From positions 1 through 50,451 of the forward strand of contig ONRL01000009.1 in assembly GCA_900320225.1 (NCBI GenBank): a DNA stretch of 50,451 bases, in the 5' to 3' direction. The notes under the pieces were generated by a model that was given only the letters and a program-made list of their open reading frames with translations, was not told the origin of the DNA and did not search any database. This stretch comes from an uncultured Lentisphaerota bacterium. Its GTDB lineage: Bacteria; Verrucomicrobiota; Kiritimatiellia; RFP12; UBA1067. The translations under genes and the position numbers were made by a program. This document shows positions 1 to 50,451 of this stretch, in pieces (position 1 is the stretch's first letter; every line of letters begins with the position of its first letter).

Positions 1-350
1 AGCGCGCCGCCGCAGGCCGCGATCAGGCGGCGCGTCCACGCATGGTCCGGGATGCGCACGCCCTCACCCTGCGCCACGACGGTGAGCTCGCCCGGCCAGT
101 GGCGCCGCCCCGCGTCGGCCGCCGCCGCGCCCACGAACCGCGCCGCCGCGTCGGCGTCCGCCGCCAGGAGCGCGATGGGCTTCCCCTCCGCGCGGCCCTT
201 GATCGTGTAGAGACGGCGCACGGCTTCGGGGAAATCAGGCCGTGCCGCGAGGCCGTAGACGGTGTCCGTGGGGATCACCGCCACGCCGCCCGCGTTCAGC
301 GTGCGCGCCGCCGCCGCGAGTCCGGCTTCGTCTGCGCGGACGGTCTCCAC
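1..350 (-). CDS. tsaC: Threonylcarbamoyl-AMP synthase (YrdC/Sua5 family), 3' end outside window
   Basis: This is the N-terminal ~116 residues of a YrdC/Sua5-type enzyme, which makes threonylcarbamoyl-AMP from threonine, bicarbonate and ATP for t6A37 tRNA modification. The translation contains the family signature VIPTDTVYGLAA near residue 28, then IKGRAEGKPIALL, and later HWPGELTVV, all typical of the nucleotide-binding fold. The only good start is a GTG directly after the TAG stop of the upstream GH5 gene (TAG-GTG, no gap), so translation is probably coupled to it. The rest of the gene lies beyond base 1. Family assignment is firm; whether it is the short TsaC form or the long Sua5 form cannot be seen. 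Confidence 0.88.
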   Translation of the reverse strand, partial: METVRADEAGLAAAARTLNAGGVAVIPTDTVYGLAARPDFPEAVRRLYTIKGRAEGKPIALLAADADAAARFVGAAAADAGRRHWPGELTVVAQGEGVRIPDHAWTRRLIAACGGA

Positions 351-1421
351 CTAGTATCTCCTCAGCAAGTCGAGCATCTTGCGGTCGAGCTTGTGCCCGT
401 TGAAATCCTCGTAGTCGACGTCCTCGCGCCCCGAGTCGAGGATGCCGTTGTGTCCGCGCAGGTTCCAGAGCGCCCAGCCGAGGTTCTTCTCCTTCCACAG
501 CTTCAGGCAGTGCTCCATCCACGCGAGCGCGACGCCGTGCGGCGTGCGGTTGCGGCAGCCGAACTCGCCCACCATGCAGAACTCGCCCGCGTCCAGCGCG
601 CCTTGGTAGAGCGCCACGGTGTCTTCCGGCGACCGGCGCGTCCATTTGTCGCCGTAGCCCGGCGCGAGCGGCCACGTGGGAGGTTCCTTGGGCGTTTTCA
701 CGTAGCCGGACGCATAGTGCGTGATCGCGTGCGGCGTGTAGCCGCGGAAGGCCTGGCCCACCGCCGGGACGCCGTAGAACTCCGGCACGGGACGCGACGC
801 GCACGCATCGCCGTCGAGCATGATGAACCGCGCGGGGTCCTCGGCGCGGATGGCGTCCACGAGCAGCCGCGCCACCTTCACGTAGTTCGCCCCGGCCGCG
901 TGGCGCGTGGGCTCGTTGTAGAGGTTGAAGGACAGTGCCTCGTTCGGCACGCCCTTCCAGCGGCGCGCGAACCGGCGCCAGATCTCCGCCGCGGCCTCCT
1001 GCGCCACGGGGCTCGTCCCCAGCGGGAACGCCTCGGTCTGGTCGAGGATGCAGTAGCCGGGGATGCGGTGCAGGGCGATCTGCACGTGCACGCCCCAGCG
1101 CTGGCCCCAGGCGACCGCCTGGTCGAGCTTGCCAAGCGCGGATTCGTCGAGGTTCGTCCAGGAATCGCCCTTGATGAGGATGCGGTAGTCGAGCGGAAGG
1201 CGCGCGAAGTTGAAGCCCCAGTCGTGGAGCGCCTTGAACTCCCACTCGACGAAATGCCCGTCCACGCGCGGGTCGGGCGCGAGGCCGATCGTGGGCGCGC
1301 GGAACATCCCGAGCAGGTTGAATCCGCGCCACCGCTCTGCCGGACGCCAGTCCGCAGTTTCCGCAAGCAACGCGCCCGCCGTCAGCACCGCTCCCCAAAG
1401 GGCCAAGTACTTTGCTTTCAT
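351..1421 (-). CDS. Secreted GH5-like (cellulase-fold) glycoside hydrolase
   Basis: The protein has 356 residues with an N-terminal signal peptide (MKAKYLALWGAVLTAGALLA). Two landmarks of family 5 are present: FNLYNEP with the acid/base Glu at about residue 170, and CMVGEFGC with the nucleophile Glu at about residue 286. RGFNLLG and NFARLPLDYR near the N-terminus match the first strands of the TIM barrel. It probably acts on a beta-linked polysaccharide outside the cytoplasm; the substrate cannot be told from sequence alone. The downstream tsaC-like gene begins at the next base after its stop. Length is normal for a single-domain GH5. Confidence 0.88.
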   Translation of the reverse strand: MKAKYLALWGAVLTAGALLAETADWRPAERWRGFNLLGMFRAPTIGLAPDPRVDGHFVEWEFKALHDWGFNFARLPLDYRILIKGDSWTNLDESALGKLDQAVAWGQRWGVHVQIALHRIPGYCILDQTEAFPLGTSPVAQEAAAEIWRRFARRWKGVPNEALSFNLYNEPTRHAAGANYVKVARLLVDAIRAEDPARFIMLDGDACASRPVPEFYGVPAVGQAFRGYTPHAITHYASGYVKTPKEPPTWPLAPGYGDKWTRRSPEDTVALYQGALDAGEFCMVGEFGCRNRTPHGVALAWMEHCLKLWKEKNLGWALWNLRGHNGILDSGREDVDYEDFNGHKLDRKMLDLLRRY

Positions 1422-1490
1422 TTCATTCCTCGTTCAGACTCGCTCAATGCGGATGGACTTGAACCGTCTTTCGCGTGAGCTTGACGCCGC

Positions 1491-3491
1491 TCATAGGGCC
1501 TCTGACTTGACCACGAGCAGCGCATAGCGGGTGAACGCGGGGAGCGCGCCGCCCGCCGACACGTTGCACGGCGCAGGATCGCCGTCCAACGGCTCCTCGA
1601 ACGTCGCCGACGCGCCGGCGTCCAGCAGAATGCGCGCGTTGCGGACGGGATGTTTCGCGTCGTAGTTGACGAGATGGACGGCGAGGCGGCCGTCGGGCAT
1701 CCGCCGATACTCGGCGAACACGCAGGGCGGAAGCCCTTCGATTCGGACCGGGGCCTTCCAGCCCACCTTCGCCAGATCGTTCAGGAGCGCCTTCCCGCCG
1801 TCAGCGGGCGGCGGCACCGAATAGCCCCACGCGAGCCGCGCGCCCGGAATGAGGTCGGCCTCCGCGCGCAGGGCCACGTTCGGCAATCCCGCCAGCTGCG
1901 GCAGGAACGTGTTCGCGCGGCGCTGCGCGTTCCAGTCGTCGTACCGTCCGGCGTCGCCCGTCACCACGAGGCGACCGCCCTTCTTCGCCCAGCCAACGAG
2001 CGCCGCGATCTGCGCGTCGGAGAGAGAGACGAGCCCCGGCACCACGATCACTTCGGTGCCCTGCGGGACGGTGAACACGTCGTCGGGCGAGGATACGAGA
2101 TACCCGTACGGCACGCGGTTGCGGAGGAATATCTCCTCTGCGGCCGTCACGCCCTGGTGGGTCGGCTCGGAGAAGAGCACTTCGCGCTCGGGGTAGAAGA
2201 TGCGCACGGAGTGCACCGTAGGCGAGCCGAGTTCGCCGCGGTGCGCGGACACGAAGGCGTTGAATTTCTGGTGCAGGACCTTCCGCTGCGCGAAGACCTT
2301 CGCATTGATGAAACCAGGCTCCGGCGCGGGCGCGATGATGGTGCGGTCCGTGGGAATGCCGCCGAAGACGACGTCCTCCACGAGCGGGAGCATGAAGTTC
2401 GCCTCGCGCTCGGGGATGATCTTCGTGTCGGTGTCGCACAGCGCCACGATGCGCTGGCCCATGTCCTGCGCGTACTTCAGGTCGCGCACGCGGTTCACGA
2501 TCACGCCCTTCGGCTTCACCTCGGGGAAGTTCGCGCTCTGCATGATGATGAAGTCGAACGCCTTGCTGAGCTCGGCCATGTTCTGCGCGGTGGCAAGGAA
2601 GCGCGCGCGCGAGCGGTAGGGCGACGGGTTGCCGGAGACAATCGCGTCAGCCTTCACGGACTTGATATGCGCGCGTAGCCGCATCAGCAGGCCGTTCATC
2701 AGACCGCACCGCCAGAGCGCCCAGGCCTGCAGCACCGGATCCTTCACGTCCATGTCGCGCAGCCGCGACATGTCGAGGCGCGGCAGCAGCATGTACCGGA
2801 GGTCGTCGAAGCCGAACCGCTCGGCGGGATTCTTGATCTTGGAAAGATAGTCGCGGAACGCCTTCTGGCACCGGTCGCAGTAGCACGGCATGTCGAAGAC
2901 GTTGTCGAACATGATGCCGTCGAACCCGCCGTCGGTGAGGGCGATCGTGCACATGCGCTTGGTGTACTCCTCCCACTCCTTGCAGGTGAGGCACGGCGCC
3001 CAGCGGAAGTACTGTCCGTTGTAGCCGCCGTAGAGGTTCTTGCGCCCCATGAAGTCGATGCCGGCCCAGTTGTCGATGTCCGGGATTTCGGCACGCATCA
3101 CCTCGGGATAGAGCGTGCAGAACTGCACGTAGGCGAGCGCCTTCACGCCGTGGGCGTGGCAGTTGCGCACGAACTTCTGCACGTTCGGGAAATCCTTCTT
3201 CTCGACTTCCCAGCCCATGCCCTTGTAGAAGCGCGAGTGGAGGAAGTTGAGCCCCAGCTCCTCCATCTTCTCGGGCGCGTGCTCGTCCCACCAGTCGAGC
3301 CACGGCTGCACCCACTGCGCGTTGCCGTCAATTCCGCCCGTGCAGTGGTTTCCCACGCGGCGGTACATCGTGTACGGCTCGTGCGCGCCAAACGTCCACC
3401 GCGTGGTGAGCGGATCGATCTCGACCGCGAGGCATCCCGTCGAGAGGATGCCCGCCGCAGCCGCCAGGAACATTCTTCTTGTTTTTTTCAT
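1491..3491 (-). CDS. Tat-exported TIM-barrel glycosidase-like protein with a C-terminal GATase-like domain
   Basis: This 666-residue secreted protein begins MKKTRRMFLAAAAG, a twin-arginine (TRRMFLA) leader. Residues ~40-330 look like a glycosidase-type TIM barrel (LGLNFLHSRFYKGMGW, HGVKALAYVQF, GGFDGIMFDNVFDMPCYC). Residues ~450-560 resemble the trimerisation/glutamine-amidotransferase-like domain of GH42-like enzymes (VIVVPGLVSLSDAQ, LVVTGDAGRYDDW), followed by a small beta domain. The barrel carries a cysteine cluster (CYCDRC, also CLTC) that could bind metal. I chose the ATG at 3491 rather than an upstream start because it begins the Tat leader and sits 9 nt from a TATAAT box. The catalytic family is not assigned; an alpha-amylase/GH42-like enzyme is the best guess. 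Confidence 0.7.
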   Translation of the reverse strand: MKKTRRMFLAAAAGILSTGCLAVEIDPLTTRWTFGAHEPYTMYRRVGNHCTGGIDGNAQWVQPWLDWWDEHAPEKMEELGLNFLHSRFYKGMGWEVEKKDFPNVQKFVRNCHAHGVKALAYVQFCTLYPEVMRAEIPDIDNWAGIDFMGRKNLYGGYNGQYFRWAPCLTCKEWEEYTKRMCTIALTDGGFDGIMFDNVFDMPCYCDRCQKAFRDYLSKIKNPAERFGFDDLRYMLLPRLDMSRLRDMDVKDPVLQAWALWRCGLMNGLLMRLRAHIKSVKADAIVSGNPSPYRSRARFLATAQNMAELSKAFDFIIMQSANFPEVKPKGVIVNRVRDLKYAQDMGQRIVALCDTDTKIIPEREANFMLPLVEDVVFGGIPTDRTIIAPAPEPGFINAKVFAQRKVLHQKFNAFVSAHRGELGSPTVHSVRIFYPEREVLFSEPTHQGVTAAEEIFLRNRVPYGYLVSSPDDVFTVPQGTEVIVVPGLVSLSDAQIAALVGWAKKGGRLVVTGDAGRYDDWNAQRRANTFLPQLAGLPNVALRAEADLIPGARLAWGYSVPPPADGGKALLNDLAKVGWKAPVRIEGLPPCVFAEYRRMPDGRLAVHLVNYDAKHPVRNARILLDAGASATFEEPLDGDPAPCNVSAGGALPAFTRYALLVVKSEAL

Positions 3492-3500
3492 GACGTGGCA

Positions 3501-3530
3501 ATTATACCAAATCCGACCGATCCGCCGCAA
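3501..3530 (-). promoter_or_regulatory. Sigma70-type promoter for the TIM-barrel gene
   Basis: On the minus strand, TTGCGG (3525-3530) and TATAAT (3501-3506) are separated by 18 bp. The ATG at 3491 follows the -10 box after only 9 nt, so the transcript should carry almost no leader. Confidence 0.6.
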
Positions 3531-3552
3531 GGGGTGCGCGACGCCGGCATCT

Positions 3553-4650
3553 TCATCGGGCGACGCTTTCAGCAGGGAGATCGAGCGGGAGCGTGAAGAC
3601 GTGCCAGTCGCGGCCCGTGCGGAAGCCGGCCGCGTCGCACACGCGGTCCTGCTGCGGCGAGTAGGTCCACACGTCGATCCGCCGTTCCGCGGGACGGAAC
3701 CGGTAGAGGCGGAGCCAGTCCTCCTTGTCCGCGGTGCGCGGGTAGTCCTGCAGCGTCGCGTGCACCGTATTGCCGTGCACGCCCTTCTGCGTCACGCGCC
3801 AGCAGATCGCGGGGCTCTGGTCGCCGCTGACGATGAGGATCAGGTTCCTGTGCTTCGAGAAGCACGTCTCCCACGCCTTCGCGGCGGAGACGCCCTCCTT
3901 GCCATGGCATTTCGTCCAGTCCATCACGCCGAACCACGCGTCCGGGCGCTCCTTCGACGTGCGGCGGATCTCGTCCAGCTCCTTGGTGGCGTAGCCGAGG
4001 TACATGTGCGTGCAGATGATGGCGAAGCGGTCGGCGTACTTCTCGAGCATCTCGTCGACCCACGCGAGCACGGGGGCGGGGGCGTTGCATTCGAGGTGCA
4101 GCACCACGAACTTCATGCCGCCCGCCTCGAAGATCTGACAGCTGTCGGCGTTGCCCCCGCAGACCGTCTTCCCCTTCGCGTTCACGTAGCCGCCGAACGA
4201 GCCGGCGTACCAGGCGTTCGTCGCGTAGCGCGCGCGGGAAAACCATGTGTTGAACTCCGTCGTGTCGGCGCCGCCGATGTCGTGGTTGCCGGGGCTGATG
4301 CCGTAGGGCACCTTGCCGTCCAGCTTCGCCATCTGGTTGGAGGCGAACGCCCACTGCGCCGCGTTGCGGTAGTCCACGATGTCGCCCACGTGCGAGACGA
4401 ACGCGATCTTTTCCTTCTCGATGTTCGCGGCAATCCAGTCAATGCGCGACGCGAACGCGGGGTTGCGGGTCGGTCCGGACTGTGGCTTCTTCCCCTTCTT
4501 CACGTGCGCGCCCTCGCCGCGGTAGAGTTGCGTGTCGGGGACCACCACGTAGGTAAACGCCCCGTCGGGCAGCGGCGGGAGCTTTTCCGCGCGCCCCGCA
4601 GCGATTCCCAACACCAGCGCGGCTAGGGCCGCAAGCCTGACTTTTTTCAT
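3553..4650 (-). CDS. Secreted calcineurin-like metallophosphoesterase
   Basis: This 365-residue protein has a signal peptide (MKKVRLAALAALVLGIAAGRA). Metallophosphoesterase motifs occur in order: VVPDTQLY (motif I, residue ~39, with Gln in place of the usual His), HVGDIVD (GDxxD, ~90-93), SPGNHD (~121-124), IICTHMYL and VSGDQSP, the last replacing the usual GHxH. The fold and most metal ligands are therefore present, but two ligand positions differ from the textbook set. Its start codon overlaps the stop of truA (ATGA), so it is the third gene of the manC-truA unit. Substrate unknown; secreted members act on phospho-monoesters or diesters. Confidence 0.85.
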   Translation of the reverse strand: MKKVRLAALAALVLGIAAGRAEKLPPLPDGAFTYVVVPDTQLYRGEGAHVKKGKKPQSGPTRNPAFASRIDWIAANIEKEKIAFVSHVGDIVDYRNAAQWAFASNQMAKLDGKVPYGISPGNHDIGGADTTEFNTWFSRARYATNAWYAGSFGGYVNAKGKTVCGGNADSCQIFEAGGMKFVVLHLECNAPAPVLAWVDEMLEKYADRFAIICTHMYLGYATKELDEIRRTSKERPDAWFGVMDWTKCHGKEGVSAAKAWETCFSKHRNLILIVSGDQSPAICWRVTQKGVHGNTVHATLQDYPRTADKEDWLRLYRFRPAERRIDVWTYSPQQDRVCDAAGFRTGRDWHVFTLPLDLPAESVAR

Positions 4651-5408
4651 TTTTTCTCCCGGCTCCGATAGAACACCTTCCAGAGGAACAGGCCCTTCCC
4701 CGGAGCCGTGGGTACGCGGGCCGTGCGCGGCGGGCACTTCTCCAGAAGCTCCGACACGGCCTCGGGGCGTTCGTCGCCCTTCCCGATGCGCACGAGAAAC
4801 CCCGCCATCGAACGCACCTGCTTGTAGAGGAATCCGTCGCCGCTCACCGAGAATATGATCCGCGGACCCGTCTTCCGCACGGTGCAGGCGAACACGTTCC
4901 GCACCGTGGAGCCGATCTCGCGGCGCGGGTTTGCGGCGAAAGAGACGAAGTCGTGCTTTCCCACGAAGCGCGCCGCGCCGTCCTGCATCGCCGCCACGTC
5001 GAGCGGCTGCGGCACGCCCGTCCAGAACGGCGCGAGGTGCGGCGGGAGAATCGGCGCGTTGTAGATGAAATAGCGGTACTCCTTGCCGAAGGCCGACTTG
5101 CGGGCGTCGAAGTCCGCCGCCGCAAGCGACGCGCGCAGCACGCGCACGTCCTGCGGCATCCGCGCGTTCAGGGCGTACACGAGCTTGGCGGGGGGAATGG
5201 GCTGCGCGAGGTCGCAGTGCGCCACGAACCCGCGCGCGTGCACGCCGGCGTCCGTGCGGCTGCACCCGAACACGCGAACGGGCGCTCGGTCGAGGTAGGC
5301 GAGCGCCTCCTCGAGCACCTGCTGCACGGAGACGGCGTTCTCCTGAAGCTGGTAGCCGGAGTAGTTGGTCCCGTCGTAGGCGATGACGAGCTTGTAGCGG
5401 CGGCTCAT
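4647..5408 (-). CDS. truA: tRNA pseudouridine(38-40) synthase TruA
   Basis: This 253-residue enzyme isomerises uridines 38-40 of the tRNA anticodon arm to pseudouridine. The catalytic Asp lies in CSRTDAGVHA (Asp at ~53), and YDGTNYSGYQ at the start, KEYRYFIYN and FLYKQVRSMAG further on are TruA hallmarks. The length matches the family. The start overlaps the manC stop by 4 bp (ATGA) and its own stop overlaps the phosphoesterase start the same way, so translation is probably coupled across all three genes. The long open frame upstream of this ATG is a shadow of manC. Confidence 0.96.
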   Translation of the reverse strand: MSRRYKLVIAYDGTNYSGYQLQENAVSVQQVLEEALAYLDRAPVRVFGCSRTDAGVHARGFVAHCDLAQPIPPAKLVYALNARMPQDVRVLRASLAAADFDARKSAFGKEYRYFIYNAPILPPHLAPFWTGVPQPLDVAAMQDGAARFVGKHDFVSFAANPRREIGSTVRNVFACTVRKTGPRIIFSVSGDGFLYKQVRSMAGFLVRIGKGDERPEAVSELLEKCPPRTARVPTAPGKGLFLWKVFYRSREKK

Positions 5409-6469
5409 TTCACGGACATCTTCGCGAGGAGTTTCTTGAGGTCCTGCACGCGGTCCTTCGCGGCCACGAGGACGGAGTCCTTCGTGGCCACGACCACGAG
5501 TCCGTCCACGCCGAGCACGGCCACGTGCGGCCCCTCCGAGATTGCCACGGAGTCCGAGACGTCGAGCGTCGCCACGTTGCCCTTCACCACGTTCCGGCGC
5601 GCGTCCGTGGCGAGATGGCGGTCGGCGGCGGACCACGTGCCCACGTCGTCCCAGCCGAACGCGGCGCGCGACACGAGGATGTTCCGCACCTTCTCCATCA
5701 CGGCGTAGTCTATCGAGATGCGCGGCAGCTGCGGGTAGAGGGTCGCGAGCACGGCGGGGACGCGGTTCTTCCGGTCGGCGACGGCCGCCTCGAGGATGGC
5801 GAGCGCGGGCGCGCGGGCGACGAGCGCGGCCTTCATCGTGGCGACCTTCCACACGAACATGCCCGCGTTCCAGGCGTATTTTCCGGAGGCGAGGTACTTG
5901 GCGGCCGTCTTCGCGTCGGGCTTCTCCACGAACCGCACGGCGCGGTGGAACGCCGTCTTCGTGCGCAGCGGCACGGGCTCGCCCACCTGGATGTAGCCGA
6001 AGCCGGTGGCGGGGTAGTCGGGCGCGACGCCCATCGTGACGATGTCGTCCGTCGCGGCGGCGGCGCGCGCGGCGTCCACGAGCACGCGGCGGAAGGCGGG
6101 CACGTCGCGCATAAGCTGGTCCGCCGTGAGGATCGCGGCCACCGCATCCTTTCCGCCGAGGCGCTCCACCACGCCACAGGCCGTGGCGACGGCCGCCGCC
6201 GTGTCGCGCCGGCACGGCTCGGCGACGATGTTCGCGCGCGGCAGCTCGGGCAGCTCGCGGCGCGTGGCCTTCACGAGCGAGGCGGCCGTGATCACGAGAA
6301 TGCGTTCGAACGGCACCAGCCCCTGCAGGCGGTCCACGGCCTGCCGGATGAGGGATTTCCCGCCGAACACGCTGAGAAACTGCTTGGGACGATCGGGCGT
6401 GGAGAGCGGCCAGAAGCGCTCGCCGCTCCCACCCGAAAGGATCACCGCATAAAATTCTGTGCTTTTCAT
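5405..6469 (-). CDS. manC: Mannose-1-phosphate guanylyltransferase
   Basis: The protein has 354 residues and makes GDP-mannose from mannose-1-phosphate and GTP, feeding exopolysaccharide, fucose or rhamnose precursors. The nucleotidyltransferase signature VILSGGSGERFWPLS with PKQFL follows the start, and later GYIQVGEP, RFVEKPD and WNAGMFVWK are characteristic. The C-terminal cupin isomerase domain of bifunctional ManC/ManA proteins is absent, so this is the monofunctional form. It leads the manC-truA-phosphoesterase unit. A promoter with near-consensus -35 and -10 boxes ends 6 nt before the ATG. Confidence 0.93.
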   Translation of the reverse strand: MKSTEFYAVILSGGSGERFWPLSTPDRPKQFLSVFGGKSLIRQAVDRLQGLVPFERILVITAASLVKATRRELPELPRANIVAEPCRRDTAAAVATACGVVERLGGKDAVAAILTADQLMRDVPAFRRVLVDAARAAAATDDIVTMGVAPDYPATGFGYIQVGEPVPLRTKTAFHRAVRFVEKPDAKTAAKYLASGKYAWNAGMFVWKVATMKAALVARAPALAILEAAVADRKNRVPAVLATLYPQLPRISIDYAVMEKVRNILVSRAAFGWDDVGTWSAADRHLATDARRNVVKGNVATLDVSDSVAISEGPHVAVLGVDGLVVVATKDSVLVAAKDRVQDLKKLLAKMSVK

Positions 6470-6475
6470 GTCGTT

Positions 6476-6504
6476 ATCCTACCACACTGCCGCCCAGCCG
6501 TCAA
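6476..6504 (-). promoter_or_regulatory. Sigma70-type promoter for manC-truA-phosphoesterase
   Basis: On the minus strand, TTGACG (6499-6504) and TAGGAT (6476-6481) are separated by 17 bp. The -35 box overlaps the stop codon of the upstream GH31 gene and only 6 nt separate the -10 box from the manC ATG, so a leaderless mRNA is predicted. Read-through from the GH31 operon is also possible. Confidence 0.65.
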
Positions 6505-8117
6505 GGCAGGCGCTCGTAGCGGGGGAGTCGGGAGAGGGGAACTTTTTCAAGGCGCAGTGACTTCGGGCCCACGTGCTCTTCGCCGAGGTCGTCGCGCCAG
6601 CGGCCGGCCGGCAACTCGACCGTCTTCGCGTCGTCGGGCGTGACGACGGGCGCGACGAGCCAGCGCGAGCCGAGCATGAACTGCTGCATCGGACGGTTGA
6701 AGCCCTGGTGCGGGAACTCGTACTCCATCGCCCGCACGATCGGCTCGCCCGTCGCGGCGGCGTGGCGCGCCGTCTCGAGGATGTACGGGGCGAAGGCGAC
6801 GTGCAAGTCGGCGAACGCGCGGCAGAGCTTCACGCCCTCCGGCGAGAGGTGGCGCCACGGCGCGGGGGAGAACTGCATCATCGGCATGAGCGCCTGCAGC
6901 GCGGCGGAGCGCACGAACAGCTTCTCGTCGACCGCGCGCCCGACGAACGACACCTCAAGGCCGCCGCCCACCATGTCCGCGAGCGAGTACGGACAGCCGA
7001 GAAGTCCCGCCGCGATGATCTGCGGCACGACCGTGTCCTGTCCCTTGCTGCCCGTCCATTCATGCGCCCGGTCACCGAGGCGCGTGACGAGCGGCAGGCC
7101 GCCGCACTTCCAGCTGACGCGAATCTCATGGTAGGGGAACTCGCGCGCGGCCAGCTCGGCGTAGAGGCGCGTGTAGTCAACCGGCTCCGCCGCCGCGTCG
7201 TGGAACCGGCAGTCCTCCATGAAGAAATATGGATCGCCCGCGTCGAACTTGAAGCCCTTGATGCCGTACTGCGCCGCGAAGTCCTTCAGCGTCTTCACGT
7301 AAAAGGCGTTCGCCGCCGGCTTCGTGAGGTCGTAGATGGCGCTCACGCCGCTCCACCAGCGCACGACAGCCGCCGCGTGGCCGGGCTTCTTGCGGTACGC
7401 GAGGTAGTCGAGCCCGTTCAGCTTCTGGTGGTACCGGAGCTTCTTGTATTCGCGGCTGTCGGGCGAGACGAAGTGCGCCGTCCAGATGAGCGGGATCCAG
7501 CCCTGCGCGTTGATGCGGTCGAAGAGTCCCTTCGGGTCGGGGAAGTCCTTCGTGTAGAACTCGTAGGAGCCCTGATGCGACATCCATCCGCCGTCCATCA
7601 TGTAGATGCCGCAGGGAAAGCCGCTCTTCGCCAGCTCGGCGGTGTAGTCGTCGGCCGCCTTCTGGTCCATGCCGTGCAGAAATATCTCGATCCAGTTGTT
7701 CCACTGCGGGAGCGAGAAGAACACGTCCGGCGGCGTACGGCCGTCGAAGCGGAAATGCACCTTCGCGGCGGCGAGATAGGCGTCCTTCAGCGTTTTGCCG
7801 GCCTCAACCGGGACGATCTTCTCAACGTCCGAGTCGAGTACGAGCTTGCCGCCCGTGAACACATAGCCGAACGGCTTCTCGCTCCACACGTAGCGTCCGC
7901 AGCTTGAGATGAGGAGCGGTGCGGACGTGTTGCCGTGCGTCCGGAGGTTGACGCGCTTCGAATCGCCGATGCCGTACGGCTGGTTGTGTCCGTCGCCGCC
8001 ACCGCCGCCCCACCAGCACTCACCCGGCAGAAGCGGGATTTCCGAGACAACGGGCGCCGCCGACGCAGTTGACGCCACCAGCGCGAGAAGCGCCGCAATT
8101 GTCCGCCCGTGTTTCAT
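6501..8117 (-). CDS. Secreted GH31-family alpha-glycosidase
   Basis: This 538-residue protein has a signal peptide (MKHGRTIAALLALVASTASAAP). The GH31 core is recognisable: GIYMMDGGWM, PLIWTAHFVSPDS, YGIKGFKFDAGD with the likely nucleophile Asp at about residue 292, then AHEWTGSKGQD and PYSLADMVGG. The extra N-terminal galactose-mutarotase-like domain is short. It should release an alpha-linked sugar outside the cytoplasm. The start overlaps the stop of the response regulator (ATGA), making it the last gene of the long operon that begins at 16947. That places a carbohydrase directly behind a two-component system. Confidence 0.87.
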   Translation of the reverse strand: MKHGRTIAALLALVASTASAAPVVSEIPLLPGECWWGGGGGDGHNQPYGIGDSKRVNLRTHGNTSAPLLISSCGRYVWSEKPFGYVFTGGKLVLDSDVEKIVPVEAGKTLKDAYLAAAKVHFRFDGRTPPDVFFSLPQWNNWIEIFLHGMDQKAADDYTAELAKSGFPCGIYMMDGGWMSHQGSYEFYTKDFPDPKGLFDRINAQGWIPLIWTAHFVSPDSREYKKLRYHQKLNGLDYLAYRKKPGHAAAVVRWWSGVSAIYDLTKPAANAFYVKTLKDFAAQYGIKGFKFDAGDPYFFMEDCRFHDAAAEPVDYTRLYAELAAREFPYHEIRVSWKCGGLPLVTRLGDRAHEWTGSKGQDTVVPQIIAAGLLGCPYSLADMVGGGLEVSFVGRAVDEKLFVRSAALQALMPMMQFSPAPWRHLSPEGVKLCRAFADLHVAFAPYILETARHAAATGEPIVRAMEYEFPHQGFNRPMQQFMLGSRWLVAPVVTPDDAKTVELPAGRWRDDLGEEHVGPKSLRLEKVPLSRLPRYERLP

Positions 8118-8815
8118 TTCTTGTCTTCCGGCGGCGGATTGAAGCGATAGCCGAGGCCGCGCTGCGTCTCGATGTAGGCGCCGTCCGGGCCGAGCTTGCG
8201 ACGGAGCGTGGCCATGCGCGAGTCGAGCGTGCGCGTGGTGCCGTAGTAGGACACCCCCCACAGCTCGTTCAAGAAGCGCTCGCGCCCGATTACCTCGCCG
8301 GGATGAGCGGCCAGAAGGCGCAGGATGCCCAGCTCCAGCGACGTGAGCGGCGTCTGAGCGCCGTCTCCCGCGATCAACGCGAACTTGGCGGCATCCACCT
8401 TCCAGGTGACGAACTTGAACACGTCCTCCACCCTTCCGGCCGTCTCGCCGAGACGCGCCCGGCGCAGGATCGCCGCGATGCGCACCTTGAGCTCGCCCAT
8501 GCTGAACGGCTTCGTCATGTAGTCGTCGGCCCCGAGACCAAAGGCGAGGATCTTGTCCGACTCCGCATCCTTCGCCGTCAAAATGAGGATTGGCAGCGAC
8601 TCGTCGCTCTTGCGCAGCTCCTCGCACACGTCGAAGCCGCTCTTGCGCGGCATCATGAGGTCCAGCACGAGCAGGTCCGGACGCCGTTCCCTGTAGGCGG
8701 CGAGCGCGGCCACGCCGTCCGCCGCCGTACGCGTGGTGTGCCCCGCCTCCTTCAGCGCCGCCGCCACGTACAGGCGAATGCGCGCGTCGTCCTCTGCAAT
8801 CAGGATGTCAGCCAT
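8114..8815 (-). CDS. OmpR/PhoB-family response regulator
   Basis: The product has 233 residues when started at the ATG at 8815 (MADILIAEDD); a TTG six bases upstream is an alternative. The receiver domain has the acidic pair EDD at residues 8-10, phospho-acceptor Asp52 in LLVLDLMMP, and the switch Lys in YMTKPF. The C-terminal half is a winged-helix DNA-binding domain ending TLRRKLGPDGAYIETQRGLGYRF, the usual OmpR signature. It overlaps the histidine-kinase stop by 8 bp and its own stop overlaps the GH31 ATG, so the kinase is its evident partner. Its targets are unknown. Confidence 0.95.
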   Translation of the reverse strand: MADILIAEDDARIRLYVAAALKEAGHTTRTAADGVAALAAYRERRPDLLVLDLMMPRKSGFDVCEELRKSDESLPILILTAKDAESDKILAFGLGADDYMTKPFSMGELKVRIAAILRRARLGETAGRVEDVFKFVTWKVDAAKFALIAGDGAQTPLTSLELGILRLLAAHPGEVIGRERFLNELWGVSYYGTTRTLDSRMATLRRKLGPDGAYIETQRGLGYRFNPPPEDKK

Positions 8816-10100
8816 TTTCAACTACTTTCTTCATCTTAACCGTAAACACGCATCCACCACCTTCGCGCGGCGATACGGTGAGGTCGCCGCCCTGGGCGCG
8901 CGCCAGCAGGCGCGCAATTGAAAGTCCGAGTCCGCATCCGCCCGTCGAGCGGGATGTCGAGTTGTCGGCGCGCCAAAAGCGGTCGAACGCCTTCGCGCGC
9001 TCCTCGGCGGACATCCCCGGTCCGCGGTCCATCACGTCGAGGTACGCCCACTGCTCATCGGCGCGCACGCGTCGTTCCGTCGGCGCCCCCGGCGCGTACT
9101 TCGCGGCATTGTCCTCGAGATTCTCGACGATGTGCCGGAGCGCGGCGTGATTCACCTCGGCGACCACGCCGTCGCCGAGATCCTCCGGTTCGGTGGGAAG
9201 CGGCTTGCCGTCGGCGAGGCGTCCGTAGTCCAGCACGTCCGAGACGAGGTGCGACAGGCGCGCCGTGCCGTCCAGCACGTCCTGCAGCGCCTGGCGCGTG
9301 AGGTCGTCGGCGGCGTGTTCCTGCGCGAACTCGGCGGCGAGGCGGATGCCGGTGAGGGGCGTCTTGAACTCGTGCGACACGTTGGCCGTGAAATCCGTCT
9401 CGCGCCGCGCCTCGAGACGCGCGCGACGCGCGGCCCGCACGAGCAGGATGCCGCCCGCGAGCAAGGTTCCGAGCAGGAGCACCAACACGGTGGAGCCGAT
9501 GAACCAAATGCGGAAACGCGCCTGCGCCGCGAGTTCGCGGCCCGCGCGCCACGCCACGCCCACGCGCACGCCCGGCAATTCCGGCCCAAGCGAAGCGTAC
9601 GCGAAGAACCCGCCGCGAAGGCGTGAAGGCGAAGGGACGAGCAGCTGTCCGTCCGTGCCGCGCACCTCCACGGTGGTGGCGCGTTCCCCCTCTTCCTCTT
9701 CGCTGGATTCGGCGCCGTTTTCCTCCAGCCAGCCCGGCACGCGCGCCAGGACGGCCAGATGCTCCAGCTCCACGTGCACGCGCCACCGCCCCGGGGCGTC
9801 GCCCTTCGGACGCGGCGCCACCGAGATGGCGTGCACGAGCGGCTCCGTCTTGATGAACGCCGCAAACGACTCCTCCGTCCACTCCGGCAGCTGCTCCGCG
9901 CGCTCGCGCACGCCCTCCACGTGTTCGCGGATGCGGCGGCGCACGTCGGCGGCCGCGAGCGTCGCCTTCGCCTGCAGCGCATCGCGCCCGAGCGTGTAGG
10001 CGCGCGAGCTCTCGACGTTCAACAGGCGCAACCCCCCGAGCGCGAGGAGAAACGCCGGGAGGCCGATCACCAGAAAATAAAATCTCAGGTCACGGTTCAT
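8808..10100 (-). CDS. Membrane sensor histidine kinase
   Basis: This 430-residue kinase has one membrane segment at residues ~8-27, a periplasmic sensor region of ~170 residues containing an acidic run (SSEEEEGE at ~132-139), a second membrane segment at ~199-221, and then the catalytic core. The H-box is DFTANVSHEFKTPLTGIRL (His ~243), the N-box IVENLEDNAAKYAPG, and the G-boxes DRGPGMS and GGCGLGLSIARLLA. It lies directly upstream of, and overlaps, the response regulator, and its start overlaps the vWA gene stop (ATGA). The signal may be envelope- or glycan-related given the operon, but that is inference. Confidence 0.95.
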   Translation of the reverse strand: MNRDLRFYFLVIGLPAFLLALGGLRLLNVESSRAYTLGRDALQAKATLAAADVRRRIREHVEGVRERAEQLPEWTEESFAAFIKTEPLVHAISVAPRPKGDAPGRWRVHVELEHLAVLARVPGWLEENGAESSEEEEGERATTVEVRGTDGQLLVPSPSRLRGGFFAYASLGPELPGVRVGVAWRAGRELAAQARFRIWFIGSTVLVLLLGTLLAGGILLVRAARRARLEARRETDFTANVSHEFKTPLTGIRLAAEFAQEHAADDLTRQALQDVLDGTARLSHLVSDVLDYGRLADGKPLPTEPEDLGDGVVAEVNHAALRHIVENLEDNAAKYAPGAPTERRVRADEQWAYLDVMDRGPGMSAEERAKAFDRFWRADNSTSRSTGGCGLGLSIARLLARAQGGDLTVSPREGGGCVFTVKMKKVVENG

Positions 10101-10723
10101 TCAACGCGCTTCGCGCCACCGCCCTTCTCGCCCTGGCGACGGCGGGGATGCTCCCCGCGCGAACCGCCCGGACCGTGTCCGAACTGCGGCTGGACGAGCG
10201 ATATGTTCTCCTTGCGCAGCGACTCCGTCAGCGTGCGGACGTCGTCCGGCGCGCCGGGGCCGATCAATGGGCCGGGGCCTCCTCCAGACAACACCATCAC
10301 GCGCTTCGCCTGTTCGTCCGACTTGTTCCGGCGCACTTCCTCGGCGCCCTTGCAAATGCCCGCGAACAGGGCCTTCATGCCCTTTGGCTTCAAGTCCTGG
10401 AGCTTCGCGAGGATCGGCGCCTTGTCGGCCGCCGACGTCGCGGGGAGAAGAAGCTCGGCCGTATCGTCGAACACGACGATCGACACGGTGTCCTTCTCGG
10501 TCAGGCGTTCGACGGCTCGCGTGGCCTGGCGGATCGTGCGCTCGAACGCGCGCTTGTTCTGCGAGGAACAGTCGATGACCAGGGCCAGATGTTGCGGTCC
10601 CTTGAAATCGTCCACGACTTTCTGCTCGCGCGGCGGACGCCGCTCGGTGGGCCGATTGGATCTCTGCGCGAGCGAATTCCCCGCAAGGAGCGCGGCGCAA
10701 ATGCATGCGAGTACGATTCTCAT
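10097..10723 (-). CDS. Secreted von Willebrand factor A-like protein with degenerate MIDAS
   Basis: The protein has 208 residues with a signal peptide (MRIVLACICAALLAGNSLAQ). Residues ~45-185 resemble a vWA domain: HLALVIDCSSQNKRAFE at the first strand, TVSIVVFDDTAELLLP and KRVMVLSGGGPG further on. The metal-ion-dependent adhesion motif is imperfect: DxSxS reads D-C-S-S-Q, and the later Asp is replaced in LSGGGP. The tail is rich in Gly and Arg. It overlaps the paralogue upstream and the kinase downstream by 4 bp each. In PVC bacteria vWA proteins often accompany DUF1501/DUF1549 genes, which fits the operon. Confidence 0.75.
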   Translation of the reverse strand: MRIVLACICAALLAGNSLAQRSNRPTERRPPREQKVVDDFKGPQHLALVIDCSSQNKRAFERTIRQATRAVERLTEKDTVSIVVFDDTAELLLPATSAADKAPILAKLQDLKPKGMKALFAGICKGAEEVRRNKSDEQAKRVMVLSGGGPGPLIGPGAPDDVRTLTESLRKENISLVQPQFGHGPGGSRGEHPRRRQGEKGGGAKRVE

Positions 10724-12487
10724 TTTTTCTTGTCCCTCTTTTTGCCGTTCGGCCGGTTGCGCCTGTCGTTCCTCCTGTCCCGGGGCCTCTCCCCGGCATT
10801 CGGCCTCGGCCAGGTGCGCACGTCGAAGGCATGCGTCGGCAGGAGGTGGTCCCAGGCGAAGGCCTGGTTGTATTCGTCAGCCGGTTGGATGCGCACCGTC
10901 TGCGTTTTCCCGTTGATCTGCGCCGAGGCCGTGAACTGCTGCTCCTGCACGGATTGCGAGGCGCGACTCTTCGAGACGAGCGCAACCTTGAGCATGTTCG
11001 TGCCTGCAGGGATGACGGCCGGCGCGAAACGGAAGTCCGGCGTCTCGTCCAGCTCCACGGGGCCGTCGAACCCGCCGCTGCGCACCACGAACACCTTCAT
11101 CTGGGATGAGCTGCTCCTGGCTCGGAAGGCGAAGGACGACTTAGCCGTCCACACCTCGAACGAGGGCGCGGGACGATGCACGCGCAGCGTGTACGACCAT
11201 TCCGGGCCGCCCTTCCCCGCCTCGTCCTCCACGCGCAGGCGGTACGTGCCCGCCGCGAGGCGGCACGTGCCCACCGGATCGCACTCGCCCTGGATGAGCG
11301 AGCCGCGGAAGACGAGGTTCGTGGTGTCCGTGAACTCGGCGAGGGGCTTTCCTTCCCCGGGACCGAGCACGCTTAGGCGCGCGTCGAGCGGCGAGCCGAT
11401 GCGGCGCGCGAGCACGTCGAACACGTACTCGCCGGGTTCCTTCACCTCGAAGACATGGTCGCTCGGTGCACCAGGACGGTCGACAGCGCCCGTGAACGTG
11501 GTACATGGCACGTCCGGCGGAGGCTGCGGCACGGGATTCGGCCACAGGCTCACACTACGCGGATCCACCGGATGCGCGCCCGCCTCCACGGTGATGGCAT
11601 AGACGAAGTCCGCACGTCCGCGGTAGAGCAGGTCGTGAACCTCCAGCTTGTAGTCGCCGTCCGCCGGCGGCGTGAACACGAGAACGGGGTCGGGGTGGTA
11701 GAAGTTATCGTCCGCAAAGGCCACCTCGGCGCCGTCGGCGTCCACGATGCGGAGCGCGGGGTTGAAGAACCCCGGCACGGCGTCTCTGCAGGTGGAGTGT
11801 CCACGTGTCCGTCTCGCCCGGCATGATCTGCCCGTCGAGCACGTACGGCAGGTTCGTGACGGCGGGGGCAGGGGGGCGCGGACGGTGTTTCGGCGCCCAG
11901 AGCGCCTCCGCCTCGCGCGGCGCCGCGGAGACGATGAACGGTCGCGGCGCGGACATCCCGTTCTGCCCGAGCACACGGAACTCACGCGCGCCGGGCTGCG
12001 CGTCTGGTGCAACCGCCACAGTCACGAGCATGCTCTGGTTCAGCGACGGCGAAGCCTGCAGCGGGTTACGGCGGATATAGAGCGCACGCTCGACGATTGA
12101 GAGCTTCTGTTCGTCAAGTTCGCCGAGGACCCGCCACCACCTGTTGGAGCGCCACTCGTCCACGCGGGCCTTTGGATTCGTCGGAATCGGCGGCGCGGTG
12201 CGGTCGCCCCGCGCAATGCCGTCGAGCCACTTCGCGAGGTAGCGGAACTGGCTGCCGCCCGCCGGCGGGAATCTCGGCACCATCTCGATGGACAGCACCT
12301 CCACACCTTCGCCGGACACGACGGCGTCTCGCACGCCCGCAAGGCCCTGACCTCCCACGATGAGTCGATTCGTCATGCCGGCCTGGATGCCGCACGGGTA
12401 GATGTAGCCCACGTACGGATCGGCGTGCACCCACGCGCTCCCGGCGACCAGGAGGATGAGAATGACTTTTTTCACACGGCCCTTCAT
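10720..12487 (-). pseudogene. PPC-domain secreted protein, paralogue 1, frame-disrupted once
   Basis: The N-terminal part (12487 to about 11786) encodes a signal peptide and a conserved region (PYVGYIYPCGIQAG, EWRSNRWWRVLGELDEQKLS, VLDGQIMPGETDTWTLHLQ). The sequence continues in another frame from about 11784 with DAVPGFFNPALRIVDADGAEVAFADDNFYHPDPV and a second PPC-like region down to 10720. Judged from the domain pattern, some 19-20 residues after TWTLHLQ are missing, and the loss is not a multiple of three. Intact relatives in Planctomycetes are ~600-800 residue exported proteins encoded with DUF1501/DUF1549 genes. Both ends overlap neighbouring genes by ATGA, so the locus still looks like part of a working operon. 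A sequence or assembly error cannot be excluded. Confidence 0.72.
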
Positions 12488-14302
12488 TTCTTCTTTTCTT
12501 GAGCTTTGCCTTCAGGCGGCTTGGGCGTGTCTTTCGGCTTGTCCGCGGGCTTAGCCGGCGGTGCTGCCTTCGGCTTGTCCGCGGGCTTAGCCGGCGGTGC
12601 CGCCTTCGGCTTGTCCGCAGGCTTAGCCGATGGCGCAACCTTCGGCTTGTCCCCAGGCTTAGCCGGCGGTGCTGCCTTCGGCTTCGGCTTGGGCGGCGGA
12701 GCGGGCTTCTTCACGTTCTTCCAGGCGTTCGGATTCGGCCAGGTACGCACGTCGAACGCATGCGCCGGCAGGAGATGGTCCCAGGCGAAAGCCTGGTTGT
12801 ACTCGTCCGCCGGCTGGATGCGCACCGTCTGCGTCTTCCCGTTGATCTGCGCCGAGGCGCTGAACTGGAGCTCCCTCACGTTCTGCGGGCCAGCAGTTTC
12901 ACGGGACCGTTGAAACCGCCCTTGCGCACCACGAACACTTTCATGGCGGGCGAGCCGCTCCACGCGCGGAACGCGAAGGAGGATTTGGCCGTCCACACCT
13001 CGAAGGAGGGTGCGGGACGGTACACGCGGAGCGTGTACGACCATTCCGGTCCACCCTTCCCCGCCTCGTCTTCGATTCGGAGGCGGTACGTCCCTGCCGC
13101 GAGACGGCACGTGCCCACGGGGTCGCACTCGCCCTGGATGAGCGAACCGCGGAAGACGAGATTCGTGGTGTCCGTGAACACGGCGACGGGCTGGCCGCCC
13201 GCAGGGCCGATCACGCTTAGCCGCGCGTCGAGCGGCGAGCCGGCGCGGCGCGCGAGGACGTCGAACACGTACTCGCCAGGCTCCTTCACCTCGAAGACAT
13301 GCTCGCTCGAAGCGCCCGCGCAGGCGACGGTGCCCGCGAACACGGTGCTCTTCGCGTCCGGCGGAGGCTGCGGCACGGGGTTCGGCCAGAGGCTCACGTG
13401 GCGCGGGTTCACGGGATGCGCGCCCGCCTCGACGGTGATGGAGTAGACGAAGTCATCGCGTCCGCGGTAGAGCAAGTCGTGGACCTCGAGCTTGTAGTCG
13501 CCGTCCGCCGGCGGCGTGAACACGAGTACGGGGTCGGGATGGTAGAAGTTGTCGTCCGCGAAGGCCACCTCGAGCGCAGCGTGACGGTGCGTCCCTTCTG
13601 CAGATGGAGCGTCCACGTGTCCGTCTGGCCGGGCATGATCTGCCCGTCAAGGACGCACGGGAGGTTCGTGACGGCGGGGGCGGGCGGAAGCGGACGGTGG
13701 GACGGCGCCCAGCGCGCCTCCTCTTCGTGCGGCGCGGAAGTGACGAGCAGCGGACGCGGCGCGGACATCCCGTTCGGCGCGAACACGCGGAACTCGCGCG
13801 CGCCGGGGGCGGCGTTGGCGTCCACCGCCACGGTTACGAGCAGGCGTTGGTTGAGCGACGGCGACATCTGCAGTGCGTTGGGCCGGATGTACATGGCGCG
13901 CGCGACGATCGAGAGCTTCTGCTCGTCGAGCGTGCCCAAGACGCGCCACCAGCGGTTCGAGCGCCATTCGTCCACGCGCGCGTTGGGATCCGTCGGAAGC
14001 GGCGGCTCCGTACGGTCGCCCTTCGCGATGGCGTCAAGCCACTTGGCGAGGTAGCGGAACTGGCTGCCGGTCGGAGGCGGGAAGCCTGGCACGAGCTCCA
14101 CGTCGATGATCTTCACGCCGCCACCCGAGACGGCGCCCGTGCGCACGCCCCACAGGAACTGCCCGCCCACGACGAGGCGGTTCGTGGTACCGGCCTGGAT
14201 CCCGCACGGGTAGATGTAGCCCACGTACGGATCGGCTCCCTGCGCATACGCGGCCGCCGCGGCCAGGAGGATGAGAATCGCCTTTTTCATGCGGGCACCC
14301 AT
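12484..14302 (-). pseudogene. PPC-domain secreted protein, paralogue 2, frame-disrupted twice
   Basis: This is a tandem copy of the following gene, closely similar throughout. Segment one (14302 to ~13574) has a signal peptide and ends TWTLHLQKGRTVTLR. Segment two (~13571 to ~12891) starts EVAFADDNFYHPDPV and runs to GGFNGPVKL. Segment three (~12885 to 12484) resumes at NVRELQFSASAQINGKTQ and ends in a Pro/Lys/Ala-rich tail. By comparison with paralogue 1, about 27 residues are missing at the first break and about 34 at the second, both out of frame. The start at 14302 overlaps the DUF1501 stop (TAATG); the ATG at 14290 is an alternative. Broken gene or assembly artefact are both possible. 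Confidence 0.72.
12533..12676 (-). repeat. Four tandem 36-bp units encoding a Pro/Ala/Lys tail
   Basis: Four consecutive 36-bp units (12533-12568, 12569-12604, 12605-12640, 12641-12676) encode variants of KAAPPAKPADKP on the minus strand. They form the extended C-terminus of paralogue 2 and are absent from paralogue 1, whose tail is Arg/Asn/Lys-rich. Such tails often act as wall-spanning or flexible linkers. Confidence 0.9.
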
Positions 14303-15483
14303 TATGCGTAGATTTCCCGGAGGCGGCCTTCCGACGACTCAGGCGGCAGAATGGTGAGTTTCTTGCCGACGTTGTTCGGCATCGGACCGTCGGGGTCGAT
14401 GCCGCACAGCTCGTAGATGGAACCGAGGAAATCGACGGGCGAGACAGGACGCTTGACGACCTTGGAGGCCGTCTCGTCACTCTCGCCCACCACGCAGCCG
14501 CCGCGGAACCCGCCGCCCGCCACGAGGGCGGAGAAGCAGCGCGGGTAGTGGTTGCGGCCGCCGTTCCAGGGCGGGTCGCGGTCGACCTTCGTGGTGCGGC
14601 CGAACTCGCCGCTCACCCAGAGGATCGTCTGGTCCAGCAGCTTGCGCTCGTGCAGGTCGCAGAGGAGCGCGGCGATGGCCTTGTCGGTGTCCGCCGTGCG
14701 CTGCTTCATCGTCTCGAAGTGGCGCTTGTGGGAATCCCACCCGCTCATGTTCACGGTGATGTACGGCACGCCGAACTCCACGAGGCGGCGCGCCGCGAGG
14801 AGGGACTGGCCGATCCACGTGCGCCCGTAGCGGTCGCGCATCTCGTTCGTCTCCTGCGAGAGGTCGAACGTGCGCGCCGCGCCGCCCTCGATCACGTGGC
14901 GGGCCTTCTTGCCCGTCTCGATGAATTCGCCGAAGGCCTCGGGCTTTCCGAAGTTGTCGATGCGCGAGAGCAGGTCGAACCGGCGCTCGATCTCCTTCTG
15001 CGAGAGGCCGCCCGGCGGCACGAAGCCGTCCACGACGAACTTCTGCGTGTTCGGGTTGCCGCCCGTCACGAGCGGGGCGTACTGGTCGCCGAGGAAGCCC
15101 ACCTCGCTGAAGCGCCCCTTCGCGCCGGTGAGGATCACGAACGGCGGCAGGTCGCCGGAGTACGTCTTCGACTTCATCATCGCCACGACGGCGCCGATCG
15201 CGGGATACACGTCGCCGCCGCCGGGATTGCGTCCCGTCTGCATGAGGTACGTGGCCGTCTCGTGCCCGAAGTGCGGATGGGTCATCGAGCGGATGAACGA
15301 GCAGAGGTTCGTGCACTTCGCGAGGTTCGGCCACCACTCGTGCACCTGCATGCCGGGCACGACCGTGTCGATCGCCTTGAGGCCGTTGTTGTAGTCGGGC
15401 GAGGCGTTCGGCTTCGGGTCGAACGTCTCGAGCTGGGAGGGACCTCCCCAGAGCCACAGTTCAATTACGCTTTTCGCAGACAT
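14302..15483 (-). CDS. DUF1501 family protein
   Basis: The protein has 393 residues and belongs to the DUF1501 family, an alkaline-phosphatase/sulfatase-like fold abundant in Planctomycetes and Verrucomicrobia. Recognisable parts are IELWLWGGPSQLETFDPKP at the start, THPHFGHETATYLMQTGRNP, NMSGWDSHKRHFETM and GEFGRTTKVDRDPPWNGGRNHYPRCFSALVAGGGFRGG. Unlike many relatives it has no signal peptide; it starts directly in the conserved domain. The Tat leader is instead on the partner gene 12 bp upstream. The function is unknown; family members are predicted exported hydrolases that occur with DUF1549/DUF1553 proteins. Confidence 0.9.
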   Translation of the reverse strand: MSAKSVIELWLWGGPSQLETFDPKPNASPDYNNGLKAIDTVVPGMQVHEWWPNLAKCTNLCSFIRSMTHPHFGHETATYLMQTGRNPGGGDVYPAIGAVVAMMKSKTYSGDLPPFVILTGAKGRFSEVGFLGDQYAPLVTGGNPNTQKFVVDGFVPPGGLSQKEIERRFDLLSRIDNFGKPEAFGEFIETGKKARHVIEGGAARTFDLSQETNEMRDRYGRTWIGQSLLAARRLVEFGVPYITVNMSGWDSHKRHFETMKQRTADTDKAIAALLCDLHERKLLDQTILWVSGEFGRTTKVDRDPPWNGGRNHYPRCFSALVAGGGFRGGCVVGESDETASKVVKRPVSPVDFLGSIYELCGIDPDGPMPNNVGKKLTILPPESSEGRLREIYA

Positions 15484-15495
15484 CTTTCCGCCTCC

Positions 15496-16947
15496 TCAGT
15501 GCTGGTACAGGAATTCGCGCGTGTTCAGGAGCGACCACGCCACGTCCTTCGGGAACCGCCACTTCTCGTTGCCCTTCGGCAGCCCGTTGAAGTGCGCGAG
15601 GAGCATCTTCTCCTCGGACGGCGACGCCGGACGCGACAGGAACCGCCAGTAGAGGTCGTGCACGATGTCGCGCATGGCGCGGTTGCGGAAACCCCTGCTG
15701 TCCGTGATGCGCCCGATCTGCTGGAACAGCTTGCCGGAGTTGTACAGGAAGAGGCGCTGCTTCGCCGTGACCTCGTTGTGCCGTTCGGAGAGGTGGCCCG
15801 AGTCGCGCGCGGGGCGCCCGAAGAGGAGCAGGAACGCGCTCGTGATGGAGCCGTCCTCGATCAGGATGCTCCGCCGCTCCGGCGGCAGGAACGTGAACGG
15901 CTCCGGGGCGATGGACTGGAAGTCGCGCTTCGCGCCCGTGAGGTCGCAGAGCATGTCGTCCAGCACCTCCGCGTCGATCCGCCGGCAGGGGAACCCGCCC
16001 GTCACGGAACCGCGCCCGTACGCCTTGGAAAGCGCGATCGCGCGCACGAGCGGCTTGAGACGGAACCCGTTCTTCTTGAAGATCTCGACGTGTTCGGGAA
16101 GCGGCTTTTCCAAGCCGAGCATCCACCAGTCCACGCGCTGCACGAACGCCGAAGCGAACTTTTCGCGCGCCGGGCCGAGCAGGTAGTCCGCGAACGCCGC
16201 GGGCGTGGGACCGGACGGGTCGGACGGATCGAGGTAGACGATCTCCTCCTTCCACTCGCGCGTGTTCTTCACGCGCACGCGGCCGAAGTACTTCGCGTAC
16301 TCCTTCTGTTTCGCCTCCGGCAGCTCGGCGTACTCCTCGCCGAGGAACGTGAGCGCGGCGACCTCGGCCATGCCCTCCGGCGTGCGGCGCGCCGTGGCGC
16401 GGAAGAAGTTGGCTTCCGCATCCCGGAAGTCGCTGCCGGAGGAGGTGAGCAGTGCGCGCGTGAACGCGTCCCACGGCTCGTCGTCCTTCACGAACGAGCG
16501 AATGCGCCGGTGGTACACGTACACCGCGTTCGGCCAAAGGTTGATCGGGAACTCGCTCTTCACGCGCAGGATGTCGCAGAAGCGCATGCTCCAGTAGTCC
16601 GCAAAGGAGTCGGCGTCCAGGAGCTTCTCGACAAGCTTGAGGCGCTTGGACGCGTCCTTGGAATTGACGAACTCCTTCGCCTCCGCGACGGTCGGGATGC
16701 GACCGGCGAGGTCGAGGAAGAGACGGCGCACGAGCACGGCCGGCGTGGCGTCGCCCGACGGCGTCTCCCATGCCGCGCTCTGCGGCGGCTCCGGAGCCGG
16801 TGGCTGGGCTTTGCCCTTGCCCTTTGCCGGAACCTTGCCCTTCTGTTTCTGCGGCTGCGCCCCGAGGAGCGACAGGCCCGCGAAGGCCGCCGTGCCGCCG
16901 ATGAACGTGCGGCGCGACAAGTCGAAAATATCTTCCGTGTTTGTCAT
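15496..16947 (-). CDS. Tat-exported DUF1549/DUF1553 protein
   Basis: The protein has 483 residues. Its leader SRRTFIGGTAAFAGLSLLGA carries a twin-arginine motif, followed by a Lys/Pro/Gln-rich linker. Residues ~65-200 match DUF1549 (VLVRRLFLDLAGRIPTVAEAKEFV, DYWSMRFCDILRVKSEF) and residues ~290-480 match DUF1553 (RLKPLVRAIALSKAY, AKQRLFLYNSGKLFQQIGRI, DIVHDLYWRFLSRPAS, VAWSLLNTREFLYQH). The pair DUF1549/1553 plus DUF1501 is a hallmark of PVC bacteria; no enzymatic activity is established. This is the first gene of a chain of nine closely packed genes reaching 6501. Confidence 0.9.
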   Translation of the reverse strand: MTNTEDIFDLSRRTFIGGTAAFAGLSLLGAQPQKQKGKVPAKGKGKAQPPAPEPPQSAAWETPSGDATPAVLVRRLFLDLAGRIPTVAEAKEFVNSKDASKRLKLVEKLLDADSFADYWSMRFCDILRVKSEFPINLWPNAVYVYHRRIRSFVKDDEPWDAFTRALLTSSGSDFRDAEANFFRATARRTPEGMAEVAALTFLGEEYAELPEAKQKEYAKYFGRVRVKNTREWKEEIVYLDPSDPSGPTPAAFADYLLGPAREKFASAFVQRVDWWMLGLEKPLPEHVEIFKKNGFRLKPLVRAIALSKAYGRGSVTGGFPCRRIDAEVLDDMLCDLTGAKRDFQSIAPEPFTFLPPERRSILIEDGSITSAFLLLFGRPARDSGHLSERHNEVTAKQRLFLYNSGKLFQQIGRITDSRGFRNRAMRDIVHDLYWRFLSRPASPSEEKMLLAHFNGLPKGNEKWRFPKDVAWSLLNTREFLYQH

Positions 16948-17121
16948 GGCAATAGTAAAACACTTATCCGAGAGATTCTTGTCACCCGAATGTCACAATT
17001 CGGCCAACGCGGATATTATAGCACAAGGTGAGGGAGGTGGGAGAAGTGGGACGCGTGGCAATTCCACGCCACTCACATTTCTCACCCCTTCCCACCGAAA
17101 ATCTAGTATACTATCCGCGCC
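16948..17121. promoter_or_regulatory. Divergent promoter region with inverted repeat
   Basis: The minus strand has a TATAAT box at 17015-17020, leaving a leader of about 60 nt for the DUF1549 operon. The plus strand has TATACT at 17107-17112, only 9 nt before the aminotransferase ATG. No convincing -35 was found for either. A 6-bp inverted repeat (GCGTGG at 17053-17058, CCACGC at 17064-17069) lies between them and could be an operator; this is inference. Confidence 0.5.
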
Positions 17122-18225
17122 ATGACAAACCATGCGCCATCACGCATCTACCTCTCGCCGCCCTGGACGGGCGAGCCGGAGCGCGCGGCCATGCGCCGCG
17201 CGTTCGCGAGCGGCTACATCGCGCCGTGCGGTCCGATGGTCGACGCGTTCGACCGCCGACTCGGCGCGCTCGCCGGACAGCACGCCGCCGCCGTCGCCTC
17301 CGGCACAGCCGCGCTCGACCTCCTCATGGCCGAGCTGGACGTCGGCCCCGGCGACCGCGTAGTCGCCTCCTCGCTCACCTTCGTCGCCACCGTCGGCCCC
17401 GCCGTCCACCGCGGCGCCACGCCCGTGTTCGTGGACTCCGACCCCGCCACCGGCCTCATCTCCCTCCCGCTCCTGCGGCGCGCCCTGCGGGCCTCCCGCC
17501 CCAAGTGCGTGATCGCCGCCGACCTCTACGGACAGTGCTGCGACTACGACGCCCTCGAGGCGCTCTGTGCCGAACACGACGTGCCGCTCATCGTCGACGC
17601 CGCCGAGGCCGTGGGCGCCACATACAAGGGACGCCCCGCCGGACACGCCGGCCTCGCCGCCGTCTACTCGTTCAACGGCAACAAGATCATCACAACCTCC
17701 GGCGGCGGCGCCGTCCTCTCGCGCGACCCCGAAATCGTCGCCCGCGCCCGCTGGCGCGCCCAGCAGGCGCGCGAGCCCGTGCCATGGTACGAACACCGCG
17801 AAATCGGCTTCAACTACCGGATGAGCAACCTCCTCGGCGCGCTCGGCTGCGCGCAGCTCGACCGCCTGCCCGCAATCATCCGACGCAAGCGGCGCATCTT
17901 CGCGTTCTACGAGAAGGCCTTCGCCGCGCGCCCCGAACTCGGCGCCGTTCCCTTCCCGTGCGACGCGCCCGAGGAGTCGACGCGCTGGTTGAGCGTGTTC
18001 ACCTTCCCGACGCAGACCGCGCGCGACGCCGTGGCCGCGCGCCTCGCTGCCGCCAACATCGAGGCGCGTCCCGTCTGGAAGCCCCTCCACCTCCAGCCCG
18101 CCTTCCGGAAGTGCCGAACCTACGGCGGGGCCGTGGCGGAGGACCTCTTCAATCGCGGGCTCTGCCTGCCGTCCGGCGCCGGACTCACCCGAAAGGACCT
18201 TGTGCGCATTGAAGCGTGCCTTTGA
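17122..18225 (+). CDS. DegT/DnrJ/EryC1-family sugar aminotransferase
   Basis: This 367-residue PLP enzyme should aminate a nucleotide-linked keto sugar. The substrate-lid region YIAPCGPMVDAFD, the cofactor region ASGTAALDLLM, DAAEAVGATYKG and the Schiff-base lysine in SFNGNKIITTSGGG are all present, as is the GFNYRMSNLLGALG signature. It resembles PglE-type enzymes that make diamino-sugars for surface glycans. The next gene is a matching sugar-phosphate transferase whose start lies inside this gene's last codons, so the two are a coupled pair. The start lacks a clear Shine-Dalgarno sequence and sits 9 nt after TATACT. Confidence 0.92.
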   Translation: MTNHAPSRIYLSPPWTGEPERAAMRRAFASGYIAPCGPMVDAFDRRLGALAGQHAAAVASGTAALDLLMAELDVGPGDRVVASSLTFVATVGPAVHRGATPVFVDSDPATGLISLPLLRRALRASRPKCVIAADLYGQCCDYDALEALCAEHDVPLIVDAAEAVGATYKGRPAGHAGLAAVYSFNGNKIITTSGGGAVLSRDPEIVARARWRAQQAREPVPWYEHREIGFNYRMSNLLGALGCAQLDRLPAIIRRKRRIFAFYEKAFAARPELGAVPFPCDAPEESTRWLSVFTFPTQTARDAVAARLAAANIEARPVWKPLHLQPAFRKCRTYGGAVAEDLFNRGLCLPSGAGLTRKDLVRIEACL

Positions 18226-18793
18226 CATCATCCTCGTGCTGCTGGCCGCGCCGCTGTGGCTGCCGGTCCTCGCGCTCACCGCCCTCGCGGTGCTGCTCGT
18301 GGAGGGACGTCCCGTGTTCTTCGTGCAGACGCGCGCGGGGCTCCACGGACGCCCGTTCCGCATCGTGAAGTTCCGCACGATGCGCACCGGCGCGGGAACC
18401 GACGCGGAGCGACTGGGGCGCTTTGGACGCTTCCTGCGCGCAAGTTCCCTCGACGAGCTGCCGGAACTGTTCCTCGTCCTCGCGGGGAAGATGTCCCTCG
18501 TCGGGCCGCGTCCCCTCCCCACGCGCTACCTCCCGCGCTACACGCCCGAGCAGATGCGCCGGCACGAGGTGCGCCCCGGCATCACGGGCTGGGCACAGGT
18601 CCACGGCCGTAACGCCCTCGAATGGGAGGCGCGTTTCGCGCATGACGTCTGGTACGTCGACCACCGTTCCCTTTGGCTCGACATCAAGATCCTCTTCCTC
18701 ACAATCGGCGCGGTCTTCGCCGCCCGCGGCATCTCCGAAAAAGGCGAGGCCACGATGTCCACGTTCACCGGCAAATCAACAGACTCAACATGA
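18200..18793 (+). CDS. Undecaprenyl-phosphate sugar phosphotransferase (PglC/WbaP-type)
   Basis: The product has 197 residues and transfers a sugar-1-phosphate from UDP-sugar to undecaprenyl phosphate, the first step of glycan assembly. It has a single N-terminal membrane hairpin (IILVLLAAPLWLPVLALTALAVLLV), then VQTRAGLHGRPFRIVKFRTM, the catalytic acidic pair in SSLDELPEL, MSLVGPRPLPTRYLPRY and RPGITGWAQVHGRN. The start is a TTG at 18200, or more likely the TTG at 18209 that gives MKRAFDII; both overlap the aminotransferase. Its stop overlaps the next gene (ATGA). A PglE/PglC-like pair suggests amino-sugar glycan or glycoprotein synthesis. Confidence 0.92.
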   Translation: MCALKRAFDIILVLLAAPLWLPVLALTALAVLLVEGRPVFFVQTRAGLHGRPFRIVKFRTMRTGAGTDAERLGRFGRFLRASSLDELPELFLVLAGKMSLVGPRPLPTRYLPRYTPEQMRRHEVRPGITGWAQVHGRNALEWEARFAHDVWYVDHRSLWLDIKILFLTIGAVFAARGISEKGEATMSTFTGKSTDST

Positions 18794-20808
18794 AGATGAA
18801 AAAAACGAAAACACTGTCGGCGCTCGCAATTGGAGCTCTGGCGCTCTGTGGTGCGGCAGCGGACGGCAACGCGGAAATGCGCGTCTCGTTCGACGAACGC
18901 AATGTGCTACGGGGCGTCCAGATCGGCGCGGCCACGTTCGCGACCGGCGGCGGCGACCTCTGGACGGCTGAGTTCTCCGATGGCACGAACCGCGCGAAAC
19001 GCGTGACGGCGCGTGCAAACGAGGCCGCCATGTGCGAACGCGCCGAGACGGACGCCGCGATCACGCTCATCTGGCGCGACGTGCCGCTCGGCGGCGAACG
19101 CGGCGTGCTGGACGCCACCGTCACGATCGACAAGCGGCCTGACGGTTCCCAGGCCTGGTGGATCTCCTTCGCAAACCGCTCGCGGAAATGGGCGCTCATC
19201 ACGACTGCCTTCCCGCGCCTCAACCGCATCACCCCCGACGGCGCGGGCGACGTGGTGCTGCCCGCGAACGACCACGGTGCGCAGCTCTTCCCGAAGCGCT
19301 CCGCCCAGCCGCGTCCCTTCCGCCGCGCCTACCTCGGCTACTGTCCGATGATCGCCGGGTTCTTCCTTGGCACGGACGGACTCTACTTCGTCCCCGAAGA
19401 CCCCGAAGCCCGCATCAAGAACCTCCTCGTGGAGGGCGAGCAGAACGCCTGCTACGAGACGACGGTCGAAAACGCCGGCGTGCCGGGCAAGGCCGCCGAG
19501 GGACCGCGCTACCCCGTGGTGCTCGCGCCGCTCAAGGGCGACTGGTGGAGCCTCGCAAACCGCTACCGAGCCTACGCGCTCAAACAGAAGTGGGCCGCGC
19601 GCGGCCCTATCAAGGACATCCCCGACTACCCCCGCCGACTCTGCGAGATTCCGCTCTGGATCAACATCCACGGCTATCCCGACGTGGCGTCCAACGTCCT
19701 CACGCGCGCCAAAGCGATCTTCCCCAACTTCTCCACCGGCCTCCACTGGCACCTCTGGCAGCATTCGGGCCACGACGTGAACTACCCCGACCAACCCGGC
19801 ACGAAGGAATGCATTGCGTACTGCGAATCGCAGGGGCAGGAGCCGATGCCCTACGTGAACGGCCGCCTCTGGTCGGCCCCCACGAGCGGCTTCATCCTCG
19901 CCGAACCCTACGCCGTCCTACGGCAGAACGACACGCGCTACGTGGAGAAGTACGGACGCCTCACCGCGCCCCTCGCCGTGATGTGCCCCACGTGCGCGCC
20001 ATGGCAGAAGGTGGTGCGGACCTTCACCGGACGCATCCTCGACGAGCTGGGCGCGAAGTCGATCTTCATCGACCAGATCGGCGCGGCGCCGGGCATCCCC
20101 TGCTACGATCCCGCACACGGGCATCCGCTCGGCGGCGGCAAATGGTGGCGCGACGGCTACGCGGAGATGATGGAACCGATCCACAAAGCGTGGAACGCCA
20201 AGGGCGCGTTCATCACGACCGAGGGATCGGGCGAGATGTGCCTCGACATGGTGGACGGCTACCTGCAGGTCGTCGTGCGCTCGCCGAACGACCTCCCCTT
20301 CCACAACGCCGTCTACTCCGGCTACACGACCTACTTCTGCAGTCCGGAGAACAACGACGACGACCCGGCGGCGTTCCGCGCGCTCCAGACGCGCGAGCTC
20401 CTCTGGGGCAACGCGCTCGGCTGGTTCCTGCCCGACATCCTCGACAAGCCGGACAAGTGCGCAATCCTCAACCAGCTCTGCGCGTTCCGCCAGGCGAACC
20501 TCGACGCGCTCGCCTACGGCAACCTGCTCGACGAGCTGCGCTTCGTCTCACCTGTTGGCGAGGCGACGTACGAATGGCTCGGTCGGCGTCCGCACCACAG
20601 CCTCTACGACCCCGCCTACAAGCTGCCGCCCAGCAAGTTCGCCACGATGGCGGACGTGCGCGGCAACTGGTGGCGCACGGCGGACGGCCAGATCGTGCTG
20701 CTGGCGGCCAACCTGACGGACCGCGAGCAGAAGGTCGTCTACCGCGTCTACGGCACGGATAGGACGACCACCCTCACTCTCGCCCCGCACGAACTCGTGC
20801 GCAAGTAA
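18790..20808 (+). CDS. Secreted DUF6259-like glycosidase
   Basis: The product has 672 residues from the ATG at 18790 with a signal peptide (MKMKKTKTLSALAIGALALCGAAA). The first ~300 residues are a beta-sandwich-like domain, and from about residue 270 a TIM barrel follows (GDWWSLANRYRAYALKQKWAARG, PLWINIHGYPD, LHWHLWQHSGHD, KSIFIDQIGAAPGIPCYD, ITTEGSGEMCLDMVDGY). The arrangement resembles DUF6259 proteins, which are distant relatives of alpha-galactosidase-type enzymes. Likely catalytic acids would be the Asp in FIDQIG and the Glu in TTEGSGE, by analogy only. It overlaps the sugar transferase stop, so it shares that operon despite an apparent breakdown role. Confidence 0.72.
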   Translation: MKMKKTKTLSALAIGALALCGAAADGNAEMRVSFDERNVLRGVQIGAATFATGGGDLWTAEFSDGTNRAKRVTARANEAAMCERAETDAAITLIWRDVPLGGERGVLDATVTIDKRPDGSQAWWISFANRSRKWALITTAFPRLNRITPDGAGDVVLPANDHGAQLFPKRSAQPRPFRRAYLGYCPMIAGFFLGTDGLYFVPEDPEARIKNLLVEGEQNACYETTVENAGVPGKAAEGPRYPVVLAPLKGDWWSLANRYRAYALKQKWAARGPIKDIPDYPRRLCEIPLWINIHGYPDVASNVLTRAKAIFPNFSTGLHWHLWQHSGHDVNYPDQPGTKECIAYCESQGQEPMPYVNGRLWSAPTSGFILAEPYAVLRQNDTRYVEKYGRLTAPLAVMCPTCAPWQKVVRTFTGRILDELGAKSIFIDQIGAAPGIPCYDPAHGHPLGGGKWWRDGYAEMMEPIHKAWNAKGAFITTEGSGEMCLDMVDGYLQVVVRSPNDLPFHNAVYSGYTTYFCSPENNDDDPAAFRALQTRELLWGNALGWFLPDILDKPDKCAILNQLCAFRQANLDALAYGNLLDELRFVSPVGEATYEWLGRRPHHSLYDPAYKLPPSKFATMADVRGNWWRTADGQIVLLAANLTDREQKVVYRVYGTDRTTTLTLAPHELVRK

Positions 20809-20817
20809 GACGCCTCG

Positions 20818-21867
20818 TCACTCCTCCGCGGCTTCGATCGCCTTCCACTTCCGGGACTTCCCCTCCTTCTTCGCCTTCAGGAACTCTTCTCGTAAAGCGT
20901 TCTTCGAGAGCTTCTTCCCAGAACTGAAATACGCCTTGGCGGCTTTCCCCAGACCGTAGGTGACGCTGGCCGCCACGACACTCTTGAATCCCGGCGGCAA
21001 CATCGTGGCGACAAACTTGCCGAAAAAGGAACCGGCCGCGACACCCGTAATCATGCCGATGACGTTCTTCCCGACCGTCTCGCCGTAGACGGACCCGATC
21101 CGCATGATCATGTACGCCTCGTTGAGGCTGAGCGGGATCATGTCAGAAAGCGGGACCACGCACGGCAGCGCGATGGCGAAACTGCGCCCGGCGCCCCAGC
21201 GGATGTACGAATCGGCCTCTTCGTCGCAGGCCGTGCGCCAGCGCCTCTGGCGACTTGCGTAGTATCCGTTCCATTCCGCCTCGAACGTGCGCTTCTGCGC
21301 CTCCGGGGAGTTCAGCACGGCCAACACATGCGTTCTGTCGACGAGTTTGCAGAGTCCGGCCTTCGTCACGCTGGACACCATGATCACCCGATCGTCCGGC
21401 ATGAGGGATGCCAGCGCCTTCCCCATCGTCTCGAACTGCGACTTGCGCATGGTCTCGCACTTCGTCACGACCAGGACCGTCTTGTCCCCGAATGCCGAGA
21501 CGAGCTCCTTGTCGGCGGACTGGACGCGCGCGCCCGATCCGTCGATGCAGTACCAGACCGCAGTCACGATGGCGTCGGTCGCGCCGGACGAAATCCGCCC
21601 GACCAGCTCGCCCATCAGGAACTTGCGGTATTCGTCGACCGTCTCGCGTCCCGGCTCCATGCCCTCGGCGTCCACGAACGTGGCGACCTCCGTCTCATAC
21701 ACGGAAAACCCGCGCGTCTCGGGACGGCCGCTCTCGCCGATCGCCGAGTCCGGTACCACGTCCGTGCCCGTCACGGCCTGGATGAGACTTGTCTTGCCCG
21801 CGCCGGTCTTGCCGCACACGAGCACGACCGGCTTATATGCGCTGCCTGCCATGTCATCCCCGGTCAT
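20818..21867 (-). CDS. DUF697-like membrane-associated GTPase A
   Basis: This 349-residue P-loop GTPase has G1 GKTGAGKT at residues 19-26, G3 DAEG in TFVDAEGMEPG, and G4 as VVTKCE, with Glu where Asp is usual. The C-terminal ~130 residues contain two glycine-rich hydrophobic segments (around VPLSDMIPLSLNEAYMIM and GMITGVAAGSFFGKFVATML) like those of DUF697 proteins. A Lys-rich tail follows. It overlaps the end of GTPase B by 14 bp, or starts 1 bp after it if the ATG at 21852 is used. The two are diverged paralogues. The function is unknown; relatives are thought to bind or remodel membranes. Confidence 0.78.
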   Translation of the reverse strand: MTGDDMAGSAYKPVVLVCGKTGAGKTSLIQAVTGTDVVPDSAIGESGRPETRGFSVYETEVATFVDAEGMEPGRETVDEYRKFLMGELVGRISSGATDAIVTAVWYCIDGSGARVQSADKELVSAFGDKTVLVVTKCETMRKSQFETMGKALASLMPDDRVIMVSSVTKAGLCKLVDRTHVLAVLNSPEAQKRTFEAEWNGYYASRQRRWRTACDEEADSYIRWGAGRSFAIALPCVVPLSDMIPLSLNEAYMIMRIGSVYGETVGKNVIGMITGVAAGSFFGKFVATMLPPGFKSVVAASVTYGLGKAAKAYFSSGKKLSKNALREEFLKAKKEGKSRKWKAIEAAEE

Positions 21868-22960
21868 TCTTCGCTTTGTAATTGTCCAAGAAACTCCTGA
21901 ACAGATCGAAGTTGAACTTGACGTCCGGCGGCGGTTCGCCCAGCGCCTTCGCGATGGCCAGCTTCTCGAACTGCGTCTGCACGAACCAGCCCATCGCCCC
22001 CGTCAGGAGGATGGCGACCGACGCATTGACGACGCTCCCGAGGCCGGGAATCAACTTGAGCAGACTGGATGCGGTCATCGTGCCCACGGCGCGCGCGATG
22101 AAAGGCATCGCCGCGACCGTGATCTCCTTGCCGTTCAGCCCGTACAACGCCGCCAGGCTCGCGATCATCGTCACCTGGATCGGGGTGATGACGGCGGCGT
22201 CGGACAGGGGAATCGGCACGGCGCCGGCGGCGCCGGCGGCCGTCGTGGCGGCTACGATGATCGCCTTCGCCTTGCCGGCCTTCTCCAGCACCGCCTGCTT
22301 CTTACGTTCACGGTTGATGTTCTGGGCGAAGGCGAAGGCGTCGCGGTAGGCTTCCGGCAACATCTCGAGGGACAGGTCCACCAGTTCCTTGCACCCGATC
22401 GACTCCCCTTCCTCGTCGGACGTGAACACGATCCGATCTTCGGACACGCCGTTCTCCATGAGGACGCGTTTGAGCGCCTCTTTCTGGGACGGACGCGTGA
22501 TGTCGCTCTTGGTGATGACCACGATCAGGTCCTTGGTCGGGAAAATCTCCTTGATCAGCGCGAGGTCGCAATCCGTCACGCGGGCGCCCGGGCCCTGGAT
22601 GGTGTACCAGACGAGGTGGATGTGCTTGTCGACGTCCATGTCCGTCACGCGGGACCTGATGAACTCCCTCGTTTTCTCCATGAACGCGGCTTCCGTCTCG
22701 CCGAGCTCCAGGCCCTGCGAGTCCCAGATCGACACGACGTCGTTCTCGTAATGGCAGTAATCCATCGTCTTGGGGCGCCCCTCGCCGACGGCCTCTGCGG
22801 GCACGACGTCCCCGAGAATGGTCTTGGTCAACGACGTCTTACCGCTGCCGGTATATCCGCAGACGAGAATGTTGGGCTTCTTGCAATACTGGGCCTTCGC
22901 CTTTTCGTATTCTTGGTTGAACTTGCTGTCAAGTTCCTCTTTTGTCATTTCTGTGGACAT
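21854..22960 (-). CDS. DUF697-type membrane-associated GTPase B
   Basis: The product has 368 residues from the ATG at 22960, preceded by AGGAAA. G1 is GYTGSGKT (residues 35-42), G3 is DSQG (~80-83) and G4 is ITKSD, a more complete GTPase set than in its neighbour. The C-terminal third holds a classic DUF697 stretch, VPIPLSDAAVITPIQVTMIASLAALYG, plus a second hydrophobic segment LIPGLGSVVNASVAILLTGAMG. An N-terminal charged helix (residues 1-25) may form a coiled coil. The Nudix gene ends 38 bp upstream on the same strand, so Nudix, GTPase B and GTPase A probably form one transcript. Confidence 0.82.
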   Translation of the reverse strand: MSTEMTKEELDSKFNQEYEKAKAQYCKKPNILVCGYTGSGKTSLTKTILGDVVPAEAVGEGRPKTMDYCHYENDVVSIWDSQGLELGETEAAFMEKTREFIRSRVTDMDVDKHIHLVWYTIQGPGARVTDCDLALIKEIFPTKDLIVVITKSDITRPSQKEALKRVLMENGVSEDRIVFTSDEEGESIGCKELVDLSLEMLPEAYRDAFAFAQNINRERKKQAVLEKAGKAKAIIVAATTAAGAAGAVPIPLSDAAVITPIQVTMIASLAALYGLNGKEITVAAMPFIARAVGTMTASSLLKLIPGLGSVVNASVAILLTGAMGWFVQTQFEKLAIAKALGEPPPDVKFNFDLFRSFLDNYKAKNDRG

Positions 22961-22998
22961 GGGGATTTCCTTTTCTTTTTTGCAAAACAGGACGGCAT

Positions 22999-23571
22999 TC
23001 ACCTCGTAATCTTCCAGCAAAGCCAGGCGGAGAGCGTCTTGGAATCGAAGATAGTACCGTTGCGGATACTGTCCTCAACCTCCGTCTCGGAGAGGACGAC
23101 GGGGTAGACGTTCTCGTCCGGATCCTGGTCTTGAGCGTGCGCCGTTTCGGAAAGCTCCGCGAAGTAGAGGTGAATACGCTCCTCGCAGTAACCGGGCGTA
23201 CAGATAATCGTCGTGAGGAACTTGATGCTCGTCACCTCGTAGCCAGTCTCCTCGGCGGTTTCGCGCCTCGCGCCCTCTATCGGGTCTTCGCCCGGCTCAA
23301 GTCCGCCGGCGATTACCTCGACAAGCGCCTCTTCCGCAGCCTTGCGATACTGCTTCACGAACACGAACTTCCCGTCAGGACGGCGGGCAAGAATCGCCAC
23401 CGCATTCCCGTGGCGGATCACTTCTCTCTTCGCCTTGCGCCCATCGGGCAGTTCAATATCGAGAAGATCAACGCTGATGATCTTCCCGGTGTATTTGCGA
23501 TCGGTCGCAAGCGTCTTTTCTGTTAGGTCTGCCACGACATCAATTCCTTTCCAGCCGAACTGTTCGAGCAC
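22999..23571 (-). CDS. Nudix hydrolase of the ADP-ribose pyrophosphatase type
   Basis: This 190-residue protein contains a perfect Nudix box, GGLEPGEDPIEGARRETAEETGY (Gx5Ex7REUxEExGU), within residues ~90-113. The surrounding sequence (GNAVAILARRPDGKFVFVKQYRKAAEEALVEVIAGG, PGYCEERIHLYFAEL) matches ADP-ribose pyrophosphatases, which cut ADP-ribose to AMP and ribose-5-phosphate. The start is a GTG at 23571 with AAGG upstream. It is the likely first gene of a unit with the two GTPases. Substrate preference within the family cannot be read from sequence. Confidence 0.9.
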   Translation of the reverse strand: MLEQFGWKGIDVVADLTEKTLATDRKYTGKIISVDLLDIELPDGRKAKREVIRHGNAVAILARRPDGKFVFVKQYRKAAEEALVEVIAGGLEPGEDPIEGARRETAEETGYEVTSIKFLTTIICTPGYCEERIHLYFAELSETAHAQDQDPDENVYPVVLSETEVEDSIRNGTIFDSKTLSAWLCWKITR

Positions 23572-23676
23572 TTCGACCTTAAAAAGTAAACCTCTCTTTT
23601 GCTTTTTTGGTACAAAAAGATATCATATATTGGCGATTCAGTAAAGTGGATTTTATTATGTTTCTTCCCAAACTCA

Positions 23677-23750
23677 ATGCGACTGGGGTAGTCGCATCCA
23701 CTTGTTCCCAAGCGGGGGGATGCGATCGGCGGCATTGAGTTGTTCCCAAC
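23677..23750. repeat. Nested inverted repeats at the left IS end
   Basis: ATGCGACT (23677-23684) and AGTCGCAT (23690-23697) form a perfect 8-bp hairpin around a 5-nt loop. A further end-like copy in opposite orientation runs GTCGCATCCACTTGTTCCC from 23691, and GCATTGAGTTGTTCCCA lies at 23732-23748, where its GCATTGAGTT is the exact inverse of AACTCAATGC in the outer repeat (23671-23680). Confidence 0.8.
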
Positions 23751-24694
23751 AGGAAAGGCAATCACCGTCAAGGGCCGGACTGCTGCGCGACCTCACCGCG
23801 AAGGGGCAGTCCATCCACGCGGCGATGGCCAACAACCCGGACCGCTTCGTGTTCTCGCTCAAGACGGCCTACCGGTACGTGAACGCGGGGCTGCTCTCGA
23901 CGAAGCGCGGGGACCTGCCGCGCGCCTGCGCGCTCAAGCCGCGCAAGGGCAAGGGCGTCGAGCACAGGGTGGACAAGACGTGCCGCGTCGGCAGGACCTG
24001 GGAGGACTACCTGAAGTTCATCGGGGAGCATCCCGGCGTGCGCGTCGTGGAGATGGACACCGTCGAGGGCGTCAAGGGCGGGAAGGTCCTGCTGACGCTC
24101 GCCTTCAACCCGTTCAACTTCATGCTGGCATTCCTCGTCGACGCGAAGACGAGCGAGTGCGTGCTGGGGGGGTTCGAGGCCATCGTCGCCACGCTGAGGG
24201 AGCGCTACGGGGAGGACGGCTGGCGCGAGGTGTTCGCGCGCCTCTTCCCGGTCATCCTCACGGACAACGGCACCGAGTTCTCCACCCCTGCCAGGATCGA
24301 GTCCGACGCCGACGGCGGCAGGCTCACCTTCGTGTTCTACTGCAACGCCTACGCCCCCTGCCAGAAGGCGCACGCCGAACGCAACCACGAGTTCATCCGC
24401 CTCGTCCTGCCGAAGGGCACGGCCTACACGGAGCCGACACCGTTCGACGGCCTCTGCCAAGACGACGTCTTGCTGATGATGTCGCACGTCAACTCCTACG
24501 TCCGCAAGGGCCTCGGGGACAAGACGCCCTACGACCTCTTCACGGCCGAGCAGGGCGAGGAGATTGCCTCGCTCTTCGGAATATCGCGGATCGCGGCCAA
24601 CGACGTCACCCTCAAGCCATCCCTCCTGGGCATCGGGGTCAAGGTGAAGGAAAGCGTCTCGCGGAGGGACGGCGAAGCATCCGAAAAGAGGTAG
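23702..24694 (+). CDS. IS30-family transposase, N-terminal DNA-binding domain missing
   Basis: The open frame encodes 330 residues. The DDE catalytic domain is present: VVEMDTVEG (Asp ~119), VILTDNGTEF (Asp ~188) and AERNHEFIRLVLPKGT (Glu ~226), then NSYVRKGLGDKTPYDLF, all typical of IS30-family enzymes. In relatives I know, the GQSIHxI and LYRYVDAGLL segments lie in the middle of the protein and are preceded by a helix-turn-helix domain and a Cys-rich region. Here only ~30 unrelated residues precede them, and these are encoded by repeat DNA of the IS end. The true start is therefore uncertain and activity is doubtful. Confidence 0.82.
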   Translation: MFPSGGMRSAALSCSQQERQSPSRAGLLRDLTAKGQSIHAAMANNPDRFVFSLKTAYRYVNAGLLSTKRGDLPRACALKPRKGKGVEHRVDKTCRVGRTWEDYLKFIGEHPGVRVVEMDTVEGVKGGKVLLTLAFNPFNFMLAFLVDAKTSECVLGGFEAIVATLRERYGEDGWREVFARLFPVILTDNGTEFSTPARIESDADGGRLTFVFYCNAYAPCQKAHAERNHEFIRLVLPKGTAYTEPTPFDGLCQDDVLLMMSHVNSYVRKGLGDKTPYDLFTAEQGEEIASLFGISRIAANDVTLKPSLLGIGVKVKESVSRRDGEASEKR

Positions 24695-24738
24695 CGGACA
24701 GGCCATAGGCGCGCTTCCCGAACGGACGGCGCAGACCG

Positions 24739-24892
24739 GTCGCATCTACTTGTTCCGAAAAAACATGGTGCGCACGGGTTGGGGGAACTTTGCCTCGAAA
24801 CGGCCTCGCGGCGGACCAAACCGTCTCCCCGGACGGGGCAAGAGGCATCTTTCGGAACAACTAAATGCACATTCGGAAGAACTAAATGCGAC
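24739..24892. repeat. Sub-terminal copies of the IS end sequence at the right side
   Basis: GTCGCATCTACTTGTTCCGA starts at 24739; TTTCGGAACAACTAAATGCAC lies at about 24850-24870 and ATTCGGAAGAACTAAATGCG at 24871-24890. All share the core (A)ACT(A)AATGCGAC of the outer inverted repeat, in both orientations. The 24695-24961 stretch holds these repeats and no gene I can support. Confidence 0.78.
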
Positions 24893-24961
24893 CATGTGCC
24901 GTAAAGGCACAGAATTAGTCGCATTTACTTTGGGAAGTCACCCCAAGTAAGCCTACGCCAA

Positions 24962-25501
24962 CTACAGCAAGTCGTTCAGGAGGTTCATGCAACGGGTCTT
25001 CTGCTGGAGGTTTGCGCGACCATAGACGTTGAGGGTAAAGGACACGTTCTTGTGGCCGAGGATTTCCGAAAGCGACTTGATGTCGAATTCGGGGATCTCC
25101 ATCGCTCGGACGGCGAATGTGTGCCGAACTTCGTGGAAGCGCATCTTCGCCAGACCGTGCTTCTTCAGGAACCGTGCGAAGAACTGCCGATAGGTGCGCG
25201 GCTCTGTGGGCTTGCCCTTCCCCGTAAGGAAATAATGGTCGGGATTGTCCGTGATGAACTTGCCGAGCGGAATGGCCAGCATTGACGGAAGCGGGATCGT
25301 GCGCTCCGAGGTGGCCGTCTTGGGCGGGCCGATGTGCAGACGAGTCTTTCCGCTTTTCGCATCGTAGATGCGTTGGATGGTCCTGCCAACGGTTAGCGTC
25401 TTTGCAGTTAGATCAATGTCTTTCATCTGGAGTGCGCAGAGTTCCCCGATCAACTGCGATATGAGTTGCTTCTCAAGCTGCGCTTCGCTCTGATATGCCA
25501 T
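24962..25501 (-). CDS. Chimeric ORF: HsdR-like start joined to a tyrosine-recombinase C-terminus
   Basis: The product has 179 residues from the ATG at 25501, preceded by a strong GGAGAGGG ribosome site. Residues 1-19, MAYQSEAQLEKQLISQLIG, look like the start of a type I restriction R subunit. From residue ~19 the sequence is the catalytic domain of a phage-type integrase: ELCALQMKDIDL, TATSERTIPLP, RFHEVRHTFAVRA (His-x-x-Arg), ILGHKNVSFTLNVYGR with the nucleophile Tyr. The first catalytic Arg, normally in LRIGEL, is replaced by Leu (QLIGEL). The ORF is therefore probably a deletion scar without recombinase activity. The HsdR match is from family knowledge, not a search. Confidence 0.72.
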   Translation of the reverse strand: MAYQSEAQLEKQLISQLIGELCALQMKDIDLTAKTLTVGRTIQRIYDAKSGKTRLHIGPPKTATSERTIPLPSMLAIPLGKFITDNPDHYFLTGKGKPTEPRTYRQFFARFLKKHGLAKMRFHEVRHTFAVRAMEIPEFDIKSLSEILGHKNVSFTLNVYGRANLQQKTRCMNLLNDLL

Positions 25502-25517
25502 ATTCCCTCTCCCCGGC

Positions 25518-25757
25518 TCAACGCGCCTTCCCCTTGCCAGAACCTTGCCCGACCGACTTTGGCACATAGTCCACGATGTCGCCGATGTTGCATTGCAGCG
25601 ATTCGCAGATGCGTTCAAGGACATTCGCGCCGACGGACTCGCCTCTGGACATCTTGGAGATCGTGGCGGGGGCGATGCCGGTCGCCTCGCGCAGGGATGC
25701 GCGAGTCATATCTTTGTCAATCAAGAGTTTCCAAAGTTTCTTGTAGCACAATGCCAT
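25518..25757 (-). CDS. Small XRE-family transcriptional regulator
   Basis: The product has 79 residues from the ATG at 25757 (MALCYKKLWKLLIDKDMTRA). It is a compact Cro/C1-type helix-turn-helix: SLREATGIAPATISKMSRGESVG covers the two helices, and LERICESLQCNIGDIVDYVPK is the usual C-terminal half. Regulators of this exact style commonly precede type I restriction loci, and the HsdR-like start begins 16 bp downstream on the same strand. It has its own promoter just upstream. It may now control only the chimeric ORF, or itself. Confidence 0.9.
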   Translation of the reverse strand: MALCYKKLWKLLIDKDMTRASLREATGIAPATISKMSRGESVGANVLERICESLQCNIGDIVDYVPKSVGQGSGKGKAR

Positions 25758-25792
25758 ATCAGTTCCAATGCCTTTTAAGGTGATTGGCAACT

Positions 25793-25821
25793 ATTATAGC
25801 ATTTATACCCCTAAAACCCAA
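25793..25821 (-). promoter_or_regulatory. Promoter of the XRE regulator
   Basis: On the minus strand, TTGGGT (25816-25821) and TATAAT (25793-25798) are separated by 17 bp, about 35 nt upstream of the ATG at 25757. The AT-rich 25758-26029 gap otherwise contains only the divergent promoter of the next operon. Confidence 0.6.
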
Positions 25822-25973
25822 TGCCAGATTGAAACAAACTGATGCAAAATTGAAATATCGGATTCCGAAATCATTAACAGCTTCAGAATCTCCCTCGACT
25901 GTACGCCGATCTGGGGGACAATGACGCCCCGCTCTTTTCGGCCCTGGCAATCCTCACGGGAGGCCGCAGCTTG

Positions 25974-26002
25974 TTGACATTGTTTCATAAAAAGTGTAAA
26001 CT
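25974..26002 (+). promoter_or_regulatory. Promoter of the AbiE-like operon
   Basis: TTGACA (25974-25979) and TAAACT (25997-26002) are separated by 17 bp. A GGAG ribosome site at 26021-26024 precedes the ATG at 26030. Confidence 0.7.
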
Positions 26003-26029
26003 ACGGTCGTTTTCATTTTTGGAGAAACT

Positions 26030-26998
26030 ATGAAACTGACCGTGACACAAGTCAGGAACTACCTGAATCGGCTGGGCGTATGCATAGCCGACGGCGAAAC
26101 CGTCGACTTGCGAACTGCCCTGCCTCTCAACATTGCGGGACACTATGACGCCGTTCGCTCCGTGATTGCCGGCGAGGAATGCATCATCCTGTTTCCCCGA
26201 AGCGAGGGGATGTCTCCCGATGACATTGCCTTGCACAACGACACCGTTCGCAATGCCCTCTCAGCGCGCCCCGTGTTCGCGTTCTCCAGGTTAGACAGGG
26301 AATTCGCCGCGAGGCTCAAGGCGGCAAAGGTCGCGTATGTCGTCCCGTCGAGGCAAGTGTTCCTGCCGCCCACCGCAATCCTGGAATCAGACCGTGCGTA
26401 TGCAGAGGACGAGAAACCTCTCGGCGCGCACCTGACTCCGTGGGCGCAAGTTGTCCTGCTTGACTGCCTTCTGCATGAAAGGTTGCCAGGTGTCGTGTGG
26501 TTTTCAGCGCTTCGCGGACGCCTGAACATCACGCCGGTCAACCTGTCGCGCGCGGCAAGAGAGCTTGAACGCCGCAGCCTCGCAAGAACGATCCGTTCCA
26601 AACGGGACGGCGGAATGGAATTCTCCTTCGACAAGAAGAGAGTCTGGGACAAGGCTTCGCCCGTGTTCGTCTCGCCGGTACGCAGCAGGGTCAGGGTCAA
26701 GGCAAAGTTAAAAGATGCTGTCAAATCCGGCGTCACCGCACTTGCCGAGTACTCGGACATTGTCGATAACGACTTTCTGACCTTTGCTCTTCCGGCAAGC
26801 GCCGCGAAGAAGATACCAGAAGCAAAGATACACCGCTACGACGGAGACATCATGGAATCGTGGCGTTACGATCCACGGCTTCTCAACGACGGCAAGGGCC
26901 TTGCAGATCCACTTTCCCTCTACATTTCGTTGAAAGGGGTCACAGATCCCCGCATCCAAATCGCAACAGAAAGGCTACTGGAGAAAACGCTATGGTAA
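26030..26998 (+). CDS. AbiEi-like antitoxin/regulator candidate
   Basis: The protein has 322 residues without signal peptide or membrane segments. Residues ~135-200 look like a winged helix (TPWAQVVLLDCLLHERLPGVVWFSALRGRL, NITPVNLSRAARELERRSLARTIR), and the C-terminal half has a pattern seen in COG4861/AbiEi-type proteins. The assignment rests partly on its partner: the next gene encodes a nucleotidyltransferase-like protein and starts 7 bp before this stop, the usual AbiE arrangement in which AbiEi represses and neutralises. A strong promoter and ribosome site precede it. Direct similarity to AbiEi is weak by eye. Confidence 0.6.
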   Translation: MKLTVTQVRNYLNRLGVCIADGETVDLRTALPLNIAGHYDAVRSVIAGEECIILFPRSEGMSPDDIALHNDTVRNALSARPVFAFSRLDREFAARLKAAKVAYVVPSRQVFLPPTAILESDRAYAEDEKPLGAHLTPWAQVVLLDCLLHERLPGVVWFSALRGRLNITPVNLSRAARELERRSLARTIRSKRDGGMEFSFDKKRVWDKASPVFVSPVRSRVRVKAKLKDAVKSGVTALAEYSDIVDNDFLTFALPASAAKKIPEAKIHRYDGDIMESWRYDPRLLNDGKGLADPLSLYISLKGVTDPRIQIATERLLEKTLW

Positions 26999-27765
26999 AA
27001 GGATTCGACAAGTTCAAACAGTACTTCGCCCCGCATTCGGACTCGTTCATCGTCATCGGCGGAACGGCCATGCAGCTTCACGGACGTGATGGCGGCCCTG
27101 TGCCGAGAGTGACGCAGGACATAGACATTCTCGTCATCGTCGAACAGATGTCGGAGCCCTTCACCTCCGCGTTCCACGCGTTTCTGCGCGAGGGCCGTTA
27201 CGACTGCTACATCGCAAAAGAACCAGACGGATCGAGCAAGCCGAGATTCTACCGCTTCATCAACCCGGAGAACACGGCATTTCCAACACGGATTGAGCTG
27301 CTGTCTTCTCCCGCACTTCCTCCTCCCGAAGGCATGCTCTACATGTCTCTTCCCGACGAGCCTGACGACAGCATGAGCGCCATCGTTCTCGACAGGACAT
27401 ACTACGACTTCGCCCGAGCCAACACGGTGGCGATCAACGAGATACCATGCCTAAACCGTGACGCCCTCATGGTGTTCAAGTCTGTCGCCTACCTCAACCT
27501 GACGGACGAATACGAAAGGACCGGCAACCGTCTGCGGCATCATGACTCAAAGAAGCACCGCAGGGACGTGCTGGCGCTTGCGGCGTCTATCCCGCCCGGA
27601 GAAGTCACCACCGTGCCGAATGAAATAGCGGAACGGCTACGCACGTTCATAGCGTCCATCGAAACGAACAGGGACGAATGGCAAAGCGTCCTCGACTCGC
27701 TCAATGATCCGACCGGCAACATGGAGGACTACCTCCATGCCTTCAGTCGCCACTTTGGGCTGTAG
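26992..27765 (+). CDS. AbiEii-like nucleotidyltransferase (toxin candidate)
   Basis: The product has 257 residues from the ATG at 26992, with GGAG upstream inside the preceding gene. The nucleotidyltransferase motif is clear: FIVIGGTAMQLHG followed by RVTQDIDILV, with the metal-binding pair Asp43/Asp45. LNRDALMVFKSVAYLNL and DSKKHRRDVLALAA fit AbiEii/DUF1814-type proteins, where a Lys and Asp of the C-terminal part belong to the active site. Type IV AbiE toxins modify tRNA or other targets with nucleotides and can abort phage infection. Whether this pair acts that way is untested. Confidence 0.72.
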   Translation: MVKGFDKFKQYFAPHSDSFIVIGGTAMQLHGRDGGPVPRVTQDIDILVIVEQMSEPFTSAFHAFLREGRYDCYIAKEPDGSSKPRFYRFINPENTAFPTRIELLSSPALPPPEGMLYMSLPDEPDDSMSAIVLDRTYYDFARANTVAINEIPCLNRDALMVFKSVAYLNLTDEYERTGNRLRHHDSKKHRRDVLALAASIPPGEVTTVPNEIAERLRTFIASIETNRDEWQSVLDSLNDPTGNMEDYLHAFSRHFGL

Positions 27766-27807
27766 GCAATAGTCTTGTTTTATCGTACACCCAATAGCAT
27801 CTATGCC

Positions 27808-28026
27808 GTGAGTAAAACAGCAAAAGTATCGGGTTCGGTGGTGGCGGGGTTTCCGTCGCCGGCCGAACAGTACCTGGAGCCGCCGCTTGACCTGAACGAA
27901 CTTCTGGTGAAGCGTCCGGCCGCCACGTACTTTGTGCGCGTCGAGGGCGACTCGATGGTCGGCCTGCATACTCAGATTCGCGGTGAAGATTTGAAAGGCC
28001 TGAGAAATCCAAGCTATGAAAGGTAA
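27808..28026 (+). pseudogene. umuD: Truncated UmuD-like S24 peptidase
   Basis: The frame encodes ~72 residues from a GTG at 27808 (an ATT/TTG start near 27775 would extend it). VVAGFPSPAEQYLEPPLDLNELLVKRPAATYFVRVEGDSMVG is the first half of a UmuD/LexA-type peptidase, including an Ala-Gly self-cleavage site and the catalytic Ser in GDSM. After GDSMVG the sequence is unrelated, and the domain carrying the catalytic Lys is gone. It lies between the AbiE-like pair and the HXXEE gene. It is probably a remnant of a mobile umuDC operon. Confidence 0.78.
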
Positions 28027-28032
28027 AAGAAT

Positions 28033-28656
28033 ATGACGCCCTGGAAATTCATAAAGCACTACGCACTAGAGATCTATACCGTCATCGCCATGATACTGCT
28101 GACGGTTCCGGCGTTCATGGGAGAGTTGTCGGCGATCCAGAAGTTCATGGTCATCTATTCCGTCCTCTTCGTCCTGCATGAATGGGAAGAAGGCATGTAT
28201 CCGGGTGGATTCGTCAACATGATCGCCTTCCTCGTGCAGATCGAGGTAAGCGATGAAATCAAGCGGGCGAGCCGCATTCCTGCGGGAATCCTCCTCTTGC
28301 TGATTACGGTCGTTCCTTTCGTCTTCGACTCCACGAACCTCTTTGCCGTCGCCGTCGCCACTTTCGGCATTATCGAGGGCGTTGTCCACGTTGTGGGAAT
28401 CCGGCTTTTCCAGTGTAAGACGCCCTACACGCCTGGCATGGTCACCGCCATCCTTGAGGCAACCGAAAGCTTTGCCCTCATCGCGTATCTTGCCTGCAAT
28501 CATCTCGGCGCATGGTATGATTATGTTTTCGGCCCCTTGCTCATGATCGTTTGTTTTGGCATGCTGCAGAAGACGATGACACTTCTCGTCGGCATCAGGT
28601 ACAGCGACATGCCAAAATACGTGAAAGCGCAGTGGAAGCGCGGCAACAGGGCATAA
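28033..28656 (+). CDS. HXXEE-domain membrane protein
   Basis: The product has 207 residues with about six membrane segments (IYTVIAMILLTVPAF, MVIYSVLFVLHEWEEG, ILLLLITVVPFVF, LFAVAVATFGIIEGVVHVV, ILEATESFALIAYLA, YVFGPLLMIVCFGML). The defining motif HEWEE at ~50-54 and later acidic/His residues (IIEGVVHVVG) could form a metal-binding site within the membrane. The family is widespread but uncharacterised. It starts 6 bp after the UmuD remnant and is the last gene before the tRNA, in a less GC-rich segment that looks acquired. Confidence 0.85.
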   Translation: MTPWKFIKHYALEIYTVIAMILLTVPAFMGELSAIQKFMVIYSVLFVLHEWEEGMYPGGFVNMIAFLVQIEVSDEIKRASRIPAGILLLLITVVPFVFDSTNLFAVAVATFGIIEGVVHVVGIRLFQCKTPYTPGMVTAILEATESFALIAYLACNHLGAWYDYVFGPLLMIVCFGMLQKTMTLLVGIRYSDMPKYVKAQWKRGNRA

Positions 28657-28757
28657 GTCGGCGGTTTCGCAGCAGGCATCGTCCTATTCGGCTATGGCCA
28701 CTTGTAGCGATGGGCAGCCCCCCTTGCTTTATTGGGGTTTTCCGTGATTTAAGATGG

Positions 28758-28831
28758 TCGGGGCGGCGGGATTTGAACCCACGACAACCTGCGCCCAAGG
28801 CAGGTGCGCTACCAGACTGCGCTACGCCCCG
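28758..28831 (-). tRNA. tRNA-Pro(UGG)
   Basis: A 74-nt cloverleaf on the minus strand has acceptor arms CGGGGCG/CGCCCCG with discriminator A, a T-arm with GGTTCAAATCC, and the anticodon loop CTTGGGC giving anticodon UGG. No encoded CCA. It starts 7 bp after the plsX stop, so it is probably processed from the coaD-plsX transcript. Its 3' end faces the accessory island. Confidence 0.95.
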
Positions 28832-28838
28832 AAAAAGA

Positions 28839-29882
28839 TCAAAACGACTTGCGCGAGGACTCGTATTCCTCGATGCGCGAGGAAATCAGCCCCGACACGT
28901 CGTTGCGCGCCGCGTTCACGCCCGCCTTGACGGCGTAGTAGATCGCCTTGTGCGTCGAACTGCCGTGCGTGATGATCACCGCCCCCGGCACGCCCAGAAG
29001 CGGAGCCCCCCCGTAGATGTCCGGATCCAGCTGGTTCTTGAGGCTCTTGAACGCCCCCTTCAACAGCACTGCGCCCAACACGCGGAAGATGCCGCGGAAG
29101 CACTCCCGCTTGAGGAAGTAGCTGACGGCATGCGCCAGCGACTCGCTTGTCTTCAGCACGACGTTCCCCACGAACCCGTCGCACACCACCACGTCCGTCT
29201 GCCCCTGGAAGATGTCATGTCCCTCCACGTTGCCGCGGAAGTCGATGCCCTGCACCTCCTTGAGGAGGCGGAACGTCTCCTTCGTCATCTCGTTGCCCTT
29301 GCAGTCCTCGGTGCCGATTGACAGAAGGCCCACAAGCGGCTTCGTGCGCTTCAGCACGCCCTGCGAATAGACGCTGCCCATGATCGCGAACTGCACGAGC
29401 CAGTCGGCGTGGCAGTCCATGTTCGCGCCCGCGTCGAGCAGCAGAAGCGGACGCCGCGGGATGCGCGTGGGCAGGATGGTGGCGATCGCCGGACGCTGGA
29501 CGCCTTTGATGCGGCCAAGGTTGAGGATCGCGCTCGTCGCAACCGCGCCGGAATTGCCGGCCGAGACGAACGCATCCGCCCGACCCTCTTTCACGAGGCG
29601 CATCGCCACGTTGATCGAGCAGTCCTTCTTCTTCCGCACCGCGGTGACGGGACTTTCATCCATCTCCGCCACGTCCGGCGCGTGGATGACCTCGAGGGTG
29701 CCCTTCTTCGTGGCCGCCGCGACTTCCTTGGGGTATTTCGCCAGCTCCGCGTCAATCTGTTCCTTGACGCCGACGAGGAGGACCTTTACGTCCTCCAGGC
29801 CGATGGCAGCCTCAACACCACCGTGGACGATCTCGCCCGGAGCGTTGTCGCCGCCCATTGCGTCAAGGGCAATGCGTGTCAT
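28839..29882 (-). CDS. plsX: Phosphate acyltransferase PlsX
   Basis: The enzyme has 347 residues and converts acyl-ACP to acyl-phosphate for phospholipid synthesis. Family landmarks are IALDAMGGDNAPGEIVHG at the start, DAFVSAGNSGAVATSAI, LLDAGANMDCHADWLVQFA, GLLSIGTEDCKGNEMTKE and APLLGVPGAVIITHGSS. It follows rpmF by 6 bp, the widespread DUF177-rpmF-plsX order. The length is normal. Confidence 0.97.
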   Translation of the reverse strand: MTRIALDAMGGDNAPGEIVHGGVEAAIGLEDVKVLLVGVKEQIDAELAKYPKEVAAATKKGTLEVIHAPDVAEMDESPVTAVRKKKDCSINVAMRLVKEGRADAFVSAGNSGAVATSAILNLGRIKGVQRPAIATILPTRIPRRPLLLLDAGANMDCHADWLVQFAIMGSVYSQGVLKRTKPLVGLLSIGTEDCKGNEMTKETFRLLKEVQGIDFRGNVEGHDIFQGQTDVVVCDGFVGNVVLKTSESLAHAVSYFLKRECFRGIFRVLGAVLLKGAFKSLKNQLDPDIYGGAPLLGVPGAVIITHGSSTHKAIYYAVKAGVNAARNDVSGLISSRIEEYESSRKSF

Positions 29883-29888
29883 GGCACC

Positions 29889-30074
29889 TTACTTGGCGGT
29901 GACGCTGAGGACCTTGCGGCCCTTGTACATGCCGCAGTTCGGGCACACGTGGTGGGTCTGCTTCAGCCCCCCGCACGACGGGCACGTCTGGACGGAGGCG
30001 AGAATCGCCTTCTCCAACTGGCCCACGCGCTGGCGCTTGCGCATTTTCGACTTCTTGTGCTTAGGTGATGCCAT
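29889..30074 (-). CDS. rpmF: 50S ribosomal protein L32
   Basis: The product has 61 residues: MASPKHKKSKMRKRQR at the start, then a zinc-ribbon with two Cys pairs (CPSCG at ~32-36 and CPNCG at ~44-48). It is the zinc-binding (C+) form of L32. It lies between DUF177 and plsX with 26-bp and 6-bp gaps in a conserved operon. Confidence 0.97.
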   Translation of the reverse strand: MASPKHKKSKMRKRQRVGQLEKAILASVQTCPSCGGLKQTHHVCPNCGMYKGRKVLSVTAK

Positions 30075-30100
30075 TTTGCACTACTCTCTTTCTTTCTTTC

Positions 30101-30589
30101 TCAATTTTTCTCTCCCGGCAGGAGCGCGTCCAACGCACCCCAACGGTCGTCACGCTCCTCGTGCACGCACGCGCAGGGTCCCTCATTGAGGTTCTTCCCG
30201 CACGTCGGGCACACGCCGCGACAGTCCGCCCGACACACCGGGTATGTCGGAAGGGCAAGTATTATACTTTGTCTGAGCTCATCCGTCAAATCCACAATTT
30301 CAGTTTTTTCATCCGTCTCGAAGCTCGCGAGGAAGTCGGGGACGGTCACCGTGAAGTCAAAATCGGCCCCGCACCGTGAGCAGACGGACTCAAAATCCTG
30401 CTCCAGTTCGCCCCGCGCGAGCAGTTCCCGGCCCGCGAGCTGCACGGACAAACGATAGCGGATGCCCGCGAACGGACGCAGGTATTCGTCGTGCAGGTCG
30501 AGCACGGCGTCATCAAGTACGCCCTCGACCTCCTCGCCGTCCCGATCCAACCGGGCCACGTCGATGGTCAACGCTTCCTCCATGGTCAT
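30101..30589 (-). CDS. DUF177/YceD family protein
   Basis: The protein has 162 residues (or 160 from the second Met). CSRCGADF at ~71 and CRADCRGVCPTCGKNLNEGPC at ~119-140 are the cysteine motifs of DUF177. The family is linked to 23S rRNA/ribosome maturation and is nearly always next to rpmF, as here. The start overlaps the coaD stop by 4 bp. Confidence 0.92.
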   Translation of the reverse strand: MTMEEALTIDVARLDRDGEEVEGVLDDAVLDLHDEYLRPFAGIRYRLSVQLAGRELLARGELEQDFESVCSRCGADFDFTVTVPDFLASFETDEKTEIVDLTDELRQSIILALPTYPVCRADCRGVCPTCGKNLNEGPCACVHEERDDRWGALDALLPGEKN

Positions 30590-31074
30590 GTCCCCGGCTT
30601 GAGCCGCCGCTGCACGGCGGGCGTGACGAACGGAGACGTGTCGCCGCCGTAACGGGCGATCTCGCGCACGGTCGAAGCCGTCACGTACGCGAGGTTCTCG
30701 CTCGGCATCATGAAGAGCGTCTCGATCTCCGGCGCCATGCGGCGGTTCGTGAGCGCCATCTGGAACTCGTACTCGAAATCGGAATACACCCGTACGCCGC
30801 GGATCACCACGCGCGCGCCAATCTTGCGGCAGAAGTCGACGAGCAGCGTGTCGAGGATGTCCACCTCCACGTTCGCAAGCTCCGCCTTCTCCACGTCCTC
30901 GCGGATCATGTCAATGCGGTGCTGCGCGTCGAACAGCGCACCCGACTTCACGCTCGTCGCGGCCACCGCCACCACGAGACGGTCGTACAGGCCCGCCGCG
31001 CGCGTGATCAAGTCAAAATGACCGCGCGTCATCGGGTCGAACGTGCCTGGATAAACTGCAACCTTCTCTGCCAT
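30586..31074 (-). CDS. coaD: Pantetheine-phosphate adenylyltransferase
   Basis: The enzyme has 162 residues and transfers AMP to 4'-phosphopantetheine in coenzyme A synthesis. VYPGTFDPMTRGHFDLI carries the nucleotidyltransferase T/HxGH motif, and VIRGVRVYSDFEYEFQMALTNR and VTASTVREIA are CoaD-specific. It heads the coaD-DUF177-rpmF-plsX unit. A TATACT box lies 7 nt before the ATG in an AT-rich stretch (31082-31087), so the mRNA may be leaderless. Confidence 0.96.
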   Translation of the reverse strand: MAEKVAVYPGTFDPMTRGHFDLITRAAGLYDRLVVAVAATSVKSGALFDAQHRIDMIREDVEKAELANVEVDILDTLLVDFCRKIGARVVIRGVRVYSDFEYEFQMALTNRRMAPEIETLFMMPSENLAYVTASTVREIARYGGDTSPFVTPAVQRRLKPGT

Positions 31075-31103
31075 GGCGGATAGTATACCATATTTTTTAG
31101 CTT

Positions 31104-31667
31104 TTAGCTTTGGGCTCGCTTTCGCATGTAAACTGCGAGGCGGGTTTGGCCGTAGGTGCGGTCACGGCAAAGGTCCCACAAGGAAGACTCCTCAGGAGTT
31201 TGGCGGGCCGTGAGCTCCGCCACGAAGAGGCCCCCAGGCTTCACCACGTTCCGCGCGGCGAGCGTGGCCAGCACGGATGCATACCCCTTCTCGACACCGA
31301 GCTCGTAGGGCGGGTCGGCAAACGCCACGTCGAACGGCGCGCCCTCGAAAGTCTCCAACCACGCATACGCATCCGCCCGCACAAGGTGGCAACGCGCCTC
31401 GGCGGCAAGCGCGGCCACGTTGGCGCGCAGAAAGGCGAGGTGGCGCGGGGCGAGTTCCACGAACGTGCAGTCGGCCGCGCCACGCGACAGGGCCTCAAGC
31501 CCCACGCCGCCCACGCCCGCGAAGAGGTCGAGGAAGCGCGCGCCCGGCGTTTCGTGCATCAGCATCGAGAAGAGCGCCTCGCGCACGCGGTCCTGCGTGG
31601 GACGCAACACGTCACCCGGCGGCGCCTTCAACGCGCGACCGCGCCATTCCCCGCCTGCAATCCTCAT
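31104..31667 (-). CDS. rsmD: 16S rRNA (guanine966-N2)-methyltransferase RsmD
   Basis: The enzyme has 187 residues. MRIAGGEWRGRAL at the start, RPTQDRVREALFSML, FLDLFAGVGGVGLEALSRGA (SAM-binding) and VAFADPPYE (the NPPY-like DPPY motif of N-methyltransferases) identify RsmD, which methylates G966 of 16S rRNA. The start overlaps the metH stop by 4 bp (ATGA). Confidence 0.95.
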   Translation of the reverse strand: MRIAGGEWRGRALKAPPGDVLRPTQDRVREALFSMLMHETPGARFLDLFAGVGGVGLEALSRGAADCTFVELAPRHLAFLRANVAALAAEARCHLVRADAYAWLETFEGAPFDVAFADPPYELGVEKGYASVLATLAARNVVKPGGLFVAELTARQTPEESSLWDLCRDRTYGQTRLAVYMRKRAQS

Positions 31668-34126
31668 GCGAACATCTCCTCGGCAATGCGCACCGAACCC
31701 ATCGCGTCGCGGCTGTAGAAGTCGGCGTGGATCTCGGCGGCGTACTCCGCCGTGAGCACGGCGCCGCCCACCATCACCTTGCAGCCGGGCAGTTCGGCGT
31801 GGATGAGCTTGATCGTCTCCTCCATGAAGCCGACCGTCGTGGTCATCAGTGCGGAAAGGCCCACGAGACGACAGTTCTCGCGCCGCGCGGCCTCAAGCAC
31901 CGTCTCGGGCGCCACGTCGCGTCCGAGGTCGATCACCTTGAAGCCGTAGTTCTCGAGGAGCGCACGCACGATGTTCTTGCCGATGTCGTGGATGTCGCCC
32001 TTCACGGTGGCGATCACGATCGGGCCCTTCACCTTCGTTGGCGCGTCGCCGGATTTCGCGAGCGCGGCGCGGATCACGTCAAATGCCGCGCCGGCGGCGT
32101 CGGCCGCCATGAGGAGCTGCGGGAGGAACACGGTCTTCGCCTCGAACCCGCGCCCGACGGCCTCGAGGGCCGGCACGACGGCGCCGTCGATCACCTCGAC
32201 CGGCGCGCGCCCCGCGGCGAGTTCGGCGCGCGCGGCCTCGGCTGCGTCCGCCTTCAGTCCGCGGCGGATGGCGGCGACAAGCGCGCCGCCGGTTTCAGGG
32301 GAAGGAGAATCCGGATTCGGTCGCGCGGGAGCGCGACCCTCCCCAGTTGCCGCGCCAGGCGAACCCGCTGCGGGGAGCTGGGAGGCGTGGGCGATCCAGT
32401 TCTCGCATGAGCGGTCGCGGCCCGTGAGCGCGCGGTACGCCCGCCAGGCGGCCATCATCTCGGCCGACAGCGGGTTGATGATCGCGGCCGAGAGCCCCGC
32501 GCCCATCGCGAGCGTGTAGAACGCGGCGTTGAGGTGCGGACGCCCCGGCAGGCCGAAGGAGATGTTGGAGACGCCGAGCACGGTGCGGCAGCCCAGCTCC
32601 GCACGCACGCGGCGGAGCGTCTCCAGCACCACGTTGGCGCTCGTCGCATCCGCGCTCACCGCCAGGCAGAGCGCATCGAAGACGAAATCGTTCGGCCCGA
32701 GCCCGTACTCGGCACCGCGCGCGAGGATCTTGCGCGCGATCGCGAGACGCCCCTCCGCCGTGGGCGGGATGCCGTTCTCGTCGAGGGCGAGCGCCACCAC
32801 CACGCCGCCGTACTTCGCGACAAGCGGCAGTACGGCCGCGAGAGACTCCTCCTTGCCGTTCACGGAATTGACGAGCGCCTTGCCGTTGTAGTGTCGGAGC
32901 GCGCGGTCGAGGGCGACCGGATCGGACGTGTCGATCTGGAGCGGCAGGTCCACCACGCCCTGCACGGCCTGCACCGTGCGGTCGAGCACGGCCGCCTCGT
33001 CGAGGCCCGGCACGCCCGTGTTGACGTCGAGAACCGCCGCGCCCGCCTCGGCCTGCGACACGGCCTCGCGCAGCACGTAGGCGGTGTCGCCCTCCGCGAG
33101 CGCCGCCTTCAGGCGCTTCTTGCCCGTGGGGTTGATGCGCTCGCCGATGATGATCGTGTCGTCGAGGGGGATTTCCAGCGCGTGGGTGCTGGAGGAGATC
33201 ACGCAGGGGAGGGTCGCGCTCCTGCGCGACCGATCTTCGGCATGCGGCCGCGCAGGAGCGCGGCCCTCCCGCAATCGGGCGGTGACGGCGGCGATGTGCG
33301 CGGGGGTGGTACCGCAGCAGCCGCCCACGATTCGTGCGCCGGCCGCGACCAGATCCGCGACATCGGCGGCAAACTCCTCGGGACCGACCGTGAACACTGT
33401 CTTGCCGTCCACGACCTTCGGCATGCCGGCGTTGGGCTTCACCACGATGGGACACGAGACGACGCGGGCGAGGCGCTCCACGTAGGGACGCATGCGGTCG
33501 GGGCCAAGCCCGCAGTTGAAACCGAGCGCATCCACGCGCAACCCCTCCAGGAGCGCGGCGACGCACGCCACATCGCCGCCCGTGAGGAGCGTGCCGTCCT
33601 CCCCCAGCGCGACGGTGGCGATCACGGGCAGGTTGCAATTCTCCTTCGCGGCAAGGACGGCGGCCTTGAGCTCGTAGGTGTCGCCCATCGTCTCGACCAC
33701 CACGAGGTCGGCACCCGCCGCCGCGCCGAGGCGTATTTGCTCGGCGAAGGCGTCGTAAGCGGCGTCGAACTCGAAGTCGCCGGCGGGCTTCAGGAGACGG
33801 CCCGTGGGGCCGATGTCGAGGGCGACGAGGTGTGAAGCGGCACGAGTGTCGCTTCCCGCTTCACGGGCGATCTGAATGCCGGCGGCGATTACGTCCGCGA
33901 GCGGCGCGTCGCCGTGGTATTTCGCGGGATTCGCGCCAAAGGTGTTGGAATACACCACGTCCGCGCCCGCCGCGAGGTAGGCGGTGTGGACGGCGCGGAT
34001 GTCGTCGGGGCGTGTCAAGTTCCACAGCTCGGGAATCTCGCCGGCGGCGAGTCCCCGAGCCTGGAGCTGCGTCCCCATGCCCCCGTCGAGGAACAGGGGA
34101 CGCCCAGATGGGAGTTCAAGCGACAT
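31664..34126 (-). CDS. metH: Cobalamin-dependent methionine synthase without reactivation domain
   Basis: The protein has 820 residues in three parts. Residues 1-~285 are the homocysteine-binding domain (FLDGGMGTQLQARGL, VVETMGDTYE, FNCGLG and GGCCGTTPAH supply the zinc cysteines). Residues ~320-575 are the pterin-binding barrel (IIGERINPTGKKRL, LDVNTGVPG, LVNSVNGKEES). Residues ~610-820 are the cobalamin-binding module with IVIATVKGDIHDIGKNI (His ligand). The S-adenosylmethionine reactivation domain of long MetH is absent. Two insertions made of palindromic repeat DNA (GRAPARP peptides) lie in the interdomain linkers. It follows a Gfo/Idh gene by 22 bp and overlaps rsmD. Confidence 0.94.
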   Translation of the reverse strand: MSLELPSGRPLFLDGGMGTQLQARGLAAGEIPELWNLTRPDDIRAVHTAYLAAGADVVYSNTFGANPAKYHGDAPLADVIAAGIQIAREAGSDTRAASHLVALDIGPTGRLLKPAGDFEFDAAYDAFAEQIRLGAAAGADLVVVETMGDTYELKAAVLAAKENCNLPVIATVALGEDGTLLTGGDVACVAALLEGLRVDALGFNCGLGPDRMRPYVERLARVVSCPIVVKPNAGMPKVVDGKTVFTVGPEEFAADVADLVAAGARIVGGCCGTTPAHIAAVTARLREGRAPARPHAEDRSRRSATLPCVISSSTHALEIPLDDTIIIGERINPTGKKRLKAALAEGDTAYVLREAVSQAEAGAAVLDVNTGVPGLDEAAVLDRTVQAVQGVVDLPLQIDTSDPVALDRALRHYNGKALVNSVNGKEESLAAVLPLVAKYGGVVVALALDENGIPPTAEGRLAIARKILARGAEYGLGPNDFVFDALCLAVSADATSANVVLETLRRVRAELGCRTVLGVSNISFGLPGRPHLNAAFYTLAMGAGLSAAIINPLSAEMMAAWRAYRALTGRDRSCENWIAHASQLPAAGSPGAATGEGRAPARPNPDSPSPETGGALVAAIRRGLKADAAEAARAELAAGRAPVEVIDGAVVPALEAVGRGFEAKTVFLPQLLMAADAAGAAFDVIRAALAKSGDAPTKVKGPIVIATVKGDIHDIGKNIVRALLENYGFKVIDLGRDVAPETVLEAARRENCRLVGLSALMTTTVGFMEETIKLIHAELPGCKVMVGGAVLTAEYAAEIHADFYSRDAMGSVRIAEEMFA
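32319..32344. repeat. Palindromic repeat copy inside metH (linker 2)
   Basis: GGTCGCGC (32319-32326) and GCGCGACC (32331-32338) form a perfect 8-bp hairpin with loop GGGA, followed by CTCCCC. Read in the metH frame it gives EGRAPARP. Confidence 0.88.
33207..33270. repeat. Paired palindromic repeats inside metH (linker 1)
   Basis: There are two facing copies. GGTCGCGC (33212-33219) pairs with GCGCGACC (33224-33231), and GGCCGCGC (33246-33253) pairs with GCGCGGCC (33258-33265). GGGAGG and CCTCCC form the outer ends. The block encodes EGRAPARP...SRRSATLP between the homocysteine and pterin domains. Confidence 0.9.
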
Positions 34127-34148
34127 GTTGTCGCCCGCAGGCGTTCAC

Positions 34149-35606
34149 TCAGCCGCGGAGGATCTTCTCGGGGCAGAATCCGTAGCGGCCGAGTTCGTCC
34201 TTGAGGTTGTACTTGCCGCGTGCGAACGGCTTCATCAGCGCCCGCGCCTTGTCGCAGCAGGTGTCCTCCTTCTTCGCGCACCACTTGACCGTGGCGCCGT
34301 CCTTCTTGCCGCGGCCGAGTTCCATGCACATCTGCCCGAGGCAGCACGCCGTGGAGGAACGCTGCGCCGCCTCGGCGTTCGTGGCGGTCATCGTCGGATC
34401 GCCGGCGCGGATCGCCTCCAGCCAGTTCTTCCAGTGGTCGTCCGAGGTCTTGAGCGGAATCGCCGGGTTCGCCATCGGCTCAAGGAGCGCGACCTTGGAC
34501 GCCATCAGCGGCTGCATCTTGCCGCCGGTGGACGAGGACGGATCGCTCGGCGTCACGGCCTTGCCGCGCATGCAGTAGAGCCACTCGCCCTTCTCGCCGA
34601 TGAACTTGATGCCCATCGGGTACTTGTTGCACACGTGGACGTCCGTCTTGCCGCCGTTGTAGGAGTAGTGGAGATCGTACGTCGTATGGACGTTCCAGAG
34701 CTTGCCGCCCGAGGTGTCCATCCACTCGCACGTGCCGGTGACGGACTCGGGGCCGGAGTCGTCCTTGCCGAGGCCCCACTGCGCGATGTCGATCTGGTGC
34801 GCGCCCCAGTTGGTGATCATGCCCCAGCCGTACGGCGCCATCTGGATCCAGCCCGGACGGCTCGCGATCTTCTTGAGGTCCTGCGCGTGCACGCGCGTCT
34901 CGTTGTAGGGCGCCTTCTCGTCCGTGGGGCCGAGCCACATCTCGTAGTTGAGATTGGAAGGCACGGGCTGGACGGCCGACGAGCCGCCCGGCTTGTCGCA
35001 GCCACAGCCGACCTCGACGCGCACGATGTCGCCGATGCGCCCGTTGAGGGCCAGCTCGCACACGCGGTGGAACTGCGGCTTGCTGCGCTGCCACGAGCCG
35101 ACCTGCACCACGCGGTTCTGCAGCTTGGCGAGGTTCGCGATGATGCGGCCCTCGGTGATCGTCTGGGAGAACGGCTTCTGCAGCCAGATGTGCTTGCCCT
35201 TCGCGAGCGCGGCGCAGGCGACGAGCGTGTGCCAGTGGTCGGGCAGGCAGATCTCGACGGCGTCGATGGACGGGTCGTCGATGATGTCATGGTAGTCCGC
35301 GTACGTCTTGACGGGGGCGTTCGCCTCGCCCGTCAGCTTCTGGTACTGCTTCTGGATGAAGTCCACGCCGTGCGCGAGGCGCTTGGAGTCCAGGTCACAC
35401 ACCGCAGTGAAGCGGCAGAGGTCGGTGTACTTGATCGCGAGCGGAATGTCCATCGTGGTCGAGATGCGGCCGATGCCGATCACGCCCACGTTGACTTTCT
35501 CGTTGGCGGCGTACTTGCGCACGCTCAGTCCCGTGCAGCCGGGGAAGATGAACGGAAAGGCGGCAGCCGAGGCGGCACCGAGGAATTGACGGCGGTTGAC
35601 GTTCAT
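34149..35606 (-). CDS. Tat-exported Gfo/Idh/MocA-family oxidoreductase
   Basis: The product has 485 residues from the ATG at 35606. The leader MNVNRRQFLGAASAAAFPF has a twin-arginine motif and is followed by FPGCTG, so a lipid anchor at Cys is possible. The Rossmann fold follows at VNVGVIGIGRIS, then AVCDLDSKRL, DAVEICLPDHWH and GKHIWLQKPFSQT with the family's Lys-Pro. GWGMITNWGAHQIDIAQW provides the catalytic-site His. Such secreted oxidoreductases act on free or glycan-bound sugars with a tightly bound NAD(P). A promoter and an AGGAG ribosome site precede it; metH and rsmD follow. Confidence 0.92.
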   Translation of the reverse strand: MNVNRRQFLGAASAAAFPFIFPGCTGLSVRKYAANEKVNVGVIGIGRISTTMDIPLAIKYTDLCRFTAVCDLDSKRLAHGVDFIQKQYQKLTGEANAPVKTYADYHDIIDDPSIDAVEICLPDHWHTLVACAALAKGKHIWLQKPFSQTITEGRIIANLAKLQNRVVQVGSWQRSKPQFHRVCELALNGRIGDIVRVEVGCGCDKPGGSSAVQPVPSNLNYEMWLGPTDEKAPYNETRVHAQDLKKIASRPGWIQMAPYGWGMITNWGAHQIDIAQWGLGKDDSGPESVTGTCEWMDTSGGKLWNVHTTYDLHYSYNGGKTDVHVCNKYPMGIKFIGEKGEWLYCMRGKAVTPSDPSSSTGGKMQPLMASKVALLEPMANPAIPLKTSDDHWKNWLEAIRAGDPTMTATNAEAAQRSSTACCLGQMCMELGRGKKDGATVKWCAKKEDTCCDKARALMKPFARGKYNLKDELGRYGFCPEKILRG

Positions 35607-35639
35607 TGATGATTTCTCCTTTTTTGTGAAAGACGGGTT

Positions 35640-35669
35640 ATTATCGCACAAAACCGGCGGGAAGTCCAA
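35640..35669 (-). promoter_or_regulatory. Promoter of the Gfo/Idh-metH-rsmD unit
   Basis: On the minus strand, TTGGAC (35664-35669) and GATAAT (35640-35645) are separated by 18 bp. AGGAG lies in the ~30-nt leader before the ATG at 35606. Confidence 0.6.
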
Positions 35670-35676
35670 CCCGAAT

Positions 35677-36315
35677 CTACGGGAATGAAAAGCCCGTCTC
35701 GCGCGAGACGGCGGCAAGGCGCGCAGTCCATTCGGTCTTCAGGGCGCGCAGTTCATCCGATTCGCCGACGTCTGCGATGTCGTCGTTGATCTGGAACAGC
35801 ACGCCGTAGGCGAGGCCCCAGCGGCGGTAGGGCTCGTCGTCCGCCCCGGCGGCGAGAGCGCCCAGCTGCGCGGCGAGCGCGAACGCCTCGCCCGTCTTGC
35901 GCGCGCACATCGACACGTAGTCCTCCGTGCCCTTCACCCCCAGCAGGTCGTCCCCCTGGCCCTCGCAGAGGCGGAGGTGGGAGTCGACCGTGGCCTCGAG
36001 CATCTGCGCCGCGCGCGCGAACCCGCTCCGCGCGATCAACAGGTAGCCGTGCGCCACGAGCCAGTCCCCGACCGCGATCGCTACCGGCACGCCATGCTCC
36101 TTCCACACGGTGGGGCGGTCGTAGCGCGTCTCGTCACCGTCCTGGATGTCGTCGTGGACAAGCGACGCCTTGTGGAAACTCTCCACGGCCTCGCACACGG
36201 GGGAGAGGTCTCCCGTTCCCCCGCATGCGTCGAAGACCGCCTGACAGAGACGCGGCCGCAATCGCTTGCCGCCGCGTCCTGCGAAGTCCCGTGCGATGTC
36301 CGCAATGCGGGACAC
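35677..36315 (-). CDS. Short polyprenyl synthetase-like protein
   Basis: The product has 212 residues with a GTG start at 36315 that directly follows the TAA of the discoidin-like gene. The first Asp-rich motif is LVHDDIQDGD (~53-61) and the second QINDDIAD (~176-183), with GGKRLRP near the start, so the trans-prenyltransferase active site is present. It is about 90 residues shorter than the usual ~300, mostly at the N-terminus and C-terminus. It could make a short-to-medium isoprenoid diphosphate, or be a regulatory subunit of a heteromeric enzyme. Confidence 0.85.
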   Translation of the reverse strand: MSRIADIARDFAGRGGKRLRPRLCQAVFDACGGTGDLSPVCEAVESFHKASLVHDDIQDGDETRYDRPTVWKEHGVPVAIAVGDWLVAHGYLLIARSGFARAAQMLEATVDSHLRLCEGQGDDLLGVKGTEDYVSMCARKTGEAFALAAQLGALAAGADDEPYRRWGLAYGVLFQINDDIADVGESDELRALKTEWTARLAAVSRETGFSFP

Positions 36316-36981
36316 TTACTTCCCGAACACCTCGATCTCGATGTAGTTGTTCACCGGCTCGCTCGTGGAGCCGTTCGAGTAGCAGCGCACATAGCGGCCC
36401 TTGGTGGGCTTGTCGTCGACCATCGCGGAGATCGGACGGCCTTCGTTGCGCTCGCGGTACTCCTTGTCGGTGCCCTTCTTGCCGAGCTTGGCGGAGTCGT
36501 CGTGGTCGTTGTTGAAGACCGTGATGACGTCCTTGAGGAACTTCTCGTCGTTCGAGATCTGCACGATCACGTCCTTGTACACGCGCTCGTCGCCCTGGTC
36601 GTGCCACACGCACACGGCGGAGATGTCATGCTCGGCGCCGAGGTCGAGCTGCACCCACTGCACGCCGCCGGGGAGCTGAAGCATGGACGTCGCGTCCGGC
36701 GTCTTGTCGCCGTCCACCACGTACTCGTTCTCGCCCGTCACGGCCTCTTCGGAGGTCGTGACCTTGGTGTCCTCGGTCGTGAGTTTCTTCGTGTACTCCG
36801 GCTCCACCATGATCGGCGGACGGAACTTGCCCGGGCCGGGATCCGGCTCGAGGTTGTCGCTCTTGATCTCCTTCGGCGTGCCGCTCGAATGGGGCGGCGG
36901 GAACTGTATCTTGAGCGCGACCTTCTCCGCGAACGCGGCAACCGCCGCGAACGCCAGGGCTGACATGACCAACTTCTTCAT
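36316..36981 (-). CDS. Secreted discoidin (F5/8 type C)-like protein
   Basis: The protein has 221 residues with a signal peptide (MKKLVMSALAFAAVAAFAE). After an acidic, Pro-rich segment, residues ~95-220 look like a galactose-binding/discoidin beta-sandwich: DGDKTPDATSMLQLPGGVQWVQLDLGAEHDISAVCVWHDQG, VYKDVIVQISND and KGRYVRCYSNGS...NNYIEIEVFG. It probably binds carbohydrate at the surface. The gene ends exactly where the prenyl synthetase begins. AAGGAA precedes the start. Confidence 0.82.
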   Translation of the reverse strand: MKKLVMSALAFAAVAAFAEKVALKIQFPPPHSSGTPKEIKSDNLEPDPGPGKFRPPIMVEPEYTKKLTTEDTKVTTSEEAVTGENEYVVDGDKTPDATSMLQLPGGVQWVQLDLGAEHDISAVCVWHDQGDERVYKDVIVQISNDEKFLKDVITVFNNDHDDSAKLGKKGTDKEYRERNEGRPISAMVDDKPTKGRYVRCYSNGSTSEPVNNYIEIEVFGK

Positions 36982-37019
36982 CTTGACTGTTCCTTTCTCT
37001 TATAAAACGGACAACGGAT

Positions 37020-37048
37020 ATTTTAGCAGATGGCGGCGGCGTTGTCCA
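37020..37048 (-). promoter_or_regulatory. Promoter of the discoidin-like gene
   Basis: On the minus strand, TGGACA (37043-37048) and TAAAAT (37020-37025) are separated by 17 bp, about 38 nt before the ATG. Confidence 0.5.
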
Positions 37049-37063
37049 TGCCTCTGAAAATGG

Positions 37064-37137
37064 TCGGACCGAGGGGATTTGAACCCCTGACCTTTTGCAC
37101 CCCAAGCAAACGCGCTACCAGGCTGCGCTACGGTCCG
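37064..37137 (-). tRNA. tRNA-Pro(GGG)
   Basis: A 74-nt cloverleaf on the minus strand has acceptor CGGACCG/CGGTCCG, discriminator A, a T-arm with GGTTCAAATCC, and the anticodon loop TTGGGGT giving GGG. No encoded CCA. It is the second proline isoacceptor in the window and has its own promoter. Confidence 0.95.
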
Positions 37138-37149
37138 AAAACGGCGGAT

Positions 37150-37178
37150 AGTATATCACAAACCTCTGATACGGTAAA
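37150..37178 (-). promoter_or_regulatory. Promoter of tRNA-Pro(GGG)
   Basis: On the minus strand, TTTACC (37173-37178) and TATACT (37150-37155) are separated by 17 bp, ending 12 bp before the mature 5' end. Confidence 0.6.
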
Positions 37179-37193
37179 GGGGCTAATTTGAAT

Positions 37194-40100
37194 TCACCAC
37201 CGGTAATAGCGATAGGGGTCGTCCTCGGGCACGGGCGTGTCGCTGTAGAGCACCGATCCCACGAGCGACACGCAGCCGAGGTTGCCGAACAGGCGCGCGA
37301 GCATGGCCTCCGCCCTTCTGCGGCTCGTGCGCAGGTACGGCTTCGCCTCGGCGTCGATCTTCCACGGCGGCACCTGCCAGAAGAGGATCCACCCCTTTCC
37401 GTGCCGTACCACGCGCAGCGCGCTGTTGCCGTCCGGCACGCGGTCCGTGAACGCCGCGAAGTCCATCGCCCCGTGCCACGACCAGTCGGCGTTCGAAAGG
37501 CCGTTCAGCTCCGGCGGGATCTTCTCGACGCGCGACGCGCAGCAGCCGTTCGTCTCCGCGATGGCGAGCGGCACCGGGCTCCACGCCTTCACCTCCTCCG
37601 CCGAAAGGCCGAGGCAGAGCGCACGTCCGCCGCGCGCGATCTGGTCGAAGAAGTCGGCCGGACGCTCCGCGCCGGACGACACCACGTACACGCCGCTGTC
37701 GCGCTCGTCGGGGTTCTGCTTGATGCCGATGAGCCGGTCGCGTCCCGCGATCCAGGCCCGCTGCCCGATCGCGCGCGGCCACTTGGGCCAGCCCAACGGC
37801 TGCGCGAGACGCGCCACGAGCCGCCGCACGAGATCGTCCGCCACGGGATCCGCCGCCGTGCGGCCCGTCACGTCCAGCTGGCAGAACGTGATGCACCCTT
37901 GCTCGATCCGCCAGTCCAGCAACGGCGCGTACTGCAGGTCAAACCCGCCGTCGCAGAGCGCGCGCCAGTCGCCCACGGACGGCTTCTCGGGAATCACGCT
38001 CGCCACGGCGCCGCGCAACCGGCACCGCCACACGCGCGTGTTGCGGAAGCCGGCCCAGGTGTCCGAACGGTAGTTCGCCTCCGTTGCGGGCACGTCCGTG
38101 AGATAGGGCGGCAGGAGCGTGGACTCGCCGCACCAGTCGCGCAGGTCGTCCGCCGTGAGCGCGAACCTGAGCGACCAGTCCGCAAAGCGCGGGAACGCCT
38201 GCCGCAGACCGTATGCCTGCACGCGGAACCCGAGGGATTCGAGCGTGGTTTTGTCCTGCTCGAACACGAGAATGTGGCACTTCCGGCGCGCGGCGGGCAC
38301 GAGCACGCGGTCGAGGAGGTCGCGCGTGAGCGCCTCGCGTCCAATCACGAGCGACGCGCCGTCGGGCGGCATGTCGGCAAGGTCCGTGGGCGCGGCGGCG
38401 ATTCCAAGCCGTTGGAGTTCCTGCGCCGTGAGGCCCTTCGGATCGTAGACCAGCAGGTTCTTCACCGTCGGCGTGGCCACCGGCGCGCGCGCGTCGAGCG
38501 CGAACGCGTCGCGCTGCGTGACGCCATCCGCGAAACGGAACTCCGCCGCAAGCGTGTAGCGGCCCGCGCGCCCCGGCAGCGTGAACGAAACCGGCACGTC
38601 CGCGCGCCCGCCCGGCGCAACCGCGACCGTGCCGCGCAACGGCGGACGCGCAGGAGCGCGTCCCTCCCGGGAGGGTCGCGCTCCCGCGCGACCGTCAACC
38701 AACTCGCACGCCCACGACACTTCCTGCGGCACGCGGCGGTCGTTGAGTACGACGAGCGTCTTTTTCACGGTCTCGTCCGCACGGTAATGATGCCGCTTGT
38801 CAGTGAATACGCCGTCGCCGCCGATGAACGCGCAGTCCGGCATGTTCCAGCGCACGAGCACCTCGCCCACGCACGAACGCGCATACGAACCGGCGTTGCC
38901 CGTGCCCGTGTCCCAGCCGTCGTCCACGAGGATGTCCGGCACGATGCCGGGGCTCTTCAGACCTTCCCACCGTGCGGGGTTCTCGCGCCCGCCGGTCGAC
39001 GCGCCCGTGCGCACGTGGAACGCCTCCTGGTCCCATGGCAACATGGCGGAGATCCCCCAGGCGCGGTGGCTGCGCCAGTTGTCCGCCATGTAGAGCGCCT
39101 GCACGCCCTGGTAGTTGTTCGTGAGCGCGCGGAGCGGTTGGTTGAGTTTGCCCCAGAAGAACGGCTTCCCCTGCGCCCAGAGGTCCTCCTCGTGCCGCAG
39201 CGCTTTCACGGTCTCGGGCGTGTCGCCCTCGTACGCGGCGTCGCCGCGCAGCGCGGCCGCGAACTCGCTCGCCCAGAGGCTCTGGTAGCCGGCGCTGCGC
39301 CAGATGAACAGCGGGCCGCGGTAGCTCGACCAGCTGGAAATGTGCGGCATACCCCACTCCACGAAGAAGAGCGGTTTCACGCCCTCCCGCGACCAGTGCT
39401 CGAGCCAGTCGCTGCGCTCCTGCACGGGCGCCCAGTTGAGGTAGATGTTCACGGTGTGGAAATCGTCGAGGTTGCCGCTCTCGTGGTGGTAGATCGGGCG
39501 CGTGCCGTCGAGCGACCGCGCGATCGCGGCCGCGAGGCGTGCCTGGTCGCGGTTCCGGAAAGGCCGCTCCTTCGCCTTCGCCGGGTCGTAGATCCCGTCG
39601 ATCCGCAGCGGGTTCATGTCGCCGCAGTACCCCGTGCAGTTGTGGTTCATCGCGTAGGAAACCACGCTCGGATGGTTGCGCGCGCGGCGCACGCACCACT
39701 GCGCGAGCGCGCGGTAGCGCGCCGCCGTCGCGGGGTCGTCGAGCTTCATCCCGAAGTCGCGGACATGCGGCAGCGAGAACGAGTACAGCATGCCCGTCTC
39801 GTCGCAGACGTCGAGCAGCGCGTCCATGTAGCCCACCGCGCCCGGCGAGAAGTTGTAGTTTCCGGCGATGATGAAGTTGTAGCCCTCGCTCTTCAGACGG
39901 CGCACGAGCTCAAGCGCCGATTCCCGGCACGCCACCGCGGCCTGCGATGTGGTCGTGCGGTTGTACAGCGCGCGCAGGTGGATCGTCGTGCCGTTCAGCT
40001 TCAGGTCGCGCCCGTCGGCGCGTATCTCGCGAAACCCGAATTCAAATGGCAGCGCGGCATCAACGGGAGGGTCGCGCTCCTGCGCGACCGAAACGGGAGG

Positions 40101-41558
40101 GTCGCGCTGCCGCGCGACCGCCGCCGGGACGGCGGCTCTCCATAGCTCCATCCGGCACACATACCGGTTGCCGGGCGTGTGCGTATCCCACCGCTTCGCG
40201 TCCGGCCACGCGGCCGTGAAGGCGACGCGCCCGTCGGCGTCGGGCGTCAGGTCCCCGCTCGCGAATTCGCGCACGGGCTTGCCGTTCAAGTCGGAGATCT
40301 TGGCGACGAGGCGCACGGTCGCGCAGGAGCGCGACCCTCCCGTATGGGGAGCCGCCGTCCCGGCGGCTAATTCCGCCACGAAGGTCACGTTGTCGCCGGC
40401 CACATCGGATTCGACGGTCGCGTCGACGATGCGGGGTCCCTCCTTCGGCATGACATCCAAATACACGTCGCCGGTCACGCCCTTGAAGCGCACCTCGCTC
40501 TTCTTCGAGACGGCGCGGTCGGGCGCGTTGAAATCGAGTGTCTCCGGGTTGAGCGGATAGGCCGTCACGTCGAGGGCCACGGACTGCTTTTGTCCGGGCT
40601 TCACGAACTGCGTGATGTCGGCCTCGCCGCCGGGGAACGTCACCTCGGCCGCGCGCACGCCGTCTACGTACACGACCGCGCGCGTCTGCAGCATCGTGAA
40701 CGTGAGCACCACGCGCTTCCCCGCCGCCTCGGACGGCATCGTGAAATCACGCCGGTACCACGCGCGATCCTTGATCTCGGTACGCACGCCGTGGTCCTCG
40801 AACCAGTCCGAGAGCACGATGTGCTGGTGCGCGCCCCAGATGGACGGAATCTTCCCCCAGCCCCAGTTGTCCTGCGGACCCGGCACCGCGTCCGACGCGT
40901 CGTTGGAAAGCGCCGGTCGCACGCCCCAGAGCCCGTTGAGGCAATACCGTGTGCGCGTGGCAGTTGACACTTTCCACGCGTCGGCGAGGGACCATGGGTC
41001 AGGTTGTTCGGTCGCGCGGGAGCGCGACCCTCCCGATGCGGTCGCAACAAGTTGCGACCCTCCCGAGAGAGCGCCCTCCGGCAGCGGCGCGTTGCACGGC
41101 GCCGTCGTGCGGTTGCGCTTCACCGTGAGCGTCATCGGGCCGAACTCCACGGTTCCCGCCGTCCCGAAGTTGTTCAGGCCGAGGTTGAGGGTCACGGCAC
41201 CCTCGGGAATCGGGAAATCGCGCACGCAGTCCGTCCAGTCGTGCGTGCCCGCGAAGCCGAATACGTTCGGCCAGCCACCCACCATCTTGCCGTCTTTGCC
41301 GTGGAACGACATCGGGATGCGTCCGTTCATCCACCCGGGGTCCTTTCCCGGAACGAGGTCCGTCGTCTTCATCCGCGTACGCAAGGTGAGCACGCCCCAT
41401 TCGGGTTTGAGGGCCACGCGGAAGCGCTTGCCCTTGCCGGCCGAGAAGGTCATTTCCTCCTTCGTCTCGATCAGCACGGGACCAACCGGGGGTACGGACG
41501 ATGCGCCCAGCGCGGCGAGCGCGACGAACAAAAAAACAATGCCTGCATGATTTTTCAT
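37194..41558 (-). CDS. Very large secreted GH2-like protein carrying palindromic repeats
   Basis: The product has 1454 residues from the ATG at 41558 with a signal peptide (MKNHAGIVFLFVALAALGAS). A beta-sandwich domain (RAWYRRDFTMPSEAAGKRVVLTF, VVYVDGVRAAEVTFPGG) is followed by Ig-like domains and a TIM barrel with HLRALYNRTTTSQ, HPSVVSYAMNHNCTGY and LFFVEWGMPH. In GH2 enzymes the acid/base Glu sits in an Asn-Glu pair where this protein has MNHNC, so that residue is missing; the Glu in VEWG could be the nucleophile. Some 500 further residues form beta-rich and GATase-like parts. Four blocks of repeat DNA interrupt linkers. It may be a carbohydrate-binding or atypical hydrolytic protein. Confidence 0.8.
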   Translation of the reverse strand: MKNHAGIVFLFVALAALGASSVPPVGPVLIETKEEMTFSAGKGKRFRVALKPEWGVLTLRTRMKTTDLVPGKDPGWMNGRIPMSFHGKDGKMVGGWPNVFGFAGTHDWTDCVRDFPIPEGAVTLNLGLNNFGTAGTVEFGPMTLTVKRNRTTAPCNAPLPEGALSGGSQLVATASGGSRSRATEQPDPWSLADAWKVSTATRTRYCLNGLWGVRPALSNDASDAVPGPQDNWGWGKIPSIWGAHQHIVLSDWFEDHGVRTEIKDRAWYRRDFTMPSEAAGKRVVLTFTMLQTRAVVYVDGVRAAEVTFPGGEADITQFVKPGQKQSVALDVTAYPLNPETLDFNAPDRAVSKKSEVRFKGVTGDVYLDVMPKEGPRIVDATVESDVAGDNVTFVAELAAGTAAPHTGGSRSCATVRLVAKISDLNGKPVREFASGDLTPDADGRVAFTAAWPDAKRWDTHTPGNRYVCRMELWRAAVPAAVARQRDPPVSVAQERDPPVDAALPFEFGFREIRADGRDLKLNGTTIHLRALYNRTTTSQAAVACRESALELVRRLKSEGYNFIIAGNYNFSPGAVGYMDALLDVCDETGMLYSFSLPHVRDFGMKLDDPATAARYRALAQWCVRRARNHPSVVSYAMNHNCTGYCGDMNPLRIDGIYDPAKAKERPFRNRDQARLAAAIARSLDGTRPIYHHESGNLDDFHTVNIYLNWAPVQERSDWLEHWSREGVKPLFFVEWGMPHISSWSSYRGPLFIWRSAGYQSLWASEFAAALRGDAAYEGDTPETVKALRHEEDLWAQGKPFFWGKLNQPLRALTNNYQGVQALYMADNWRSHRAWGISAMLPWDQEAFHVRTGASTGGRENPARWEGLKSPGIVPDILVDDGWDTGTGNAGSYARSCVGEVLVRWNMPDCAFIGGDGVFTDKRHHYRADETVKKTLVVLNDRRVPQEVSWACELVDGRAGARPSREGRAPARPPLRGTVAVAPGGRADVPVSFTLPGRAGRYTLAAEFRFADGVTQRDAFALDARAPVATPTVKNLLVYDPKGLTAQELQRLGIAAAPTDLADMPPDGASLVIGREALTRDLLDRVLVPAARRKCHILVFEQDKTTLESLGFRVQAYGLRQAFPRFADWSLRFALTADDLRDWCGESTLLPPYLTDVPATEANYRSDTWAGFRNTRVWRCRLRGAVASVIPEKPSVGDWRALCDGGFDLQYAPLLDWRIEQGCITFCQLDVTGRTAADPVADDLVRRLVARLAQPLGWPKWPRAIGQRAWIAGRDRLIGIKQNPDERDSGVYVVSSGAERPADFFDQIARGGRALCLGLSAEEVKAWSPVPLAIAETNGCCASRVEKIPPELNGLSNADWSWHGAMDFAAFTDRVPDGNSALRVVRHGKGWILFWQVPPWKIDAEAKPYLRTSRRRAEAMLARLFGNLGCVSLVGSVLYSDTPVPEDDPYRYYRW
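38644..38693. repeat. Paired palindromic repeats inside the GH2-like gene
   Basis: Two copies back to back: GGACGCGC (38644-38651) with GCGCGTCC (38656-38663), then GGTCGCGC (38674-38681) with GCGCGACC (38686-38693), joined by CTCCCGGGAG. The protein reads GARPSREGRAPARP here. Confidence 0.9.
40064..40136. repeat. Three palindromic units inside the GH2-like gene
   Basis: Two direct copies of GGTCGCGC...GCGCGACC (stems at 40070-40077/40082-40089 and 40100-40107/40112-40119) are followed by a second palindrome type, GCCGCC-GGGAC-GGCGGC (40120-40136). The protein reads AAVPAAVARQRDPPVSVAQ, ERDPPV. Confidence 0.9.
40317..40367. repeat. Two palindromic units inside the GH2-like gene
   Basis: GGTCGCGC (40317-40324) with GCGCGACC (40329-40336) is followed by GCCGCC (40351-40356) with GGCGGC (40362-40367) of the second type. 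The protein reads GTAAPHTGGSRSCAT. Confidence 0.9.
41010..41064. repeat. Two palindromic units near the GH2-like N-terminus
   Basis: GGTCGCGC (41010-41017) with GCGCGACC (41022-41029), then a variant GGTCGCAAC (41040-41048) with GTTGCGACC (41051-41059). Each is followed by CTCCC. The protein reads GGSQLVATASGGSRSRATE. Confidence 0.9.
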
Positions 41559-41564
41559 GCAGGC
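41541..41564 (-). promoter_or_regulatory. Hairpin enclosing the GH2-like start codon
   Basis: GCCTGCATGA (41541-41550) and TCATGCAGGC (41555-41564) are perfect 10-bp inverse repeats with a 4-nt loop. In the mRNA the first arm contains the start codon, so the AUG would be paired unless the ribosome binds first. Confidence 0.7.
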
Positions 41565-41593
41565 ATTATCGCACAAAGCGGACGGGCTGTCAA
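41565..41593 (-). promoter_or_regulatory. Consensus promoter of the GH2-like gene
   Basis: On the minus strand, a perfect TTGACA (41588-41593) and GATAAT (41565-41570) are separated by 17 bp. The ATG at 41558 lies 6 nt after the -10 box, that is, at or beside the expected transcription start. Confidence 0.75.
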
Positions 41594-41611
41594 TGCACCC
41601 GCCGCGTTGGA

Positions 41612-42859
41612 TCAGACGCGCTTGCTCTGGACGTCGCGCTCGTACTTGAGCACGTCCGCCATCCACGCCTCGTTCGCCGGGAGCTTCGCGCGGGCGCAGA
41701 ACTCCTCCCACACGGCAGCGAAGGGATAGCTCTTGAGCTCCTCCTGGAGCACGAGCTGCTCGGTGAACTGCTCGCCGTCCTGGAGCGCCTTCAACGTGGC
41801 CGACGGTTCGAGGAGCGCCTCAAGAAGCGCCTTCTGCATGTTGCGCATGCCGAGCACCCACGCGGCGACGCGGTTGATCGAGGCGTCGAAGTAGTCGAGC
41901 GCCACGATGAAGTTCTCCGGGCCCATCCGCACGATCTCGTGCGCGGCGTTGCGCAGGTCGTCGTTCACGCGAATCACGTGGTCGGAGTCCCAGCGCACGG
42001 GGCGCGAGATGTGGAATGCGACCTTGCCGAAGAACATGAGGAACGAGCTGATCTTGTCCGCCACGTTCTCGGACAGGTGGAAGTGGCCCATGTCGAGGAG
42101 CGCGAGGATGCCCTTCTTCATCGCATAGCCCATCACGAACTCGTGCGAGTTCACGGTGTAGCTCTCGAGGCCGATGCCGAAGAGCTTCGACTCGAAGGTC
42201 GGGATCACGTACTTCTTGTTGTACTTGTACTTGAAGATCTTGTCGAGCGAGTCGGCCATGCGCTGGCGCGGCCCGAGGCGGTCGCTCGGCTCGTCCTTGT
42301 AGCCGTCGGGGCACCAGAAGTTGACCGCGCACGGCGTGCCGAGCTCCTTGCCGAAGTACTCGGCGATCTTGAGGCACTGGATGCCGTGCCGCACCCAGAA
42401 CGCGCGCACCTTCGGGTCGGGGCTCGAGAGCGTGAGCCCGTTCGCCGCGAGCGGGTGCGAGAAGAACGTCGGGTTGAAGTCGAGGCCGATGCCGCGCTTC
42501 TTCGCCCAGGCGACCCACGGCGCGAAGTGCTTGGGCTCGATCTTGTCGCGGTCCGCCACCTTGCCCTCGTGGATGCCGTAGCAGGCGTGGAGGTTCAGGC
42601 GGTGCTTGCCGGGGATGAGCTTGAACGCGAAGTCGGCGTCCGCCATCAGCTCCTGCGGCGTGCGCGCCTTGCCCGGATAGTTGCCGGTCGTCTGGATGCC
42701 GCCGGACGCGCCGCCGGTCGTCTCGAACCCGCCGACGTCGTCGCCCTGCCAGCAGTGCATCGAAATGCTGATCTTCTTCAGCGTCTTGATCGCCTTCTCG
42801 GTGTCAACGCCGAGTTTCTTGTACTGGGCCTTCGCGGCCTCGTAGGTAGCTTTGCTCAT
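41612..42859 (-). CDS. rhaA: L-rhamnose isomerase
   Basis: The enzyme has 415 residues and converts L-rhamnose to L-rhamnulose. It matches RhaA along its whole length: ISMHCWQGDDV and GNYPGKAR near the start, LNLHACYGIHEG, LDFNPTFFSHPLAANGLTLS, ESKLFGIGLESYTVNSHEF, LDMGHFHLSENVADKIS, SRPVRWDSDHV and YFDASINRVAAWVLG, which include the metal ligands. AAGGAG precedes the start, which overlaps the hemC-cobA-hemD stop by 4 bp. No other rhamnose gene is in the window, so the pathway partners (kinase, aldolase) lie elsewhere. Confidence 0.97.
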   Translation of the reverse strand: MSKATYEAAKAQYKKLGVDTEKAIKTLKKISISMHCWQGDDVGGFETTGGASGGIQTTGNYPGKARTPQELMADADFAFKLIPGKHRLNLHACYGIHEGKVADRDKIEPKHFAPWVAWAKKRGIGLDFNPTFFSHPLAANGLTLSSPDPKVRAFWVRHGIQCLKIAEYFGKELGTPCAVNFWCPDGYKDEPSDRLGPRQRMADSLDKIFKYKYNKKYVIPTFESKLFGIGLESYTVNSHEFVMGYAMKKGILALLDMGHFHLSENVADKISSFLMFFGKVAFHISRPVRWDSDHVIRVNDDLRNAAHEIVRMGPENFIVALDYFDASINRVAAWVLGMRNMQKALLEALLEPSATLKALQDGEQFTEQLVLQEELKSYPFAAVWEEFCARAKLPANEAWMADVLKYERDVQSKRV

Positions 42860-44919
42860 CGCTTCTCCTTGTTGTTTGCAGGCACCGTGCCTGAAATGGT
42901 TGCGGAAATTATATCAAAAATCCGCGCCTTTGCGGAAAAACTCTTTGGCAACGCGGCGCGCGTGGGGCCGCCCATCACGAGCACGCCCTTCCCGCGCAGC
43001 GCCCCCGCGCCGTAGCGCGCAACAAAGGATTCGACCGCTGAAGCCGACGCGAAAAACACGTCGTCGAACGGCGGGAGCGCCCCGTCCGGCGCGCAGGCGC
43101 GGTTCTCGTAGAGCACCACGTCGTCCACTTTCGCCCCCGCCCGGCGCAACGCGCGCGCGACGTCCGCGCCCGCCTTCGCGCTCCGCAGACGCAGCACGCG
43201 CTTGCCACGCAAATCCAGCTTCTTGATCTCCGCGACGAGTCCCGCCGCCGAGAAGTCCTTCGCCGGCAAGACATCGCTCAAGACCCCGTGCCGACGCAAC
43301 TCCGCGTCCGTCCCCGCCCCGCACGTGTAGAACGCGCCGAGCCGCCGCACGTCACACGTGCAGTTCGCGAAGAAGATGCGCACCGCAGACGGCGACGTGA
43401 GCACGATCGCATCGTAATCCGCCACCTCCTCGCCGAACGCGCGCGTCGCACGCAGTTCGATAAGCGGCCAGCTAATCGGACGTCCCCCGAGATCCTCCAC
43501 CGCCGTCGCTGCGCGTTCCTGCACGGAGTCCGAACACGTTACGAGCACGCGCCGTCCCGCAAGCACACCAAGCCGCGGCCAACCGCCGTGCGCCGCCACA
43601 CGGCCCACGATGAAGAGCCCGGGACGGTCCTCTTCCTTCGCCGGCAGAATCTTGCGCACCGTCCCGAGCGTGGCCGTGCGCACTTCCTCGCGCGGACCCG
43701 CCGCGTCGAACACGAACGCACACGGCGTCGTCTTCGCCCAACCCTCGCGCACGAGACGCCGCGCCTCGTCCGACGCCATCCGCGTGGCCATGAACGCCAC
43801 CTGCGGCGTCTCCGTGCCCGTCGAGCGCGGCGTGTAGGCGGTGAACCCGCGCGACTCGCCGCGCCGTGTGAGAAGAAGGCCCGTGCCCGTCGTGGCCGCC
43901 ACGAGCGCGCTCACGCCCGGACGCACCACGAATGGAATCTGAAGCGCCGTCAGTGCATCGGTTTCCTCGGCGAGCCGTCCAAACAGCCCCGCATCGCCGC
44001 CCTTCAATCGCACGACGCGCCGCCCCTTCCGTGCCTCGTTGCAGATGAGCCGCGTAATCTCCGCCTGCTGCATCGTGTGCGCGCCACACCGCTTCCCCAC
44101 ATCCACGTCTGTCCTCTGTCTTCCGTCCTCTGTCTTCCGTCCTACCAACGACAGATCGAAGAGCGCATCGTGGAGCACCACATCCGCCTCTTCCAGATCC
44201 CGCAGCCCCCGCACCGTGCAGAACCCCGCGTCGCCCACGCCCGCGCTCACGAAGCGCACGGCCTTCACGAAATGCGCGCGCATCGCCATGAGCCGCGCAT
44301 CGCCTGAACGGAACACAACCGCGAGATGGCCCTGCGCTTCCGGCGGCGCGAGTTCTTCGAGCGGAATGGGGATGAGCTCCACGCCCGGCGGCGTGCCGCC
44401 ATAGAGGCGCGTGATCCCCGCGAGCGCCATCAGCACGGCGTCGTAGCGTCCCTCTCGCAGCTGTTGGATGCGCGAATCGATTGACCCGCGGATCGGCAAT
44501 AGCTTCGCCTTCGGATACGCCTTCTTCGCATACGCCGCCCGCCGCTCGCTCGACACGCCAATTTTCGGCTCACGGGGACGCTCGCCTTCCCTCACCACCC
44601 ACGCGTCGCGCGGGTCTGCGCGTTCCGGCAGCCATAACCAATCCAAATCGTCTGCAATTTTTGGCGGCAAATCCTTTGCCGAATGAATGGCAAAGTCAAT
44701 GCGCCCGTCGCGCACGGCCTCATCCAAATCGCGCGTGAAGAAATCCGGCGCGCTCTTCTCGATCGGCGTCGTGAGGTCGCGGTCGCCAGGCGTCTCCACC
44801 GTGACGACGCGGTAGTCCGTGCCCGGGAAGCGCGCGCGCAGGAAATCGAGCGCACCTGCCGTCTGGGCAAGCGACAGCGCGCTGCCGCGCGCGCCGACGA
44901 TGAACCTTTCCTTCTTCAT
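42856..44919 (-). CDS. HemC-CobA-HemD triple fusion (tetrapyrrole synthesis)
   Basis: The protein has 687 residues. Residues 1-~212 are porphobilinogen deaminase (VGARGSALSLAQT, IHSAKDLPP with catalytic Asp83, PIRGSIDSRIQQL, EAQGHLAVVFR). Residues ~221-445 are uroporphyrinogen-III C-methyltransferase (VSAGVGDAGFCTVRGL, VVRLKGGDAGLFGR, RPGVSALVAA). Residues ~452-687 are uroporphyrinogen-III synthase. The third HemC domain, which holds the Cys that binds the dipyrromethane cofactor, is absent. Two repeat-like inserts occur, at residues ~110-118 (REGERPREP) and ~262-273. One polypeptide would thus link bilane formation to precorrin-2/sirohydrochlorin. The start overlaps the HNH gene. Confidence 0.88.
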   Translation of the reverse strand: MKKERFIVGARGSALSLAQTAGALDFLRARFPGTDYRVVTVETPGDRDLTTPIEKSAPDFFTRDLDEAVRDGRIDFAIHSAKDLPPKIADDLDWLWLPERADPRDAWVVREGERPREPKIGVSSERRAAYAKKAYPKAKLLPIRGSIDSRIQQLREGRYDAVLMALAGITRLYGGTPPGVELIPIPLEELAPPEAQGHLAVVFRSGDARLMAMRAHFVKAVRFVSAGVGDAGFCTVRGLRDLEEADVVLHDALFDLSLVGRKTEDGRQRTDVDVGKRCGAHTMQQAEITRLICNEARKGRRVVRLKGGDAGLFGRLAEETDALTALQIPFVVRPGVSALVAATTGTGLLLTRRGESRGFTAYTPRSTGTETPQVAFMATRMASDEARRLVREGWAKTTPCAFVFDAAGPREEVRTATLGTVRKILPAKEEDRPGLFIVGRVAAHGGWPRLGVLAGRRVLVTCSDSVQERAATAVEDLGGRPISWPLIELRATRAFGEEVADYDAIVLTSPSAVRIFFANCTCDVRRLGAFYTCGAGTDAELRRHGVLSDVLPAKDFSAAGLVAEIKKLDLRGKRVLRLRSAKAGADVARALRRAGAKVDDVVLYENRACAPDGALPPFDDVFFASASAVESFVARYGAGALRGKGVLVMGGPTRAALPKSFSAKARIFDIISATISGTVPANNKEKR
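44101..44142. repeat. Tandem 14-bp repeat inside the SUMT domain
   Basis: CCTCTGTCTTCCGT occurs twice in tandem (44113-44126, 44127-44140) with a partial copy before it. It encodes RKTEDGRQRTD in a loop between two conserved SUMT motifs. Confidence 0.8.
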
Positions 44920-45227
44920 GGTTCGACGCCTTCGGGAAAGAGCTGGTCGAGAATCTGCTCGGCCGGCGTGTACGCCTTCTTCTTGTTGTTGCACTCCTTG
45001 CAGCAGGGCACGCAGTTGCCGCGCGTGGAGCGTCCGCCGCGCGCGACGGGCACCACGTGGTCCATCGTAAGATTCGCGGCGCCGACCTGTTGCCCGCAGT
45101 AGTGGCACACGCCCTTCGCGAGCTGCGCGCGCCACCAGTCGGTCGCGCGCAGTTCACGTGCCTTCGCCCGCTCGCGCTTCACATGCGCGGGGTCGGGATG
45201 CAGGTCTAGCCAGTCATTCGTTGCCAT
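44916..45227 (-). CDS. HNH endonuclease-like protein
   Basis: The protein has 103 residues. HYCGQQ, LTMDHVVPVARGGRSTRGNCVPCCKECNNKKKAYTP contains the ββα-metal HNH core (DHVVP, N, and the final His-position replaced by the NKKK region) and two zinc-binding Cys pairs (CHYC and CCKEC). Small HNH proteins of this kind are widespread and their roles are mostly unknown. It is the first gene of a chain with the HemC fusion and rhaA, by ATGA overlaps. A promoter lies 6 nt before the start. Confidence 0.85.
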   Translation of the reverse strand: MATNDWLDLHPDPAHVKRERAKARELRATDWWRAQLAKGVCHYCGQQVGAANLTMDHVVPVARGGRSTRGNCVPCCKECNNKKKAYTPAEQILDQLFPEGVEP

Positions 45228-45233
45228 GGCGAT

Positions 45234-45262
45234 ATTCTACCAAACCCCGCGCCCGGCGGCAA
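45234..45262 (-). promoter_or_regulatory. Promoter of the HNH-hemC/cobA/hemD-rhaA unit
   Basis: On the minus strand, TTGCCG (45257-45262) and TAGAAT (45234-45239) are separated by 17 bp. The ATG at 45227 follows after 6 nt, which predicts a leaderless mRNA. Confidence 0.6.
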
Positions 45263-45309
45263 TGGGCATTCCCCCTCGGACACCTTTCGCACCGTTTTCG
45301 CCGACGAGA

Positions 45310-47736
45310 TTACGGTGCGGAACGCGGGCGGGAAAAGGCGGAAACGGCCAGCGCCGTAACGAGACAGGCCAGCATGCCGAGAAAACCGTACAGCAGCAGG
45401 TGCGGTTTGCCCGCGAACGACAGCTGGTCGAGCGCGAAGCACACCGCGTAGTTCGCGACAAGTCCCGCGAGCGCCGCCGCGCCCGAAACGCGCTTCATGA
45501 AGATGCCCATGAAGAAGAGGCAGCCGAGACCGCCCGTGAGGATGCCCAGGAAACGCTGGAACTGGTCGTAGACGTTCCCGATGTCGGCGTTCGCGAGCAG
45601 CAGCGCGAAACCGCCGCCGAGGAGGCCCACGACCACCGTGCAGATCTTGCCGCAGCGGAGCAGCGCGCGGTCGTCGGCAGCGCGGAAGCGGCGGTAGAAG
45701 TCCGTGGTGAACGCGCTCGCGGCCGAGTTGAGGTTTGCGGAGAGCGTGGACATCGTGGCCGCCGCGACGGCCGCGAGGACGAGTCCCGACACGCCGAGCG
45801 GCAGGTCGTTCCCCATGAAGAGCGGCAGGATGGAGTCGTTCTTCGGCATCGTCACGTCCAGCAACGCCGGGTTGGACTTGTAGAACGTCCAGAGCGCCAC
45901 GCCGAGGATGAAGAACACGAAGCAGTTCAGGAACGAGAGGCAGCCGTTGAAGATGATGGACTTCGCGGCGCCCCGCTCGTCCGGCGTCGTCATGTAGCGC
46001 TGCACCACGCACTGGTCGGACGTGTAGCTCGCGAGGTTCGCGACGAGCCCGCCGATGAGCACCACCCAGAAACACGGCTTCGTCCAGTCGAAGGCGAAGT
46101 CGAATACGCGGAACTTGTCCGCCGCCGCGCCCATCTTGACGAAACCCGCAAGCCCGCCGTCCGTCCCGAAAACGAGCAGACCCAGGATGAGCGCCGTCGA
46201 GGCGATGAGGATCACGGACTGCACGAAGTCGCTCCAGATCACCGCCTCCACGCCGCCGATCGTGCAGTAGAGGATCGTCACGAGCGTCACCGCCACGATG
46301 GCCATGTTCACGTCGAGGTCCGTCACGGCGGCGATCGCGATGGCGGGCAGGTAGGTGACCACGGCCGTGCGCGCGACCATGAACAGGATGAACGCCGCGC
46401 TCGCGAAGAGGCGGCAGGCGAGGTTGAAGCGCACTTCAAGGAACTCGTAGGCGCTCGTGAGGTTCAGCCGGCGGAAGAACGGCAGGTACCACTTCGCCAC
46501 GACGGGCGCGAGCAGGATGATGCCGAAGGAAATCACGTAATAGCGGCAGTCGTCCAGGTAGGACATGGCCGGGATCGAGATGAACGTGATGGACGAGAAC
46601 ATCGTCGCGTAGATGGAGAGCGACACCACCCACCACGGCAGCTTGCCGCCCGCGCGGAAATAATCGTCCGACGACTTGTTCCGCCGCATGAAGTAGACGC
46701 CCATCAGCGCCATGCCGAGCAGGTACGCCACGATCACCGACACGTTGATCCACGAATACGCCGCCGGACGCCCGAACTTCCCGATTGCCGAGAGCGGACT
46801 CCGCACGCCCGGCTTCAGCTCGCCGCCCGCGAGCAGGATGCGCCCGTCGGCGAGCTTCACGGCAGCCGCGCCGCACCGCGCCCAGCCGCCCGGAAGCTCG
46901 AACCAGCTGTCGGTCACGATGTGGTAGACGAGGATCTTGTCCGAGATCCGGTAATCCGCGATCGGCCGGTCGGGTCCGAGACGCGCCCGCCACACCTCCG
47001 CGTTCGCGCCGCCGAAGAAGAGGACATGCTGGTCGCCCGACGCCACCGCGCTCGCGCCGATGACCGTGCGCCCGAGATGCTCCTCCAACACCTGGCCGGG
47101 CTTCCCGTAACCCCTGAAGTAATGAAGTCCCCCCTTCTGGTACACGAGCACGGGCTGTTCGCTCGGTTCGATCTCGCGGTCCTTCTCCCACGCCGCGCCC
47201 GACGCGAGATCGAGCCTCCAGATGGCATTCGAGACGGTACACCACGCCATGTCCTCGTACACCGCGAGCCCCGGCATCACGACGGGCGCGGGAAGCGGCG
47301 GCAGCGGATCGAACTGCACGGCGCGTCCGTCCCAGCGCATGATGAAGCAGTCGTTCGTGGCGGTCTCGCCGTGTGCGCCGACCCTGCCGCCCACGCAGAG
47401 CACGCCCCGCGCCGTCGTGGCCGACGCGCCCTCGCCGCGCGGCACGGGGAAACGCCCTACCTCGCGCCAAGACGGTTTTTCAGCCGCGGGGTCGCAAAGG
47501 AGGATCGCGTCGTGGTAGACCTTCTTACCGCCCTCGACGAGCGGCTTGTCGGGGAAGTTGGCGCCGCCCGCGAGCAACACCGCGCCGGCCGTCTCGCCCG
47601 CATAGGGACGCGCCACGCCAGTTCCCGGCAGATTGAACGTCTCGCCGACTGAGAAATCCACCCGCGCCCAGGCGGCGGAGTACGCGACCGCCAACAAGCA
47701 GACCACCCACGGCCTTATGCCGCACGCGGACTTCAT
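45310..47736 (-). CDS. Kelch/mutarotase-like domain fused to a sodium:solute symporter
   Basis: The protein has 808 residues. After a signal peptide, residues ~25-320 form a kelch-type propeller (AGAVLLAGGANFPDKPLVEGGKKVYHDAILLCD, GVLCVGGRVGAHGETATNDCFIMRWD, HVLFFGGANAEVWRA, GRILLAGGELKPG) like N-acetylneuraminate epimerases (NanM, cyclically permuted mutarotases). Residues ~335-800 are a 13-helix SSS transporter (DDYFRAGGKLPWWVVSLSIYATMFSSITFISIPAMSY, WSDFVQSVILIAS, MSTLSANLNSAASAFTTDF). This architecture occurs in gut sialic-acid loci, so import coupled to anomer/epimer conversion of sialate or a similar sugar is likely. The start overlaps the upstream gene. Confidence 0.88.
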   Translation of the reverse strand: MKSACGIRPWVVCLLAVAYSAAWARVDFSVGETFNLPGTGVARPYAGETAGAVLLAGGANFPDKPLVEGGKKVYHDAILLCDPAAEKPSWREVGRFPVPRGEGASATTARGVLCVGGRVGAHGETATNDCFIMRWDGRAVQFDPLPPLPAPVVMPGLAVYEDMAWCTVSNAIWRLDLASGAAWEKDREIEPSEQPVLVYQKGGLHYFRGYGKPGQVLEEHLGRTVIGASAVASGDQHVLFFGGANAEVWRARLGPDRPIADYRISDKILVYHIVTDSWFELPGGWARCGAAAVKLADGRILLAGGELKPGVRSPLSAIGKFGRPAAYSWINVSVIVAYLLGMALMGVYFMRRNKSSDDYFRAGGKLPWWVVSLSIYATMFSSITFISIPAMSYLDDCRYYVISFGIILLAPVVAKWYLPFFRRLNLTSAYEFLEVRFNLACRLFASAAFILFMVARTAVVTYLPAIAIAAVTDLDVNMAIVAVTLVTILYCTIGGVEAVIWSDFVQSVILIASTALILGLLVFGTDGGLAGFVKMGAAADKFRVFDFAFDWTKPCFWVVLIGGLVANLASYTSDQCVVQRYMTTPDERGAAKSIIFNGCLSFLNCFVFFILGVALWTFYKSNPALLDVTMPKNDSILPLFMGNDLPLGVSGLVLAAVAAATMSTLSANLNSAASAFTTDFYRRFRAADDRALLRCGKICTVVVGLLGGGFALLLANADIGNVYDQFQRFLGILTGGLGCLFFMGIFMKRVSGAAALAGLVANYAVCFALDQLSFAGKPHLLLYGFLGMLACLVTALAVSAFSRPRSAP

Positions 47737-48424
47737 TGCGCCGACGTCCCGGGCTGATTCGTCTCAGAAGGAATACCGTAGTACTCGCGGATGCGACGCA
47801 ACTGGCCGTTTTCCTTGATGCGCCGGAAACCGGCCTCGAACTCCTCAACCAGGCGTTTCGCGAATTCGGGGTCCTTGCCGGACACGTAAAAGACGGTCCC
47901 GTCGCTCGAGATCATCTTGGACTTTCGGAAGTTCTGGAGAAAGCGCGTCGACGTGAGGCCGTCGATCGCCGCGCTTTGCGCGTTTTTCAGGTCCGCCATC
48001 ACGAATGCGTCAGCCTCGCCCATTTCGCACAGGCGGCTGAGCGACACGTCCTTCGCCTCGCCCGCGCGCTTGAGGATTTCGTTCAAGAGCCGTTCGCGCT
48101 CGTGCTTAAGCATCGGCGCGAACGGCTTGTCGTCCGCGTCGGACGTTTCAAACGCGTCCACGAGGTCGGCCCACGCGTCGCGCAACTCCGCGCCGGGGTC
48201 GTCGGGCGTGGAAAGGAACCGCGCGCGCATCTTGACATAGGCGGTGAGCATGTGCAAGTACAGCCTGACGTTTTCGCGTTCGCGGCGGATGATCGCGCCG
48301 GACAGGAACACGTTGTCCTTCAAGACCTCGTAGGACGCCTTGATGCGCGTCCCGGCCGATGAGCGCCGCTAACAGCGACGTATTCAAGATACGTCGCTCC
48401 ACGTTTTCTCTTTCTGTCGTTCAT
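47733..48424 (-). pseudogene. Small exported protein with a frameshift near its start
   Basis: The ATG at 48424 has an excellent ribosome site (GGAAAGGAAG) and gives MNDRKRKRGATYLEYVAV, then the frame ends in a stop. The next ~196 residues continue in another frame from about 48340 (IKASYEVLKDNVFLSGAIIRRERENVRLYLHMLTAYVKM) to 47733. A one- or two-base difference in 48345-48400 would join them. The C-terminal part (TVFYVSGKDPEFAKRLVEEFEAGFRRIKENGQLRRI) recalls the last helix region of family-3 solute-binding proteins. The function is not recognised. If intact it would begin upstream of the symporter, which it overlaps by 4 bp. Confidence 0.5.
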
Positions 48425-48482
48425 GTCGAACTTCCTTTCCGGCAAGCTTTGCGCACGAGGTACAAATCCCTCATGCGCCGTT

Positions 48483-48512
48483 ATTATAACACGCCCCACC
48501 AATTATGCGCAA
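48483..48512 (-). promoter_or_regulatory. Promoter of the frameshifted gene and symporter
   Basis: On the minus strand, TTGCGC (48507-48512) and TATAAT (48483-48488) are separated by 18 bp, about 58 nt before the ATG at 48424. Confidence 0.65.
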
Positions 48513-48568
48513 GGGGGAAAACATGAAAAACGGCCGCGCGGAAATGCGGGATTTGTCGGATCAGGAAG

Positions 48569-50323
48569 CTATTGCACGTCGAGTGCGAGCTTGAAGAACG
48601 CGCCGCAGCCCGCCGGCACCGTGAACGTGTTGAGCCACGTCCCGTCGCCCTGCCGCTCCGACGACTGGAGCGTCGGCGCCACGGCCGACCATCCCGAGCC
48701 GAGCGACGCCGCCTCCTTCACGACAAGTCCCTTCGGCGCAGTCGTGAACTCCGCAGGCGAACGCATCGTGATGACATGTTCCGTCTCGCCCGGCACGAAC
48801 GCCTCCACCTTGAATGCCACGGTCACCGCCACGGTGTCGGTCGGCTTGAGCCCGTACACGCAGTTGAGGCCGTTCGGCAGTCCGTTTGGCGCGATCACGG
48901 TCGCCGCCGTGAGGTTCGTCTTCCATGCATCGGCCCACGAGAAATTCGCCAGCACCCACTGCTTGTAGCCCGAGACGGGTGCCACGTCCGCCACGGCGTC
49001 CACCTCCGGCGACGTGAAGTAGTCGCCATCGTCATTGGGGGTTTCGGACTCCATGCCTGAGATGCGCACGTATCGGAACCACTTGCGGCCTTGCGCGTTG
49101 GTCGGGAGGTTGAGCTTGCCGATGTCAAAGCCCGTACCGCCCGCCGAACCGTTATACCGCTTTGCCACTTCCGCAAGCGTCAAACCCTGCAGGGAGGCCC
49201 ACGAAAGAGACGGATCGACCGGATAGCAGGCATCCGCCATCTTTCCCCACCACCTGTTGCCGGAATAGAGCGCAGTGTCCGGTGCCACGTCGTCATAGAC
49301 GAATCCAAGCGTAGGGGCGAAATCGTCGCCATGCGGACCGTCATTAAACGCATACCAGGTCCGCCCGTCCTGCGAGACCTCCACGAGCGCCTCTTCAGGC
49401 GTTCCGCTGCCTGTGAACGAGATGCCGTTCGGTCCCATGTTCTGCGAGTAGTAGGCATCGGTCGTCCCCACGCCAAAGGCATTGCCGAACACGATGAAGT
49501 CAAGCCCGAACGGGTTGTTCGGATCGTCCACCACGTCATGGTCGAACTCGATGACCACAAAGTCGTCTTCGCCTTGCAGAGTAAGGAGTTCGCCTTCTTT
49601 CCACGCGGCGTTGTAGGGGCTGACCGGTCCGCCCCATTGTCCGACCATGTAGGCCGTCGGCCGCCCCAGCACGTTCTCGACATCATCGAAATCGTCTTCG
49701 TCGGTGGACACATTGGAATCGACCACTCGCCAGCCGTAGGGAGACTCAGCCGCCGTCGGAGTCCGCAAGACGGCAGGCGACTCGTTCCAATCCGCGTCGT
49801 ATTCGGGGCTGCCGATCGAAAACACGAACCAATTGCCGTCAACGGGAACGATTGAATTGGCGGCAAGCCAACTCGAATACTGCGGCGTGGTCGGGAAGGA
49901 CGGTCCTTGCATCGGACCGTACAGAACCCACCATTGCGAAAATGACTTCCTATCTTCAAGCCCCCAAAGCGCATTTACACTGGAGGTGCTCCCCGTATCC
50001 TTGTCCCAGCTCGCCGCGCCGTCGTCTTTGTCATAGCCGAAAAAGTACAGGTCGGCGTAGGCGCTCGTCATGCCCTGGCATCCCATCACGAGCCGATGGT
50101 CCTGGTCGACGATGCGATTCACCACTTCCAGCAAGTTCGTGCAGGAGCCGTTCCACCTGTATCCCCAGGCCAGCGACTCGCCGCCGAAGTCGAGGGCGAC
50201 GGCGCAACGGTTCGTTCCTTCACCCATCCAGAAGTGGATGTCGTTAAACGAGAATCCCCGAACCGGGGATGACATAACAGAGACGGTGGCGCACAGCGCC
50301 GCCGCCGCGATATTTATCTTCAT
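48569..50323 (-). CDS. Large secreted protein under a cobalamin riboswitch
   Basis: The product has 584 residues from the ATG at 50323 with a signal peptide (MKINIAAAALCATVSVMSSPVRG). Residues ~25-120 contain FNDIHFWMGEGTNRCAVALDFGGESLAWGYRWNG, a pattern I know from secreted and PEP-CTERM proteins of PVC bacteria. The middle part has Gly/Asp-rich beta sheets (DDFVVIEFDHDVVDDPNNPFGLDFIVFGNAF, RKWFRYVRISGM). No C-terminal sorting signal is visible. No enzyme family is recognised. Because a B12 riboswitch precedes it, a role in corrinoid binding or uptake at the cell surface is the best inference. Confidence 0.72.
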   Translation of the reverse strand: MKINIAAAALCATVSVMSSPVRGFSFNDIHFWMGEGTNRCAVALDFGGESLAWGYRWNGSCTNLLEVVNRIVDQDHRLVMGCQGMTSAYADLYFFGYDKDDGAASWDKDTGSTSSVNALWGLEDRKSFSQWWVLYGPMQGPSFPTTPQYSSWLAANSIVPVDGNWFVFSIGSPEYDADWNESPAVLRTPTAAESPYGWRVVDSNVSTDEDDFDDVENVLGRPTAYMVGQWGGPVSPYNAAWKEGELLTLQGEDDFVVIEFDHDVVDDPNNPFGLDFIVFGNAFGVGTTDAYYSQNMGPNGISFTGSGTPEEALVEVSQDGRTWYAFNDGPHGDDFAPTLGFVYDDVAPDTALYSGNRWWGKMADACYPVDPSLSWASLQGLTLAEVAKRYNGSAGGTGFDIGKLNLPTNAQGRKWFRYVRISGMESETPNDDGDYFTSPEVDAVADVAPVSGYKQWVLANFSWADAWKTNLTAATVIAPNGLPNGLNCVYGLKPTDTVAVTVAFKVEAFVPGETEHVITMRSPAEFTTAPKGLVVKEAASLGSGWSAVAPTLQSSERQGDGTWLNTFTVPAGCGAFFKLALDVQ

Positions 50324-50343
50324 GTCTGTATTCAGCCTTTCAT

Positions 50344-50451
50344 GCGAAGGATCATACACGCGGCGGGGAGCGTCTCCTGGCTTCCGGCTTCGGGCCTCGT
50401 CCACATCCTTCGCAGGGCCACCCGGCCCCACTGGTCAGCGCGGATTCGTAT
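50344..50451 (-). promoter_or_regulatory. Cobalamin riboswitch (5' edge at window end)
   Basis: The reverse strand upstream of the secreted gene has the B12 box AGCCAGGAGAC (50372-50382), preceded by GATG...GAGGCCCGAAGCCGGA and by TGCGAAGG and CCAGTGGGGCC, the spacing and conserved core of AdoCbl riboswitches. An exact 9-base complement (GCGAAGGAT in the core at 50405-50413, ATCCTTCGC at 50344-50352) lies 3' of the B12 box and may be part of the expression platform. The 5' arm of the outermost helix lies at or beyond the window edge. Confidence 0.82.

Follow-up and report, generated by a model that had tools for sequence, protein, structure and literature searches.

What does a cobalamin riboswitch control when the gene below it encodes a secreted protein that belongs to no recognised family? 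The question is raised by one end of a 50,451 nt stretch of DNA (the window), which comprises bases 1-50451 of contig C185 from a 5.2 Mb genome assembled in 351 contigs. The leader of a gene for a 584-residue secreted protein carries part of a cobalamin riboswitch there and is cut by the contig end. A first-pass annotation had recognised a B12 box and conserved core elements in this leader, had found no known corrinoid-uptake domain in the protein, and had proposed that it may be a new component with which PVC bacteria bind corrinoids outside the cell. The analysis described here supports that proposal computationally, while the binding of B12 itself remains an inference. The features on which the argument rests are collected in Table 1.

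Table 1. Features of the 584-residue protein gene, its leader and metH, in window coordinates.
Feature	Position	Strand	Evidence
metH, cobalamin-dependent methionine synthase, 820 aa, short form	31664..34126	-	homocysteine methyltransferase, pterin-binding and both B12-binding domains
ORF of the 584-aa secreted protein, stop codon included	48569..50323	-	ORF confirmed
C-terminal beta-rich region, residues 456-584	48572..48958	-	model and alignment; no function assigned
C-domain, residues 193-448, related in fold and sequence to the BtuH2 B12-binding domain (7BIZ)	48980..49747	-	model, VIA-align, HHalign
N-domain, residues 33-173, intrinsic factor/transcobalamin beta-domain fold	49805..50227	-	AlphaFold model and VIA-align
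N-terminus resembling a signal peptide, residues 1-24, without a lipobox cysteine around the cleavage region	50252..50323	-	sequence; low pLDDT at 1-21
Expression-platform element ATCCTTCGCATGAAAGG	50336..50352	-	sequence and leader comparison; role inferred
3' half of the cobalamin riboswitch aptamer (5' half on C320)	50350..50451	-	RF00174 positions 91-189
B12 box AAGCCAGGAGACGC	50370..50383	-	sequence and Rfam alignment
TGCGAAGGAT, aptamer core, exact complement of 50343-50352; candidate anti-sequestor strand	50405..50414	-	sequence, conserved in genus leaders; role inferred

A cobalamin riboswitch divided between two contigs

Taken alone, the window would fail a significance test for a riboswitch, because the fragment it holds is sub-threshold. 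Cut short on its 5' side by the contig end, this fragment scores 15.2 bits (E 0.061) with the Rfam Cobalamin model (RF00174), for which the gathering score is 31.5, and a scan of the whole window with Rfam at the gathering threshold returned two tRNAs only and no riboswitch. Contig C320 from the same genome begins with exactly the 99 nt on which the window ends. An overlap of this kind marks two contigs as neighbours in the assembly graph; the join is based on this overlap, without read support. On C320, positions 20-142 of the minus strand align with RF00174 positions 47-167 at 62.5 bits (E 8.9e-15), above the gathering score, and this is the sole cobalamin riboswitch match in the 5.2 Mb genome by covariance-model search.

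An unbroken leader from a genome of the same genus (G005, contig C45:4661-4837), which scores 65.7 bits over model positions 1-189, matches the joined one almost base for base, and the riboswitch core is largely invariant across ten leaders of the genus and family. The requirement of RF00174 for a B12 box and conserved core is met by the leader, so that the original reading of these elements held and, once C320 is included, the riboswitch lying directly upstream of the ORF is real. Matches in the leader to mir-B6, flavi_FSE and other non-cobalamin Rfam models were far under their cut-offs and were dismissed.

How the leader may switch expression can only be inferred. The expression-platform element offers two pairings, either of its CCTT with the AAGG of a Shine-Dalgarno-like AAAGG or of a longer segment with the aptamer core. 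In the absence of cobalamin a pairing of ATCCTTCGCA (50343-50352) with the core strand TGCGAAGGAT may free the AAAGG ribosome-binding site, and low cell cobalamin would in this way permit translation of the 584-aa protein gene. With cobalamin bound to the aptamer, CCTT would pair with AAGG, mask the ribosome-binding site and stop expression. Folded alone, the platform hairpin of the window sequence is no better than shuffles (z 0.47), and for that reason its role is kept as an inference only. Within the genus the inverted repeat hardly varies and offers no support from covariation, the exception being the G001 leader, where CCCTC/GAGGG stand in place of CCTT/AAGG; overall the covariation is slight. 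Regulation that is OFF on B12 through masking of the ribosome-binding site is the mode we favour, in the absence of expression data.

Two domains resembling B12-binding proteins

The 584-aa protein gene is present as a single copy in the genome. Its product carries a Sec-type signal without a lipobox, as judged by eye, and its location at the cell surface is inferred. Pfam assigned the protein to no family at E-values up to 1, and hence gave no DUF4465, DUF4430, PKD or TonB plug match. NCBIfam likewise held no convincing family, its TpgA match of 12.5 bits, where the cut-off is 350, being due to chance, and phmmer and hmmsearch against the PDB yielded no usable sequence relative.

An AlphaFold model calculated with 22 homologs in the alignment has a pLDDT of 87.8 and a pTM of 0.87. 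It describes a multi-domain beta protein with no barrel of either the alpha6/alpha6 or the TonB type. The whole-model matches returned by Foldseek, to phage tail and immune proteins, are long alignments of low TM and were dismissed as meaningless. B12-binding folds were absent from the best 50 matches of Foldseek alone and surfaced only in a second look, a VIA-align comparison with a blind list of 995 chains. In that comparison the C-domain matched best to BtuH2 (7biz_A; Z 12.6 over 156 residues, rmsd 3.8), with BtuG1, a BtuG-BtuH fusion (8blw), at Z 12.5. The N-domain matched intrinsic factor (2pmv) at Z 11.5 with an rmsd of 2.3 Å over 106 residues and transcobalamin (5no0) at Z 10.6, the matches to intrinsic factor and transcobalamin as a whole spanning Z 10.3-11.5 and rmsd 2.3-2.5 Å. 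The secretion signal and these folds, in a confident model, are shown computationally.

The fold of the C-domain belongs to a common class of beta-sandwich shared with CBM32 (carbohydrate-binding) and discoidin domains, which VIA-align also places at Z 8-9. As beta-sandwich folds are common and Foldseek had not ranked the B12 folds, support was sought from sequence. Using HHalign, the family profile of the C-domain aligned with an 86-residue segment of 7biz at 94.0% and a score of 47.3, while the best of 300 shuffled controls reached 9.2% and 23.7; against 8blw the value was 89.8%. A peptide probe served solely to retrieve the true 7biz sequence for this comparison. The profile-profile computation shows that the C-domain is related in sequence to BtuH.

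BtuH2 contacts B12 through Gln333, Asn399, Phe401, His476, Tyr510, Trp511, Trp577 and Leu578 (PMC8941943), and a constant offset of 100 puts Asn399 and Phe401 on the N and F of QGNAF in 7biz. The FGNAF segment of the C-domain (279-283) matches QGNAF of BtuH2, so that Asn399 and Phe401 align with N281 and F283, and N281 is kept in at least 90% of homologs. Only these two of the eight contact residues could be mapped, the other six lying outside the aligned segment.

The protein is likely, on the basis of the model and without binding data, to combine a BtuH-type domain with a beta domain of the transcobalamin/intrinsic-factor type. The earlier statement that it has no known corrinoid-uptake domain therefore holds only in part: Pfam and NCBIfam are empty and TonB receptor features are missing, but two B12-binding folds are present in the predicted structure and are visible by structure and profile-profile comparison only.

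Homologs and their genomic neighbourhood

A search of the genome contigs with the single sequence found no relatives, and an alignment was needed; the alignment-based search returned 157, of which 80 were kept for analysis. Homologs occur in 37 of the 98 genomes searched, counting the genome of origin. They range over Kiritimatiellae, Lentisphaerae, other Verrucomicrobia, Planctomycetota and Desulfobacterota, and most of the named relatives with a homolog are rumen and gut MAGs of Kiritimatiellae.

We defined a locus as informative if a riboswitch was found or if at least 1.5 kb of upstream sequence was present. By this definition a cobalamin riboswitch lies upstream on the same strand in 56 of 72 loci, drawn from Kiritimatiellae, Lentisphaerae, Planctomycetota and Desulfobacterota. 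Since there is about one cobalamin riboswitch per genome, chance is excluded as the source of the association, and both the identity of the riboswitch and its conserved position are shown. The remaining 16 loci have none at the gathering threshold, and include two with a complete btuFC-btuD operon (L105 and L106). Two of the 56, L107 and L124, carry a riboswitch of another class, AdoCbl-II (RF01689), which places the family under B12 control by two aptamer classes. The first-pass annotation would have been refuted by homologs whose leaders never carry the riboswitch and whose neighbourhoods lack corrinoid genes; with the counts above, and with some homologs beside btuFC/btuD, this is not the case.

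Two Desulfobacterota loci (L156:4139-4588 and L174:4080-4496) have tandem cobalamin and c-di-GMP-I riboswitches upstream of their homologs, an arrangement that raises the possibility of joint control by B12 and c-di-GMP. Elsewhere, cobalamin riboswitches precede genes for NrdD-like (B12-independent) ribonucleotide reductases at L071:336-2800 (G010) and L068:9416-10192 (G012), followed in G012 by an NrdG-like activase gene; the G010 and G012 assignments rest on visual inspection of the start of each sequence alone.

A pseudopilin of one specific subfamily is encoded near the C-domain gene in 70 of the 80 loci. It passes the test for the prepilin N-methylation motif (PF07963, 23.2 bits against a cut-off of 21.2), and its model is pilin-like, but the matches to pilins are weak (Z 4.4 or less); the few rows of structural matches to this model include no corrinoid-binding fold. 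Genes of the btuF/btuC type, mostly with btuD, follow in eight of the 80 loci, among them G003, G007, G014, G067 and the Sedimentisphaerales contig L163. The linkage to the pseudopilin, and in some genomes to btuFC/btuD, is shown computationally. In the present genome btuFC (C110) and the pseudopilin gene (C211) both lie apart from the contig of the 584-aa protein gene. No TonB receptor gene is found beside the latter within the window, and most homolog loci have no adjacent outer-membrane receptor gene.

The two domains are not always joined. They are fused in 35 loci and separate in 21, which indicates that they are functionally tied. In Planctomycetes they are encoded by separate neighbouring genes and the N-domain proteins bear PEP-CTERM anchors; three stand-alone N-domain proteins gave no match to Pfam DUF4430. 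At L062:3427-5673, L073:3204-5609 and L082:5593-8652 a separate first gene with two or three copies of the N-domain precedes the C-domain gene.

Probable B12 requirement of the host

The window does contain a cobalamin-dependent metH, as had been claimed. The host also has a BtuF-BtuC fusion that is 75% identical to its counterpart in the G003 operon, while CbiC is absent from the genome (it was found in 1 of 59 relatives) and so is a strong BtuB-type plug, a single weak TonB plug being all that was detected. These presences and absences are shown, and from them we infer that the host is likely auxotrophic for B12 or salvages it. The BtuF-BtuC fusion gene is broken by a contig end (end of C110, start of C155; L185 and L187) and lies directly downstream of a 967-codon ORF. 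Genomes across the order, this one among them (C149), encode a receptor of about 720 aa whose TonB plug is a weak match in a PF07715 search (E about 1e-13).

Three other regions of the window, all on the minus strand, were recorded. One ORF at 42856-44919 is a triple fusion of HemC, uroporphyrinogen-III C-methyltransferase and uroporphyrinogen-III synthase; at 45310-47736 a Kelch domain like that of N-acetylneuraminate epimerase is fused to a sodium/solute symporter; and 10720-12487 and 12876-14302 are two diverged tandem copies of a secreted-protein pair, one with a weak PPC-type match.

Across the genomes compared, 4 of the 37 with a homolog encode a strong BtuB-type plug, against 35 of the 59 without one (Fisher 1.6e-6; 0.001 once the genus was collapsed). 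The threshold was set post hoc after two score classes had been seen, and the genomes are related, non-independent and incomplete. That the homolog system replaces BtuB everywhere was rejected, as TonB plugs occur in 25 of 36 distant homolog-bearing genomes. Secretins were found in all 40 relatives tested; a pseudopilus-type apparatus in these relatives is possible and has not been shown.

Comparison with known corrinoid-binding systems

The closest likeness is to BtuH, represented by BtuH2 of Bacteroides thetaiotaomicron (7BIZ) and the BtuH half of BtuG1/BtuGH (8BLW). The C-domain shares its fold (Z 12.6), a detectable relation in sequence (HHalign 94%) and an FDH...GNAF motif with the Asn that contacts the B12 phosphate, and both are under the control of cobalamin riboswitches. 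In contrast to BtuH, the 584-aa protein has no lipoprotein signal and neither a PKD domain nor a beta-propeller, carrying a transcobalamin-type beta domain instead, and its homologs are linked to a pseudopilin rather than to btuB in hosts that are PVC bacteria and Desulfobacterota. As the lipoprotein signal, the PKD domain or propeller and the btuB link were each tested for and not met, the protein should not be filed as a BtuH. One of its domains is nevertheless of the BtuH type, and a mode of action like that of such proteins is probable, although there are no binding data.

Residues 33-173 share the fold of the beta domain of intrinsic factor and transcobalamin (2PMV, 5NO0; DUF4430 type), but identity is only 7-12%, Pfam does not recognise the relation and the alpha/alpha-barrel is missing; the protein is bacterial and has a separate BtuH-type domain as the partner. 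BtuJ/DUF4465 proteins, one of which, from the verrucomicrobial Coraliomargarita, binds B12 (PMC13398666), are likewise secreted beta-sandwich corrinoid binders in riboswitch operons. For the 584-aa protein such binding is a prediction, and without a DUF4465 match it represents a separate family.

The same kind of riboswitch also heads BtuBFCD uptake operons in the same order. In other genomes of the order it precedes a TonB receptor gene, followed in several by btuF, btuC and btuD, with genes assigned from sequence starts; two such receptors that were tested match TonB receptor models including TonB-B12, below the curated cut-offs. BtuF, BtuC and BtuD are common to both arrangements, whereas homolog-bearing operons begin with the homolog and the pseudopilin and not with a TonB receptor. 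The family was not described in the literature searched (cobalamin riboswitches, Kiritimatiella, Planctomycetes, Verrucomicrobia and DUF1559), a search that left subscription journals mostly uncovered.

A putative capture protein and its alternatives

The explanation we consider likely is a riboswitch-controlled, secreted corrinoid-capture protein that feeds BtuFCD, for which both corrinoid binding and the way through the outer membrane are inferred. The exported two-domain protein would bind scarce cobamides outside the inner membrane and pass them to the BtuF-BtuC/BtuD importer, the hand-over to BtuF also being an inference, and the imported vitamin would supply enzymes such as MetH. The dedicated pseudopilin probably works with the capture protein at the cell envelope, where it may help to present or move it; this partner role is again inferred. 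A bolder reading, that secreted two-domain cobamide binders and the pseudopilin replace BtuB in a TonB-independent uptake route and deliver corrinoids to BtuFCD through a pseudopilus or secretin-type apparatus, is in our view improbable.

It might be objected that the riboswitch fragment is a coincidence of the contig end with no control over the 584-aa gene, given that the match within the window is under the Rfam cut-off and the upstream half sits on another contig. The exact 99-nt overlap with C320, the near-identical unbroken leader in G005 and the same riboswitch-gene arrangement in most homologs leave almost no room for this. A different objection is that the likeness of the beta-sandwich to BtuH is superficial, the protein serving at the cell surface in carbohydrate binding or adhesion and cobalamin being no more than a cue by which surface colonisation is tuned. 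The scores of the C-domain with CBM32 and discoidin domains, the many surface proteins produced by Kiritimatiellae and Planctomycetes, and the PEP-CTERM anchors of the planctomycete N-domain proteins speak for it. Against it, BtuH scores about 3 Z units over the CBM and discoidin rows with an HHalign result well above shuffles, the N-domain independently matches cobalamin carriers, and some loci continue into btuFC-btuD, so that we regard an adhesin as very unlikely.

The protein could also bind corrinoids without a role in uptake, giving the cell an edge over its neighbours by hoarding or sequestering cobamides extracellularly or on vesicles. Most homolog genes do lack a neighbouring outer-membrane receptor gene, and there is a precedent in the vesicle-borne BtuJ proteins of B. 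thetaiotaomicron, which capture cobamides (PMC12751083). But the host, without CbiC, appears to need import and has a btuFC importer, the gene is co-operonic with btuFC/btuD in relatives, and the vesicle case too ends in delivery to cells; hoarding is accordingly unlikely, and a capture protein that feeds BtuFCD remains the preferred reading.

Many bacteria of gut, rumen and sediment are unable to make B12 and scavenge it, and the route used by PVC bacteria is hardly known. Here the fold of a mammalian B12 carrier and a BtuH domain like that of gut Bacteroides appear to meet in one bacterial protein, to which its relatives add a pilin-like partner under the same riboswitch. This makes an experimental target available in four bacterial groups and raises the question of whether a BtuB-type receptor is needed for corrinoid entry. 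The pattern of gene, riboswitch and pseudopilin across several phyla likely points to an undescribed B12-capture system, in which the binding of B12 is inferred.
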